This document shows positions 1-64,000 of a stretch of DNA of 64,000 bases, piece by piece (position 1 is the stretch's first letter; each line of letters starts with the position of its first letter). The translations under genes were made by a program, and so were the position numbers. The stretch lies in contig JADBYK010000028.1 of NCBI GenBank assembly GCA_020403045.1, positions 1-64,000 of the forward strand. The letters are read 5' to 3'. The notes under the pieces were generated by a model. The model ran no database searches, was not told the origin of the DNA, and worked only from the letters and a program-made list of their open reading frames with translations. The stretch comes from Cytophagales bacterium (GTDB taxonomy: Bacteria; Bacteroidota; Bacteroidia; Cytophagales; Cyclobacteriaceae).

Positions 1-2
1 AG

Positions 3-74
3 TATTTGAGAAAGAATCGGCTGTCCGACAAATTTTTTACCTTTATTCATGGCTATGTGAAGTGTGGTAACTAA
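3..74 (+). CDS. 3' end of a truncated CDS (product unknown)
   Basis: Open frame 3 from the window edge (YLRKNRLSDKFFTFIHGYVKCGN*) ending just before a hairpin terminator; too short to identify. Confidence 0.35.
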   Translation, partial: YLRKNRLSDKFFTFIHGYVKCGN

Positions 75-84
75 ACGTAACCAT

Positions 85-114
85 AAAGGGCGACCTTAAA
101 AAGGACGCCCTTTT
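85..114 (+). terminator. Intrinsic (possibly bidirectional) terminator
   Basis: AAAGGGCG-A-CC TTAAAAA GG-A-CGCCCTTT hairpin followed by T tract. Confidence 0.75.
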
Positions 115-167
115 AAAATTTTAGTCGGACAATAGTGATTATTTTTGATTAAATTTATTTTTATCTT

Positions 168-355
168 ATGAGGAAACATTTTATTTTTTTTTGATTCTGT
201 TGTCCATCTTTCTTGAAAGTCAAACAGTATTTAATCAAATAGAAATAATGCCTTCAGGCTTGACTATTCAATCTAAAGAAGCTCACACTAGAGTGTGCTG
301 TCTACTTGTAGATTTTTTCATCAGTTGTAGAGCTAAAATTCTAAAGACCTCGTGA
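168..355 (+). pseudogene. Short secreted-protein-like reading frame interrupted at a T9 homopolymer
   Basis: ATGAGGAAACATTTTA(T9)GATT...; adding one T gives MRKHFIFFLILLSIFLESQTVFNQIEIMPSGLTIQSKEAHTRVCCLLVDFFISCRAKILKTS*. Confidence 0.35.
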
Positions 356-568
356 ACTGGATCGAAACTTATATTGACAATACACAAACAGAGATGGAGT
401 ACCTATGTTGTATTCACCTACATTTTAGGGATATACCATTAGAAGCATTTTATTATGATATTTACTACATATCTGGCACAGGCAGAGTACGAAGCAATGC
501 CGGAATACTGGATGTTTAAAAGGAAAATAGCAACTAAATAAAAGAGGAAAAATATTGAATTCTAGCTT

Positions 569-3385
569 ATGAAGAAGAAACTTATTTACATGATGTTGGT
601 TTGTATCCTTCCGATATTGGGGGCAAATAGCCAAACAGTTACTTTTACCCCCGCAAACGCTGGTGCAGATCAACCCCTGACGATAACGGTTGACTTAACG
701 GGAACCCCTCTGGTCGGTTCAGCTAAAGTTTATATGCATGCAGGAGTGATGTTAACCAACGCAACCTCTAGCGATTGGAAGAACGTGGTTGGTAACTGGG
801 GGCAAGACAATGGGATCGGCTTGATGACGGCCGTGTCAGGGCAGGCAAACAGATGGTCAATTACGCTTACGCCCTCGGCAAGAAATTATTTTGGTGTTCC
901 GGCTGGCACAAACATCTTTTACATTGCAATGGTATTTAGAAATGCAACAGGATCTAGCCAAACTTCTCCTGATCTATTTAAGGCCTTGGCTGTTCCAGCT
1001 TATACCTCGATCACTTCACCTTTAAATTCCGATGTTTTTGTTTCATCGGGTTCAAGTTTGACTATTTCTGGTGCTGCATCTGAATTAGCCTCATCCCTTG
1101 AAATATTAGTAGATAGTGGAAGTGGATATGTCTCATTAAACTCCGTTAGTAATTCAACTTCAGTATCTGCATCGTTTACACCAACAATGGCACAAACCAT
1201 TACGATAAAGGTTAGAGCTACTATTAATTCTGTAAATGTTGAATCATTTTCAACCTTCAATATTTTGTTGATAGCTAATACGATTTCGCAAGCATTACCT
1301 CCTGGAATTAGGGATGGTATAAATTATTCTAGTGATCATACCAAGGTCACACTCGTGCTAGTTGCACCAAATAAAATATTTTGTTTCGTGGTCGGGGATT
1401 TTACCAATTGGGCACTAAATGATTCGTATTTAATGAAGAAAACTCCAGATGGGAAAAGATTTTGGCTGGAAATTACCGGGCTGATTCCAGGTAAGGAATA
1501 TGTGTTTCAGTATTGGGTAGATGGAATAATTAAGATTGGCGATCCATTGGCGGACAAAGTTTCTGATCCGTTCAATGACTCCTTTATTCCGGCTAGTGTT
1601 TATCCAAATATTCCTGTTAACACGAGAACAAGTAATGGCGTGGCAACGGTGTTGCAGACTATGCAGACTCCTTATAGTTGGGCACCAACTGAACAATCCT
1701 GGGTGGCACCAGATAAAAAAGAGCTGGTAGTATATGAGTTATTAATTAGAGATTTTCTAGGTTCTCATAGTTACAATGACTTGGTGGATACGCTAGACTA
1801 TTTAAAGAGATTAGGGGTAAATGCTATTGAATTGATGCCCATTATGGAATTTGAGGGCAACCTTAGTTGGGGTTACAACCCATCCTATTTTCTGGCACCT
1901 GATAAGTATTACGGAACAAAGGCAGCTCTGAAGAAGTTTATTGAAAAGGCTCATCAAAAGGGAATCGCGGTTATATTAGATATGGTATTAAACCATGCCT
2001 TTGGTCAAAATCCGATGGTTCAGATGTACTTTGAAGCAGGGAAACCAAAAAATAGTCCATGGTTTAATCCAGATGCAACGCACCCTTTTAATGTTGGTTA
2101 TGATTTTAATCATGAGAGCCAATACACAAAGGATTTTGTTGATACTGTATGTAGTTACTGGTTGAAAGAGTATCATTTTGATGGATTTCGATTTGATTTA
2201 TCAAAGGGATTTACACAAACAAATAATCCCAACGATGTTGGTGCTTGGGGAAACTACGACCAATCAAGAATTAATATCTTAACTCGGATGGCAAATAAAA
2301 TCTGGACTGTTAAGCCGAATGCGTATGTAATACTTGAGCATTTTGCAGCAGCTTCAGAGGAGAATGCCCTTGCTTCTAACGGGATGTTACTATGGGGAAA
2401 TTTGACTCACGATTATTCGAACGCACTGGAGGGCTTGGCCTCGGCTTCATTAGGGAGCGTTAATCGTCAAACGCATATAAATTATATGGAAAGCCATGAT
2501 GAGGAAAGACTACTTGTTGGTCTCTTGAAAGAGGGATTGTCGTCTCCGGGGTATAACATAAAGGATTTACCGATAGCCCTGAATAGAGCAAAAATGGGAG
2601 CTGCTTTTTTCTATACGGTACCCGGCCCTAAAATGCTTTGGCAATTTGGCGAATTAGGGTATGACAAGAGTATTAATTTTTGCGGAAATGGAACTGAAAG
2701 TACATCATGTAGAACAGATAATAAGCCACTCCCTTGGGGAACAGGTTCTTTAAATTACTATTCGAATTCGGATCGGCAAAGGCTGTATAAAACAATTGCA
2801 AGTATTAATAAATTAGTTGCGGCAAATCGAACCACCTTTTCAAATGGTAGTTTTGTGTTCATTGCAAATGGTGATGTTCGAACGATTAGAATAACACATT
2901 CATCGATGGACGTGGTAGTCGTTGGAAACTTTTCCACAACGTTTAAGCAGACTACATCCGTATTTACTAAAACCGGGACATGGTTTGATTATTTCGGAAA
3001 TACAACTAAAGATGTGACAAGTACAAGTGCGATTATTAGTTTGGCGCCTGGTGAATTTCATATTTATACTACTGTGCAACAACCAGCAACTTCTCCTGGA
3101 CTGGTGGATTTTTTAGTTACCGGAGTTGAGGAGAGCGATTTTAGCTCAATCTCGATTTATCCGAACCCAGCTAAACGTGGACTTGTAAACATTCATTTAG
3201 ATAGATTACCGCAAGGTAAAGTTGTTGTCAAAACATTTGATGTGATGGGGCGAGAACTTTTTATGCGGGAGTTTGATGCGATGTCAAAGGATATTCCTGT
3301 GGAGACAAATTTTCCGCCTGGCTATTATATTTTTTCCGTAGAATTTAATAAACAAGCAAGATTTATTAAGGTCTTGATAGAGTAG
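569..3385 (+). CDS. Secreted GH13 alpha-amylase family protein with N-terminal Ig/E-set-like modules and T9SS type A sorting domain
   Basis: Signal peptide; GH13 motifs (DMVLNHAFG, GFRFDLSKGF, NYMESHDEERL); C-terminal YPNPAKRGLVNIHL...GYYIFSVEFNKQARFIKVLIE sorting domain. Confidence 0.9.
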   Translation: MKKKLIYMMLVCILPILGANSQTVTFTPANAGADQPLTITVDLTGTPLVGSAKVYMHAGVMLTNATSSDWKNVVGNWGQDNGIGLMTAVSGQANRWSITLTPSARNYFGVPAGTNIFYIAMVFRNATGSSQTSPDLFKALAVPAYTSITSPLNSDVFVSSGSSLTISGAASELASSLEILVDSGSGYVSLNSVSNSTSVSASFTPTMAQTITIKVRATINSVNVESFSTFNILLIANTISQALPPGIRDGINYSSDHTKVTLVLVAPNKIFCFVVGDFTNWALNDSYLMKKTPDGKRFWLEITGLIPGKEYVFQYWVDGIIKIGDPLADKVSDPFNDSFIPASVYPNIPVNTRTSNGVATVLQTMQTPYSWAPTEQSWVAPDKKELVVYELLIRDFLGSHSYNDLVDTLDYLKRLGVNAIELMPIMEFEGNLSWGYNPSYFLAPDKYYGTKAALKKFIEKAHQKGIAVILDMVLNHAFGQNPMVQMYFEAGKPKNSPWFNPDATHPFNVGYDFNHESQYTKDFVDTVCSYWLKEYHFDGFRFDLSKGFTQTNNPNDVGAWGNYDQSRINILTRMANKIWTVKPNAYVILEHFAAASEENALASNGMLLWGNLTHDYSNALEGLASASLGSVNRQTHINYMESHDEERLLVGLLKEGLSSPGYNIKDLPIALNRAKMGAAFFYTVPGPKMLWQFGELGYDKSINFCGNGTESTSCRTDNKPLPWGTGSLNYYSNSDRQRLYKTIASINKLVAANRTTFSNGSFVFIANGDVRTIRITHSSMDVVVVGNFSTTFKQTTSVFTKTGTWFDYFGNTTKDVTSTSAIISLAPGEFHIYTTVQQPATSPGLVDFLVTGVEESDFSSISIYPNPAKRGLVNIHLDRLPQGKVVVKTFDVMGRELFMREFDAMSKDIPVETNFPPGYYIFSVEFNKQARFIKVLIE

Positions 3386-3409
3386 GACTGAACCAATTCA
3401 AACGATTTT

Positions 3410-5263
3410 ATGATTATTAGACTTTTACTTTTCTTTGTTGTGGTTGTAACTTCGATCGCTGGAACTGCTCAGTCAATCGATGTGTATCCTCCCAATTGGT
3501 GGGTAGGCATGAAGTTAAATACGGTTCAAGTATTGTTGAGAAGCACAGATCCGACATTTAGCAAGCAGACTTTTACTGTTAATTATCCGGGTGTATCGAT
3601 AGTAAAAAGCCATTTATTTGAGAATGGAAAATACCAGGCGTTGGATGTTTTAGTTTCGTCTGAAGCGAAGCCGGGTGTCGTTACGTTTTCCGGAGTAGAT
3701 GGAAAAAAGAAAACCAAATTCAACTGGCCATTGAATCCACGCAGACCGGGAAATGGTTCAGCTTTTGCATTGGGTGTTACTTCCAGCGATTTCATTTACC
3801 TGATCATGCCTGATCGATTTAGCAATGGCGATCCGAAGAACGATAAAATTGCCGGAATGCGTGATCAAACGCTCAACAGAGATTCGATCTTTCACCGACA
3901 CGGTGGTGATCTCAAAGGCATAATAAATCATATTGATTATCTAAAAAATCTAGGTGTCACGGCTTTGTGGTCAATGCCCGTTTTAGAAAATGATCGGACA
4001 GAACGCACCGAGCACGGATATGGCTTTACCAACCAATACAAAATAGAGCCTCGCTTGGGCGGGCATGTGGCCTATAAACAGCTCAGCGACTCACTGCATA
4101 AACATGGATTGAAATTGATTCAGGATGCTGTTTATAATCATGTAGATATTGATCATATTCTTTTCAAGGAAAAGCCTGCAAAAGATTGGTTTCATAATTG
4201 GCCGTCTTATACGGGTACAACTTATAAGGATCAGCCACTGTTCGATCCATATAGTGCAATGGCCGATAGAAAAATCACGACTGATGGTTGGTTCACAAAG
4301 CTGATGCCTGATCTAGATCAGACCAATCCCTATGTCGCCAATTATCTGATTCAAAATGCAGTCTGGTCGGTAGAAGAATTTGGTGTGGATGGTTGGCGGG
4401 TCGACACGTATTTGTATAACGATTTGAATTTTATGAATCGCTGTAATGCGACCTTGTATGCCGAGTATCCGAAGCTTACCATTTTTGGCGAACTGTGGGT
4501 ACATGGCGTACCCTCACAAGCCTATTTTGTGGAGAGTAAAGTAGATGCACCATTCAAAAGCAATTTGCAGGGGGCAACTGATTTTCAAACTCATGATTAT
4601 GGTATTGTACCCGCTTTAACCCAACCCTTCGGCTGGACCGAAGGTGTAAATAAATTGTACACTACGCTGGCGTTTGATTACCTGTACAAAGATGCGACAC
4701 GCAATGTTTTGTTTTTGGATAATCACGATGTAAGTAGATTTTTTTCAGTGGTGGGCGAGGATGTAGCGAAACAGAAAATGGGGATTCAATGGCTACTAAC
4801 CTGCAGAGGCATTCCGCAGATGTACTATGGAACTGAAATCATCATGAAAGGCTTTACCAACCCGGATGGATGGGTGCGATTGGATTTTCCGGGTGGATGG
4901 GTAGGAGATAAGAAGAATGCATTTACAGGAGCAGGCTTGACCGATAGTGAAGCCAGTGTGCAGGCTCTGGTAAAGAAATTGGCAAACTACCGAAAGCAGT
5001 CAACGGCTTTGAAAACAGGAAAGATGATGCAGTATGTTCCTAAAGATGGTCTGTATGTTTATTTCCGTTATGATGACCAACAAACGGTGATGTGTGTGAT
5101 GAATACAAGTGATAAACCAATGGATGTGGACTTTGCTAACTATGGCGAGCGAACATCCAAATTCTCTACGGCCATCGATGTATTGGGTAGTAATTCATTT
5201 GACCTCTCCACAAAGACCAGAATCCCCACTAAAACCATGTGGGTGCTGGAGTTGAAGGAGTGA
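3410..5263 (+). CDS. GH13 alpha-amylase / neopullulanase-cyclomaltodextrinase-like (SusA-like)
   Basis: Cyclomaltodextrinase-type N-terminal domain; QDAVYNHVD, DGWRVDTYLY, FGELWVHG, FLDNHDVSRF motifs. Confidence 0.9.
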   Translation: MIIRLLLFFVVVVTSIAGTAQSIDVYPPNWWVGMKLNTVQVLLRSTDPTFSKQTFTVNYPGVSIVKSHLFENGKYQALDVLVSSEAKPGVVTFSGVDGKKKTKFNWPLNPRRPGNGSAFALGVTSSDFIYLIMPDRFSNGDPKNDKIAGMRDQTLNRDSIFHRHGGDLKGIINHIDYLKNLGVTALWSMPVLENDRTERTEHGYGFTNQYKIEPRLGGHVAYKQLSDSLHKHGLKLIQDAVYNHVDIDHILFKEKPAKDWFHNWPSYTGTTYKDQPLFDPYSAMADRKITTDGWFTKLMPDLDQTNPYVANYLIQNAVWSVEEFGVDGWRVDTYLYNDLNFMNRCNATLYAEYPKLTIFGELWVHGVPSQAYFVESKVDAPFKSNLQGATDFQTHDYGIVPALTQPFGWTEGVNKLYTTLAFDYLYKDATRNVLFLDNHDVSRFFSVVGEDVAKQKMGIQWLLTCRGIPQMYYGTEIIMKGFTNPDGWVRLDFPGGWVGDKKNAFTGAGLTDSEASVQALVKKLANYRKQSTALKTGKMMQYVPKDGLYVYFRYDDQQTVMCVMNTSDKPMDVDFANYGERTSKFSTAIDVLGSNSFDLSTKTRIPTKTMWVLELKE

Positions 5264-5301
5264 GTTCAATTTGCGTGGAGAAATTGAAAATCTGAAATTA
5301 A

Positions 5302-5865
5302 ATGACAACAAACACTGCAAGGATTTTGAATGCAGCAATTGGCATATCAGGGCTTATTCATATTAGCGGAATCATTCCCAATTTCGAATATAATTTCCAA
5401 GTTGGGCTAGCAATGATTGTGCTGGCTGTAATTTCTTTCCTATTTAATCTATTTGCAACTGAAAAAAAATTTTCGACTAGAAATTTGCTTGTGGTCAAAA
5501 GAAACGAAATAAAATGGTTGCGAATCAAGGAAGTGGTTGGTGTTACGACTCTTTGTTATTTGGCTCTCCACAACCCTGATGGAGGCAACTCGGTCTTAGT
5601 AACATTCATAATCTATTTTTCACTAATGGTGATCCTAGACCACAGGAAGGAAATTGAAATATCGGATAGGTACTTGACCGATAACGGCCATTTAATTGAA
5701 TTTGAAAAAGTTTATTCAATTGAAATTGAGCAAAGTCACGTGTTCTTGAGTCTAGATGATGAATCGAATGAGGCGAGAGTAATCGATTTGACAAACTTAA
5801 AACCAGCCGATCGGCTTCTAATATTGGAAAAATTTGCAGCTTGGAAAGCCAGGCTACTTGATTAA
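5302..5865 (+). CDS. Hypothetical membrane protein
   Basis: Intact 187-aa ORF with N-terminal hydrophobic segments; no recognised family. Confidence 0.65.
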   Translation: MTTNTARILNAAIGISGLIHISGIIPNFEYNFQVGLAMIVLAVISFLFNLFATEKKFSTRNLLVVKRNEIKWLRIKEVVGVTTLCYLALHNPDGGNSVLVTFIIYFSLMVILDHRKEIEISDRYLTDNGHLIEFEKVYSIEIEQSHVFLSLDDESNEARVIDLTNLKPADRLLILEKFAAWKARLLD

Positions 5866-5988
5866 TTTACGCAAGAGCTTATTGGTTGTTGACCGTCAAT
5901 TTTTCTTTGGTACCAGGAAATTATTTTGTCAATATAGTGCCATTCTATTCAACTGAGCTGAATTTCTGGTGAGATATTCAGGCTAGCT

Positions 5989-6834
5989 TTGTTAAAAACA
6001 AAAAAAGAAATGAAACTCCCTGATTCAATCTTAAATTTTTTAGATGAACCTTACCCAATATCTGACGAGCAGATTTCCTTTTATCAAAAAAATAGATATA
6101 TCAAGTTGAAACAAGTGCTGAATCAAGAAACACTTGATTTTTTCAACAACGCAATTACAGTTCGGGTGAGTAAAATGAAAACGATTGACACCCCTCTGGA
6201 ACAACGAAGCACTTATGGAAAAGCATTTTTGCAGTTATTCAATCTTTGGTGCGAAGATGAAGTCGTGAAGAAGTTGATATTTAGTAAGCGTTTAGGAAAA
6301 ATCGCTTCCGATTTAATGCAGACTGATGGGGTTAGAATTTACCACGACCAGGCACTTTTTAAAGAGGGTGGTGGCGGAATTACACCTTGGCATGCCGATC
6401 AATATTATTGGCCATTACAAACTGATAAAACAGTTACTGCCTGGATGCCATTACAAGCGACACCACTGGAGCTAGGACCACTTGAATTTAGTGCAGCAAG
6501 CCATCAGATTGTGGAAGGAAGAGAACTTGAGATAAGCGATGAAAGTGAAGCCGTTATTCAGCAAAAACTTCGGGTTACCGATTTCAAACATGTGATTGAA
6601 CCTTTTGATGCCGGTGAGATCAGTTTTCATTCGGGTTGGGTGTTTCATCGAGCAGGTGCCAATGTGACCGATCAAATGCGCAAGGTGATGACCATTATTT
6701 TTATGGACAAAGACATGAAGTTGAAGGCTCCGGAAAATAAAAATCAAATTAATGACTGGAATACATGGTGCCCCGGAGCAACTGTCGGGGAAGTAATTAA
6801 CAGTCCGATTAACCCGATCATTTATCAACGCTAG
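5989..6834 (+). CDS. Phytanoyl-CoA dioxygenase (PhyH) family Fe(II)/2OG oxygenase; start more likely ATG at 6010
   Basis: HADQYYWPLQT...W facial-triad region and distal FHSGWVFHRAGANVT. Confidence 0.85.
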   Translation: MLKTKKEMKLPDSILNFLDEPYPISDEQISFYQKNRYIKLKQVLNQETLDFFNNAITVRVSKMKTIDTPLEQRSTYGKAFLQLFNLWCEDEVVKKLIFSKRLGKIASDLMQTDGVRIYHDQALFKEGGGGITPWHADQYYWPLQTDKTVTAWMPLQATPLELGPLEFSAASHQIVEGRELEISDESEAVIQQKLRVTDFKHVIEPFDAGEISFHSGWVFHRAGANVTDQMRKVMTIIFMDKDMKLKAPENKNQINDWNTWCPGATVGEVINSPINPIIYQR

Positions 6835-6839
6835 TATTG

Positions 6840-7676
6840 ATGGAGATCAAGTTTGTCTGCCCCTATTGGGGTCAAGAGGGAATATTACCTTCCGACTTTT
6901 TCACGCGTATTCTTCAGGAAGGTTATGACGGTGTGGAGATAAACATGCCCGAGTCATCGGATTTTACAAAGGAATTTCGAACTGAATTGGAATACGCGCG
7001 TAAGATGGATAAGAGCTTTGTCTTCATTGCACAGCAAGTTCTTTCTTTACGGCAAGAGAGCGTTGAGGAATATGCAGCTCGCTTAAAAAGGCGACTTGAT
7101 ACTGTTGTTGCCCTCAGACCAGATTTCATCAATAGTCATACAGGAAAAGATTATTTTTCATTTGATGATAATTGTAAGATCATTGAAATGGTTGAAAATA
7201 TTGCACAGCAGTCGGGAATAGAAATTTTACATGAGACTCACCGCGGACGTTTTACCTTTCATGCAGCTTCTTTGCTTCCCTACTTAGAACGATTTCCACA
7301 ATTAAAACTAACAGCAGACTTTTCACATTGGGTCACTGTATCGGAAAGTCTGTTGAGTGATCAAAACGAGATAATAGAGAAAGTAATTCCTTTCGTTTAC
7401 CATCTTCATGCCCGTGTGGGTTACGAGCATTCGCCACAAGTGAATGATCCTTTTGCTCCGGAATGGAAATCAACTCTGGAGGCTTTCATAGTTTGGTGGA
7501 AAAAAGTAATAAGCGCGCGAAAAATGACCGAAGACGGTTTTACCATTTGCCCCGAATTTGGGCCCGTACCTTATATGCCCACAATGCCATTCACACAAAA
7601 GCTGTTGGGCGACCAATGGAAAATTAATGTAAGAATGAAAGATTACTTACAGCATGAATTTGAGTCTCGTTACTAG
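6840..7676 (+). CDS. Sugar phosphate isomerase/epimerase (xylose-isomerase-like TIM barrel)
   Basis: EGYDGVEINMP, ILHETHRGRFTFHAA, LTADFSHWVTVSES motifs; track start 6837 is TTG directly before ATG 6840. Confidence 0.8.
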   Translation: MEIKFVCPYWGQEGILPSDFFTRILQEGYDGVEINMPESSDFTKEFRTELEYARKMDKSFVFIAQQVLSLRQESVEEYAARLKRRLDTVVALRPDFINSHTGKDYFSFDDNCKIIEMVENIAQQSGIEILHETHRGRFTFHAASLLPYLERFPQLKLTADFSHWVTVSESLLSDQNEIIEKVIPFVYHLHARVGYEHSPQVNDPFAPEWKSTLEAFIVWWKKVISARKMTEDGFTICPEFGPVPYMPTMPFTQKLLGDQWKINVRMKDYLQHEFESRY

Positions 7677-7743
7677 GGACTTACTTTAAGAATATAATAA
7701 AAAAGGATTTGTTGAATCAATTTCAGAACGAAAGAAATGGCAA

Positions 7744-9912
7744 ATGAGTAAATTGGTGAACAGACTTTTGGTGTCGATTGGGTTAGTTGTTTTGTTTCTT
7801 GCTTGCCAGACTCAAACAAATGATGACAAGGATTTTACTCAATTTGTCAATCCATTCATTGGCACGGACGGAACGGGTCATACCTTTCCCGGCCCTTGTT
7901 TGCCATTTGGCATGGTACAACCGGGACCGGACAATAGAGACCAAGGTTGGGATTATACTAGCGGATATCAATACCAGGATACAACCATTATTGGATTTTC
8001 TCAGACTCGTGCAAATGGCACGGGCATCAGCGAGTTTGGTGATGTGCTGTTGCAGCCAGTTACAGATTCCAGTACTGAGAAGTTTGGTGAGGGGTACAAC
8101 AAACAATCAGAGCGTGCAACGCCAGGTTATTATTCTGTTACACTTCGAAATCAAGTCAAGGTAGAGTTATCTGCCAGCGAGCGAGTTGCCTTTCATAAAT
8201 ACACATACCCCAACTATAAGGCAAAGCTATTGGTAGATTTACAACATGGCCTTCGTTTTCTTACGGATTCGTTAGTGTTAGAGAGTGAAGTAAGATTGAG
8301 CAATCAAAATAGTATTTCGGGTTTTTGCCATACAAAAAATTGGGTGGATCGAAAGTATTTCTTTTTTATTAAGTTCGATCAACCGTTTGTCGTCAGTACC
8401 GAATTGGGTAAGAAGCTTAAGGAGAAAGCACCTAGATACATTTTGGAGTTTGAACTAAAGGACAGAGCACTTAAAACGAAAGTTGCAATGTCGACAGTAA
8501 GCGTAGACGGTGCAATAGCAAATCTAAAGGCTGAAATTCCAGAATGGGATTTTGACGGGACTGTAGCACAAGCCAAACAGAAATGGAATGAATATTTATC
8601 TCGCATAGAAGTAGATGCAGATCAAAAACAAAAGGAGATTTTCTATAGCTGTATGTATCGCTTATTTATTCAGCCGTCCAACATTGCAGATGTAGATGGA
8701 AAGTACAGAGGTGCAGACGATGTAGTCCGTCAAGCGGAAAACAAAGAGTATTATTCTACCCTCTCCTTGTGGGATACCTACCGCGCTGCTCACCCCCTCT
8801 ATACACTGATCGCTCCAGAAAAAGTCAATGGATTCGTTCAATCGATGATCGCTCATTCCAAGGCTGTAGGTTTCTTACCTATTAGGACAGCCTGGGGCCA
8901 GGACAATTATTGTATGATCGGCAATCATTCCATTCCGGTGATAGTCGATGCGTACAAGAAGGGCTTTACCGGTTTTGATGCGAATGAGGCATTGATGCAA
9001 ATAGTTAAAACCACATCCGAAAAACACATCAACAGCAATTGGCCTTTGTTGAACAAGTATGGCTATTATCCCTTTGATAGTTTGGATAATGAAGCTGTCT
9101 CACGAACACTAGAACATGGAGTAGATGACTATTTTGTTGCCACAATGGCCGAACAGTTGGGTAAAATGGATATTGCCACTCAGTACTTTAGGCGTGCATC
9201 CTTTTATAAAAACTTATATGACAGTACGACCAGACAAATGCGTGGCAAGAATAGCTTGGGCAAATGGCGAACGCCATTCAATCCGCTGATGGCAACATCT
9301 CCTATGAACAACCCGGGTGATTATACAGAGGCGAATGCATGGCAATATTTTTGGACACCCGCCCAATATGATGTGGTGGGGGTGATGCACTTGTTAGGTG
9401 GAGAAAGAAATTTTACGGCTCAGTTGGATAGTTTTTTTTCCATTCGCGCACTAAATCCAAACAAACATCTGGGGCAAGAAGCAATGATTGGGCAATATGC
9501 GCATGGCAACGAACCAAGTCACCATATTGCTTACCTATATGCTTATTCAGAAAAACCTCAACGAGGCAGAGAATTGATCACGCAAATTTGCAATCAGTTT
9601 TATAATAATACGCCAACAGGAATGATAGGCAACGATGACTGCGGCCAAATGAGTGCGTGGTACATATTTTCAACGTTAGGTTTTTATCCGGTTAACCCGG
9701 GAGATGGCACTTTTGTGTTTGGGGTTCCTCAGGCAAAGAAAATAATTGTTAAACTAGCCAAAAGCAAAGAGCTAATGATCAATTCAACTTCGAATAAACA
9801 GAATGTTTCGGTTTTTGAAGTACAGTTAAATGGTAAAAAGATATTAGATCATTCTGTAGCCTATTCGACCCTTACCAAAGGCGGAAAACTTGAGTTTATC
9901 AGCGAAAATTGA
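7744..9912 (+). CDS. GH92 family glycosyl hydrolase (putative alpha-mannosidase), lipoprotein signal
   Basis: FVNPFIGTDGTGHTFPGP...PFGMVQPGPD start, LWDTYRAAHPLYTLI, GNDDCGQMSAWYIFSTLGFYPVNPG typical of GH92. Confidence 0.95.
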   Translation: MSKLVNRLLVSIGLVVLFLACQTQTNDDKDFTQFVNPFIGTDGTGHTFPGPCLPFGMVQPGPDNRDQGWDYTSGYQYQDTTIIGFSQTRANGTGISEFGDVLLQPVTDSSTEKFGEGYNKQSERATPGYYSVTLRNQVKVELSASERVAFHKYTYPNYKAKLLVDLQHGLRFLTDSLVLESEVRLSNQNSISGFCHTKNWVDRKYFFFIKFDQPFVVSTELGKKLKEKAPRYILEFELKDRALKTKVAMSTVSVDGAIANLKAEIPEWDFDGTVAQAKQKWNEYLSRIEVDADQKQKEIFYSCMYRLFIQPSNIADVDGKYRGADDVVRQAENKEYYSTLSLWDTYRAAHPLYTLIAPEKVNGFVQSMIAHSKAVGFLPIRTAWGQDNYCMIGNHSIPVIVDAYKKGFTGFDANEALMQIVKTTSEKHINSNWPLLNKYGYYPFDSLDNEAVSRTLEHGVDDYFVATMAEQLGKMDIATQYFRRASFYKNLYDSTTRQMRGKNSLGKWRTPFNPLMATSPMNNPGDYTEANAWQYFWTPAQYDVVGVMHLLGGERNFTAQLDSFFSIRALNPNKHLGQEAMIGQYAHGNEPSHHIAYLYAYSEKPQRGRELITQICNQFYNNTPTGMIGNDDCGQMSAWYIFSTLGFYPVNPGDGTFVFGVPQAKKIIVKLAKSKELMINSTSNKQNVSVFEVQLNGKKILDHSVAYSTLTKGGKLEFISEN

Positions 9913-9957
9913 TAGTATTATGACCGCTTAACAAGCGCAAGAAGTTAACACCAACAA

Positions 9958-10878
9958 ATGAAACGGATATTCATAATCTCCCTTTTTGTATGCTGTCACC
10001 TGGTGTCGATTTCACAAGTGCCCAAGGTGTCTTCAGGAATCATAAAGCACTATGAAAAATTTGAATCAAAATATGTTGTTCCGCGCAATGTGGACGTCTG
10101 GCTTCCGGATGGTTATGATTCCAAAAAGAAGTACGCGGTGTTGTATATGCACGATGGAAAGGGTCTTTATGATTCCGCTATCATGTGGAACAAGCAGGAG
10201 TGGGGCGTAGATGAGGTGTTGGGTAGATTGTTAAAAGAAGGGAAAGTAAAGAACTGCATTGTGGTAGGCGCGTGGAATTCAGAAAGCACTCGCCACCCAG
10301 AGTATTTTCCGCAAAAACCATATGAGAGTTTATCTCAAATAGAAAGAGATACAATTACAGCCCAGCTGCAAAAAATGGGTAGGACAAAGGAGATATTTAA
10401 GCCAATATCAGATAATTATTTAAAGTTTTTAGTGGAGGAGTTGAAGCCTTTTATCGATAAAAACTTTTCAACGAATACAGACGCGAAAAACACTTTCGTG
10501 GCTGGCTCGAGCATGGGTGGACTGATTTCGATGTACGCCATATGCGAGTATCCCAAAGTGTTTGGCGGAGCAGCTTGCTTAAGCACTCATTGGCCAGGCA
10601 CATTTAAAGTAGAAGGGAATCCAATTCCGGAAGCTTTTTTTCAATATATGAGTATGAAATTGCCTGATCCCAAAAAACATAAACTTTATTTTGATTATGG
10701 TGATCAAACGTTGGATGCGCTGTATCCTCCTTTGCAAAAGAAGGCAGACCAAGTAATAAAAGCGAAAGGCTACACCGCTAAGAATTGGTTGACGAAATAT
10801 TTTCCCGGAGAGAATCATTCTGAAAAGGCATGGAATAAGCGCTTGGATATTCCCCTATTGTTTTTACTAAAAAAGTAA
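9958..10878 (+). CDS. Secreted alpha/beta-hydrolase esterase (esterase-D/Fes-like)
   Basis: Signal peptide; VWLPDGYDSKKKYAVLYMHDG; nucleophile elbow AGSSMGGLISMY. Confidence 0.88.
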   Translation: MKRIFIISLFVCCHLVSISQVPKVSSGIIKHYEKFESKYVVPRNVDVWLPDGYDSKKKYAVLYMHDGKGLYDSAIMWNKQEWGVDEVLGRLLKEGKVKNCIVVGAWNSESTRHPEYFPQKPYESLSQIERDTITAQLQKMGRTKEIFKPISDNYLKFLVEELKPFIDKNFSTNTDAKNTFVAGSSMGGLISMYAICEYPKVFGGAACLSTHWPGTFKVEGNPIPEAFFQYMSMKLPDPKKHKLYFDYGDQTLDALYPPLQKKADQVIKAKGYTAKNWLTKYFPGENHSEKAWNKRLDIPLLFLLKK

Positions 10879-10882
10879 AGCT

Positions 10883-12730
10883 ATGAGAGCAAATGCACGA
10901 CTTTTGTTTCTACTAATTTTTTTGAACTCGTTTAACGCGAGTGCGCAATCAACCACTCCATATAATGAGCCACCGGCATGGTCGAAAGAAGTTATCTGGT
11001 ACCAAATTTTTGTAGAACGTTTTAATAATGGAGACAAAGCCAATGACCCAACGCCAACCGATATTGACATTGCACCGTTGAATTTGCATGCACCTAAAGG
11101 CTGGTCCGTTACACCCTGGACAAACAATTGGTTTGACCAAGAAAGTTGGGCAAAACTACCGGGCAAGTCTTTTGGTGAGATGCTCCAATACAGAAGGTAT
11201 GGAGGCGACTTGCAAGGCGTCATCAATAAGCTAGACTATTTGCAAGAGCTGGGTGTTACCGCTCTTTTTATTAACCCGATCAATGATGCACCTTCTTTGC
11301 ATAAGTATGACGCTCGCAACTATCATCACGTAGATGTGAATTTTGGTCCTGATCCGGTGGGCGACAACAAAATCATCGCCAGCGAAAATCCAGCAAATCC
11401 AACTACCTGGAAGTGGACAAGTGCCGATAAATTATTTCTAAAATTGGTAGCGGAAGTTCATAAGCGAAAGATGAAGATCATTATGGATTATTCCTGGAAT
11501 CATGTAGGTACCACATTCTGGGCATGGCTGGATGTGTTAAAAAACCAACAGGCTTCCCCTTACAAAGATTGGTTCGATATTAAATCATTCGATAATCCGG
11601 CTACTTCTGAGAACGAATTCTCATATAACGGATGGTTAAACATTCCGTCATTGCCCGAATTAAAGAAAGTGAATGTTACTACCTTCAAGCAGGCGGGGCA
11701 TCCGTACGAAGGAAACATCAATGATGGGGCGAAGGCACACATTTTTGCGGTTACCAAACGTTGGCTTTCGCCAGATGGAGATGCGTCACAAGGAATTGAT
11801 GGATATCGGTTGGATGTAGCAGATCAGATCGGGTTGGGTTTTTGGAGAGACTTTAGGAAACAGGTACGTACCATTCAACCCAACGCGTATTTAATTGGAG
11901 AGATTTGGTGGGAAGCTTGGCCTGATCGTTTGATGAATCCCGTGCCCTACACTAAAGGGGATGTGTTCGATGCGGTTATGTTTTACCAGGCCTATCGACC
12001 CGCTCGGTATTTCTTTGCCAAAAATGACAACGCGATTGATGCGCAGACGCTAAAAGATAGTTTAGAGTTTCAATGGAACAGATTAGATAAATCAAACCGG
12101 TATGCGATGATGAACGTGGCTTCCAGTCATGATGCCCCCAGATTGCTAACTGATTTTTATAACCCAAACAAATACAAGTTCAGTGCTTCCCCCAGCGATA
12201 ATCCTCTTTATAAAACCGGCAAGCCGGATGACGAAACATACAAAAGACTACGCTTGTATCTGGTACATGCGTATACTTCAATAGGAGCGCCACACATCTG
12301 GAATGGCGAAGAAATGGGCATGTGGGGTGCAGATGATCCATACCCGAGAAAGCCCTTGATGTGGAAAGAGTTTACATTTCAGCCGGAATCCAGAAACAAT
12401 TTCCAACCCGGGTCAACCGAGTATGACCCGATCGCATTTAATCAAGTGCATTTTGATTTTTACAAAAAGCTCATTGCTATTCGAAAGAGTAATCCGGTAT
12501 TGATTTCGGGAGAAATAGAATTTATTCAATCGCAGGGAAAGCATTTGGGTTATCGGAGGTTTGATGGCAAGAATGAAGTCATTGTATTGTTTAATTTGGA
12601 TGAAAAGCCATATACTTTTGTATTGAATGCAAATGCAACATATTCAGACGTTCTCACCAACAGAAAATCGATTTCAGGCAAAGTTTTGGTTGAATCTATG
12701 GAAGCCATGATTTTGAAAACGGTGAAATAG
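10883..12730 (+). CDS. Secreted GH13 alpha-amylase family glycosyl hydrolase
   Basis: IWYQIFVERFNNGD; MDYSWNHVG; GYRLDVADQIG; LIGEIWWEAWP; ASSHDAPRLL. Confidence 0.92.
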   Translation: MRANARLLFLLIFLNSFNASAQSTTPYNEPPAWSKEVIWYQIFVERFNNGDKANDPTPTDIDIAPLNLHAPKGWSVTPWTNNWFDQESWAKLPGKSFGEMLQYRRYGGDLQGVINKLDYLQELGVTALFINPINDAPSLHKYDARNYHHVDVNFGPDPVGDNKIIASENPANPTTWKWTSADKLFLKLVAEVHKRKMKIIMDYSWNHVGTTFWAWLDVLKNQQASPYKDWFDIKSFDNPATSENEFSYNGWLNIPSLPELKKVNVTTFKQAGHPYEGNINDGAKAHIFAVTKRWLSPDGDASQGIDGYRLDVADQIGLGFWRDFRKQVRTIQPNAYLIGEIWWEAWPDRLMNPVPYTKGDVFDAVMFYQAYRPARYFFAKNDNAIDAQTLKDSLEFQWNRLDKSNRYAMMNVASSHDAPRLLTDFYNPNKYKFSASPSDNPLYKTGKPDDETYKRLRLYLVHAYTSIGAPHIWNGEEMGMWGADDPYPRKPLMWKEFTFQPESRNNFQPGSTEYDPIAFNQVHFDFYKKLIAIRKSNPVLISGEIEFIQSQGKHLGYRRFDGKNEVIVLFNLDEKPYTFVLNANATYSDVLTNRKSISGKVLVESMEAMILKTVK

Positions 12731-12805
12731 GACAATCAATATCGTCAAAGACTGCTTGTTTGTTCCATTTCCTTTCGTCAACTTTAATCAGTTAACGAAG
12801 CCTAA

Positions 12806-14290
12806 ATGAACATCCCCAAACCCCAACTCACTTTCTCGCAGATCATCAATATGAACGTTGGGTTTTTTGGCATCCAATATAGCTTTGGCTTGCAGCAGAG
12901 CGCTGTCAACCCTATATATGATTTTTTAGGGGCTAGCCCAGATGAGATTCCGCTCTTGAATTTGGCAGGACCCGTTACAGGTTTATTGATACAGCCGATT
13001 ATCGGTGCTTTAAGTGACAAAACGTGGAGCCCTCGATTTGGTAGGCGCAAGCCCTATTTTTTTATCGGAGCGATGCTCTGCAGTATTTGCCTTTTCTTTT
13101 TCCCCTTTAGCAGCGCGCTATGGATGGCGGCTGGATTACTTTGGATTTTGGATGTGGGCAACAATACTGCCATGGAGCCCTATCGAGCTTTTATTGCAGA
13201 TAAGTTAAACGATGAGCAACGCCCAACAGGTTTTCAAACGCAAAGCTTTTTCACTGGTCTTGGCCAAACCCTTGCTAATGTTTCCCTTTTCATTTTCCCC
13301 CTTTTAATTATTGGCAGAACGGGCGCCATCCCCAATTGGGTATTTGCCTCTTTCTTTTTAGGAGCAGTTTGTTCTATTGCCACTATTTGGTGGAGCATGC
13401 GCACCACACCAGAGATTCCGCCTACTGAAGAAGAAATAGACGATATCTATAAAAGAAACGAAGGCCAGCCTCATTTGATCTTTCAGTTTTTCATTTCTAT
13501 CATCACCTCAGTTGTAGCGTATGCGATGATGATCACATTACTCATTCCATCTCTCTTTTATAAATCTCTTTTCAGAAAAGTTTTGGATGGGGTAAAAAAT
13601 AATTCAGCCACCAGAATTCTCTTCGCGCAGAATATTGAGATTGTTGAAGCAATATTGGAGATGCCAAAAGTAATGTGGCAACTGGCATTAGTTTATCTCT
13701 TTCAATGGTATGCGTTGTTTTGCTATTGGCAAAATGCGTCCAAGAGCATTGGCCTTTCCGTTTGGAAAACTACACCAATTACCAATCCGGAACTGTATGA
13801 ACAAGCTGTAAGTTGGACCGGTCTGGTCAATGGTTGGTATAACGTTGTTACCTTTCTTTCTGCTTTTGCATTGGTATACTTTGTTAAGAAGTCATCTGCG
13901 AAAATGGTTCATTTTACATGTCTGCTTTTGGCAGCAACAGGATTTTTACTTTTTCCATTTATCGAAAATAAGTACTTATTATTTCCCGCCATCACAGGTT
14001 TTGGTATTGGCTGGGCGAGTATGATGGGTATTCCTTATTTACTGGTGGTGGGTAACATTCCAAAGGAGGGTTATGGAGTTTACATGGGTATTATCAATAT
14101 GATGATTGTAGTACCAATGATTTTACAAACAGTATCGTTTGGATACATATTAAAGAACTTTTTAGGTAACGATAGTGGTAATGCAGTACTCTTTGCAGGT
14201 GTTTTATTGTTACTTGCTGCGCTAGCAACTTTGTTGATAAAGGCAAAATCAACTGATCATGAAATTCAGTTATCATCTACGGGTCACTAA
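12806..14290 (+). CDS. MFS sugar transporter (SLC45/GPH-like maltose/sucrose transporter family)
   Basis: 12-TM type; [35 protein letters not shown] motif. Confidence 0.88.
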
Positions 14291-14319
14291 TTTTTTTAAT
14301 CTAACATAACCCAATTTCT

Positions 14320-15024
14320 ATGAGTCCTTATGTAGCGGAATTTTTTGGAACCCTTTTGCTCATTCTTCTTGGTGGTGGAGTAAATGCCGCAGTATCCTTG
14401 AAAAAATCGAAGTCTGAAAATGGAGGATGGCTTATGATAGCCATCGGATGGGGGCTGGCGGTGACGCTTGCCATCTATGCGGTCGGCAATATTAGCGGTG
14501 CTCATCTCAATCCCGCTGTCACGATTGCTTTAGCAATTAATGGAAGCTTTCCGCCTGACTTGATCCTTGGATATATTCTAGCTCAATTCGCGGGAGCAAT
14601 AGTTGGCGCTACGCTGGTGTGGCTACACTATCTTCCTCACTGGAAGGAAACGGCAGACCCAAGTGCAAAATTGGGCGTGTTTTGCAATGCCCCAGCCATT
14701 CGAAATGTGTTTACGAATTTGATAAGCGAGATTATTGCAACAATGGTATTGATCATGGCATTGTTGTTCATTGGAGCCAATGAGTTTACCAAAGGTCTCA
14801 ATCCGATTGTGGTAGGCCTTTTGATTATTTCCATTGGATTAAGTCTAGGAGGCACTACTGGTTTTGCTATTAATCCTGCTCGCGATTTAGGGCCACGGAT
14901 TGCTCATTTTATTTTGCCGATACATGGCAAAGGAAAATCCGATTGGAGTTACGCTTGGATACCCGTCCTAGGGCCAATCATAGGTGGCGTAGTTGGCGTA
15001 TGGATATATCAACTACTGTTCTAA
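14320..15024 (+). CDS. glpF: MIP family aquaglyceroporin / glycerol facilitator
   Basis: Two NPA boxes (SGAHLNPAVT, FAINPARDLGPR); Asp after the second NPA favours an aquaglyceroporin; adjacent to glycerol kinase. Confidence 0.9.
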   Translation: MSPYVAEFFGTLLLILLGGGVNAAVSLKKSKSENGGWLMIAIGWGLAVTLAIYAVGNISGAHLNPAVTIALAINGSFPPDLILGYILAQFAGAIVGATLVWLHYLPHWKETADPSAKLGVFCNAPAIRNVFTNLISEIIATMVLIMALLFIGANEFTKGLNPIVVGLLIISIGLSLGGTTGFAINPARDLGPRIAHFILPIHGKGKSDWSYAWIPVLGPIIGGVVGVWIYQLLF

Positions 15025-15039
15025 GTGTTAGGTGAAGAA

Positions 15040-15097
15040 AATTCTACCTTCTAACTTCTAACTTCTATTTTCTAACTTCTATTTTCTAATCTCTTTT
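15040..15097 (+). repeat. Degenerate 7-nt-period tandem repeat (TTCTAAC-type)
   Basis: TTCTACC TTCTAAC TTCTAAC TTCTATT TTCTAAC TTCTATT TTCTAATC in the glpF-glpK gap. Confidence 0.85.
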
Positions 15098-15101
15098 TAA
15101 C

Positions 15102-16586
15102 ATGCCGAAGTATATCATCGCTCTCGATCAAGGCACTACCAGCTCTCGTGCTGTATTGTTTGATGAAAACGGTTCCATCGTAGGAATGACCCAGCAAGAG
15201 TTCACCCAGATTTTTCCGCAGTCGGGGTGGGTCGAGCATAACGCAGATGAAATATGGAATACGCAACAGACCGTGTTGTATAAATTGATTGTAGATAACA
15301 GTGTAGATGCCAAGTCAATTGCGGCCATTGGTATTACCAATCAGCGAGAAACCACCGTTATCTGGGATCGAAAGACTGGAGAACCTGTCTACAACGCCAT
15401 CGTGTGGCAGGACAAACGTACAGCCTCTATTTGTGAAGAGTTAAAGTCAAAGGGCCTTACTGATTATGTGAGGGAGAACACAGGGCTTGTCATCGACTCC
15501 TATTTCTCAGGCACAAAGATCAAATGGATTTTAGATAATGTTGATGGTGCCAGACTAAAAGCAGATAGAGGGGAATTGGCATTTGGTACGATTGACACCT
15601 GGCTGATTTGGAAGTTGACCAATGGTAATAGTCATGTCACCGATTATTCGAATTCATCGCGCACCATGGTGTACAACATTCGGGCTTTAAAATGGGATGA
15701 AAAATTGTTGCAAGAATTGACCATTCCAAAATCACTTTTGCCGGAAGTAAAACCTTCTGCAGCCGCTTTTGGAACTTGGAACTTAAATGGTATTGAAATT
15801 CCGATTGCAGGAGTAGCTGGCGACCAGCAAGCGGCACTTTTCGGTCAAGCGTGTTTTGAGCCGGGTATGGCTAAGAACACATACGGTACTGGCTGTTTCA
15901 TGTTGATGAATACCGGATCGAAAATTCAACTTTCAAAAAATGGATTGATTACCACCATAGCTTGGGGCCTGGATGGAAAAGTAGAATACGCCTTAGAGGG
16001 CAGCGTGTTTATTGCCGGTGCAGCAGTGCAATGGCTGCGAGATAGTTTGCACTTGATTGATCAATCGAAAGACTCCGAATATTTCGCCATGAAAGCCTTA
16101 GGCTCAAACGAAGTGTACGTGGTTCCTGCTTTTGCGGGATTAGGTGCACCTTATTGGGATATGTATGCCCGTGGGGCAATTTTCGGACTAACGCGTGACA
16201 CTGGAAAAGACCATATCATCAAGGCAACGTTAGAGTCGATGGCCTATCAAACAAAAGATATACTCAACGCCATGCAGGAAGATGCTGGTTTAAAACTGGC
16301 GAGTTTGAAAGTAGATGGGGGTGCTTGTGCGAATAATATTCTCATGCAATTTCAGTCCGACATCTTGGGCGCAGCAGTAGAGCGGCCCGAGGTAATTGAG
16401 TCCACGGCTCAAGGAGCAGCTTATCTGGCCGGGATTCAAATTGGTTTGTGGAAGAAGGAAGACATTGTGAGGAACAGAAAAATTCAAAAAAAATTTATGC
16501 CGCAGATGGAGGAAATAACGCGTATCCAGCTATACAAAGATTGGCAAAAGGCCGTAAAAAGAACGATGGGGTGGGAAAACGAATAG
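15102..16586 (+). CDS. glpK: Glycerol kinase
   Basis: FGGY kinase: [56 protein letters not shown]. Confidence 0.97.
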
Positions 16587-17141
16587 TTACTTTTTCCTTA
16601 CTTTTTTCGCTGCCTTCTTTGCTGGTTTGGCCACTTTCTTTACCGCAGCCTTTTTTACTTTAACAGGTTTTATTGAGGCAAACGTTTTACCACCACCTAA
16701 TATTTGCTCTGCGTGGTTTTTGGTGTCTACCTTTTCGATGACTTCTGTGATGATTCCTTTTTCGTCAATGACATAAGTGGTACGGGCCGTACCCATATAT
16801 TTTCTTCCATACATTGATTTTTCTACCCACGTTCCATAGAGGTGGTGGACCGATTTATCTACATCAGCCAGTAGTTGAAACGGAAGTTTTTCTTTGGTGA
16901 TAAATTTTTTGTGAGATTTCTCGTCATCAGAACTAATTCCAAAGACTTCGAAACCTGCCTTTTGAAGTGCTTTATAGTTGTCACGTAGATTGCATGATTC
17001 GGCTGTACAACCCGGAGTCATATCCTTCGGATAGAAGTAGAGAACAACTTTCTTTCCGCGTAAGCTGGAAAGGGTTACTGTATTTCCGTCTTGATCGGTA
17101 GTATTAAAATTCGGTGCGAGAGTACCAGCAGTTAAAGCCAT
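16587..17141 (-). CDS. bcp: Peroxiredoxin, BCP/thioredoxin-dependent thiol peroxidase type, with Lys/Ala-rich C-terminal tail
   Basis: VVLYFYPKDMTPGCTAESCNLRD peroxidatic Cys motif; tail KPVKVKKAAVKKVAKPAKKAAKKVRKK. Confidence 0.93.
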   Translation of the reverse strand: MALTAGTLAPNFNTTDQDGNTVTLSSLRGKKVVLYFYPKDMTPGCTAESCNLRDNYKALQKAGFEVFGISSDDEKSHKKFITKEKLPFQLLADVDKSVHHLYGTWVEKSMYGRKYMGTARTTYVIDEKGIITEVIEKVDTKNHAEQILGGGKTFASIKPVKVKKAAVKKVAKPAKKAAKKVRKK

Positions 17142-17146
17142 CTTAG

Positions 17147-19108
17147 TTAACGTTTTTGTTCAAGTATCTTTTGTGTATGTATTCGTTCATTGCCTGCACG
17201 ATCTGTAACCTTTAATTGGAAGTCGCCTTTCAATAGTTTTTTTGAGTCCAACCTTTCAGACTGAACGATGCCCGTCTTATAGTCATATTTCATTAACAGC
17301 CACTCGCCATTTATGTTTGCTTCAAACTTTGCGATGCCGGATAAGTTATCATAAATTCGGAAGCGAGCAGTCCTAGGATTGCAATAAATTCGCCCAATGC
17401 TTGGTGGCGTAGAATCAGCCAATACGGTAAATTGCCCAAGTTCTTTCGTGTTAAACTGAATGCGGCCATTTGTCCATTCGCCTCCAACAAACTCAAAACG
17501 GTTTCCCTCGATATGATAAGCAAACGTCTTCTCCGTTTTTGGGTAGGAGAGGGTTGGTTTTAACGTGATGGATATGGTGTTATGCAGTGGAGTAGTAAGA
17601 GTAGCGATGGTGAATCTCTCGCGACCTTTTTCTGAAATTTCATGACTGGTAGTAAGATACAAGGTATCATAAATATTGCCATTTTTAAATTTGATGTCAA
17701 TGAGGTCACTATAGTAGTCGTAGTCAGTGCCGGAAGGGATTATGTCTTTAAAATTCAGGGGCACTGTACCTGTGCAGGTTTGAATTGAGTCGGGGAGCCC
17801 ACTGCGTAGGTCAATAAGATAGACATTTCGAAGTGAGTTAGAATAACTGGGTGAAATAGTATTTTGAATTCCATTGACGTGAATGACGGCCTTTCCATCT
17901 TTTTGACCAGAACATGGCTTCGAATTTATGACGAGTGTGTTCTCGACAATATCAAAGTCAATTGGCTTTTGCATCGCCTCCAAGAAACGAGCATTGCTTG
18001 TTGGTGGATCTGATTTTAAGCTGAAGTTGATCTTACTGGTATTTCCAGAGAAATCGCGCAAGGAGATTGCTATTTTTCGCTGGCCTTCGGTCACATCAAT
18101 TATTCCTTTTGATATGACGCCATCATAAAATTTAAGTGCGTTGCCATCCCCAACATAAAGTTTATTAAATCTCGCGCCTTTTGTTTTCAACGTTTTAAAA
18201 TCCATCAATGTGACGATGTCATAACTGTCTTCAAAACTGAATTTATTTATTTCCTGAGTGAAGACACGAGCGCTATCGACTCGCATTTCTATTTGACTGA
18301 TGCCACAACGAAACTGAGAGAGATCAACCTTGTCATGTGCCAGAATTTCAACTCCAATTCTTCCGGTAGCTAAAATAGGAAACGGCAACTTGTAGTTATT
18401 GCCAGATCGAACGAGGCTGAATTCAAATCGCCCGAAACGATCGTTTACCCGCGAATTTTTGTCCATTGTTACCAATGCAACTTTCAATGCAATGGGAGAA
18501 TACTTATCTTTTACTTCCGTAAACCCAAACGATAGAGGATTGAGCGCTTCATTGTTTTGATCCCTTATTTCAAAGTGCAGATGGGGGCCGCTTGATCCAC
18601 CCGTGTTACCGGACAGGCCAATCGTGTCACCTCGCTGAATTGGAAATTGACTAACCTCAAGGTTGATGTCCAGATCGAAAGACTTTCGCTTGTATTGCTC
18701 TTCTAATACATAGCGAGCAATTGAGCCCATGAATTTGTCTAAATGGCCGTAAAGTGAGGTGTTACCATCCGGATGTTTGATCATGAGGGCATGTCCATAA
18801 CCATAGGATCCAACAATAATCCTAGATACATAGCCTTGCTGTGTAGCCAATATGGGCACGCCAATCATACTATTTGTTCGGATGTCAATGCCAGCATGAA
18901 AGTGGGTGGTACGCAATTCACCCATTGTTCCGGCTAAAAAATTTGGTTGACCGGGGTTAACAGGGAATAGGTAGGGTTCAAGTTCGGGAGCCTTGTTAAG
19001 GATGATTTCGTTCGGCAGGCTGAACTGCGCAATTGAAAAGTGCGCAAATGCCAAACAGATGACAGCAAAAGAAAAACTACTTAACCTCAAACTCCAGCAA
19101 CTTCTCAT
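17147..19108 (-). CDS. M23 family metallopeptidase (peptidoglycan endopeptidase-like)
   Basis: Signal peptide; FHAGIDIRT, GPHLHFEIRDQ M23 motifs. Confidence 0.9.
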   Translation of the reverse strand: MRSCWSLRLSSFSFAVICLAFAHFSIAQFSLPNEIILNKAPELEPYLFPVNPGQPNFLAGTMGELRTTHFHAGIDIRTNSMIGVPILATQQGYVSRIIVGSYGYGHALMIKHPDGNTSLYGHLDKFMGSIARYVLEEQYKRKSFDLDINLEVSQFPIQRGDTIGLSGNTGGSSGPHLHFEIRDQNNEALNPLSFGFTEVKDKYSPIALKVALVTMDKNSRVNDRFGRFEFSLVRSGNNYKLPFPILATGRIGVEILAHDKVDLSQFRCGISQIEMRVDSARVFTQEINKFSFEDSYDIVTLMDFKTLKTKGARFNKLYVGDGNALKFYDGVISKGIIDVTEGQRKIAISLRDFSGNTSKINFSLKSDPPTSNARFLEAMQKPIDFDIVENTLVINSKPCSGQKDGKAVIHVNGIQNTISPSYSNSLRNVYLIDLRSGLPDSIQTCTGTVPLNFKDIIPSGTDYDYYSDLIDIKFKNGNIYDTLYLTTSHEISEKGRERFTIATLTTPLHNTISITLKPTLSYPKTEKTFAYHIEGNRFEFVGGEWTNGRIQFNTKELGQFTVLADSTPPSIGRIYCNPRTARFRIYDNLSGIAKFEANINGEWLLMKYDYKTGIVQSERLDSKKLLKGDFQLKVTDRAGNERIHTQKILEQKR

Positions 19109-19691
19109 CTTCGATGTATGCGGTTAACGTATCGCCAATAACAACGGGGCCAACTCCTTTTGGAGTTCCTGTAAAAATCAAATCTCCCGTTCTCAATGTG
19201 AAAAACTTTGACAAATAGGAGATGATGTAGTCAAACGAAAAAAGCAGCAGACTGGTATTTCCAGCTTGTTTTAGTTCTCCATTCACTTCCAATTTGAAGT
19301 TAATTGCTTTTTTATCTGGGAATTGGTCGATGGTGATAAATTTATCTGAGATTGGGGCAGAGCCATTGAAGCCCTTGGAGATGTCCCACGGAAGGCTTTT
19401 TGCTTTTAGCTTTGACTGAATGTCTCTGGCGGTAAAGTCGATGCCAACTCCAATCGCGTCATAGTACTTTGACGCGAATTTCTCTTCTATATTTTTTCCT
19501 TCTTTACAGATGCGTAAAACCAGTTCTACCTCATGGTGAATATCGTTAGAAAAGGAGGGGTAGTAGAAAGGGGCATTATTCCGCAAAATGGCGGTATCTG
19601 GCTTCGTGAAAATAACAGGCTCATCAGGTCTTTCATTGTTTAATTCCTGAATGTGTTCCGCGTAGTTTCGGCCAATAGCAAAAATCCTCAT
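19077..19691 (-). CDS. Fumarylacetoacetate hydrolase family protein
   Basis: IGRNYAEHIQELNNERPDEPVIFTKPDTA; GDLIFTGTPKGVGPV. Confidence 0.93.
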   Translation of the reverse strand: MRIFAIGRNYAEHIQELNNERPDEPVIFTKPDTAILRNNAPFYYPSFSNDIHHEVELVLRICKEGKNIEEKFASKYYDAIGVGIDFTARDIQSKLKAKSLPWDISKGFNGSAPISDKFITIDQFPDKKAINFKLEVNGELKQAGNTSLLLFSFDYIISYLSKFFTLRTGDLIFTGTPKGVGPVVIGDTLTAYIEDEKLLEFEVK

Positions 19692-19788
19692 GGTAACGTT
19701 TTAGTAATCTGCAAATTTATAAACATTCAAAGGGGAAAACTCCTTTTTAGTGCGATTTTTCTAATTTTTATAATTATCGGCTTTATCT

Positions 19789-20616
19789 TTGATCTTCATC
19801 TACAACAACTCTTTTATGATCGTAAGAATCATCTCTCTTTTTGTTTGTGCTTCGCTATTATTTGGTTGTGCTACTGTGCCAGTGACCGGCCGTAGACAAT
19901 TGGATCTGATATCAAGTTCGGAAATTAATGGCATGGCCGCTACACAGTATCAAGATGTAATTAAGAAGGGGCCTCTGTCGTCTAATCAGGAGCAAGTCGC
20001 AATGATAAAAAGGGTGGGGGGTAAGATTCAAAGGGCCGTTGAACAATACATGGCCGAGAAGGGTGCCTCGGATCAATTGACCGGATTTGCGTGGGAGTTC
20101 AATTTGATCCAGGATGATAAAACGGTAAATGCGTGGTGTATGCCCGGGGGCAAAGTTGCTTTTTACACAGCTATCTTACCCATTTGTAAAGATGAAACAG
20201 GAGTGGCTGTTGTAATGGGGCACGAGGTGGCTCATGCCATTGCTAATCATGGTCGCGAGCGCATGAGCCAAGGCCTTATTCAGCAGTTTGGCTTGTCGAC
20301 ACTAGGTGCGGCTATGGGTCAAAATCCGACAGTTACTAAACAAATCTTTTTAGAAGCTGTAGGGATGGGTGCCAATTTGGGCGCGCTAAAATTCTCCCGC
20401 CAACATGAATCGGAAGCGGATCACATCGGCTTGATTTTTATGGCCCTGGCCGGATACGATCCTAATCAAGCGCCTACATTTTGGCAGCGCATGACTACCC
20501 TTAGCGCTGGTCAGAAGCCACCTGAATTTATGTCGACTCACCCATCCGATGAAACAAGGATCAAGGATCTGAAAGGGTGGATGCCAGAAGCATTAGGTTA
20601 TTATAAGCCAAACTAA
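19789..20616 (+). CDS. M48 family metalloprotease, lipoprotein-like
   Basis: HEVAHAIANHGRERMS zinc motif; VPVTGRRQLDLIS N-terminus typical of the family. Confidence 0.95.
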   Translation: MIFIYNNSFMIVRIISLFVCASLLFGCATVPVTGRRQLDLISSSEINGMAATQYQDVIKKGPLSSNQEQVAMIKRVGGKIQRAVEQYMAEKGASDQLTGFAWEFNLIQDDKTVNAWCMPGGKVAFYTAILPICKDETGVAVVMGHEVAHAIANHGRERMSQGLIQQFGLSTLGAAMGQNPTVTKQIFLEAVGMGANLGALKFSRQHESEADHIGLIFMALAGYDPNQAPTFWQRMTTLSAGQKPPEFMSTHPSDETRIKDLKGWMPEALGYYKPN

Positions 20617-20686
20617 TTTCAATTTTTTGGGTTTAGATAGCAGGTAGCGCTTTTTGCTTTCCTCTTGAAACCATTTTGTCCCTTTC

Positions 20687-21478
20687 TTGATGATTGACGT
20701 GTATAATTTTATTGCCTCCTGGCAGCTTTTCCCTGAAAAAGGTACTTATGAAGTGGGAATTCGTCCGCGGTCTGGAATCTACCGAATTCAAATGGGCGAA
20801 AGTTCGAAGCATTTGCGGATTAGTATGAATTGGGTCTCCATGGAAGACCAGGCATTTGAGTCTAGTTATACTATTGAGCCGAATGGCGAGGAGCAACCAT
20901 TTTTGGATTCGCCAATTGGTGATTCAATGAAATGTGTCATTATTGATTCGATCAACTTTGAAACTCATTTTTTTAAAAAAGGGAAGTTGGTGTTGGTTGT
21001 ACAGCACGAAATCACGCCAAAAGGGCTTTTAAAGGTCACTCAACAGCACCATCAGGCAGAAGGGTTGATTTTAACGAACACCGAGGTGTATCACAAGCAA
21101 ATGAGTGTTTTGCCTTACTCATCATCGGTGTCAGGCGCTGTGATCAAGCCCAACGAAGCGGGCGTTATTCGCCACCATGCGCTTACTGCGATGGAAGAGC
21201 AAACCAACATGCAGCTGACGCAGATTCGCCAGCAGATAGAGTTGCTTGCGATACAGGCGAAGGAAATCTACCAGCGCAAAGAACTGAGCATGATTATCTA
21301 TGATGCCAAGTTGAGCTTTAGCCCGGTGATTGGGCAGTTATATTATTTGTATCAAAATAAAGACGACTCCCATTTGCTTTCTATGATTGGCCCTAAAGAA
21401 TGGGGCGCCAAAAATCCATATAAAAATTTTGTGGCAGCGGTGAAATTATTAGCAGATCACACGTGGAAGGAAGTGTAG
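20687..21478 (+). CDS. Protein with C-terminal DUF2452-like domain and unassigned N-terminal domain
   Basis: HHALTAMEEQTNMQLTQIRQQIELLAIQAKEI...YYLYQNKDDSHLLSMIGPKEWG resembles DUF2452 from memory. Confidence 0.7.
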   Translation: MMIDVYNFIASWQLFPEKGTYEVGIRPRSGIYRIQMGESSKHLRISMNWVSMEDQAFESSYTIEPNGEEQPFLDSPIGDSMKCVIIDSINFETHFFKKGKLVLVVQHEITPKGLLKVTQQHHQAEGLILTNTEVYHKQMSVLPYSSSVSGAVIKPNEAGVIRHHALTAMEEQTNMQLTQIRQQIELLAIQAKEIYQRKELSMIIYDAKLSFSPVIGQLYYLYQNKDDSHLLSMIGPKEWGAKNPYKNFVAAVKLLADHTWKEV

Positions 21479-21482
21479 GTCT

Positions 21483-22292
21483 TTAAAGCTTTCCTGTCAA
21501 AATGCTGAGCTTTATTTTAGTAAGCCAACGTTTGGTATCTAGTGCAAAGTCTCCATTCATCATCCAATCGTAATAGGCAGGCTCCGTTTTAAAAACGGCT
21601 AGTACTGATTTGCCTTTGTGTTTTCCAAAATTAAACACGGCTTCACCTTGCGCATTCTTTATCATCCGCCCGGCCAAGTCAACCAAATCAGCCGCTGTAA
21701 GTTGGCTTAACGTATCAGCGCTATTGGTAATTGTGCCTACTTTTTTTCCCAGATTGTCGGTCACCTCTTTGTTTTCATAACGTTCAACTTGTGCCACTAA
21801 TACATCCATGGTGGCTTGTGTGTCGGCTTCGGCCGAGTGGGCACCTTCGAGCGCTTTTCCACAATAGAATTGAAGGGCTGCAGCAAGCGTCCTTTTTTCC
21901 ATCATATGAAAAATTCGCTGTGCGTCAATGATTTTTTTACGGCTATAGTCGAAGTCTAATTCTGCTCTTAGAAATTCTTCTACCAGCATGGGCATGTCAA
22001 ATTTCAAAATATTGAAACCCGCCAGGTCGGCACCCTCCAGAAATTTGATGTACTCTTTTGCAACTTCCTTAAAGGTGGGCTTGCCTGCTACGTCTTCATT
22101 AGTAATGCCGTGGATAGCGGTCGATTCCGCGCTAATGGGTATCGTTGGATTGATCAAATTACTCTTGCGAATAGTTTCTCCATTTGGCATGAGTTTGATC
22201 ATCGCAATTTCGATGATTCGGTCTTGCGAAACGTTTATTCCGGTTGTCTCGAGGTCAAAAAAACAAAGTGGTATTTTTAAATTTAATTTCAT
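21483..22292 (-). CDS. DnaQ-like 3'-5' exonuclease
   Basis: CFFDLETTGINVSQDRIIEIAMI, GFNILKFDMPML, HSAEADTQATMDVL exonuclease motifs. Confidence 0.92.
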   Translation of the reverse strand: MKLNLKIPLCFFDLETTGINVSQDRIIEIAMIKLMPNGETIRKSNLINPTIPISAESTAIHGITNEDVAGKPTFKEVAKEYIKFLEGADLAGFNILKFDMPMLVEEFLRAELDFDYSRKKIIDAQRIFHMMEKRTLAAALQFYCGKALEGAHSAEADTQATMDVLVAQVERYENKEVTDNLGKKVGTITNSADTLSQLTAADLVDLAGRMIKNAQGEAVFNFGKHKGKSVLAVFKTEPAYYDWMMNGDFALDTKRWLTKIKLSILTGKL

Positions 22293-22364
22293 TTCATTTC
22301 ATTTTCTGTTGTCTAAGAGAATCGTAGATGACTGCTTGTAATCCAACTTATTGGAATATATTTT

Positions 22365-22931
22365 CTATTCGAGTGTAGAAGCGGCCATATAAAATTGACT
22401 CGAGGATACTCCGATTTTCCGGACGAGCTCTTTAGCGGCAGCCAATAAAACGAGGTCCTCGGGTGCGCTTAATTTAATTGGAAATTTTTCATTTGTGCTA
22501 CTGACTAAATATACCTTTCCATCCTTTTTCTCGTGGGGAATCGTTTTGTAAGGGATCGTTTGCACATCTGCTCTTTGTTTGGTGGCCAGCAATTTGACAG
22601 AGGCAACGTTTTCAGGATATACAATTATTCCACTTTTTGATGTCGCGTCAAGGAGCTCTTCCAATGGGCCGAGTTCAGTCTCATCTGGTGAAAGGAGTAT
22701 TACGTGGTGCTTAAAGGAAAGAGTTTCTTTGGATACAGGTGACTCAATAATCGTAACTGGTGCACCATCCATCAAAATGCTTCTACCATCCACAAAATGA
22801 TTGAATAAGCGATGACTAGATGCGAGAATGCCTGTGATAAACTTTACTAAGCGAGTCCTTTTATTTCCGGTGACCAAAATCCTATGTTGGTCGATGTTTT
22901 GCAAGTAGAAGGCAGTAGGAGTAAGCTCCAT
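22365..22931 (-). CDS. Stand-alone degenerate Mur-ligase (Mpl-like) central-domain protein
   Basis: RILVTGNKRTRLVKFITGIL at the P-loop position; DGAPVTIIESP...HHVILLSPDE...IPYKTIPHEKKDGKVYLV...FPIKLSAPEDLVLLAAAKELVRKIGVSSSQFYMA parallels recalled Bacteroidota Mpl sequences. Confidence 0.55.
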   Translation of the reverse strand: MELTPTAFYLQNIDQHRILVTGNKRTRLVKFITGILASSHRLFNHFVDGRSILMDGAPVTIIESPVSKETLSFKHHVILLSPDETELGPLEELLDATSKSGIIVYPENVASVKLLATKQRADVQTIPYKTIPHEKKDGKVYLVSSTNEKFPIKLSAPEDLVLLAAAKELVRKIGVSSSQFYMAASTLE

Positions 22932-22970
22932 ATGAGATTTAAACCATAAAGTAAAAGAAAATGTAGCGAA

Positions 22971-23465
22971 TCAAAAAATGGACGGAAAATGAATAAAGTC
23001 AAGGCGCCCTGTGTGCGGTCTCAAGTCAGCCCAATTTTCAAGTTCAAATTGAAAGGCGGCTATAGTGCAGGGAGAGAAAGCTTCAATTTTCGAGTTTGTA
23101 AGGCTACTTGCAATCCAACTGATACTTGGATTATGGCCAACGAGCGCAACGCTTTTTTTGCCGAGAGGAAGGTTGCGCAAAATAGTAAAGAGATCATCGT
23201 CCGTGGCATGATATATAGATGGCTCTATAGTTACGTTAGTGGATGAATCAGACATGTTGATAGTTATTAACTGTGCTGTCGTCTGAGTGCGAATGGCCGG
23301 GCTGCAAAGTACCAGATCAAAGATCACACTATTATTTTTCAGATAAATTCCTGCCATTTGAGCGTCCCGTTTTCCGCTTGGTGTTAACTCCCTTTGCAGA
23401 TCGGTCTGCATGGGCTTTTTAATAGATGCTTCAGCGTGGCGAATGAGGTAAATAGTGCGTATCAT
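22971..23465 (-). CDS. SixA-like histidine phosphatase family protein
   Basis: IYLIRHAEAS; GKRDAQMAG; VALVGHNPSISW. Confidence 0.93.
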   Translation of the reverse strand: MIRTIYLIRHAEASIKKPMQTDLQRELTPSGKRDAQMAGIYLKNNSVIFDLVLCSPAIRTQTTAQLITINMSDSSTNVTIEPSIYHATDDDLFTILRNLPLGKKSVALVGHNPSISWIASSLTNSKIEAFSPCTIAAFQFELENWADLRPHTGRLDFIHFPSIF

Positions 23466-23624
23466 GTTTGCAGAAGTGAGTTCTGTCGAGAAAACTAAAG
23501 CTTGCTTATTTTTACTTCTTTGGATTCGCGCAAGATAATGTTAATCAGGGAAATGAGCATTGAACTTAGTTCCGTTTTTATGAATTTTGAAGTGATCATT
23601 TACCGCACTCGCTACTACTTAAAC

Positions 23625-23653
23625 TTGTGGTTATGAAATTTTACTGATATTTG
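23625..23653 (+). promoter_or_regulatory. Putative Bacteroidota-type promoter for topA
   Basis: TTG - 18 nt - GATATTTG (one mismatch to TAnnTTTG) upstream of the ATG. Confidence 0.35.
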
Positions 23654-23675
23654 CGGCTCTTAAAGAATAAAAGGA

Positions 23676-26012
23676 ATGTCGAAGAATCTGGTTATTGTTG
23701 AGTCTCCTTCTAAAATAAAAAAGATAGAAAGCTTTTTAGGCAAAGATTATAAAGTGGCTTCAAGTATGGGGCACATCCGGGACTTGCAAAAGGGAAACGG
23801 AGCAATCGATGTTAAAAATAATTTTGAACCTAAATATGAGGTGTCTGTTGATAAGAAGGACATTATCAAGAACTTAAAGGGATTAGCTAAAGCGGCAGAT
23901 GTTGTCTATCTGGCAACAGATGAGGACCGCGAAGGCGAGGCTATTTCGTGGCATTTGAAAGAGGTTCTGGACCTCAGCGACAAAAAGACAAGGCGCATCG
24001 TATTTACTGAGATCACAAAGAACGCGATCTTAAACGCGATCAAAACACCGCGTGGTATTGATATTAACCTGGTCAATGCTCAACAAGCTCGTAGAGTACT
24101 GGATCGTTTGGTCGGATTCGAGCTATCTCCAATTCTTTGGAAGAAAATAAGGACCGGCCTGTCAGCTGGCCGTGTGCAATCAGTAGCCGTACGTTTGGTT
24201 GTTGAGCGTGAACGCGAGATTGAAAAGTTTGAGTCCAAGTCATCTTTTCGTATCAATGCCATTTTTGATTTAGGAAAAGGAAAACAATTGATAGCGGAGC
24301 TTTCCGAAAAATTTACTGACGAGAAAAAGGCACTTGAGTTTTTGGAAACCTGTAAGGGGGCAAAGTTCTCCATTGGAGATTTGCAAAAAAAGCCAGCAAA
24401 GAAATCGCCTGCTCCTCCATTCACCACCTCTACGATGCAACAGGAGGCGGGGAGAAAATTGGGGTTTTCGGTAGCCCAGACGATGCTGGTAGCCCAGAAG
24501 TTATATGAGTCGGGAAATATTTCTTATATGAGAACTGACTCGGTTAATTTGTCTAACGAAGCGGTAGAAGGTGCAACCAAGCAGATTAAGAGTGCCTATG
24601 GCAAAGAGTTTATTCAGCTTAGAAAATACAAAAGCAAATCAGATAACGCTCAGGAAGCCCACGAAGCCATTCGACCAACAGACTTTGCTTTATTAGATCC
24701 AGGTATGGATCGAAACGCGAAAAGGTTGTATGAATTGATTTGGAAAAGAGCAATCGCATCTCAAATGGCGGATGCCGAGTTGGAGCGAACTACTGCTTCT
24801 ATACAAATTTCTACAAGCGACAAAAAACTTACCGCATCAGGCGAAGTAGTTAAATTCGAAGGATTCCTAAAAGTATATATGGAGTCAAAGGATGACGATC
24901 AGGAAGAAGATGAAGAGAGTAGTAAAGTGTTGCCACCATTGAAGGTAGGGCAAGCGCTTGATTTGAAAGAGTTAAATGCCACGCAAACCTTCACCCGTCA
25001 TCCTGCTCGCTATACCGAACCAAGTTTAGTAAAGCAATTGGATGAACTTGGAATCGGGCGTCCTTCAACTTACGCCCCCACGATCTCCACTGTTCAAAAA
25101 CGAGGATATGTAGTCAAGGAAACCAGAGAGGGAGTTGAAAGGAAATACAGAACACTTCAGTTGGCTTCCGGAAAAATTACTTCCAAAACAGAATCCGAAA
25201 TAACCGGGGCAGAAAGCAATAAGCTTTTCCCCACAAATATCGCAATGATTGTAAACGACTTTTTGGTCGAACACTTTCCGGATATTACCAATTACTCATT
25301 CACGGCTCAGATCGAACAAGAGTTTGATGAGATTGCCAATGGCAACTTGAAGTGGCAAAAAATGATTAAGCAGTTTTATACGCCTTTTCATAAAACGGTT
25401 TCTAAAACAGAATTGGTAGAACGATCATCCGTTCAAAATAGGAGTAAAGAGTTGGGAGTAGATCCAAAGAGCGGGAAAAACGTATATGTAAAACTTGGAA
25501 AATTTGGCGCTTACATTCAAGTGGGAGAGAACCCTGATGATGATGGGGGAGAAAAGCCAAAGTTTGCCAGCTTACGCCCAGGACAGTTTATCGAGAATGT
25601 AACATTAGCAGATGCATTGGAATTGATAAAGATGCCCCGCAGCCTGGGTGATTTTGAAGAGAAGCCCGTAGTTGCCAATATCGGGCGCTTTGGGCCCTAT
25701 GTATTGCACGACAAAAAATTTGTATCGATACCTAAAGGAGAAGATCCCTATACTATTTCTACTGAACGTGCCATCGAGTTGATTGAAGCAAAGAGAGAGA
25801 CAGATGCTAATCGTACTATAAAGCTTTTTGATACAAACCCAGATATTCAAATTCTAAATGGACGATTTGGTCCTTACATCAAGGCAGGAAAGAAAAACGT
25901 AAAAATACCAAAGGGTAAGGAGCCCGCTGAGTTGACACTCGAAGAGTGTGTGACGCTAGCAGAAAATGCTCCGGAAAAGAAAGGACGTTTCTTCAAAAAG
26001 AAGAAGGCCTAG
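23676..26012 (+). CDS. topA: DNA topoisomerase I
   Basis: VIVESPSKIKKIESFLGKDYKVASSMGHIRDL; LATDEDREGEAISWHL; ISYMRTDSV. Confidence 0.98.
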   Translation: MSKNLVIVESPSKIKKIESFLGKDYKVASSMGHIRDLQKGNGAIDVKNNFEPKYEVSVDKKDIIKNLKGLAKAADVVYLATDEDREGEAISWHLKEVLDLSDKKTRRIVFTEITKNAILNAIKTPRGIDINLVNAQQARRVLDRLVGFELSPILWKKIRTGLSAGRVQSVAVRLVVEREREIEKFESKSSFRINAIFDLGKGKQLIAELSEKFTDEKKALEFLETCKGAKFSIGDLQKKPAKKSPAPPFTTSTMQQEAGRKLGFSVAQTMLVAQKLYESGNISYMRTDSVNLSNEAVEGATKQIKSAYGKEFIQLRKYKSKSDNAQEAHEAIRPTDFALLDPGMDRNAKRLYELIWKRAIASQMADAELERTTASIQISTSDKKLTASGEVVKFEGFLKVYMESKDDDQEEDEESSKVLPPLKVGQALDLKELNATQTFTRHPARYTEPSLVKQLDELGIGRPSTYAPTISTVQKRGYVVKETREGVERKYRTLQLASGKITSKTESEITGAESNKLFPTNIAMIVNDFLVEHFPDITNYSFTAQIEQEFDEIANGNLKWQKMIKQFYTPFHKTVSKTELVERSSVQNRSKELGVDPKSGKNVYVKLGKFGAYIQVGENPDDDGGEKPKFASLRPGQFIENVTLADALELIKMPRSLGDFEEKPVVANIGRFGPYVLHDKKFVSIPKGEDPYTISTERAIELIEAKRETDANRTIKLFDTNPDIQILNGRFGPYIKAGKKNVKIPKGKEPAELTLEECVTLAENAPEKKGRFFKKKKA

Positions 26013-26035
26013 TTTTTTTTGTATAATAAGACTTG

Positions 26036-26725
26036 TTACTCGTACCAGTCAGAAATGGCTTCAAGTGGTTTTCTTTGTAATTTAGGGACAAACGTTTCTT
26101 CGGTTGGATAGCCAACAGGTATCAACAGGTATGGCCGTTCATTTTCTGGCCTGCCTAAGATTTTGCTAAGAAAATTCATTGGGCTAGGTGTGTGCGTAAG
26201 TGCTACCAGACCTGCTTTATGAATGGCTGCCAATAAAAATCCGCAAGCGATGCCTACTGATTCATTAACATAATAGTTGTTCTTCTTTTTGCCATCAGGA
26301 GTGATGTCGTATGCTTTTTTGAAAACAATAATTAAGTAGGGGGCAATTTCTAAAAATGGTTTCTGCCAATCGGTTTGCAGCGGACGCAAGTCATTGATCC
26401 ACTCATCACTCATTCTGCTTGAATAACTTTCTTGTTCTTCTTTCTCAGCTTCAATTCGAATCATGCTTTTAATTTCAGGATTGGACACTACACAAAATGT
26501 CCACGGTTGCTTATGGGCACCTGAAGGGGCTGTGGAAGCGGCAAGAAGAATGTTTTCAATGACTTCTTTAGGAACCTCTCTATCGGAAAAATCTCTGACT
26601 GTTCTCCGTTCGTTCATCCAACGCAAGAACTCCCTACTCAACTCAATCATTTTAGAAGGTGGGTAAACGTCTCTATCATAGTTAATGAAAGGATAGCCGT
26701 TAATTATTTTCTCTCGCTCATCCAT
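26036..26725 (-). CDS. Nitroreductase family protein
   Basis: NERRTVRDFSDREVPKEVIENILLAASTAPSGAHKQPWTFCVV. Confidence 0.93.
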   Translation of the reverse strand: MDEREKIINGYPFINYDRDVYPPSKMIELSREFLRWMNERRTVRDFSDREVPKEVIENILLAASTAPSGAHKQPWTFCVVSNPEIKSMIRIEAEKEEQESYSSRMSDEWINDLRPLQTDWQKPFLEIAPYLIIVFKKAYDITPDGKKKNNYYVNESVGIACGFLLAAIHKAGLVALTHTPSPMNFLSKILGRPENERPYLLIPVGYPTEETFVPKLQRKPLEAISDWYE

Positions 26726-26819
26726 AACGAAATTGTTTCAAACAAATGACAAAATGTATTCTGATAAAAAATCTATCCACCACTGCAACAATTGGCAGGG
26801 ACTGTCTCTTCCTGTTTTC

Positions 26820-27422
26820 TCATTTTTGATGGCGCTGTCTAAGCACTTTCACAACGTCTTGAAGTGACGTGTTTTTTGCGGTTAACAGAACCAAGTAGTG
26901 ATACATCAGGTCGGCCGCCTCACCCAGGAACAGTTCTTTATTGCTATCCTTCGCCTCAATCACCAACTCTACGGCCTCTTCGCCCACTTTTTGGGCTACT
27001 TTATTGATACCTGAACTAAGCAGTTGATTGGTGTATGAGTTTTCTTTCGGATTTTGTTTCCTCTCGTTAATAATTGCTTCGAGAAATTCTACTCCGCCAG
27101 TTTCATTCTTTTCATTAAAGCACGTATCTGCACCTGTGTGGCAAGACGGTCCCTTGGGATTCACTTTAAATAACATGGTGTCTTGATCACAATCAACGAT
27201 TACCTCATTCAAAAAGAGATAATTTCCTGATGTTTCGCCCTTCGTCCATAGGCGCTGTTTAGTGCGGCTAAAGAATGTGAGTTTTTTCTCTGAAAGTGTT
27301 TTATTCAAAGCCTCTTCATTCATGTAGCCAAGCATAAGCACTTTTGAAGTAGAGGCATCCTGCACTATACATGGAATCAGCCCATTTGTCTTCTTGAAAT
27401 CTAGTTTGGATACATCGATCAT
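26820..27422 (-). CDS. hisIE: Bifunctional phosphoribosyl-AMP cyclohydrolase / phosphoribosyl-ATP pyrophosphatase
   Basis: GYMNEEALNKTL, DQDTMLFKVNPKGPSCHTGADTCF, KVGEEAVELVIEAKD. Confidence 0.97.
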   Translation of the reverse strand: MIDVSKLDFKKTNGLIPCIVQDASTSKVLMLGYMNEEALNKTLSEKKLTFFSRTKQRLWTKGETSGNYLFLNEVIVDCDQDTMLFKVNPKGPSCHTGADTCFNEKNETGGVEFLEAIINERKQNPKENSYTNQLLSSGINKVAQKVGEEAVELVIEAKDSNKELFLGEAADLMYHYLVLLTAKNTSLQDVVKVLRQRHQK

Positions 27423-27426
27423 AATG

Positions 27427-28182
27427 TTAGATGCGTGCGGGCACCCCGTTATTTTTTAAATAATTCTTTAAGTCAGGTATTTTAATTTCTCCAAAGTGAA
27501 AAAGAGTTGCTGCCAGCGCAGCATCAGCCTTCCCAACAACAAAAGCCTCTAAAAAATCTTCCTTTCTTCCGGCTCCACCAGATGCGATGACAGGTATGGT
27601 CAACAGCTCATTTAGTTTGCTGAGCGGATCAAGCGCAAATCCGGCCTTCGTTCCATCATGATCCATGCTGGTAAAAAGTATTTCGCCTGCGCCACGGTCT
27701 TGCCCTTCCTTTGCCCAGGAAAACAACTTTTTTTCGGTAGGCTGAGAACCTCCATGTGTATGTACCGTCCATTGATTGCCGATCTTTCTGGCATCGATCG
27801 CCAGAACTACAAATTGAGAACCAAAAGCTTTTGCTAATTGGTCAATGAGTATTGGATTTTTTACCGCTGCTGAGTTAATACTTACTTTATCAGCACCAGC
27901 CTCTAAAAGTGCCTCCACATCCGCGATTGAGCTGATTCCACCACCAACCGTAAATGGAATATTTACATGTGCCGCAATTTCTTTAACTAGGTGGGCCAAT
28001 GTTTTTCGTTTTTCATTGGTCGCTGATATGTCGAGAAAGACTAGTTCATCGGCCGCTTGTTCTGCATAGGCTGCTCCCAGTTCAACGGGATCTCCCGCAT
28101 CGCGGATGTTGACAAAATTGACGCCCTTCACTGTACGACCGTCTTTAATATCTAGGCAAGGTATAATTCGTTTGGTTAGCAC
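27427..28182 (-). CDS. hisF: Imidazole glycerol phosphate synthase subunit HisF
   Basis: [21 protein letters not shown]. Confidence 0.98.
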
Positions 28183-28205
28183 AGGGTTGTAGTCTATTGG
28201 GTATT

Positions 28206-28922
28206 CTACTGAATTTCCTTGAGCTCTTCGAGCTTAATTTTGCCCTCGTAGAGAGCCTTGCCAACAATAGCTCCAAATACTTTTATGTACTTTAATTCCT
28301 TCAGATCATCAATGGAACTTACGCCACCACTGGCAATGATTTTAATTTTCGGAAATTGTTTCTTCAACTTTTTATAAAGTCCAAAATTTGGTCCGGTGAG
28401 CATTCCATCGGTAGCGATGTCCGTTACACAAAGATACTCCAGTCCATGCACCTCAAATTTGCTGACCAAGTCAAATAGTCTAAAATCAGTTGATTCCAGC
28501 CAACCGTTTATAGAAACGTTCTCTCCCTTTACATCAGCACTCAATATAAAATTCTCTGCGCCATATTGTTTTAGCCATGCAATAAACTTCTCAGGTTCCT
28601 TTACGGCCAGGCTTCCGACATTAATCTGACTTATTCCAAGATCTAAAAGTGATTGTACGTCCTCATCTGTTTTTACACCCCCTCCAAAGTCTACGTTAAG
28701 AGCAGTGTCTTCTTGTATATCCCTGATTACTTTCCAATTGACAACTTCGCCTTTTTTCGCACCATCCAAATCTACTAAGTGAAGATATTCCAGATCGGCA
28801 TCCTCAAATTCTTTCGCCACTTCAACGGGATTTTCTCGGTAGACTTTCATTTTGCCGTAGTCACCTTGCGACAACCGAACACACTTGCCGTTTATGATAT
28901 CGATAGCGGGAATAATTCTCAT
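28206..28922 (-). CDS. hisA: ProFAR isomerase HisA
   Basis: [21 protein letters not shown]; position in operon. Confidence 0.97.
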
Positions 28923-28943
28923 GATGCTTGTGTTGAATGCTAA

Positions 28944-29531
28944 CTACCCAAGGCTGAGGAAACTCGTTAATATCTTTTCTCCCACTTTGGCTGATTTCTC
29001 AGGGTGAAACTGTACAGCAAAGAAATTATTTTTTCGCATTGCCGAGCTAAAGGGTTGAATATAATTGGTGATGGCTGAAGTGTATTGATTGACTGGCACA
29101 AAATAACTGTGCACAAAATAAACAAATTGTTCATTAATATCTTCAGGAAGCCAGCCTTTTGTTAGGCCTAGTGAATTCCAGCCCATGTGCGGAACTTTTT
29201 CGTTGTGAGTGGGCTGAAAAAGGGTTACCTTCTCTTCAAAAATACCAAGGCAAGGTGTATTATTTTCGTCTGAATGCTTACACATCAATTGCATGCCGAG
29301 ACAAATGCCAAGTACAGGTTGTGTAAGGCTGCGAATAACATCGTCTAAACGGGTGTCCACGAGATACTTCATCGTGCTGCTCGCTTCACCCACCCCCGGA
29401 AAAATGACTTTGTCAGCAGACCTGATCTCTTCCGGATTGTCGGTAATCGAATAGACAATGGCTAGGCGCTCTAGTGCGAAAGCCACGGATCGGATGTTAC
29501 CCGCATTGTATTTTATTACTGCTACTTTCAT
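28944..29531 (-). CDS. hisH: Imidazole glycerol phosphate synthase subunit HisH
   Basis: KVIFPGVGEASSTM; PVLGICLGMQLMC; FAVQFHPEKS. Confidence 0.97.
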   Translation of the reverse strand: MKVAVIKYNAGNIRSVAFALERLAIVYSITDNPEEIRSADKVIFPGVGEASSTMKYLVDTRLDDVIRSLTQPVLGICLGMQLMCKHSDENNTPCLGIFEEKVTLFQPTHNEKVPHMGWNSLGLTKGWLPEDINEQFVYFVHSYFVPVNQYTSAITNYIQPFSSAMRKNNFFAVQFHPEKSAKVGEKILTSFLSLG

Positions 29532-29537
29532 GTCTTG

Positions 29538-29580
29538 GAAGGTAAAAGTTAAGAGTTACGAAGTACGATTTTTGTTTAGG
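29538..29580 (-). repeat. Degenerate 7-nt-period repeat, hisB-hisH gap (hisH-proximal arm)
   Basis: Plus strand TTGGAAG GTAAAAG TTAAGAG TTACGAAG TACGATT. Confidence 0.65.
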
Positions 29581-29619
29581 GTTTTAAGTCCACTCTTTAT
29601 TCTAAAAAGAGGCTCATAA

Positions 29620-29666
29620 TCATTCTTCGTAAATCTTTACTCGTACTTTATACTTCGTATTTCGTT
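29620..29666 (-). repeat. Degenerate 7-nt-period repeat, hisB-hisH gap (hisB-proximal arm, inverted relative to the other arm)
   Basis: Minus strand AACGAAA TACGAAG TATAAAG TACGAGT AAAGATT TACGAAG. Confidence 0.65.
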
Positions 29667-29668
29667 CT

Positions 29669-30790
29669 TTAAAGCGTTCCTTTCGTGCTGGGCAACTGAT
29701 CATTAAATGGATCTTTTCGTACTGACATTTTTATTGCTTTTGCAAAGCTTTTAAAGATAGCTTCAATTTTATGGTGTTCATTGGTGCCTTCTGCTTTTAT
29801 ATTTAAATTGGATTTAGAAGCATCAGAAAAAGATTTAAAGAAATGGAGGAACATTTCAGTCGGCATCTCTCCAATTTTCTCACGTTTAAATTCGGCCTCC
29901 CATACTAGCCATGGCCTTCCACCAAAATCAATGGTTACTTGTGCCAAACAATCATCCATAGGTAAACAAAAACCATAGCGCTCAATACCTCTTTTGTCCC
30001 CTAACGCTTTCAAGAAAGTTTCCCCCAAGGCCAAAGCAGTATCTTCTATTGTATGATGCTCGTCAATCTGTAAATCTCCTTTTACGTCAATGTCCAAATC
30101 GATCAATCCATGTCTTGAAACTTGCTCAAGCATATGATCATAAAATCCTAGTCCGGTATTGATTGTTGATTTGCCCGTGCCGTCAAGATTGATTGTTACT
30201 TTGATGTCAGTCTCTTTTGTTTTGCGATGCACCGAGGCAGTACGTTTAGGGAGAACAGTTTTGTAGATTTCGCTCCAGCTATTGGTTTTCAAAATGCATG
30301 TTTGAGAAAGCTCTGATGGGATGTTCAACTCACCTAGTTCTGGTTGCCTCAGTAAGATTCCCTTACAACCCAGATTTTTTGCGAGCTGTATGTCGGTGAT
30401 TCGATCACCAATTACCAGTGAATTAACTAAATCGTAGTCAGGGGTAAAGTAGCTGGAAAGCATTCCGATACCCGGCTTACGGGTTGGCTTGTTTTCATTC
30501 GGCATTGATCGATCTATGTGTATGTTTGAGAAATGAATCCCTTCCCCGGCCAAAGCTTTAATCAATTTATTTTGCACTGGCCAAAATGTTTCCTCAGGAA
30601 AGAGGGACGTTCCCATTCCGTCCTGATTGGTCACCATCACTAATTCATAGTCGGTTTCAGTTGCGATCTTACCAAGCCAGATAAATATACCTGGTATGAA
30701 TTCTAACTTCTCCAAGCTGTCAATTTGTGGATCGGTGGGTGATTCATAAATCAACACTCCGTCACGATCTATGAACAAGACTTTTTTCAT
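29669..30790 (-). CDS. hisB: Bifunctional histidinol-phosphatase / imidazoleglycerol-phosphate dehydratase
   Basis: [14 protein letters not shown] motif plus [40 protein letters not shown]. Confidence 0.97.
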
Positions 30791-30893
30791 GTGTTAATAC
30801 TATTTTTTTGGTTGTCAGATGCCTGCCCCGCCTCAAGCGGAGGAATGGCTGAGATTATTATACCGTTGGGCATAGAGTTTGTTAATCGCCATT

Positions 30894-31928
30894 TCATAAG
30901 TTCGACAGTTCTGAAATTAGCATTTTGTTTTCTTCTGGGGTGCCTATGGTTATCCGCAAACAATTGCCACACAAAAGTACATTGGAACGATCGCGCAGCA
31001 CAATTCCGTTTGATATGAGCGACTGATAAACACTTTTGGCGTTCGTAATCTTAACTAACAAAAAATTGGCTTGCGAAGGGTATACCCTTTGAACAGCCGG
31101 AATTTTTACGAGTTCATTTTCAACAAACTCTCGGGCATCAATGATTTCCGCGATCCATTTGTTTTTTTGTTCGATTTCCTCAAGGCTCTTTAACACAATT
31201 TGTTGAGTGATGCCATTGATGTTGTAAGGAGGTTTTATTTTATTTAATACTGCTATGATCTCTTTGCTGGCAAAGCACATGCCCAAACGTAAGCTGGCAA
31301 GACCCCAGGCCTTAGATAAGGTTTGAAGAATAACGAGGTTGGGGAAGTTATTTAGCAAAGGAATAAAGCCATCATAATTGGTGAAATCAATATAAGCTTC
31401 ATCAACAATTACAATTCCGGGAAATTCTTGTAGTAGAATTCGGATTTTGTCAAGGTCTAGTAAGTTGCCAGAAGGGTTATTGGGGCTGCAAAGAAACAGG
31501 AGCTTGGTATGATCGTCCCACGTCTTTTTTGTTAACTCCAAGTTGATATCAAAGTCTTCTGTGAGCGGAATTGTTTTGATGGCCACTGCATTTATTTCGG
31601 CACTCACCGTGTACATGCCGTAGGTGGGTTGTGGGATGAGTACGTTATCTTGACCGGGTTCACAAAAAGCACGAATCAATAGATCAATAGCTTCGTCACT
31701 GCCATTTCCCAGAAATATTTGTTCTTGGTTGATATTTTTAATCGAGGCAATTTTCTCTTTGAGCTTTTTTTGATGAGGATCAGGGTATCGATTGTACTCA
31801 GTAGGAAATGGGTTTTCGTTCGCATCTAGAAACACGGATGCGTCACCTTTAAAATCATCCCGCGCTGATGAATAAGGTTTCAACTTGGCTACATTAGCCC
31901 TTACCAATTTGTTCAGTTCAAAGTTCAT
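30894..31928 (-). CDS. hisC: Histidinol-phosphate aminotransferase
   Basis: LDANENPFP; FLGNGSDEAIDLLIRAFCEPG; QTLSKAWGLASLRLG. Confidence 0.97.
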   Translation of the reverse strand: MNFELNKLVRANVAKLKPYSSARDDFKGDASVFLDANENPFPTEYNRYPDPHQKKLKEKIASIKNINQEQIFLGNGSDEAIDLLIRAFCEPGQDNVLIPQPTYGMYTVSAEINAVAIKTIPLTEDFDINLELTKKTWDDHTKLLFLCSPNNPSGNLLDLDKIRILLQEFPGIVIVDEAYIDFTNYDGFIPLLNNFPNLVILQTLSKAWGLASLRLGMCFASKEIIAVLNKIKPPYNINGITQQIVLKSLEEIEQKNKWIAEIIDAREFVENELVKIPAVQRVYPSQANFLLVKITNAKSVYQSLISNGIVLRDRSNVLLCGNCLRITIGTPEENKMLISELSNL

Positions 31929-31968
31929 TCTAAATTCTGAATTCTAAATTCTAAATTCTACTTTCTCC
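31927..31968 (-). repeat. 7-nt-period tandem repeat spanning hisD stop to hisC start
   Basis: Plus strand ATTCTAA ATTCTGA ATTCTAA ATTCTAA ATTCTAC TTTCTCC; fills the whole 29-nt gap and overlaps stop and start codons. Confidence 0.9.
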
Positions 31969-33232
31969 TTATCCGAATTGCTTCTGCATGTCCACGTAAT
32001 TGTTCAGCCTCTGCCATTTCCTCTACCACCGGACCAAGTGCATTCAATCCTTCTTTCGTCAGTTTTTGGATGGTGATGTATTTCATAAAACTGTCTAAAG
32101 AAACACCACTGTAAGCTTTGGCGCATCCATTAGTTGGTAACGTATGGTTCGTTCCCGAAGCATAGTCACCGACAGATTCGGGGGAATAGGGTCCGAGAAA
32201 AATGGAGCCTGCATTGATAATTTTTTCGGCTATTGAATCGCAATCTGTTGTATTAATAATCAAATGCTCAGGAGCATATGCATTCACATAATCAACAAGT
32301 GCATCCGATGAGTTAAATACAATTGCCAAGCTGTTCTTTAGCGCTTGTTGCGCTACCTCCACCCGGGGTAATTTGCTGAGCTGTTGTGTAAGTTCTTTTT
32401 GTGTAGCTTCTACAATAGCCTTATTCAAAGTAACTAATACAACCTGGCTATCGGCACCATGTTCGGCTTGTGATAGCAGGTCAGCAGCAATAAAACTTGG
32501 ATTTGTCGATTCATCTGCAATCACCAATACCTCAGAGGGGCCAGCGGGCATATCTATCGCAGTGCCTTCCTGGTTAATTAATTGCTTTGCTTTCGTCACA
32601 AATTGATTGCCTGGTCCAAAAATCTTATTTACAGCGGGTATGGTTGCAGTTCCATACGCCATCGCTGCGATAGCTTGTGCTCCACCTACTTTGAATATTT
32701 TTTTGACACCCGTAATGGACGCAGCAAATAGAATCGCTGAATTGATCTTTCCTTCTTTATCAGGAGGCGTACAAAGAATTACTTCCTCGCATCCTGCCAG
32801 TTTTGCTGGGATGGCCAACATCAACACAGTAGAAAAAAGTGGAGCTGATCCACCGGGTATATATATTCCGGCTTTTTGAATGGCAACACCTTTTCGCCAA
32901 CATGTAACGCCCGGCTGAGTTTCCACCTTTAGGTCATCTTTCTTTTGTGCTGCGTGAAATTTAGTAATGTTGCTTGCCGCAGCATGAATAGCATTCTTCA
33001 AACTTTCGGAAACCTCTTCAATTGCTTTTTTTACTTCTTCATCCGTCACCTGAAGTTGATTGAGGTGTACTTGATCAAACTGTTTCGTTAGTTCTTTCAA
33101 GGCCTCATCTCCAGATTTTTTAACGCGAGCCAGAGTATTTTTAACACTGCTGTCTAAATATTCCAATTCCATTTGTGGCCTTTGACACAGTGCAGCCCAT
33201 TTATTTTTTGGTGGATTAATTTCTAGTCTCAT
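31958..33232 (-). CDS. hisD: Histidinol dehydrogenase
   Basis: KAGIYIPGGSAPLFSTVLM; GPSEVLVIAD; SVGDYASGTNHTLPTNG. Confidence 0.98.
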   Translation of the reverse strand: MRLEINPPKNKWAALCQRPQMELEYLDSSVKNTLARVKKSGDEALKELTKQFDQVHLNQLQVTDEEVKKAIEEVSESLKNAIHAAASNITKFHAAQKKDDLKVETQPGVTCWRKGVAIQKAGIYIPGGSAPLFSTVLMLAIPAKLAGCEEVILCTPPDKEGKINSAILFAASITGVKKIFKVGGAQAIAAMAYGTATIPAVNKIFGPGNQFVTKAKQLINQEGTAIDMPAGPSEVLVIADESTNPSFIAADLLSQAEHGADSQVVLVTLNKAIVEATQKELTQQLSKLPRVEVAQQALKNSLAIVFNSSDALVDYVNAYAPEHLIINTTDCDSIAEKIINAGSIFLGPYSPESVGDYASGTNHTLPTNGCAKAYSGVSLDSFMKYITIQKLTKEGLNALGPVVEEMAEAEQLRGHAEAIRIRRK

Positions 33233-33236
33233 GTGG

Positions 33237-33285
33237 ATTTATTCTAACTTCTAAATTCTTGATTTCTGCATTCTTGTATCTTTTA
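33237..33285 (-). repeat. Degenerate 7-nt-period repeat, hisG-hisD gap
   Basis: Minus strand ACAAGAA TGCAGAA ATCAAGAA TTTAGAA GTTAGAA. Confidence 0.75.
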
Positions 33286-33288
33286 AGT

Positions 33289-34149
33289 CTAAGCAATCAT
33301 CTTCTCGATAGGAATCACCAAAATCCCCTCAGCACCAAATGATTTTAATAAATCAATTTTTTCCCAGAAATCATTCTCATCTACCACCGAATGTAAGCTT
33401 GACCAGCCTGCTCTGCTCAGCGGCATAATAGTCGGACTTTTCATTCCGGGAATCACACTGGTGATTTTTTCAATGGCTTCATTCGGACAATTCAACAATA
33501 TGTATTTATTGTTTTTTGCAGACTGCACCGCTTGCATTCTAAACAGAAGCTTGTCAAGGATCACCTTTTTAGCAACTTCTAACTCGGGAGTAGCGATTAA
33601 AATGGCTTCGCTTTGCATGACGATGTCCACTTCTTTAAGTCCATTGCTTAATAGTGTGCTGCCTGTACTTACGATATCGCAGATAGCATCGGCCAACCCG
33701 ATACCTGGAGCAATTTCTACCGATCCGCTGATCTCATGAATGCCCGCCTTGATTTTATTTTTATCTAAATACTGTTGAACAATAACTGGGAACGAGGTTG
33801 CAATATTTTTCCCTTCCAGGTAAGAGATGCCTGTGAAACTCTCAGATCTGGGAATGGCAATAGACAATCGACACTTGGCGAAATCGAGACGCCTTACCAA
33901 TTCATTCTTCTTTTGTTTCTCAACAAAAACATTCTCACCCACAATGCCTGCATCTGCTACCTTGTCTTCCACATATTGTGGAATGTCATCGTCACGAAGA
34001 AAAAGGAGTTCGATAGGAAGATTTCTTACCTGGGTCTTTAGCTGGTCTTTGCCGTTGCTAAATTGAAGACCACTTTCTTTTAAAAGTTTTAGCGAGTCTT
34101 CCTGCAAGCGACCCGATTTTTGAATGGCGATTCGAAGAGTTGTATTCAT
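33289..34149 (-). CDS. hisG: ATP phosphoribosyltransferase (long form)
   Basis: LRIAIQKSGRLQEDSLKLLKESG; CDIVSTGSTLLSNGL; C-terminal regulatory domain. Confidence 0.97.
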   Translation of the reverse strand: MNTTLRIAIQKSGRLQEDSLKLLKESGLQFSNGKDQLKTQVRNLPIELLFLRDDDIPQYVEDKVADAGIVGENVFVEKQKKNELVRRLDFAKCRLSIAIPRSESFTGISYLEGKNIATSFPVIVQQYLDKNKIKAGIHEISGSVEIAPGIGLADAICDIVSTGSTLLSNGLKEVDIVMQSEAILIATPELEVAKKVILDKLLFRMQAVQSAKNNKYILLNCPNEAIEKITSVIPGMKSPTIMPLSRAGWSSLHSVVDENDFWEKIDLLKSFGAEGILVIPIEKMIA

Positions 34150-34192
34150 TTATTCTTGCGTTCTGTAGTTATACGTTTCATTGACTGCCTTT

Positions 34193-34227
34193 AAACAAAA
34201 AAGGCTTACCGATGTTGGTAAGCCTTT
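34193..34227 (-). terminator. his attenuator intrinsic terminator
   Basis: Minus strand AAAGGCTTACC AACATC GGTAAGCCTTT TTTG: 11-bp stem with T run, between leader peptide and hisG. Confidence 0.9.
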
Positions 34228-34247
34228 CTTAAGTTTTTATTGTAAAA

Positions 34248-34316
34248 TCAAAACATAAAGCCAACCAATAAGCCTGCAGCTTGATGGTGGTGATGGATAT
34301 TTTGAGTGTTGTTCAT
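34248..34316 (-). CDS. hisL: his operon leader peptide MNNTQNIHHHHQAAGLLVGFMF*
   Basis: 23-codon ORF with CAT-CAC-CAC-CAT (4 His) directly upstream of an intrinsic terminator and hisG. Confidence 0.9.
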   Translation of the reverse strand: MNNTQNIHHHHQAAGLLVGFMF

Positions 34317-34443
34317 GCGTTAATGTGGAGCAAATAAAGAGATTCCTTGCAATTATTCAAAGGTGTTGCCTAAAAAGTTATAGTCATTTCAGTAAGCCAG
34401 GATGAAACAACTGCTAGCAAAACCTGTTTAGATTGTCGTATTT

Positions 34444-35472
34444 TTGTTTGTTATGATGCGTTTAATCCCATTAGTATGCCTATTTACCGTGCTCTCTTGC
34501 TCGGATTCAAAAGAGGCACGTTTGCAGCAATTTTTGCTAAAGGGCAACCTGGCCACAAAACAGCGTAGTTTTGATCAGGCTGCCTATTATTTTGGTGAGG
34601 CGATACGGGTAGAGCCTTGCTATGCCGATGCATGGAACAACCTGGGAACTGTCTATTTCGAACAAGGTAGATTTGAATTGGCGATCGAGAAGTACACGAA
34701 AGCGATCGAGTGCCAGCCAGGTTTTCTGAATGCACTATTGAATCGTGCCAACACCGCCTATGAATTGAAAGAGTATTACAAAGCTATCGAAGACTTAGAT
34801 AGAGTTGCCGCTATAAAACCGGATACTGCTTTGGTCTATTTTACCAAAGGGTTGGTGTTTACGAAAATGCGTAAGTTCGATAACGCGCTGGACGCATTTG
34901 CTAAATCAATCCAAATGGATCCAACAAATATGGATTACAAAGTGAATCACTCTATTGTGCATTATTATCGAAAGGACTTTGATTTAGCAAAATTGGAGTT
35001 GGAGAAATTGGCTGAAACGAAGAAAGACGAGCCCAATATTTACAACACACTCTCACTCATCGAAACGGAAAAGGGCAACTATCAAGAAGCATTGAAAATG
35101 GTCAACAAAGCTATCGAGTTGGATACCAAGCAATCCTATTTTCTTAACAACCGGGGTTTTATTTTTCTCAGTTTGAATGAGATGGAAAAAGCAGAAGCCG
35201 ACATCAACGAGAGTATTTCTGAAGATCCTTATAATGCCTGGGCGTACCGAAACAAAGGCGTGTTTTATTTGATGAAGGGCGACTATCCATCAGCAGAGCG
35301 TTTGTTGAAACAATCGCTAGATATGGATAATTTTGTGGACAAGATCTATTTCTATTTGGGTATGGCTTACTTGAAGAATGGAAAGACAGCCGTAGCTTGC
35401 AATTCATTTAAAAAATCGGAGGAGCTAGGCGATAAGATGATGACTACCGATTTGGTTAAGGCTTGCAAGTGA
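34444..35472 (+). CDS. TPR-repeat lipoprotein-like protein
   Basis: Repeated TPR signatures (AWNNLGTVYFEQGRFELAIEKYTKAIE etc.); LSCSDS lipobox-like N-terminus. Confidence 0.93.
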   Translation: MFVMMRLIPLVCLFTVLSCSDSKEARLQQFLLKGNLATKQRSFDQAAYYFGEAIRVEPCYADAWNNLGTVYFEQGRFELAIEKYTKAIECQPGFLNALLNRANTAYELKEYYKAIEDLDRVAAIKPDTALVYFTKGLVFTKMRKFDNALDAFAKSIQMDPTNMDYKVNHSIVHYYRKDFDLAKLELEKLAETKKDEPNIYNTLSLIETEKGNYQEALKMVNKAIELDTKQSYFLNNRGFIFLSLNEMEKAEADINESISEDPYNAWAYRNKGVFYLMKGDYPSAERLLKQSLDMDNFVDKIYFYLGMAYLKNGKTAVACNSFKKSEELGDKMMTTDLVKACK

Positions 35473-36107
35473 GTTGGCACGAGATTATAAAGAGATTGGA
35501 GATTAGGCTTGCTAAACCTTTGCCGGGAGATACAGCACACGAACCACTTCGAGCGTCTCCAACAGGGCTTATCAAACCTAAATTCGAACACCAGGTTCCA
35601 CCGAGGCCAGGAAGTGTGTTGATTTTGCTTTATCCCGAAGGGGAGAGACTTAAATTCCCACTCACCAAAAGGCAAGAATATGTAGGGACCCATAGTGCGC
35701 AAGTGAGTTTCCCAGGCGGTAAGTCTGAGCCCGATGAGAGCTATTTGGAAACAGCACTGCGAGAGGCAGAAGAGGAGATAGGCGTACCTGCCGACCAGGT
35801 AAAGGTGATTGGAAAGCTCAGTCCATTTTTTGTAATTCCCAGCAATTTTTTAGTTACTCCTGTGGTCGCTTTCGCAGAAAGGAAACCCGTTTTTACCCCG
35901 CAACTTTCAGAAGTTGACAAAATCATCGAAGGAGATGTGGAGGAACTTTTAAGAGAAGATGCTGTAATAGTAAAGGAGATCGTGGCAGCCAAAATTTACC
36001 CAATGCTTGCCCCGCATTTTGAAATTGAAGGTGAAGTAGTGTGGGGGGCTACTGCCATGATGTTGAATGAGTTTAGGATGGTAATGAAAGAAGTCTATCA
36101 TCCATAG
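35463..36107 (+). CDS. NUDIX hydrolase (CoA pyrophosphatase-like)
   Basis: Nudix box GGKSEPDESYLETALREAEEEIGV; TTG or downstream GTG start. Confidence 0.92.
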   Translation: MQVSWHEIIKRLEIRLAKPLPGDTAHEPLRASPTGLIKPKFEHQVPPRPGSVLILLYPEGERLKFPLTKRQEYVGTHSAQVSFPGGKSEPDESYLETALREAEEEIGVPADQVKVIGKLSPFFVIPSNFLVTPVVAFAERKPVFTPQLSEVDKIIEGDVEELLREDAVIVKEIVAAKIYPMLAPHFEIEGEVVWGATAMMLNEFRMVMKEVYHP

Positions 36108-36201
36108 CCGATCTCCTGCCCCTCGCATAAAACAATCAGTGTTTAGCCAAGTTTTGTTTATATTTCTAACTGATTGCTCGATTCCACCAACTTCAAATCC
36201 T

Positions 36202-38637
36202 ATGAAAAACTTAATCATTCTCATTCTCGCTTTTGGCTTTGGACGTATAAATGCCCAAGATGCTACAACCTATCAACGACCACCACAAGCGATAGCTGAT
36301 CTTGTAGAAGCTCCATCAACGCCCGCTGTCCTTTTCTCACCAGACAAAGCATGGATGGTTTTTCTAGAACGCTCAGATTACCCTACTATTGAAGAACTCT
36401 CTCGTCCGGAATTACGCATTGCAGGTCTACGCATCAACCCCGATAATTTTGGGCAAAGCCGCAATAATTTTTTTGTTGGTCTGAAGATAAAAGCCATGAA
36501 AGAAACACAGCTATCTTCGGTAGCCAATTTACCTTCTCCTTTACAGATGAGTAATTTTCAGTTTGCCCCCGATAGCAAGAAGGCAGCATTTTTACAGACT
36601 TTTCCAGATCGTCTTGAGCTTTGGGTGGTCGACTTCACCGCTTTGACTGCACGGAAGATTTCCTCTAAAAAAGTAAACAACACGATTGGGAATCCATTTG
36701 CGTGGCTTTCTACCTCCGCTAGTATAGTTTACCTGGCAGCAGCCAATGATGGAAAAGTGATGCCACCCAAGTCAAGAGTTCCTGTTGGACCCGTGGTGGA
36801 AGAGAATCTCGGAAAGAAAGCACCAAATCGCACCTATCAGGATTTGCTAAAAAACTTCTACGATGAATCGCTCTTCGATCATTACTGTACCTCTCAGTTG
36901 ACACTTATTAATTTAGACGGAGCCGAGTCTCTAGTGGGAAAGCCCGGTATCTATTTGAGTCAATCGCCATCGCCCGATGCGCGTTTTATTCTTACCAAAG
37001 AAATTCAACGCCCTTATTCTTACCTGGTTCCTGCCGGTTTGTTCCCACAGTCAGTAGATGTTTTAACGACTGGTGGCATTTTGGTCAAACATGTTGCTTC
37101 CATTCCGCTGGCTGATAATATTCCACTTGGTTTTAGTTCATCTATTAAAGGCCCACGAGGTCATGGTTGGCGAAATGATGTGTCTTCTACACTTTATTGG
37201 GTTGAGGCGCAAGATGGGGGAGACCCAAAAGTAAAAGCAGATGTGCGTGATAAGCTTTTTCAATGGCCGGCACCTTTCACGACCACGTCTTCCGAAATGG
37301 TGAGTTTGCCCCTGCGATATGGCGGAATCAGTTGGGGAAATGAAAAAGTGGCTTGGGTGTATGAAAGCTGGTGGTCAGATCGGAAGCAGCGAGTATATCA
37401 AATTGACCCGACTAACGTATCACCAAAGAAAACCATCTTTGACTTTTCATCGGAAGATGTGTATGCCGATCCGGGAAACGTGGTTAGCACTACAAATTCA
37501 TTTGGTAGATCAGTCATGTTGATCAACAATAACGCGGCTTATTTGACGGGTGATGGAGCTTCACCGGAAGGTGATCGCCCTTTCCTCGATAAGATTGATT
37601 TATCCACCGGAAAAGTAAGCAGACAGTGGCGCAGCGAAGCTCCCTACTATGAAACGGTGGTCGCTATGCTGGATGTTAAGAAAGGAACTTTTGTTACATC
37701 GCGCGAGTCGCAGACCGAAAACCCTAACTACTATGTGCGAACCATCGGTTCGAAAAGTGTGCAACCACTGACTGCATTTCCGCATCCATATCCACAGTTG
37801 AAGGACGTTAAAAAGCAAGTGTTGAAATATAAACGTGCAGATGGTGTTGACCTTACAGCCGATCTTTATTTGCCTCCCGGTTATAAAAAAGAAGATGGAC
37901 CACTTCCTACTTTCTTTTGGGCTTATCCGGCAGAGTTTAAATCAAAGAGCACAGCAGGGCAGGTGAAGGGTTCGCCTTATGAATTCACTCGATTAAATTG
38001 GGGCAGCCCTATTTATTGGGTGTTGAGGGGCTATGCGATTTTAGACAATGCATCCATTCCAATTGTGGGAGAAGGAGAAACAGAACCGAATGACACTTAC
38101 GTTCAACAATTGGTGTCAAGCGCTAAAGCAGCTATCGATTATGGCGCTTCGCTGGGTGTTGTTGATCCTACCCGTGTGGCAGCCGGAGGTCATAGTTATG
38201 GAGCATTTATGACTGGTAATTTATTGGCTCATTCGGATTTATTCAGAGCCGGCATTGCACGAAGTGGTGCTTACAATCGCACATTGACGCCCTTTGGGTT
38301 TCAAGCTGAAGAACGCACCTACTGGCAAGCGCCACAAGTGTATTATGAAATGTCACCTTTCTCTTATGCAGATAAAATTAAAGAACCGATTTTGATGATA
38401 CATGGCGAAGCCGATAACAACACGGGTACATTTCCTATCCAAAGCGAGCGCATGTACAATGCGATCAAGGGGCATGGTGGAACAGCTCGTTTTGTATTGC
38501 TTCCCTATGAAAGCCATGGCTATCGTGGAAAAGAATCGGTGATGCACATGTTCTGGGAAATGGACACGTGGTTAGGGCGGTATGTGAAAGGGCCAAAGGA
38601 AACACCACCGAATACAAAAGTGGATTTGAAGAATTGA
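36202..38637 (+). CDS. S9 family prolyl oligopeptidase (glutamyl endopeptidase-like)
   Basis: Signal peptide at MKNLIILILAFGFG; GGHSYGAFMTGNLL nucleophile; IHGEADNNTGTFPIQSERMY; track start 36139 is upstream. Confidence 0.92.
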   Translation: MKNLIILILAFGFGRINAQDATTYQRPPQAIADLVEAPSTPAVLFSPDKAWMVFLERSDYPTIEELSRPELRIAGLRINPDNFGQSRNNFFVGLKIKAMKETQLSSVANLPSPLQMSNFQFAPDSKKAAFLQTFPDRLELWVVDFTALTARKISSKKVNNTIGNPFAWLSTSASIVYLAAANDGKVMPPKSRVPVGPVVEENLGKKAPNRTYQDLLKNFYDESLFDHYCTSQLTLINLDGAESLVGKPGIYLSQSPSPDARFILTKEIQRPYSYLVPAGLFPQSVDVLTTGGILVKHVASIPLADNIPLGFSSSIKGPRGHGWRNDVSSTLYWVEAQDGGDPKVKADVRDKLFQWPAPFTTTSSEMVSLPLRYGGISWGNEKVAWVYESWWSDRKQRVYQIDPTNVSPKKTIFDFSSEDVYADPGNVVSTTNSFGRSVMLINNNAAYLTGDGASPEGDRPFLDKIDLSTGKVSRQWRSEAPYYETVVAMLDVKKGTFVTSRESQTENPNYYVRTIGSKSVQPLTAFPHPYPQLKDVKKQVLKYKRADGVDLTADLYLPPGYKKEDGPLPTFFWAYPAEFKSKSTAGQVKGSPYEFTRLNWGSPIYWVLRGYAILDNASIPIVGEGETEPNDTYVQQLVSSAKAAIDYGASLGVVDPTRVAAGGHSYGAFMTGNLLAHSDLFRAGIARSGAYNRTLTPFGFQAEERTYWQAPQVYYEMSPFSYADKIKEPILMIHGEADNNTGTFPIQSERMYNAIKGHGGTARFVLLPYESHGYRGKESVMHMFWEMDTWLGRYVKGPKETPPNTKVDLKN

Positions 38638-38726
38638 TACGGTTGTATTAACTTGATAGTAGAGAAGTCAGTATTTTGAGAGCAATTACAAAGATTAAAT
38701 AAATTGTAATTCACAATGGTATAAAT

Positions 38727-39101
38727 ATGAATTTAGAGGAAAGGATCATCGAATTATTGGCGGAATACCTGAAAAAAGGAGACCAACTAACGGATCGAGC
38801 AGATCGAACTGAGCGCGGTATTGAGATCATGAGCCGCGCTCTTGCCGAGAATGATCTAAAGTTCAACGTGATGAATGAAAAGTTCAATGAGATGAACGAA
38901 AAGTTCAATGCAACGTATGAAAAAATGAACGAGAAGTTCAATGCAACGAATGAAAAAATGAACGAGAAGTTCAATGTGGTCAACCAAGAGATAAAACAGT
39001 TGCGCGAAGACCAAAATAGCATGCGCGAAGAGCAAGGTGTATTGCTAAAGGAACTTATTTCGTTATCAAAACGGGTGAGCGTGGTAGAAGAAAAGCATTG
39101 A
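38727..39101 (+). CDS. Small coiled-coil protein with tandem MNEKFNAT-type repeats
   Basis: KFNVMNE KFNEMNE KFNATYEKMNE KFNATNEKMNE KFNVVNQ; intact ORF with a decayed second copy downstream. Confidence 0.8.
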   Translation: MNLEERIIELLAEYLKKGDQLTDRADRTERGIEIMSRALAENDLKFNVMNEKFNEMNEKFNATYEKMNEKFNATNEKMNEKFNVVNQEIKQLREDQNSMREEQGVLLKELISLSKRVSVVEEKH

Positions 39102-39128
39102 GCTGCGAGGGCTTCGTGGGGTGGCTGA

Positions 39129-39272
39129 GTATTGCTTCCCTACGAAAGCCATGACTGCCGCGGCAAAGAATCGGTGATGCACATGTTCTGGGAGATGGAT
39201 ACCTGGCTGGAGCGGTATGTAAAAGGGCCAAAGGAAACACCACCAAACACAAAAGTGAATTTGAAGCAGTGA
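39129..39272 (+). pseudogene. 3'-terminal fragment of a second S9 peptidase gene
   Basis: LPYESHDCRGKESVMHMFWEMDTWLERYVKGPKETPPNTKVNLKQ* nearly identical to the C-terminus of the 36202-38637 product. Confidence 0.9.
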
Positions 39273-39337
39273 TACTATTGTCTTAACTTGGTAGTAGAGA
39301 CGCAGTCGTATAAGCTGTATTTCAAATAGTTATTAAT

Positions 39338-39584
39338 ATGAATTTAGAAGAAAGGATCATCGAATTATTGGTGGAATACCTAAAAAAAGGCGATCAGTTA
39401 TCTGATCGAGCAGATCGAACCGAGCGAGGCACTCGCTGAAAATGATGTAAAGTTCAATGCAATGAACGAAAAGTTCAATGTGGTCAGCCAAGAGATAAAA
39501 CAATTGCGCGAAGACCAAGGCATTGTTCTAAAAGAACTCATTTCGTTATCAAAGCGTGTGGCTGTGGTTGAAGAAAGGCGCTAA
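39338..39584 (+). pseudogene. Decayed copy of the coiled-coil gene
   Basis: MNLEERIIELLVEYLKKGDQLSDRADRTERG then frameshift from a ~20-nt deletion; 3' part still encodes MNEKFNVVSQEIKQLREDQGIVLKELISLSKRVAVVEERR*. Confidence 0.9.
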
Positions 39585-39761
39585 AATCCTGAATGTTACT
39601 TTTTTCAATACAGTGACAAGGTTTTTTGTTTAGCAGTATCTCCAGCTGAAAAGCACATAATCAATGGCGCACTAGCGCATCGTTTCTAGTTAAGTCAAAA
39701 GACCCAAGTAACCTTTCTTCAAATCAATCCTACCGCAGTAGTGCAGCGAATACAAAGGGGC

Positions 39762-39781
39762 CATGACACCTAGGTGTCATG
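39762..39781. repeat. Perfect 20-bp palindrome CATGACACCTAGGTGTCATG
   Basis: Exact self-complement immediately 3' of the giant T9SS gene. Confidence 0.95.
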
Positions 39782-39802
39782 ACTCCTGGGATTTTCTTGA
39801 AA

Positions 39803-42800
39803 CTATCTTTTCACAATCAGTTTTGTTGATTTGCCAGATTGACCAACCTTGATGATATAAGTGCCCTCTGCTGCCTGATCTAGTGAGACAGAAACTTTCC
39901 ATTGGCCTTTAGGAATGTTGACGTTGCCTTGTTGTCTACCCAATAAATCGAAGAAGCGCACAGGTGTATCGACCTCTACTCTCGCTGGCAATGCGACAGT
40001 GACTTGAGCCATAGCCGGATTTGGAAATACTGAGAGCTCGCTCACGTTAGGATCATCAGACGGTTCACTGCCAGCCGGGGTTTCTTTGCGTGGGCAAAAT
40101 TGATCAAAGCAAGGACAAATGCCGTACATGGCACAAGGATCAGGGTTAGGGTCACAATACTGCTCGTACACGGTTGCTTGCGCAGTACTTTGGCAGCCAT
40201 TCAGGTATGCGGTAACATAGTAGGTGCCGCCTGAGTACACATTGATTGACTGTGTACCCCCCTCACCTGTTGACCACGAAAAATAGGGCGCAGATGAGAC
40301 AGCAGTTAGTGAAGTAGAACTTCCCGAACAAAAGGTAGCACCATCTCCAACTATGTAGACCGATGGCTTCTGATTTATATTGACAGTTAATGTATTACTC
40401 TGTGAGCTGCACAAGGTAATATTGTCAGTCACTTCAACAACATAAAAACCTCCATAGCTTGTTGTGTAAGACGAACTTGTCGCACCGCTTATGTAAGTTT
40501 GATAATTTCTCCACCGATAAGAGTAGTTGGGATTAAATGGCGTTGACAATGACACAGATGAGCCCGAACACAGTGTGACAGGCCCGTAAATGTTTGATGC
40601 TGCAGCTGTGAGGCTCGCGACAGGTGGGGGATTTACAGTAACCGTGGTAGGCGCACTGGCCGCACTCATGCATCCATTGGCATTGGTAACTCTAACTGTG
40701 TAATTGCCTCCACTGCTTACAGTGATGCTCTGAGTGGTTGCGCCCGTTGACCACAGGTAGCTTGAACCACTGTTGGTAGTTAACGTTACAGAGCCTCCCT
40801 GGCAAAATGTGATTGCGCCAGAGGCCGTTATGGTTGCGGTTGGTGAAGGGAAGATCGTAACAGTTGTCGCTGCGCTAGTGGCAGAGCAACCATTGACATT
40901 TGTAACTCGAACTGTGTAATTACCTGCAGTGCCAACAGTTATACTCTGCGTGGTTGCACCCGTGGACCACAAGTAACTAGCCCCAGCAGAAGCAGTAAGA
41001 ATTACCGACCCACCTGGACAGAACGAGGTTGCGCCAGAGGCCGTGATGGTGGCAGTTGGCAGAGGGTTGACTATAACAGTTGTTGCTGAGCTAGTGGCAG
41101 AGCAACCATTGACATTTGTAACTCGAACTGTGTAATTACCTGCTGTGCCAACAGTTATACTTTGTGTGGTTGCACCTGTAGACCACAGATAACTTGAACC
41201 AGTGCTGGCAGTTAACGTTACAGAGCCACCTTGACAAAATGTGGTTGCGCCAGAGGCTGAGATGGTGGCAGTTGGAAAAGGATTTACAATCAAGCTTTGG
41301 GTGGCGGTTGCAGGGCTATACGTTCCATTTCCCGCCTGACTTGCAGTAATTGTTACCGTGCCTGCTGCAAGAGTGGTCACTACGTTTCCTGCCACTGAGG
41401 CAATCGTAGGATTAGAACTAGTATAACTGATAGCCAAACCGGAGCTTGCAGTTGCTGTTAGGTTGACGGTTGCGTTGATGCACGCGCTTGGTAGAGGGTT
41501 GAAGGTAACGGTTTGACTAGCTCGCGGTTCATGCCTTAAAACCGATAGTGTGTTGCTACCATAATTCGTCACTGCAAGGTCAGCCTTTCCATCCCCGTCC
41601 AAATCACCGATGGCTAATGAATAGGGACCAGAACCTGTTGCAAAGTCTGTTTTCGCTTCATAGCTGACTGTACCGGGCGTTCCGGTGTTGCGGAATACCG
41701 ATACCGTGTTGCTATTTATATTTGCCACCGCCAGGTCAGCCTTGCCGTCCCCGTCCAGGTCACCGATGGCCACTGATCCAGGAGCTAAGCCTGTTTCAAA
41801 ATCTCTTTTCGCTGCATAGCTAATCGTCCCGGGCATTCCCGTGTTGCGGAAAACCGATACCGTGCTGATACCACCATTCGCCACCGCCAGGTCAGCCTTT
41901 CCATCCCCGTCTAAATCACCGATGGCTAATGATTTAGGGCCAGAACCTGTTGCAAAATCTATTTTTGCTGCATAACTGATCGTCCCGGGCGTTCCCGTGT
42001 TGCGCAAAACTGATATCGTGTTACCATCAAAGTTCGCTACCGCCAAGTCAGCCTTTGAATCCCCGTCCAAATCACCGATGGCTAATGAAACAGGACCAAG
42101 ACCTGTTGCGAAATCAATTTTCGCTGCATAGCTAATCGTCCCGGGCATTCCCGTGTTACGGAAAATCGATAGCGTACCATTGCCACCGTTCGCCACTGCC
42201 AAGTCAGCCCTTCCATCCCCGTCTAAATCACCGATGGCAACTGAAGAAGGAAAAGCACTTATTGCAAAATCTATTTTCGCTGCATAACTAATCGCCCCGG
42301 GCGTTCCGGTGTTACGGAAAACTGATAGCGTGTAACTATTATAATTCGTCACCGCCAAGTCAGCCTTTCCGTCCCCGTCCAAATCACCGATGGTTACTGA
42401 TTTAGGACCAGCACCCGTTGCAAAATCAATTTTCGCTGCATAGCTGATCGTACTGGTCGTTCCAGTGTTGCGGAAAACCGATAAAGTGTTGCTACTAAAA
42501 TTCGTCATCGCCAAGTCAGCCTTTCCATCCCCGTCTAAATCCCCGATAGCTATTGAACCAGGACTCGCTCCGGTTGCAAAATCTACTTTAGGAAGAAAAC
42601 TAGTTACATCCACTTTTCCCCACCCGGGGTAAGTAGTTGAAAATGGAAATTTGGAATACCCCACCAGTCCACTCACCAGTACAGTAATGGGCTGATAAGT
42701 TGCCCCTGTGGGTACGGTAACGGTTAGTTGTGTGGCGGTTGCAGCCGTTACCGTAGCTCGCATAGCTCCAAAATAAACGATGTTGTTGGCAGGGGTGGAA

Positions 42801-44533
42801 TTAAACCCGGTGCCGGTGATCGTTACAGCGGTGCCTACGGGACCGCTGGTTGGGGTGAAGCCGGTTATTTGCGGCAGCGGACCAACGAATAGAAGTTGCT
42901 GTACCGCACTTGCTGGAAGAAACGTAGAATTTCCTCCTTGAAAGGCTGTTATCAAAGTATACCCTCTTCCTACTATAGTAACTGTATTGCCTGTGATGGT
43001 GGCCACAGTTGTATTGCTGCTCATGTATGAAATAGGTAGTCCGGATGACGAAGAAGCAGTAAGTGTGAAGGGTGAATCTCCTAATGCTCTATTGGGCAAT
43101 GGATTAAACGTAATGGTTTGACTAGGTCGCGGTTCATGCCATAAAAAAGACAGCGTATTGCCATTCATTACCGCCAGGTCTGCCTTTCCATCCCCGTCCA
43201 AATCACCGATGGCTAATGAAACAGGACCAAGACCTGTTGCGAAATCTATTTTCGCTGCATAGCTAATCGTCCCGGGCGTTCCCGTGTTGCGGAAAACCGA
43301 TACCGTGCTGCTACCACCATTCGTCACCGCCAGGTCAGCTTTTCCATCCCCATCCAAATCACCGATAGCTAATGAATTAGGATCAGAATCTGCTGCGAAG
43401 TCTATTTTCGCTGCATAGCTAATAGTCCCGGGCGTTCCCGTGTTTCGCAAAACCGATATTGTACTGCTACCACTATTAGCCACCGCCAGGTCGGCCTTTC
43501 CATCCCCGTCTAAATCACCGATGGCCACTCGATGCGCATAAAAATTTGTTGCAAAATCTATTTTCGCTGCATAGCTAATCGTCCCAGACGTTCCCGTGTT
43601 GCGCAAAACCGATATTCTATTGCTACCACTACTAGCCACCGCCAGGTCGGCCTTTCCATCACCGTCCAAATCACCGATGCCAACTGAAGCGGGATATAAA
43701 CCTGTTGGAAAATCTATTTTCGCTGCATAGCTAATCGTCCCAGGCGTTCCCGTGTTGCGGAAAACTGACACTGTATTATGACTGTAATTTGTCACCGCCA
43801 AATCAGTTCTTCCATCCTGGTCCAAATCACCGAAGGCTATTGAACGAGGACTAGAACCTGTTGCAAAATCTATTTTCGCTGCATAGCTAATCGCTCCGGG
43901 CGTTCCGGTGTTACGAAAAACCGATATCGTGTTGCTACCGCGATTCGTCACCGCCAGGTCGGCCTTTCCATCCCCATCCAAATCACCGATGGCTACTGAA
44001 GCGGGATATAAACCTGTTGGAAAATTTATTTGTGCTGCATAACTAATTACACCAGATGTTCCCGTGTTACGGAAAATCGACACTACATTAATACTAGTTG
44101 TCACCGCTAAGTCAGCCTTTCCATCTCCATCCAAATCACCGATGGCTAATGAAGTATGAAATGTACCTGTTGCAACATCTACCTTTGGAAGAAAACTAGT
44201 TGCATCCACTTTTCCCCACCCAGGATAAGTGGTTGAGAAGGGAAATTTAGAATACCCCACCAGTCCATTCACCAGTAAAGTTATGGGTTGATAGGTTGCC
44301 CCTATGGGTACGGCAACATTTAGTTGTGTAGCCGTTGCAGTCGTTACTGCAGCTCGGGTAGCTCCAAAGTAAACGATATTGTTGACCGGGGTAGAACTAA
44401 ACCCGGTGCCGCTGATGGTGACAGAGGTGCCTACCGGGCCGCTGGTGGGGGTGAAGCTTGTGATTACTGGCTGTGATAGCACCATAGTGCTAAAAACTAA
44501 CATTAAAGATAAAGGCAGTAAAAGTGTTTTCAT
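39803..44533 (-). CDS. Giant secreted protein: 2x (IPT/TIG + seven FG-GAP/VCBS repeats + Big-type Ig), three near-identical Ig/SprB-like repeats, T9SS type A sorting domain
   Basis: Signal peptide; 14 copies of ~52-aa IDFATG..IGDLDGDGKADLAV..RNTGTPGTISYAAK; ITSFTPTSGPVGTSVTISGTGF; C-terminal VFPNPAMAQVTVALP...GTYIIKVGQSGKSTKLIVKR. Confidence 0.93.
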   Translation of the reverse strand: MKTLLLPLSLMLVFSTMVLSQPVITSFTPTSGPVGTSVTISGTGFSSTPVNNIVYFGATRAAVTTATATQLNVAVPIGATYQPITLLVNGLVGYSKFPFSTTYPGWGKVDATSFLPKVDVATGTFHTSLAIGDLDGDGKADLAVTTSINVVSIFRNTGTSGVISYAAQINFPTGLYPASVAIGDLDGDGKADLAVTNRGSNTISVFRNTGTPGAISYAAKIDFATGSSPRSIAFGDLDQDGRTDLAVTNYSHNTVSVFRNTGTPGTISYAAKIDFPTGLYPASVGIGDLDGDGKADLAVASSGSNRISVLRNTGTSGTISYAAKIDFATNFYAHRVAIGDLDGDGKADLAVANSGSSTISVLRNTGTPGTISYAAKIDFAADSDPNSLAIGDLDGDGKADLAVTNGGSSTVSVFRNTGTPGTISYAAKIDFATGLGPVSLAIGDLDGDGKADLAVMNGNTLSFLWHEPRPSQTITFNPLPNRALGDSPFTLTASSSSGLPISYMSSNTTVATITGNTVTIVGRGYTLITAFQGGNSTFLPASAVQQLLFVGPLPQITGFTPTSGPVGTAVTITGTGFNSTPANNIVYFGAMRATVTAATATQLTVTVPTGATYQPITVLVSGLVGYSKFPFSTTYPGWGKVDVTSFLPKVDFATGASPGSIAIGDLDGDGKADLAMTNFSSNTLSVFRNTGTTSTISYAAKIDFATGAGPKSVTIGDLDGDGKADLAVTNYNSYTLSVFRNTGTPGAISYAAKIDFAISAFPSSVAIGDLDGDGRADLAVANGGNGTLSIFRNTGMPGTISYAAKIDFATGLGPVSLAIGDLDGDSKADLAVANFDGNTISVLRNTGTPGTISYAAKIDFATGSGPKSLAIGDLDGDGKADLAVANGGISTVSVFRNTGMPGTISYAAKRDFETGLAPGSVAIGDLDGDGKADLAVANINSNTVSVFRNTGTPGTVSYEAKTDFATGSGPYSLAIGDLDGDGKADLAVTNYGSNTLSVLRHEPRASQTVTFNPLPSACINATVNLTATASSGLAISYTSSNPTIASVAGNVVTTLAAGTVTITASQAGNGTYSPATATQSLIVNPFPTATISASGATTFCQGGSVTLTASTGSSYLWSTGATTQSITVGTAGNYTVRVTNVNGCSATSSATTVIVNPLPTATITASGATSFCPGGSVILTASAGASYLWSTGATTQSITVGTAGNYTVRVTNVNGCSATSAATTVTIFPSPTATITASGAITFCQGGSVTLTTNSGSSYLWSTGATTQSITVSSGGNYTVRVTNANGCMSAASAPTTVTVNPPPVASLTAAASNIYGPVTLCSGSSVSLSTPFNPNYSYRWRNYQTYISGATSSSYTTSYGGFYVVEVTDNITLCSSQSNTLTVNINQKPSVYIVGDGATFCSGSSTSLTAVSSAPYFSWSTGEGGTQSINVYSGGTYYVTAYLNGCQSTAQATVYEQYCDPNPDPCAMYGICPCFDQFCPRKETPAGSEPSDDPNVSELSVFPNPAMAQVTVALPARVEVDTPVRFFDLLGRQQGNVNIPKGQWKVSVSLDQAAEGTYIIKVGQSGKSTKLIVKR
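40620..41290 (-). repeat. Three tandem ~72-aa Ig/SprB-like repeats (DNA level)
   Basis: TATI(S/T)ASGATTFCQGGSVTLTASTGSSYLWSTGATTQSITVGTAGNYTVRVTNVNGCSATS x3. Confidence 0.85.
41510..42600 (-). repeat. Seven tandem ~156-bp FG-GAP repeats (propeller block 2)
   Basis: Seven copies of the IGDLDGDGKADLAV unit, approximate bounds. Confidence 0.9.
43110..44190 (-). repeat. Seven tandem ~156-bp FG-GAP repeats (propeller block 1)
   Basis: Seven copies of the IGDLDGDGKADLAV unit, approximate bounds. Confidence 0.9.
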
Positions 44534-44584
44534 GAGCCAGCGTTTTTTAGTTATAGACTAAAGTTAAATCGAATTTCCGGGAAA

Positions 44585-44616
44585 AGCAAAAGCCATCGCT
44601 TTTCAGAGATGGCTTT
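44585..44616 (-). terminator. Intrinsic terminator between the aconitase gene and the T9SS protein gene
   Basis: AAAGCCATC gcttttcaga GATGGCTTT hairpin. Confidence 0.7.
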
Positions 44617-44749
44617 AAGATTCAGTTACTAATTTTCCTAATTTACAGCTACTTGTAGTTATTGTCTTCGCAATTTTTCATGCGGCAAAATTGCCGTCAT
44701 CATTCGTCCGCTCGATTAACAATCGCTATCTTCTGATCTTTGGCAAAAT

Positions 44750-47242
44750 CTATTTTTTCTTCTTAACCGCAACTTTCTTTTTTGCAACTTTATTCGCCAC
44801 TTTTTTGACAGATTTTTTTGCTGATTTCGCCACTTTCCCAATTGCTTTCTTAACGGTTTTCTTAGCTGCCTTCTTGACTACTTTCTTGGCAACTACCTTC
44901 TTTTTAGGTGCGGCTTTCTTAACCACTTTTTTTACAACACCCTTTGTTGTTGGCTTTTTCCTAGCCGCTGATTTCTTTTTAGCATCATCAGCGCCCATTT
45001 TATTCAAAGCAGAGCCTGACTTAAACCACTCGATTTGACTGGCATTGTACGTATGATTAACAGTGATCGTCTCTTTCTTTCCATCAATGTGATTCAAGAC
45101 CAACGTCAATGGCTTTTCTGGTGCGAAAGTGGTAAGTCCAACAATATCGATGCGGTCGTCTTCCAAAATCTTGTTGTAGTCTTCTTTGTTCGCAAACGTC
45201 AGCGCCAACATGCCTTGCTTTTTCAAGTTTGTTTCGTGTATCCGGGCAAACGATTTCACAAGAATGGCTCTTACCCCAAGGAAGCGTGGCTCCATAGCAG
45301 CATGTTCGCGAGAGGAACCCTCGCCATAGTTTTCGTCACCCACTACGATACTTCCAATTCCCTTTGCTTTGTAAGAACGTTGCACCTTAGGCACTTCATC
45401 GTGCTCGCCAGTTAGTCCATTCTTTACGCTATTTACTTTTTCATTGAAGAAGTTAGTGGCTCCTATTAGCAGGTTATTGGAGATGTTATCCAAATGCCCT
45501 CTGTATTTGAGCCATTTACCCGCCATTGAGATATGATCAGTAGTGCATTTTCCTTTGGCTTTGATCAATAGACGCAACCCTTTCAAGTCTGTTTTTTCCC
45601 AAGGCGCGAAAGGCGCCAATAATTGCAAGCGATCTGAATCGGGACTAACTTTTACCGTCACGCCACTGCCATCTTTCGCTGGAGCTTGAAACCCTGGATC
45701 TTTTACATCAAAACCTTTTGGGGGAAGCTCACTGCCGGTCGGAGGATCAAGTTTTACCTTTTGTCCTTGTTCATTTGTTAGATAGTCAGTGAGCGGGTTG
45801 AAAGTTAAATCTCCTGCAATGGCCATTGCCGTTACAATCTCCGGACTGCCCACAAACGCAAAGGTATTTGGATTGCCATCGGCACGCTTCGCAAAGTTTC
45901 TGTTGAAACTATGGACAATCGTATTTTTTTCTGCTTTCTCTGTGCCTACTCTTGCCCACATGCCAATACAAGGTCCACAGGCATTTGCAAAAACAGTAGC
46001 TCCAATTTTGTCGAACACACCTAAGAAACCATCTCGTTCGATTGTAAAACGAACCTGTTCGCTACCGGGTGTAATCGTAAATTGTGATTTTAATTTCAAC
46101 CCTTTGGAAGTAACCTGTTTTGCCAAACTTACAGAACGGCTTATGTCTTCGTAAGAAGAGTTCGTGCAACTGCCTATCAAACCTACTTCTATCTTCGTTG
46201 GCCATCCATTTGCTGCTGCGGCTTCTTTCATTTTCGAAATGGGCGTTGCTAAGTCGGGTGTAAAAGGACCGTTCAAATGAGGCTCCAATGTGTTTAAGTC
46301 GATCTCGATGACTTGATCAAAATACTCCGAAGGGTTCTGGTATACTTCAGGATCGGCAGTGAGATGATTTTTTATTTTATCCGCCATACGAGCAACCTCA
46401 GCTCTTCCTGTTGCAACTAAATAGCGGCTCATCGAGGCATCATAACCAAACGTTGAAGTGGTTGCTCCAATCTCCGCGCCCATATTGCAAATCGTGCCTT
46501 TGCCCGTACAACTCATAGAAGTAGCACCTTCACCAAAATATTCTACAATTGCTCCTGTTCCTCCTTTTACCGTTAGGATACCCGCAACTTTTAAGATAAC
46601 ATCTTTAGCCGATGTCCAGCCATTAAGTTTACCGGTCAATTTTACGCCTATTAGCTTAGGGAACTTCAGCTCCCACGCCATACCCGCCATTAAATCTACC
46701 GCATCAGCGCCACCTACACCGATCGCCACCATTCCCAGGCCACCGGCATTTACAGTATGTGAATCAGTTCCAATCATCATGCCTCCGGGGAACGCATAAT
46801 TCTCTAGTACTACCTGATGAATAATACCTGCCCCTGGCTTCCAAAATCCAAGGCCGTATTTATTTGAAACCGAAGAAAGAAAATCGAACACTTCCTTGCT
46901 CTCAGTAGTTGCAAAACTCAAATCATCGGCAGCACCAACTTTGGCAGTAATCAAGTGATCACAATGTACTGTAGATGGGACAGCAACTTTTGGTCTTCCG
47001 GCAGACATGAACTGAAGCAATGCCATTTGTGCTGTCGCGTCTTGCATAGCCACACGATCAGGAGCAAAGTCGACATATGACTTGCCTCTCCCAAAATTTT
47101 CAAGCTTTTGGTCTGCATGTAGATGCGAGTACAGTATCTTTTCTGACAGGGTAAGGGGTTTGCCAACAACTTTTCTGGCTTTGGCGATACGGCCCGGCAT
47201 TGCTGCATAAAGAGCCTTGATCATAGCTAAGTCGAATACCAT
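44750..47242 (-). CDS. acn: Aconitate hydratase (mitochondrial-aconitase-like) with ~75-aa Lys/Ala/Val-rich C-terminal tail
   Basis: [70 protein letters not shown]; tail [69 protein letters not shown]. Confidence 0.96.
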
Positions 47243-47243
47243 A

Positions 47244-47278
47244 TTTTGTAGATTAAAAGTTGTCGCTAATCTACAAAA
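47244..47278 (-). promoter_or_regulatory. 12-bp perfect inverted repeat adjacent to the aconitase start codon
   Basis: TTTTGTAGATTA - 11 nt - TAATCTACAAAA, ending two bases from the ATG. Confidence 0.8.
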
Positions 47279-47300
47279 ATAGGTGGAATTTAAGCCGCAA
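47274..47300 (-). promoter_or_regulatory. Putative Bacteroidota-type promoter for the aconitase gene
   Basis: TTG - 16 nt - TATTTTTG (exact TAnnTTTG), overlapping the inverted repeat. Confidence 0.5.
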
Positions 47301-47411
47301 GACTGAAATAAAAACTGTCAAATAGACTCTAATTTGGCTGTTTTGTAGAGCGCTTGATGCATCGTTCTTGCCGCTTTCGAACGCGAAAGTGACAGACAGG
47401 GTAATTGACTG

Positions 47412-48098
47412 CTACTTCGCATTAATGTAATTCAGGAACTCGCGTTTTACGTTTTCGTCCTTGAATTTTCCTGCGAAATAGGCTGTTCCGGTTTTGCTAT
47501 TTGTATCTCCAACTCCTCGGGAAGCTACACACATGTGATTGGCATCGACTACCACACCAACGTCAGTCGTACCCAATACGCGCTCTAACTCCTTCCCAAT
47601 TTGTACAGTCAACCTTTCCTGCACTTGAGGGCGCTTCGCAAAATACTGAACGAATCGATTGATTTTGGAAAGCCCTATCACCTTGCCAGAGGAGAAGTAG
47701 GCTACATGGATCTTCCCGTAGATGGGCACAAAATGATGTTCGCAATGTGAAAAGAATGTAATGTCCTTTTCAACCAGCATCTGGTCATAGTTGTACTTAT
47801 TCTCAAATAATCTGGTCGTTGGTCGATTGTCGGGATTAAGCCCACTAAAGGCTTCTTTCACGTACATCTTTGCAACTCTTCGAGGGGTACCTTTTAAGCT
47901 ATCATCGTTCAGGTCAAGCCCCAAAACGGTCATTATCTCGCGAAAGTGATCCTCAATCTTATTGATCTTTTCGTCATCAGTTAGATCAAACGCGTCAGCG
48001 CGCAAGGGCGTATCGTGCGATCCCACCGGGTGATCCAAATCATCATCGTCAAACGATTTAATGGGCTGGATAGTCAACGAAATTTCTTTCTGTCTCAT
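47412..48098 (-). CDS. folE: GTP cyclohydrolase I
   Basis: ITFFSHCEHHFVPIYGKIHVAYFSSGKVIGLSKINR; NHMCVASRGVGDTNSKT. Confidence 0.97.
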   Translation of the reverse strand: MRQKEISLTIQPIKSFDDDDLDHPVGSHDTPLRADAFDLTDDEKINKIEDHFREIMTVLGLDLNDDSLKGTPRRVAKMYVKEAFSGLNPDNRPTTRLFENKYNYDQMLVEKDITFFSHCEHHFVPIYGKIHVAYFSSGKVIGLSKINRFVQYFAKRPQVQERLTVQIGKELERVLGTTDVGVVVDANHMCVASRGVGDTNSKTGTAYFAGKFKDENVKREFLNYINAK

Positions 48099-48468
48099 AC
48101 AATTTTATTTTAAGCTCGAAACGATTGTCAATCTTTTGCCTCAATATTCTCCAAATGACCACTGCAATGTTCTCTGCTGTGGGGTTTAGGTCCTTAAAAT
48201 ATGGAGTATCTAAGTTAAGGTTTTTATGATCAAAGTGTTGGAGGATGTTTTCACCAATCAGGTCGCTGAGTAATTTCATGTCAAACACATAACCCGTTTC
48301 CGGATCGGGTTCACCAATCAGCGTTACAATGATTTCGTAGTTGTGGCCGTGATAGTTGGGATTATTGCACTTACCAAACACCGCATCATTTTTCTCGTTA
48401 CTCCAAGCGGGGTTGAACAGTCGGTGAGCAGCGTTAAAATGTTCCTTTCGGGAAATGGCTATTTTCAT
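48058..48468 (-). CDS. queD: 6-carboxytetrahydropterin synthase / PTPS family; start at MKIAISRKEHF
   Basis: EHFNAAHRLFN, CNNPNYHGHNYEIIVTLIGE, PTAENIAVVIW. Confidence 0.93.
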   Translation of the reverse strand: MKIAISRKEHFNAAHRLFNPAWSNEKNDAVFGKCNNPNYHGHNYEIIVTLIGEPDPETGYVFDMKLLSDLIGENILQHFDHKNLNLDTPYFKDLNPTAENIAVVIWRILRQKIDNRFELKIKLYETERNFVDYPAH

Positions 48469-48607
48469 GAAGTAAAGGTAAAACAAGTGTTTTGAAAAAA
48501 GGTTCGTGGGTTTCCGAAGGTTTATTGGATTTTCAAAACAGTTTGGTTTTGCAGGCACGATAAATAGCTTTTAATTTGACTGCAAGTGTCAAATTGATAG
48601 ATAGTTC

Positions 48608-50197
48608 ATGGAGCTAGAAAACATTACCGTTATCATTCTTCTTTTGGCCGTGGTTACAGCACTGGCAGAAGTGACCGATCGGGTTAAAATACCATATCCT
48701 GTATTACTCGTCTTGGCCGGGATCGGCATTGGCCTGATCCCACAATTGCCAGTTGTTGAGTTGAATCCAGATGTTGTTTTCTTAATCTTCTTGCCACCTG
48801 CGCTCTATTCTGCGGCCTGGACTACTTCATGGACTGATTTTAAGAAATCCAGACGAGCCATCTCTTTGCTTGCAGTTGGTTGTGTATTGTTCACTACCAC
48901 AGCGATTGCGTGTGTTGCACACTACCTGATTCCTGGCTTTGGCTGGCCCGAATCATTTGTCTTGGGAGCTATTATTTCACCGCCTGATGCAGTTGCAGCT
49001 ACGGCAGCCACGAAAGGCCTGGGTGTTCCAAAACGTTTGATTACCATTTTGGAGGGAGAAAGTTTAGTGAACGATGCAACGGGGCTAATCGCCATGCGCT
49101 ATGCGATTGCTGCAACGGCTACTGGCACATTTATTTTTTGGTTGGCAAGCATTAATTTTTTCTATGTGGCCGGTGTTGGTATCATCATTGGATTGATGGT
49201 TGGCCAGCTACTTTTTTGGATACACAAGATTACACCAAACAATCCGACTACTGATACCACACTCACTTTCATTACACCTTACATCGCCTATTTGTTCGCA
49301 GAGCAAATTCATGTATCGGGCGTACTCGCGGTGGTTGCCTGCGGATTGTTCTTGAGTCAACGTTCTTCGAAGATATTTAGTCACCAATCTCGAATTCAAG
49401 CCTACTCAACCTGGGACACGGTGAATTTCATTTTGAACGGGGTGATCTTTATTTTAATAGGCCTGCAGCTTAAGACCGTATTGACAAATATTCAGGAACA
49501 TTCCTTCACCACGCTGCTGTGGTATGGTTTTCTTGTTAGTGCTGCAACCATCTTAGCTCGAATTATTTGGGTTTTTCCTGCAGCCTATCTGCCACGACTG
49601 AGTGGTGGCGTACGTAGGCGCGAACCAGATTTTAGTGCTAGAAATGTTTCCATTGTCGCCTGGTCGGGTATGCGAGGCGTGGTATCGCTCGCTGCTGCAA
49701 TGGCACTGCCATTGATGCTGCAGGGAACGACTCCATTTCCGAATCGAGACTTGATCATTTTCCTAACATTCGCGGTTATCTTTTCCACGTTGGTCTTCCA
49801 GGGCATGACACTCCCCATTCTGGTGAAAAAGCTGGGGGTAAAAGGTGACGTGGGTACCAAAAAGGAAGAAGATGCCATCCGTCATCAAATTGCATCTTCG
49901 GTGATAGAGCACATCGAGGAAAACTATTCACTTGGTTTGGATGATGTGGTTCTGGCACAGATCAAATCTAAATACGAGATTCGTATCCAGCGGTTGCGCA
50001 AAGACGAGTCTAATCGCTTAACAGAGGAACAAATAGGAGAGTTGCATCGTATTCAACACGAGTTAATAAAGCAAGAACGGGTAGTACTTGATTTGATGTA
50101 CCAAGCTAATAAAATTGGTGATGAAGCACTGCGAAAGATTGAATATGAACTTGATCTGGAGGAGGCCCGACTAGATTTAGAAGTTGCTGAAACGTAG
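48608..50197 (+). CDS. Na+/H+ antiporter, CPA1 family
   Basis: GAIISPPDAVAATAATKGLGVPKRLITILEGESLVNDATGLI; SGMRGVVSLAAAMALP. Confidence 0.95.
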   Translation: MELENITVIILLLAVVTALAEVTDRVKIPYPVLLVLAGIGIGLIPQLPVVELNPDVVFLIFLPPALYSAAWTTSWTDFKKSRRAISLLAVGCVLFTTTAIACVAHYLIPGFGWPESFVLGAIISPPDAVAATAATKGLGVPKRLITILEGESLVNDATGLIAMRYAIAATATGTFIFWLASINFFYVAGVGIIIGLMVGQLLFWIHKITPNNPTTDTTLTFITPYIAYLFAEQIHVSGVLAVVACGLFLSQRSSKIFSHQSRIQAYSTWDTVNFILNGVIFILIGLQLKTVLTNIQEHSFTTLLWYGFLVSAATILARIIWVFPAAYLPRLSGGVRRREPDFSARNVSIVAWSGMRGVVSLAAAMALPLMLQGTTPFPNRDLIIFLTFAVIFSTLVFQGMTLPILVKKLGVKGDVGTKKEEDAIRHQIASSVIEHIEENYSLGLDDVVLAQIKSKYEIRIQRLRKDESNRLTEEQIGELHRIQHELIKQERVVLDLMYQANKIGDEALRKIEYELDLEEARLDLEVAET

Positions 50198-50199
50198 CA

Positions 50200-51138
50200 T
50201 CAAATAGTGACGTGTTGTAAAATAGATAGTGCGTCCTTTTTGTCTTGATGCAACTGATTCTTTAATCCCTCTAAATCACCGAACTTCGTGTCCGTCCGAA
50301 TCAGTTGGTGAAAAGCGACCGTTAATGTCTCTCCATAAATCTCTTTATTGAAATCAAAGATGTTTACTTCAATAACCTTTTTAGTGCCATTAATGGTTGG
50401 ACGGTTACCGATATAGAGCATTCCTTTCAACATCTGATGTTCGTGTTGCACAGTTACTGCGTAAATACCATCTGCTGGTATCAACTTTAATCGAGAGTCT
50501 AAATCGATGTTAGCTGTCGGATAGCCCAGTACTCGCCCCAACTTATCTCCACGAACGACTTGGCCGCTGATCGAGTAGGGGCGTCCTAAAAGGTGTGTGG
50601 CACTTGCTAGATCCGCCTCTTCCAAAGCCTTCCTGATTTTAGAAGAGCTTACCGCAACATGGTCAATATCTTGTCGCTCTATTTCTTCTACTTCAAAACC
50701 AAAGGCCGGGCCACTGATCTTCAATTGCTCAAAACTGCCTTCTCGATTGTTACCAAAGCGGTGATCATACCCTATGACTAACTTTTTAGTGCCGATCGTA
50801 TTCACCAATACAGACGTGATGAACTGCTGAGACGTTATTTGAGAAAACTCTTTGGTGAAGGGAATTCGCAACAGATGTTGGATGCCCTGCTCTTTGAGTA
50901 GCGCAGCCTTCTCTTCAAAAGTGTTAAGAAGCTTCAACGAATCATCAGCTGGTTTTAGGATCAATCTCGGGTGTGGCCAAAACGTAATTACCACGGTCTC
51001 TCCTTTACTTTTTTCGGCAACTTCTTTGAGCCTGCTAATAATTTTTTGGTGGCCGAGATGAACACCATCAAAGGTTCCACTGGTCACCACACCATTGGCG
51101 AGTTTGGAAAAGTCTTCGAGGCTGTAGTAGATTTTCAT
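50200..51138 (-). CDS. ribF: Bifunctional riboflavin kinase / FAD synthetase
   Basis: SGTFDGVHLGHQKII; VIGYDHRFGNNREG; LGRPYSISGQVVRGDKLGRVLGYPTANI. Confidence 0.97.
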   Translation of the reverse strand: MKIYYSLEDFSKLANGVVTSGTFDGVHLGHQKIISRLKEVAEKSKGETVVITFWPHPRLILKPADDSLKLLNTFEEKAALLKEQGIQHLLRIPFTKEFSQITSQQFITSVLVNTIGTKKLVIGYDHRFGNNREGSFEQLKISGPAFGFEVEEIERQDIDHVAVSSSKIRKALEEADLASATHLLGRPYSISGQVVRGDKLGRVLGYPTANIDLDSRLKLIPADGIYAVTVQHEHQMLKGMLYIGNRPTINGTKKVIEVNIFDFNKEIYGETLTVAFHQLIRTDTKFGDLEGLKNQLHQDKKDALSILQHVTI

Positions 51139-51140
51139 TA

Positions 51141-51794
51141 CTAAACAGGATCAATTTGTTCTAGCGTTTTTGCATCACTGAGTAGAAAGTCTCCTATTCG
51201 GGTTCTACAGAGCGAACCAAGATACGCACCCGTTCCAATCGCCTTGCCAAAATCTCGGGCTAAGCTACGAATGTATGTCCCTTTGGAACAAACAATTCGA
51301 AAGGTAACTATTGGTTTTTGGATAGATGTTATCTCAAATTCAGAAACAGTTACTGTTCGTGCTTTGAGTTCTAAATCGCTTCCCTGACGGGCGAGTTTGT
51401 AGGCACGTTTGCCATCTACTTTTATTGCGGAGTGTAAGGGTGGTATTTGTTGAATTTCTCCGATGAATTTTTTAGCGACACCAATCAATTGCTCATTGGT
51501 AATCATCGAGACATCCTCGGGAGGGGAAACTTCCGTCTCTAAGTCGTGTGAGGGCGTGGTTTGCCCAATTACGAAATGACCCGTGTATTCTTTTTCCTTC
51601 GCCTGATAGTCATCAATTCGTTTGGTCATTTTACCGGTGCAAATGATCAATAACCCTGTGGCTAAAGGATCGAGGGTTCCAGCATGGCCAATTTTTTTTG
51701 TTTTTAGTTTATAACGAAGTTTATTCACCACATCGAATGATGTCCAGTTCAAGGGTTTATTGATCAGTAAGAGTCTTCCTTCTGTGACTTCCAT
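51141..51794 (-). CDS. truB: tRNA pseudouridine55 synthase
   Basis: LLINKPLNWTSFDVVNKLR; KIGHAGTLDPLATGLLIICTGK. Confidence 0.97.
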   Translation of the reverse strand: MEVTEGRLLLINKPLNWTSFDVVNKLRYKLKTKKIGHAGTLDPLATGLLIICTGKMTKRIDDYQAKEKEYTGHFVIGQTTPSHDLETEVSPPEDVSMITNEQLIGVAKKFIGEIQQIPPLHSAIKVDGKRAYKLARQGSDLELKARTVTVSEFEITSIQKPIVTFRIVCSKGTYIRSLARDFGKAIGTGAYLGSLCRTRIGDFLLSDAKTLEQIDPV

Positions 51795-52588
51795 TAGACT
51801 ATGGATAAGGGGATGCCCATTACGTACAGCATCAAGATGATTAGCCCAAGTACAATCCGATAGTAGCCAAACATTTTGAATCCATGCTTTGTCAAGAAGT
51901 TGATAAATGACTTGATGGCTATCATACCAACAATAAACGCAACCAGGTTTCCAACCAAAAGCAATAACATTTCCTGTTGCCCAAAAACATTACCTTCCTT
52001 GTAAAATTTCAGAAGTTTGTAGGCGGTGGCTGCAAACATGGTAGGTACGGCCAGGAAAAAAGAGAATTCTGCGGCCATTTTCTTTGTGAGCTGCTGAGTG
52101 AGTCCACCAAGAATAGTAGCTGCCGAGCGAGATACCCCCGGAATCATCGCAATCGTCTGGAACATTCCTATTTTGAAAGCGGTGGGGTAAGACACTGACG
52201 ATAAACCCTGCTCTTCATTTTTTTGGAATAGCTTATCAACAAACAAAAAGACGATCCCACCCAGAATGAGCATAACCGCCACGACTTCCACTCGTTCCAA
52301 TAGTTGATCGATAAAATCGTTTAGCAACAGCCCGATGACCAGCGCTGGCAAAAACGCGATTAGCAACTTGAAATAAAAGTCCATCGTTTGGAAAAATCTT
52401 TTCCAGTAAAGAACGACTACAGATAGAATGGCTCCAAGTTGAATAGCCACTGTAAATGTCTTTACAAATGGGCTTGAACTCATACCCATCAGCGAAGAGG
52501 CGATAATCATATGCCCTGTCGAAGACACAGGCAAATATTCTGTGAGTCCCTCCACAATCGCAAGGATGACGGCCTCAATAATTGACAT
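51794..52588 (-). CDS. uppP: Undecaprenyl-diphosphatase
   Basis: [35 protein letters not shown]. Confidence 0.96.
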
Positions 52589-52593
52589 GAAGC

Positions 52594-52800
52594 TTACTTT
52601 TTCTCTTTGGGCGTATGTACAATTGCTGCGATCTCGACAATGAAACCAGCAATCACAATTAAGGGTCCGAGAGTAAGTCCGAGAAAGCCAAAGCCATAGG
52701 GTTCCTTATCCATTGACATAATTGTGAAACCAATAACCAATGTGATAATTCCAATCACCATTAATTGGTAGTTCTTCTTTCCAAAAGCAAGTTTGTTCAT
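52594..52800 (-). CDS. DUF3098 family small membrane protein
   Basis: [48 protein letters not shown]; position between ftsX and uppP. Confidence 0.8.
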
Positions 52801-52804
52801 CGCG

Positions 52805-53704
52805 TTAAAATAATTCGTCTAGTGATAATCGTAAATATTTACCAACCGCTCGGTAAGTACTGATAGTTGCCACCACAATACCTGTAATCAAAAGTAACCC
52901 TGCGAGCAGATAGAGCCGGTGCGTATTCTGAATGAGAGCTAAATCCTCAATTTTTGTAGTAGCAAAAGAAACTAGGGCATATAACAAGGCACAAGAAAGT
53001 AAGCCTGCCAGTGCACCGTGCCACATGGCTTGAAAAAGAAAAGGGCGTTGAATAAACCATCTCTTGGCACCCACCAATTGCATGCTGCGGATAATGAATC
53101 GCTGCGAAAAAAGTGCTAGTCGCACCGTATTGTTAATGAGAAGGACGACAGTTACCAACAAAATGGCAACCAATCCCATTAGAACAAGCCCGATCTTTGC
53201 TACATTTTGGTTGATTGAATCAATGACGTTTTCTACATAATAGACTTGAAACACGCCAGAGATTTTTTCTATTTCGGCTTTGATTTTTATCAAACTGGAT
53301 TTGTCATGGTAAGCTGGATCTATCTTGACGAGGTATGCATTCCGAAGTGGATTCTCACCCAGAAACCGCTTGAAGTCTTCGCCTGTCTCTTTTATGAACT
53401 GTTTGGCCGCTGTTTCTTTAGATACGAATTGGATAGCTCCTACGTTGCCACCCTCTTTAACGAAGTTCTTGGCTTTTAGCTGCCTTTCAATTTTATCGGT
53501 TTGCTCCTTTGAAAGTTGGTTTTTTAGATACACCTGAACCTTCACATTATCGCGCACGACATTTTCTAGCTCTGTAGAGTAGATCACCAAGGTCCCAAAC
53601 ACACCAATAGCAAAAAGGGCTAGCGTGATACTAAATACGACACTTAGGTAGGGGTAGGTGCCCAGCCTCTTCTTTCTATACTTGTGCTTTGAGATTTCAC
53701 TCAT
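52805..53704 (-). CDS. ftsX: Cell division protein FtsX-like permease; start at MSEISKHKYRKKRLG
   Basis: FtsX-type topology; VKVQVYLKNQLSKEQ; RSMQLVGAKRWFIQRPFLFQAMWHGALAG. Confidence 0.93.
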   Translation of the reverse strand: MSEISKHKYRKKRLGTYPYLSVVFSITLALFAIGVFGTLVIYSTELENVVRDNVKVQVYLKNQLSKEQTDKIERQLKAKNFVKEGGNVGAIQFVSKETAAKQFIKETGEDFKRFLGENPLRNAYLVKIDPAYHDKSSLIKIKAEIEKISGVFQVYYVENVIDSINQNVAKIGLVLMGLVAILLVTVVLLINNTVRLALFSQRFIIRSMQLVGAKRWFIQRPFLFQAMWHGALAGLLSCALLYALVSFATTKIEDLALIQNTHRLYLLAGLLLITGIVVATISTYRAVGKYLRLSLDELF

Positions 53705-53731
53705 AAAGCCACAAATATAGCGTATAAAAAG

Positions 53732-53756
53732 AAACACCCTCGATCGGAGGGTGTTT
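53732..53756 (-). terminator. Intrinsic terminator after the ECF sigma/anti-sigma pair
   Basis: AAACACCCTC GATCG GAGGGTGTTT. Confidence 0.8.
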
Positions 53757-53779
53757 CAAAACTCAACTACTAAAACTCA

Positions 53780-54637
53780 CTACCTACCTCTAAATTCTTT
53801 TAACTTGGAAATCAACTCGGGATCCATTATTGGCTGCAAAGGCGCTGCTTTGGTTTGGTTCTCATCCAACAAATAGTAATGGTCTTTATAAAACATAAAG
53901 ACCCTGTGCATTTCACCGTTTATCTCCAAAATCTCATACAAAGACGTGTCAAAGGCTCCATATAAAAGTAACTTGCCCTCTGAAAATTGATAGTGAAAAG
54001 AGTACTTTTTGTCATCCGTTAACACGTTCACTTTAATATGCGAAGTGCTCACAGGTTTTTTGGGCGTTTGTTGACTGATTAAAGGGCGCGAGTCACCCTC
54101 TAACATATCTTTGGTAGGATCAACCAAATCCATTTTTGGTTTTGTAGCGGAGGCTGTCGTTTTGACCGGATTCTCGGTCGTCTTTGGATCTGGCTTGTTT
54201 TCCACTTTGGGTTGCCGCTCATTCTTCTTCTCTTCTTTCGCTGTAGTTGCCAAAGGCTCCTCTAGAGGTTCGAAGTCATTCGGGTTTACTTTTTTGATAG
54301 AGTCTTCCAATGAAGTGGACATCTTTGGCCCGTTATCACCTGTATTGCTAAAATAGTAGCTCAACGCAGCTAGAAGAAGACCCGCACCAATGATTCCTGC
54401 CGCCATTTTCATCACTGAAAATTGAGCAATTCCCGTGCTTCCCCCTATGGGAACGTTTTGAAGCATTGTTTTCAATTCTGCTGCACGTGCTTTTTTTACG
54501 CTTTCCAAAATTACCTTTTGCAACTGGAGGTCAGTCTTTAAGGATGGATCAGCCTCTACTTGTTTCTCAAAATCTATTTTAGCCTCTCCGCTGAGGCGGT
54601 TGGTCAGGTAGTCATCTATTAACTCGAAATTGCTCAT
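53780..54637 (-). CDS. Putative anti-sigma factor-like membrane protein
   Basis: DDYLTNRLSGEAKIDFEKQVEADPSL N-terminus, single TM segment, directly follows an ECF sigma gene. Confidence 0.7.
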   Translation of the reverse strand: MSNFELIDDYLTNRLSGEAKIDFEKQVEADPSLKTDLQLQKVILESVKKARAAELKTMLQNVPIGGSTGIAQFSVMKMAAGIIGAGLLLAALSYYFSNTGDNGPKMSTSLEDSIKKVNPNDFEPLEEPLATTAKEEKKNERQPKVENKPDPKTTENPVKTTASATKPKMDLVDPTKDMLEGDSRPLISQQTPKKPVSTSHIKVNVLTDDKKYSFHYQFSEGKLLLYGAFDTSLYEILEINGEMHRVFMFYKDHYYLLDENQTKAAPLQPIMDPELISKLKEFRGR

Positions 54638-54643
54638 GATCTG

Positions 54644-55216
54644 TTAGTCTAAAAAATCCTGCTCAGAATACTGAGCTTTTACTAGTTCGTCTAATTTTTG
54701 TTTACACTTATATTTTTTGGTTTTAGCGGTATCTGTGTTTGCGAAACCTAATTTTTCCGCTATTTCCTGCATCGACATTTCATCAAAATAATAATACATC
54801 AAAACCTTTCTACACGTTTCGCCCAACTGATCAAGGCACTTCGCTACTATTTTCTCCCTTTCCGGACTATCCATGTCCATAGTGGTAGGGGTATCTTTTT
54901 GCTCATTGGAAAGGCGTTTTTTTCTATCCAACTCTTTTCTCCATAGATTTTGACAGATGCTATAGATAAAAGTGCTCATTTTGGATGTCAGGATCAGATT
55001 ACCCGATCTGGCCTTTTGCCAAAACACCACCAACGCGTCTTGGTAAACGTCTCTGGCTTCTTCTTCCGTTCCACTATTGGTGACGACCAATTTGGTCATC
55101 ATCCTGTAGTACTTTTTATAGATCAATTCAAGAGCTTTTTCGTCCCCTTTTTTGATCCGTTCGAAGATTTCCTTCTCGTCTAACTCAGAACTAGGTTTAA
55201 ATACGCGTAGTGCCAC
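54644..55216 (-). CDS. ECF-family RNA polymerase sigma-70 factor
   Basis: KGDEKALELIYKKYYRMM; EEARDVYQDALVVFWQKA; MSMQEIAEKLGFANTDTAKTKKYKCKQKL. Confidence 0.95.
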   Translation of the reverse strand: MALRVFKPSSELDEKEIFERIKKGDEKALELIYKKYYRMMTKLVVTNSGTEEEARDVYQDALVVFWQKARSGNLILTSKMSTFIYSICQNLWRKELDRKKRLSNEQKDTPTTMDMDSPEREKIVAKCLDQLGETCRKVLMYYYFDEMSMQEIAEKLGFANTDTAKTKKYKCKQKLDELVKAQYSEQDFLD

Positions 55217-55287
55217 TATTGGTAACCGTTAAGTAATATTGCGGGGAGTAATTTAAGTTAAAGTTCCTTCTTTTTAGGTTGAGTTGC

Positions 55288-55725
55288 TCAAGGAGTTGCT
55301 TTTTCCCAAGTTTGGGTACGATAAAACGGGCCCAAATAACCCCGAACTTTCAGTTGATTGCCTTCTATCCAAAGTTTGCAATTGTAAACTTTTCCAACTT
55401 CCGGATCTAGAATATCTCCTCCCTCAAACTCATCTCCATCTGGTGTAAGTTCTTTGATTATGTCCATTCCAAGAATTTTTTTGTTGAACCGAGGATCGTT
55501 TTTTGGGCATTTTGTACAAATCGGATCGGTGACACCCTTCCGAGGGAATATTTTTACAATTTTTCCGTAAATCTTAGCACCTCGCACATAGATTTCAACG
55601 ATTGATTTGGCCTCACCTGTTTTATCGTCAATGGATTTCCAGGTTCCTAAAATAGACGTTTGGGCTGATGCGCATTGCATTAGCACGAAGTAAAAAAGGG
55701 ATGTGGTAAATGTTCTAACTGACAT
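55288..55725 (-). CDS. DUF2147 domain secreted protein
   Basis: ILGTWKSIDDKTGEAKSIVEIY...YGKIVKIFPRKG...GGDILDPEVGKVYNCKLW. Confidence 0.88.
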   Translation of the reverse strand: MSVRTFTTSLFYFVLMQCASAQTSILGTWKSIDDKTGEAKSIVEIYVRGAKIYGKIVKIFPRKGVTDPICTKCPKNDPRFNKKILGMDIIKELTPDGDEFEGGDILDPEVGKVYNCKLWIEGNQLKVRGYLGPFYRTQTWEKATP

Positions 55726-55778
55726 AAAATTTATTGATCTGGCCTAAAGTTAACATCAGAATCAACTTTTACAAAAGC

Positions 55779-55806
55779 AAAAAGCCCTGCCGAGGCAGGG
55801 CTTTTT
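55779..55806 (-). terminator. Intrinsic terminator after hppA
   Basis: AAAAAGCCCTGCCGAGGCAGGGCTTTTT. Confidence 0.92.
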
Positions 55807-55823
55807 GGAATTTGAAATAAAAC

Positions 55824-58121
55824 TTAATGGGCTGCTGGTTGTGTTTCAGCAACCGGAGTTACTGATTCAATCGTAGGCTTCACTTCGCTCTTAGCAGTTG
55901 CTTTGTCGGAAGGCACTAACAACGGAGCAATTACCAACGCAACGATCGACATCAATTTAATCAAGATGTTCAACGAAGGGCCAGAGGTATCTTTGAATGG
56001 ATCACCAACCGTATCGCCAGTTACTGCAGCCTTGTGAGGCTCAGATTTCTTGTAATACATCTGTCCATTGATCTCTACGCCTTCTTCAAAGCTTTTCTTG
56101 GCATTATCCCAAGCACCACCAGCGTTTGACTGGAAGATCGCCATCAACACACCGGAAACCGTAACACCTGCCAACATCCCGCCAAGGGCTTCTACGCCAA
56201 AACCAGGGAGGAAAGCAATAACTACAGGCACGATCACGGCCATCAAACCAGGAAGAACCATTTCTTTTAATGCGGCTTTGGTAGAGATCTCTACGCACTT
56301 GCCATACTCAGCAGAACCGTCTGCATCATGAAATATCTTTTGGTCATCGGCAGACCAATCCTTCATTTCTTTGTCGCCATTTCTCTTCATAGCAGCCAGA
56401 GCAGCCTTAAGAGGAGGGATGTCATTGAATTGTCTTCTTACTTCTTCGATCATCGCCATGGCCGCACGACCTACTGCGCCCATTGCCATCGCAGAGAATA
56501 CAAATGGAAGCATACCTCCAATAAATAAACCAGCCATCACATTCGCTTTTGATACGTCAATAGAATTGATCTTAGCAGTAGTCATGAACGCACCAAACAA
56601 AGCCAATGCTGTAAGCGCAGCCGATGCAATTGCAAAACCTTTACCGATAGCAGCTGTAGTGTTACCTACCGCATCTAATTTATCAGTGCGTTGACGAACT
56701 TCTTTGGGAAGCTCAGACATTTCAGCTATTCCACCTGCATTGTCAGAGATAGGGCCATACGCATCTACTGCTAATTGAATACCCAAGTTAGAAAGCATAC
56801 CCACCGCGGCAATAGCGATACCGTACAATCCACCGAAGTAGAAAGCACCGATGATAGAAAAAGCAATTACCAACGTAGGAAGCATGGTTGACATCATGCC
56901 TACACCCAAGCCAGCAATAATATTTGTTGCTGCACCGGTAGAAGATTGTCTTACAATAGAAAGTACGGGCTTCTTGCCCATAGCTGTATAATATTCAGTA
57001 ATCAAACCAACCAACACACCGCCAACAAGCCCGATGATGGTTGCCCAGAATACGCCTAAAGAGGTCATCTCACGAACGATAGGATTGCCAGCTGCATCAC
57101 GATACAACAAATCATTGTATTCCCATTTTGCGGGCAGCATCCAAGTGATGATGAAGTACGAAGCAATGATCATGACGATGGATGAAGAAAACTCGCCCAT
57201 ATTCAAAGCTCTTTGTGGATCGCCACCTTCTTTTACTTTCACGAAGAATGTTCCAACAAACGACATAATGATACCAACTCCTGCCAGCACCAACGGCAAC
57301 AATACAGCAGAAAGGCCATTGAAGTTATCACTAAAACCCGGTACCATAAACGCAGCACCCAACACCATCGTACCCACAATAGAGCCTACGTAAGATTCAA
57401 ATAAATCGGCACCCATACCCGCCACATCACCTACGTTGTCACCCACGTTATCGGCAATCGTTGCCGGGTTCAATGGATGATCTTCAGGTATACCCGCTTC
57501 TACTTTACCTACTAAGTCAGCGCCTACGTCCGCTGCTTTTGTATAAATACCACCACCCACGCGTGCAAACAATGCGATAGACGATGCACCAAATGAAAAC
57601 CCGGTAATGATTGTAATTACCCTCGTTACGTTTTCTTGACCATCTAGGCCAAACATATTTCCATATACGATTAAAAGAACGCTCAAACCCAATACACCAA
57701 TACCAACCACACCCATGCCCATTACTGAACCACCCACAAAGGCCACCTCAAGAGCTTTGCCTAGACTTGTTCTTGCCGCATTGGTGGTGCGCACGTTTGC
57801 TTTAGTAGCTACACGCATACCAATAAAACCTGCTAATGCTGAACTAAATGCTCCTAGCACAAAGGAGACTCCCACTAACCATGAAGAGGTTGTGCCGTTT
57901 GCCGTTACGGCCAGAAGAACCGCCACACAAGCCACAAAAATTACAAGTACCTTATACTCGGCCTTTAAGAACGCCATAGCGCCCTCTGCAATGTGGCCGG
58001 CAATTTTCTTCATTTTGTCCGTGCCGGCATCTTGATTAGCCACCCAGGCACTTTTCCAAACAACATACAATAAGCCCAGAACACCGAAGAAGGGCAGCGC
58101 ATACAACAATTGATTTAGCAT
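55824..58121 (-). CDS. hppA: Membrane-bound ion-translocating pyrophosphatase
   Basis: [56 protein letters not shown]. Confidence 0.98.
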
Positions 58122-58178
58122 ACAGGTTTTAAGGTTTAAGATTCACGCCCCTCGTTGGAAGGGCTAAAAAAAGTTCCG

Positions 58179-58208
58179 CAAATATAGAAGAACTTAGGCA
58201 TTGGTCAA
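58179..58208 (-). promoter_or_regulatory. Putative Bacteroidota-type promoter for hppA
   Basis: Minus strand TTG - 19 nt - TATATTTG (exact TAnnTTTG). Confidence 0.55.
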
Positions 58209-58356
58209 TAGCCATTTTGCGCTTGAAAATGGAGGTTTCCCGTAGCTAAAGGCAGTTTTCTATCCGAAGCTTTCGTGAAGGTGTTGTATTTCAAATGAGG
58301 GGTAAGGCCAACGGGGCTTCTAAAGCAATTCTTGGCTGATGCAAGAATTTCAAATG

Positions 58357-58728
58357 TCAAGTAAACATCGCTTTCAATCCAGCCCACAATTTCTTTTTCG
58401 CCTCATCATTTGCCATCAACTCCGGCAGCGGCAATGAAACAATCACAGAAGTGCCTTGTGACGGCAATACTTCAAATTTGGGCAAGCCTTCAGCCGGACT
58501 AAAGCACAACACGCGCTCAGGTTTTTCTCCCCACGATGACAAATCGAGCAGTGATTGTTGTTTGATAGTCACTGACTCCAAGCTCTGTTTGACAGCGCCT
58601 AATATTTTTGACAGTAGCGCCTTTTCTGCTTCTTTCACTTCTGCCCACGGAACCGGTATCACCACCGTCACTCTCGGTTTGATGAGGTATAGTTCCTCTG
58701 GATAGGTGCTTTCAAAAATTTCTTGCAT
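58357..58728 (-). CDS. Hypothetical protein
   Basis: Intact 123-aa ORF; no recognised family. Confidence 0.65.
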   Translation of the reverse strand: MQEIFESTYPEELYLIKPRVTVVIPVPWAEVKEAEKALLSKILGAVKQSLESVTIKQQSLLDLSSWGEKPERVLCFSPAEGLPKFEVLPSQGTSVIVSLPLPELMANDEAKKKLWAGLKAMFT

Positions 58729-58780
58729 CGTTTTTTAAAAATAGTCGTCAGCCTTCGAGAGCCTCAGGCTGACATTTACT

Positions 58781-59302
58781 TCATTTAGTATCAAACAGCG
58801 ATTTTAACTCGTGCGCCTCGCTTGGCTTCATCCTTCCGCCTAAGATTAATCGAAGTTGTCTTCTGCGCAAAGCTCCTTTGTACAATTCCATTTCTTCTTC
58901 TGTCTCAGGTTCTACTTCCGGAATTTCCACGGGCGTTCCGTTAGCATCCACAGCTACAAAAGTAAAGTAAGCCGAATGGCTTGCGATCTTTTTTCCTGCG
59001 GGAATGTTCTCTGCATCCACATCGATTCGTATTTCTAATGATGAATTAAACGCACGCGTTGCTCTCGCACGAAGGGTGACGACATCTCCCAGTCGAATAG
59101 GTTCCCGAAAGGAGATGTTGTCAACTGATGCGGTTACTACAATACTATTGCAATGCTTTTGCCCCGCAATCGCAGAAACAATATCCATCCAGTGCATCAA
59201 CCTTCCTCCCATTAAATTATTGAGTGTATTGGTATCGTTGGGTAAGACTAACTCGGTCATACTTACGAAGGAATCTTTGGGGTGTTTCTTTTTGCGAGAC
59301 AT
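58781..59302 (-). CDS. Acyl-CoA thioesterase (YciA-like hotdog fold)
   Basis: LVLPNDTNTLNNLMGGRLMHWMDIVSAIAGQKHC; VTASVDNISFREPIRLGDVV. Confidence 0.92.
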   Translation of the reverse strand: MSRKKKHPKDSFVSMTELVLPNDTNTLNNLMGGRLMHWMDIVSAIAGQKHCNSIVVTASVDNISFREPIRLGDVVTLRARATRAFNSSLEIRIDVDAENIPAGKKIASHSAYFTFVAVDANGTPVEIPEVEPETEEEMELYKGALRRRQLRLILGGRMKPSEAHELKSLFDTK

Positions 59303-59340
59303 GAAAATATCTTAGGTTTATGATTTTGGATGCTGTTCTG

Positions 59341-59646
59341 TTATAGTTCTAGGTTTTTGCGCAGGTCATCTGGGTTTCTTCGATTATCCCAAATTCCTAC
59401 AATTACTATTTCGCTGGTGTGCACTTTATAAAAAATAGAGAAGTTACTTACTAAAGAAACACGAACATCGTAAAAATCAGTAGGCTTGCCGAGGTAATGT
59501 TTAGTCTCCAATAAAGATGCTTTTGTTCTAAACAGTTTTGATAGTTTTTTTGAATAAACCGAAGACCCGTTGTGCTTTATCCAATATTCAAGTATTTCTC
59601 TTCTAGCTTTTTTGGCAGTACTCGTCCAGACTATCCGTTTAGCCAT
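59341..59646 (-). CDS. RelE/ParE family type II toxin
   Basis: IVWTSTAKKARREILEYWIKHN...DVRVSLVSNFSIFYKVHTSEIVIVGIWDNRRNPDDL. Confidence 0.85.
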   Translation of the reverse strand: MAKRIVWTSTAKKARREILEYWIKHNGSSVYSKKLSKLFRTKASLLETKHYLGKPTDFYDVRVSLVSNFSIFYKVHTSEIVIVGIWDNRRNPDDLRKNLEL

Positions 59647-59867
59647 AAGTCTTCTTCAGCATTCAGCTCGTCATTAGTAGTAAGATCGCCTTTGAGAATA
59701 TCTTCTTCGCTATTCATCAGCATCTCCTTTTGGGCATCTGTTAACTTGAAAATAGTTTGGTCGATATTTACGTTGCCAAGTAGGTCATTTACCTTTTGCA
59801 ACAGACTCATATCATTGACAGATATTATCTTATCCAGTAGGGTGTATTTTAAGTTCTCAGCCTGCAT
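59631..59867 (-). CDS. Cognate antitoxin-like protein
   Basis: Small acidic ORF overlapping the toxin start by 16 nt; LTDAQKEMLMNSEEDILKGDLTTNDELNAEEDLWLNG resembles ParE/RelE-partner antitoxins. Confidence 0.75.
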   Translation of the reverse strand: MQAENLKYTLLDKIISVNDMSLLQKVNDLLGNVNIDQTIFKLTDAQKEMLMNSEEDILKGDLTTNDELNAEEDLWLNG

Positions 59868-60017
59868 ATTTTTGAACTAGTAAATAATGAAGCAAGTTAC
59901 AAAAAAAGATCGCGAAACCGAGCGGCTACTAACCGTTAGTTTGTCATTTTTCTTTTGTGAAAAGAAAAAAATATTTTGCATTAACCGAACTCTATTTGCT
60001 TCTTGCGCAAGTTAAGT

Positions 60018-60098
60018 ATGGAAAACCGCTATTCATTTACATCGTTACAAGTAATTGCTACTGGCATTACTACGATCACAACCATTATTACGGGGTAG
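60018..60098 (+). CDS. thrL: thr operon leader peptide MENRYSFTSLQVIATGITTITTIITG*
   Basis: 26-aa ORF upstream of thrA; its last 12 codons (TGITTITTIITG) contain 6 Thr and 4 Ile; followed by a long T-rich tract 60131-60144. Confidence 0.85.
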   Translation: MENRYSFTSLQVIATGITTITTIITG

Positions 60099-60202
60099 CG
60101 CCCTCTATATCCAATCCCCCATTGTACTAGTTTTTTATTTTTTTGAGGTGAAAGGTTCATTTCAATAACGACAACCTATATCGATATCTATCTATTTTTC
60201 AA

Positions 60203-62656
60203 ATGAAAGTCTTAAAATTCGGTGGCTCCTCAGTCGCTCATCCTGAACGGATAAAATCTGTAATTGAAATTCTGTTTCCCTATGTAAAACAAGAAAAGGT
60301 TGCAGTTGTGTTTTCTGCATTTGGCGGAGTCACGGATTCACTCATTCAACTTAGTGCAAAAGCTCTTGCAGGAGATGTTGGATACAAGATCGAGTTGGAG
60401 CAATTGGAAAAAAGGCATTTGGAAGCAGTACGCGAGTTAGTCGATATTCAGAAACAGAGTGGTGTGATTGCCCAGGTAAAGTTCACCATCAACGAATTGG
60501 AAGACATTCTTCATGGTATTTTTTTGGTGAAGGAAAGAACGTTTCGCTCATTGGATTATATCATGAGTTTTGGAGAGCGACTTTCCGCCTACATCATTGC
60601 AGAGGCGATTAATGGACAAGGTATAAAGGCTGAATTTTTAGATGCTCGTTCTGTGGTTAGAACTGACAGTAATTTTGGCAATGCTAAAATTGATTTTAAA
60701 ACCACGAATCAATTGATTCAAGATTATTTTAAAAGCCATGTTGATCTCCAAGTAGTCACTGGCTTTATTGGATCATCCGCTTCAGGTGAAACGACCACCA
60801 TAGGAAGAAGTGGATCAGACTATACGGCAGCTATTTTTGCTGCAGCCTTAGATGCCACCTCGTTAGAAATATGGAGCGATGTGGATGGAATGATGACGGC
60901 CGATCCACGCAAGGTGAAGAAGGCATTTACCGTAAAAGAAATGACCTACGAGGAAGCGATGGAGCTGTCTCATTTTGGCGCCAAGGTGATTTTTCCAGCC
61001 ACCATGCAACCAGCCATGGGTAAGAAAATTCCAATTTGGATCAAAAACACTTTCAATCCTACTTTTCCAGGTTCTGTTATCAGTGCGAATGCAAATGGAA
61101 AGTCATTGATCATTAAAGGAGTCTCTTCGATGGGGCACGTAAGTTTGTTCAACGTGCAGGGAAGTGGTCTACAAGGTGTTGTGGGTGTGTCGATGCGACT
61201 GTTTGGCACGTTGGCCAAAGAAAAAATAAACGTGATCTTAATCAGTCAAGCTTCCTCTGAGCATTCGATTTGTTTTGCTATTGAAAGCGGCTTGGCTCTA
61301 CAGGCAAAAACAGCCATAGAAAAGGAATTCTATTACGAGATTTTAAATGGTGAGATGGACTCCATTGCCATGGAAAATGAATTGACGATTGTAGCTATTG
61401 TGGGAGAAGGCATGAAGCAAAATCCCGGCACCAGTGGTCGCATGTTTAGTGCACTTGGTAAAGCAGGTGTGAATGTCCATGCCATTGCGCAGGGTTCTTC
61501 TGAATTGAATATTTCAGTTGTAATCCGGCAGACTGATACATCCAAGGCTTTGAATGTATTGCACGAAGCTTTCTTCCTTTCTGATCGAAAGGTGTTGAAC
61601 GTTTTTTTAGTGGGTACCGGTTTGATTGGAAAGGAATTAGTGAAAATGATGGATCAGCAGTTTGCAAAGTTGGCCTCGCAGAATCACTTTGAAGTTAACT
61701 TGGTTGGGGTTGCCAATAGCAAGAAAATGCTCTTCAATGAAGATGGAATTCAATTGATTCATGCCGTGGATAGGATGATGAAGGAAGGTGAAACGATGAC
61801 GTTGTCATCGTACTTTGAACGGATGGTGAGTTTCAATTTGTCTAACAGTATTTTTGTGGATTGCACGTCTAGCGAAGAAGTGGCTGGTTTTTATGATCGA
61901 ATACTTTCTGCGAATATTTCTATTGTAACTCCCAACAAGAAAGCAAATTCAGGTTCTCTGGAGCGATACAAAAAATTGAAATCAACAACAGCCAGGCGCG
62001 GGGTTAAGTTTTTGTATGAAACGAATGTAGGTGCTGGCTTGCCTGTGATCAACACGCTAAACGATTTGTTACTCAGCGGAGACAAAGCGTTGCGTATCGA
62101 AGCCGTGTTAAGTGGTACCTTGAATTTTATCTTTAGTTCTTTTGTGGAGGGAAAGCAGTTTAGCGACATTGTGAGAGAGGCAAAAGAGAAAGGATTTACT
62201 GAGCCGGATCCTCGCGATGATTTGAATGGAATGGATGTGGCTCGCAAGGCGCTTATTTTAGCGCGTGAAATTGGTCTTGATCTTGAGCTAAAAGATATAA
62301 AAGTTGAAAACCTGGTACCTGAAAAGTGTAGAGGGGAAATGAAGGTGGAGGAATTTTTCAATCAACTATCTGCTTTCAATTTGGACTTTGATAAGTTGAG
62401 AGATCAGGCTCAGAAAAATAACCAGAAGTTACGGTATATGGCAATATTAGAAGGAGGGAAGGCAAGCGTGTCATTGGCCTCCGTTGGAACTTCTCATCCG
62501 TTCTATTCGCTAGCGGGGAGCGATAACATTATCTTACTCACGACAGAGCGCTATAAAGAAAGACCGATGGTAATTCGCGGGCCTGGTGCCGGAGCTGAAG
62601 TGACGGCAGCAGGTGTTTTTGCAGACGTTATTAGAATTGGAAATTATAGCAATTGA
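60203..62656 (+). CDS. thrA: Bifunctional aspartate kinase / homoserine dehydrogenase I
   Basis: MKVLKFGGSSVAHPERI; two ACT regions; FLVGTGLIGKELV; GLPVINTLNDLLLSGD. Confidence 0.98.
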   Translation: MKVLKFGGSSVAHPERIKSVIEILFPYVKQEKVAVVFSAFGGVTDSLIQLSAKALAGDVGYKIELEQLEKRHLEAVRELVDIQKQSGVIAQVKFTINELEDILHGIFLVKERTFRSLDYIMSFGERLSAYIIAEAINGQGIKAEFLDARSVVRTDSNFGNAKIDFKTTNQLIQDYFKSHVDLQVVTGFIGSSASGETTTIGRSGSDYTAAIFAAALDATSLEIWSDVDGMMTADPRKVKKAFTVKEMTYEEAMELSHFGAKVIFPATMQPAMGKKIPIWIKNTFNPTFPGSVISANANGKSLIIKGVSSMGHVSLFNVQGSGLQGVVGVSMRLFGTLAKEKINVILISQASSEHSICFAIESGLALQAKTAIEKEFYYEILNGEMDSIAMENELTIVAIVGEGMKQNPGTSGRMFSALGKAGVNVHAIAQGSSELNISVVIRQTDTSKALNVLHEAFFLSDRKVLNVFLVGTGLIGKELVKMMDQQFAKLASQNHFEVNLVGVANSKKMLFNEDGIQLIHAVDRMMKEGETMTLSSYFERMVSFNLSNSIFVDCTSSEEVAGFYDRILSANISIVTPNKKANSGSLERYKKLKSTTARRGVKFLYETNVGAGLPVINTLNDLLLSGDKALRIEAVLSGTLNFIFSSFVEGKQFSDIVREAKEKGFTEPDPRDDLNGMDVARKALILAREIGLDLELKDIKVENLVPEKCRGEMKVEEFFNQLSAFNLDFDKLRDQAQKNNQKLRYMAILEGGKASVSLASVGTSHPFYSLAGSDNIILLTTERYKERPMVIRGPGAGAEVTAAGVFADVIRIGNYSN

Positions 62657-62722
62657 TAGTCCGTTGTCAGTTCCCGGTTACCGGTTACCGGTTTCCTGTT
62701 ACCGGTAACTGGCAACTGATTT
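62657..62722 (+). repeat. 7-nt-period tandem repeat (ACCGGTT-type), thrA-thrB gap
   Basis: GTCCGTT GTCAGTT CCCGGTT ACCGGTT ACCGGTT TCCTGTT ACCGGTA ACTGGCA ACTGATT. Confidence 0.9.
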
Positions 62723-62764
62723 GGATTTTTAGAAGAAGTTAATTAAAACACAAAGATTTATAGA

Positions 62765-63697
62765 ATGAAAGTAAGAACATTTGCACCGGCTACTGTGGCC
62801 AATGTTTGTTGTGGTTTTGATGTGCTGGGGTTTGCAGTTGATTTTCCGGGCGATGAAGTAATGCTCACGTTGAATATGAGCCAAGAGGTTACCCTATCAA
62901 AAATAGTAGGTGATGGAGGCCGACTTCCACTCGATGCTTCTAAAAATACAGCAGGCGTTGCTGTCCAGTCGTTTCTAAAAAGTATTGGCAAGCAGCAAGG
63001 TGTTGAGATAGAATTGTATAAAAATCTTCCACTGGGTAGCGGCATGGGTTCAAGTGCCGCGAGTGGTGTGGCAGCGTTAGTGGCGATCAATCATTTGATG
63101 GGTAACCCGCTGACGCGTGAACAACTAGTCGTTCATGCCATGGAAGCCGAAAGGATCGCATGCGGGTCGGCTCATGCCGATAATGTAGCTCCTTGTTTAA
63201 TGGGTGGATTTGTACTAGTGCGCGATTACAATCCTTTGGATGTTATCAAAATCCCAGCTACAAAAAATCTTTATGCCACTTTGGTTCACCCACAGATTGA
63301 ATTAAAAACATCAGACTCTCGCAGAGTGTTGAAGCCGACAGTCAATTTGAAAGACGCTATTGCCCAAACAGGTAATATTGCCGGGCTAATGATTGGGTTA
63401 ACGAGTAAAGATTACTCGCTTATTAGCCGTTCGTTGCAGGATAAGATTGCCGAGCCGATACGCTCCGCGTTTATTCCTGGCTTTGAACAAGTAAGGGAGG
63501 CAGCAGTAAGGGCTGGTGCATTGGGCTGTGGTATTTCCGGTTCAGGCCCCACGATGTTTGCATTAAGCACAGATCACGCAACGGCAACAAAAGTAGGAGA
63601 GGTGATGCAGCTTGAGTTTTTAAAAAACAATTTGAAGAGTGAAATGTATGTGTCGAAGGTGAATCAGGAGGGGGCGAGGATTTTGGATGAGAAATAG
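62765..63697 (+). CDS. thrB: Homoserine kinase
   Basis: GHMP kinase; PLGSGMGSSAASGVAALVAIN; GCGISGSGPTMFAL. Confidence 0.97.
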   Translation: MKVRTFAPATVANVCCGFDVLGFAVDFPGDEVMLTLNMSQEVTLSKIVGDGGRLPLDASKNTAGVAVQSFLKSIGKQQGVEIELYKNLPLGSGMGSSAASGVAALVAINHLMGNPLTREQLVVHAMEAERIACGSAHADNVAPCLMGGFVLVRDYNPLDVIKIPATKNLYATLVHPQIELKTSDSRRVLKPTVNLKDAIAQTGNIAGLMIGLTSKDYSLISRSLQDKIAEPIRSAFIPGFEQVREAAVRAGALGCGISGSGPTMFALSTDHATATKVGEVMQLEFLKNNLKSEMYVSKVNQEGARILDEK

Positions 63698-63698
63698 A

Positions 63699-63748
63699 AT
63701 ACAGTATTTAGAAGTCAGAAGCTAGAATTCAGAATATATTGAAGAATG
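63699..63748 (+). repeat. 7-nt-period tandem repeat (NTYAGAA-type), thrB-thrC gap
   Basis: TTTAGAA GTCAGAA GCTAGAA TTCAGAA TATATTG AAGAATG, last unit containing the thrC ATG. Confidence 0.85.
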
Positions 63749-64000
63749 AATTACTACAGTACGAATAACAAAAGTCTCAAAGTAAGTCTACGCGAAGCGG
63801 TAATCCAAGGGCTTGCGCCAGATAACGGGTTGTACATGCCCGAAAGTATTCCGGTTTTGTCCGCTTCTTTTTTTGAATCTCTCTCACAATTATCTTTTCA
63901 GGAAATTGGATTTCAGGTAGCCGAGAATCTGATTGGTGAGGACATCCCGATAAATGAGCTCAAGCGAATAGTTGATCACACAATACAGTTTGACGCACCT
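63746..64000 (+). CDS. thrC: Threonine synthase, N-terminal part (truncated by window end)
   Basis: MNYYSTNNKSLKVSLREAVIQGLAPDNGLYMPESIPVL; follows thrA-thrB. Confidence 0.95.
   Translation, partial: MNYYSTNNKSLKVSLREAVIQGLAPDNGLYMPESIPVLSASFFESLSQLSFQEIGFQVAENLIGEDIPINELKRIVDHTIQFDAP

Follow-up and report, generated by a model that had tools for sequence, protein, structure and literature searches.

The window (the whole 64-kb stretch of DNA analysed here) carries on its minus strand an entire his operon in the order GDCBHAF-IE, preceded by a predicted promoter, a short ORF containing consecutive His codons and a hairpin followed by a T-rich tail. All the features below lie on the minus strand, and regions 1 to 4 are numbered in the order in which they would be transcribed.

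34361-34331, minus: predicted Bacteroidetes-type promoter, TTTG, a 19-nt spacer and TTTATTTG; read from the sequence, spacing kept in relatives
34316-34248, minus: 22-codon ORF for the leader peptide, MNNTQNIHHHHQAAGLLVGFMF, ending in TGA; read from the sequence, conserved in relatives
34305-34297, minus: outer arm of region 1, TCAAAATAT, partner 34256-34248; from folding
34295-34284, minus: His codons CAT CAC CAC CAT, the putative regulatory codons and also the inner part of region 1; from the sequence
34268-34248, minus: region 2, the distal leader, pairing with region 3 and with region 1
34256-34248, minus: ATGTTTTGA (codons Met Phe stop), partner of the outer arm of region 1; from folding
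34227-34200, minus: terminator hairpin 3:4, 11 bp, AAAGGCTTACC-AACATC-GGTAAGCCTTT with the tail TTTGTTT; from sequence and covariation
34226-34215, minus: region 3, AAGGCT-T-ACCAA, which pairs with region 2 in the antiterminator and also forms the 5' arm of the terminator; from duplex prediction
34149-33289, minus: hisG, ATP phosphoribosyltransferase, the first structural gene; TIGR00070 match
33232-26820, minus: hisD, hisC, hisB (bifunctional), hisH, hisA, hisF and a hisIE-like gene; NCBIfam matches for hisD to hisF, and the ORF list
26820-27422, minus: the hisIE-like gene, named by reading its translation, without a family search

The leader had been noticed in an earlier sequence-only reading as a minus-strand peptide gene with four His codons, and this proved correct to the base (34316-34248). 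The 11-bp hairpin and T run that the same reading had placed about 20 nt past the leader and ahead of hisG were also recovered: arms AAAGGCTTACC (34227-34217) and GGTAAGCCTTT (34210-34200) enclose the loop AACATC, with 20 nt between the leader stop codon and the hairpin and 50 nt between the hairpin end and the hisG ATG (34149). A role for this hairpin as terminator of the upstream neighbour, which encodes a TPR protein (34444-35472), was ruled out because that gene is divergent. Four consecutive CAY codons (CAYCAYCAYCAY) occur once in the 64-kb window versus 0.06 times expected from dinucleotide shuffles. When the 4.02-Mb genome to which the window belongs was searched with a covariance model of the relatives, in which the window sequence was itself included, the locus scored 101.5 bits and the runner-up 39.9. 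A search of this genome for an ATG followed by the His codon pattern with the frame ignored gave 22 matches versus 9 in the reversed control, and is uninformative on its own.

The predicted promoter consists of TTTG at 34361-34358 and TTTATTTG at 34338-34331, a variant of TAnnTTTG, and the spacer is 19 nt long in 41 of the 51 relatives that have a recognisable -7 box. Since the -7 box has been mapped to positions -12 to -5 in Flavobacterium psychrophilum (PMC9723704), transcription is predicted to start near 34326, leaving a 5' UTR of approximately 10 nt in the window (group median, 6 nt). A sigma-70 promoter scan returned nothing on the relevant strand. In three leaders of the Chryseolinea group (L070, L072 and L088) the -7 box is TTCTTAGC or TTATTAGC, not TnnTTTG, and the remainder of the leader is normal. 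Elsewhere in the window, a minus-strand gene at 39803-44533 encodes a secreted-looking protein of 1576 aa which, judged by eye, contains numerous nearly identical internal repeats of the GDLDGDGKADLAV type and, at the C-terminus, a stretch resembling a type IX secretion sorting domain.

Conservation in Cytophagales relatives

Upstream regions were drawn via hisG from 39 whole genomes and 46 named records, the latter being Cytophagales MAGs (filed under Cyclobacteriaceae or Flammeovirgaceae) and species of Chryseolinea, Chryseosolibacter and Pseudochryseolinea; removal of duplicates gave 58 distinct Cytophagales hisG leaders with a hairpin. Of the genomes of the same genus, 22 had a readable hisG start, and each of these carries both leader and hairpin. 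His codons occur throughout the 58 leaders, as a run of 3-6 in 54 of them, and the hairpin begins 17-24 nt past the leader stop in 53. The two features on which the sequence-only reading had staked its case, the His codons and the hairpin, are thus both kept in these relatives. A covariance model run over 292 genomes of the order gave matches above 60 bits only within the same family; the many matches of approximately 35-52 bits were attributed to generic terminators of AT-rich sequence and left out, because their E-values look too optimistic.

Leader peptide residues beyond the His run vary among the relatives, and the RNA pairings are conserved. Three leaders end soon after the His run (L009, HHHHASAC*; L011, HHHHALAC*; L016, HHVHALAC*), and the distal GGCAGG and ATGTTYTGA persist downstream of the early stop. 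Because these leaders stop early and retain it, the ATGTTYTGA stretch appears to be kept for pairing and not for coding; as read from these sequences, part of the RNA structure in the three falls outside the ORF.

Helices 1:2, 2:3 and 3:4

Three helices were evaluated on the alignment of the 58 leaders. For the terminator (3:4), 97.3% of cells are paired and changes on both sides are found in 7 of 12 pairs. For the antiterminator (2:3), in which the distal leader binds the terminator's 5' arm and loop, and for which covariation in relatives was a check already suggested by the sequence-only reading, 81.7% of cells are paired versus 30-53% when the strands are slid, and the covariation score was reached by only 1 of 500 shuffles. 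In the window this helix joins TTGGT-T-GGCTTT (34268-34257) to AAGGCT-T-ACCAA (34226-34215); the GGTTGG/CCAAC antiterminator proposed earlier can form, and is only part of this longer pairing. The window's own 2:3 helix has an energy of -12.2 kcal/mol and is borderline against shuffles (p ~0.054), so that the case for the antiterminator rests on the relatives, the two closest of which form a fuller and stronger helix, TTGTTGGTTGGCTTTA/AAAGGCTTACCAACAT (-16.7 kcal/mol). Swapping 2:3 partners inside the close group gave a modest gap of 1.1-1.4 kcal/mol, owing to the near-invariance of region 3 in that group; the matter was settled by the class-wide set described below.

The sequence-only reading was borne out in proposing alternative structures as far as the antiterminator is concerned, and it overlooked the hairpin 1:2, which links codons before and in the His run with the end of the leader ORF. 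Its strands are TCAAAACAT/ATGTTTTGA outside and GCCAC/GTGGC inside. In the window the outer helix is 34305-34297/34256-34248, with its outer arm involving the leader codons TQNI, and the inner helix pairs CCACCA, within the His codons, with TGGTTGG; on the region 2 side, TTGGTTGG and ATGTTTTGA are the segments that pair with region 1. On the fixed alignment 71.8% of cells are paired versus 36-45% when slid. Because the register of 1:2 shifts between groups, the helix of each sequence was also handled separately, and the mean duplex energy was -17.5 kcal/mol for matched strands versus -13.7 kcal/mol for swapped ones, the observed value being reached in 0 of 20000 permutations. Compensatory changes are seen in L016 (TCAGAAC/GTTCTGA), L006 (CAAAGC/GCTTTG) and L014 (ACGCAT/ATGCGT). 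RNAalifold used alone found the terminator and no other helix.

For a class-wide set we took 45 leaders with a terminator, from approximately 20 families, out of the wider collection described in the next section. Matched strands again paired better than swapped ones, both for 2:3 (-14.0 versus -10.1 kcal/mol) and for 1:2 (-15.5 versus -11.5 kcal/mol), with 0 of 10000 permutations reaching the observed value in either case. In controls of equal composition with one strand reversed, the gaps shrank to 0.6 kcal/mol (2:3; 387/10000) and 0.3 kcal/mol (1:2), and regions 1 and 3 paired in the same swap test showed no effect. The permutation tests ignore tree structure, and the class-wide set was drawn from those approximately 20 families. 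Sequence comparison shows 1:2, 2:3 and 3:4 to be conserved and covarying, together with the ORF, the hairpin and the operon. Region 2 is common to 1:2 and 2:3, and region 3 to 2:3 and 3:4, in keeping with how a classical attenuator is laid out; the sequences support helices that are mutually exclusive.

Distribution across Bacteroidota and a second leader type

A further set of 136 hisG upstream regions comprised 77 of the family and 59 of the class. His-rich ORFs were defined by an ATG start, a length of 8-45 codons and either three or more His in a row or four or more His of which two are adjacent. Such an ORF was found at 114 of the 136 regions and at none on the opposite strand; the next amino acid after His in the same search was Leu, with 47. 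Outside the class, with GTG starts also allowed, a His-rich ORF was present at 18 of 40 regions versus 0 of 40 on the reverse strand, and none was found in those of the 40 whose HisG is of the GLPKGSL kind. In regions from other classes of the phylum (L267-L278 and L283-L290), ORFs such as HTAHHPHHGIHHGHHRVH stand before hisG with the His codons spaced and not in one run. Judged by these sequences, His-rich leaders at hisG appear to be ancient in much of the phylum; for the terminator design, the analysis covered the class.

Among the other genera of this family, most have a hisG leader peptide that ends in ...HHxHHSS*, with the His codons leading directly into a hairpin whose loop contains the stop codon, most commonly TTCCTCC-TAA-GGAGGAA. 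A conserved ACATATCGCC motif (8.7 of 10 matches on average) lies 29-32 nt past the beginning of the last His-His pair in most leaders of this second type, and a GGCTGT..ACAGCC hairpin is often present; no intrinsic (T-run) terminator was found before hisG. Examples are L194, L197, L202, L206, L209, L211, L213, L215, L188, L195 and L025, together with approximately 20 more hisG upstream regions. We tentatively suggest, at somewhat less than even odds, that most Bacteroidia and some other Bacteroidota classes have His-rich hisG leaders, and that these exist in two or more designs, one with a terminator and the other with a stop-codon hairpin and ACATATCGCC, the second perhaps coupling His-tRNA supply to hisG differently.

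Probable attenuation, its alternatives and known systems

The locus in the window is best read as a ribosome-mediated transcription attenuator of the his/trp type that would control the his operon, a reading to which we give a probability of about 0.92. The sequence and its covariation provide a leader ORF enriched in codons for the operon's product amino acid and a terminator before the first structural gene. An antiterminator sharing the 5' arm of the terminator is evident from the comparison and borderline in the window sequence alone, and the protector hairpin contains the regulatory codons and is incompatible with the antiterminator. Covariation thereby backs terminator, antiterminator and protector alike, in support of the classical his attenuation architecture named in the sequence-only reading. 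From this we infer promoter use, leader translation, stalling, termination and a response to histidine. A ribosome would start translating the leader peptide very near the transcript's 5' end. With charged His-tRNA it would reach the stop codon and cover region 2, or depart and let 1:2 form; with region 2 covered or held in 1:2, region 3 would pair with region 4 and transcription would end before hisG. When His-tRNA is scarce, the ribosome would stall at the four His codons and cover region 1, region 2 would bind region 3 as it is transcribed, no terminator would form and the operon would be read.

Compatible with attenuation is an additional action in trans of the terminated leader RNA or of the peptide; for the trp leader peptide of Sinorhizobium meliloti, action of this kind has been reported (PMC7298713). 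Attenuation here would yield both a short terminated RNA and a peptide, and on this analogy such action has a slim chance; outside the His run and the residues needed for pairing, the peptide is unconserved. Slimmer still is the chance that leader translation exposes or hides the hisG start and so acts on translation: leader and structure do sit in the 5' region of hisG, and relatives of the second type lack a terminator, but the window hairpin, which ends 50 nt upstream of the hisG ATG, has a T run and the make-up of an intrinsic terminator, and the supported pairings leave the hisG start uninvolved. Least probable is a functional small protein, for example a metal binder, beside an unrelated terminator: the ORF is widely conserved and His runs can bind metal, but the residues outside that run vary and the RNA pairings do not, and three leaders stop early.

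A transcription attenuator of this kind requires a ribosome close behind RNA polymerase. Shine-Dalgarno sequences are reported not to be used in Bacteroidia (PMC9723704). Because covarying attenuator structures occur across Bacteroidia, with the leader AUG predicted to lie a few nt from the 5' end, we infer that translation is coupled to transcription in these transcripts, at least in their early part. The mechanism is an ordinary one, here usefully extended, and for the single genome the attenuator is an expected device; it would provide a ready reporter of histidine starvation for the phylum, a way to control the his operon that needs no DNA-binding regulator, and an RNA family missing from Rfam.

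A search of the locus against Rfam at gathering and permissive thresholds found no family that fits, and His_leader (RF00514) scored 22 bits (E 0.19) versus a gathering score of 49. The enterobacterial his leader has seven His codons, and the leaders here have four or five. Both combine a short His-run peptide with protector, antiterminator and terminator hairpins upstream of hisG, whereas the window has a predicted Bacteroidetes-type promoter and a predicted 5' UTR of few nt; the locus would work like the proteobacterial family without being a member of it. In the same phylum and class and at the same gene, a transcriptome study of F. psychrophilum reported that Flavobacteriaceae have, ahead of hisG, a structured and conserved 5' element without an Rfam match and, stated separately, strong clues for leader-peptide attenuation before amino-acid operons (PMC9723704). 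The likeness to that element is one of description, since the main text gives no hisG structure or leader sequence; in our set, His-run leaders with terminators occur at hisG across the class. The 5' UTRs of B. thetaiotaomicron contain sORFs likened to leader peptides (PMC7366714). Our search, which covered open-access literature, found no detailed account of a Bacteroidetes His attenuator. Leader attenuators of the same mechanism have been predicted comparatively in other phyla, namely Actinobacteria and Proteobacteria (PMC1262725), and a similar comparative survey is that of Lopatovskaya 2010 (as cited in PMC4833913). The locus is very likely to be a histidine attenuator of the classical sort, a type of switch that is known but has been little described in this phylum.
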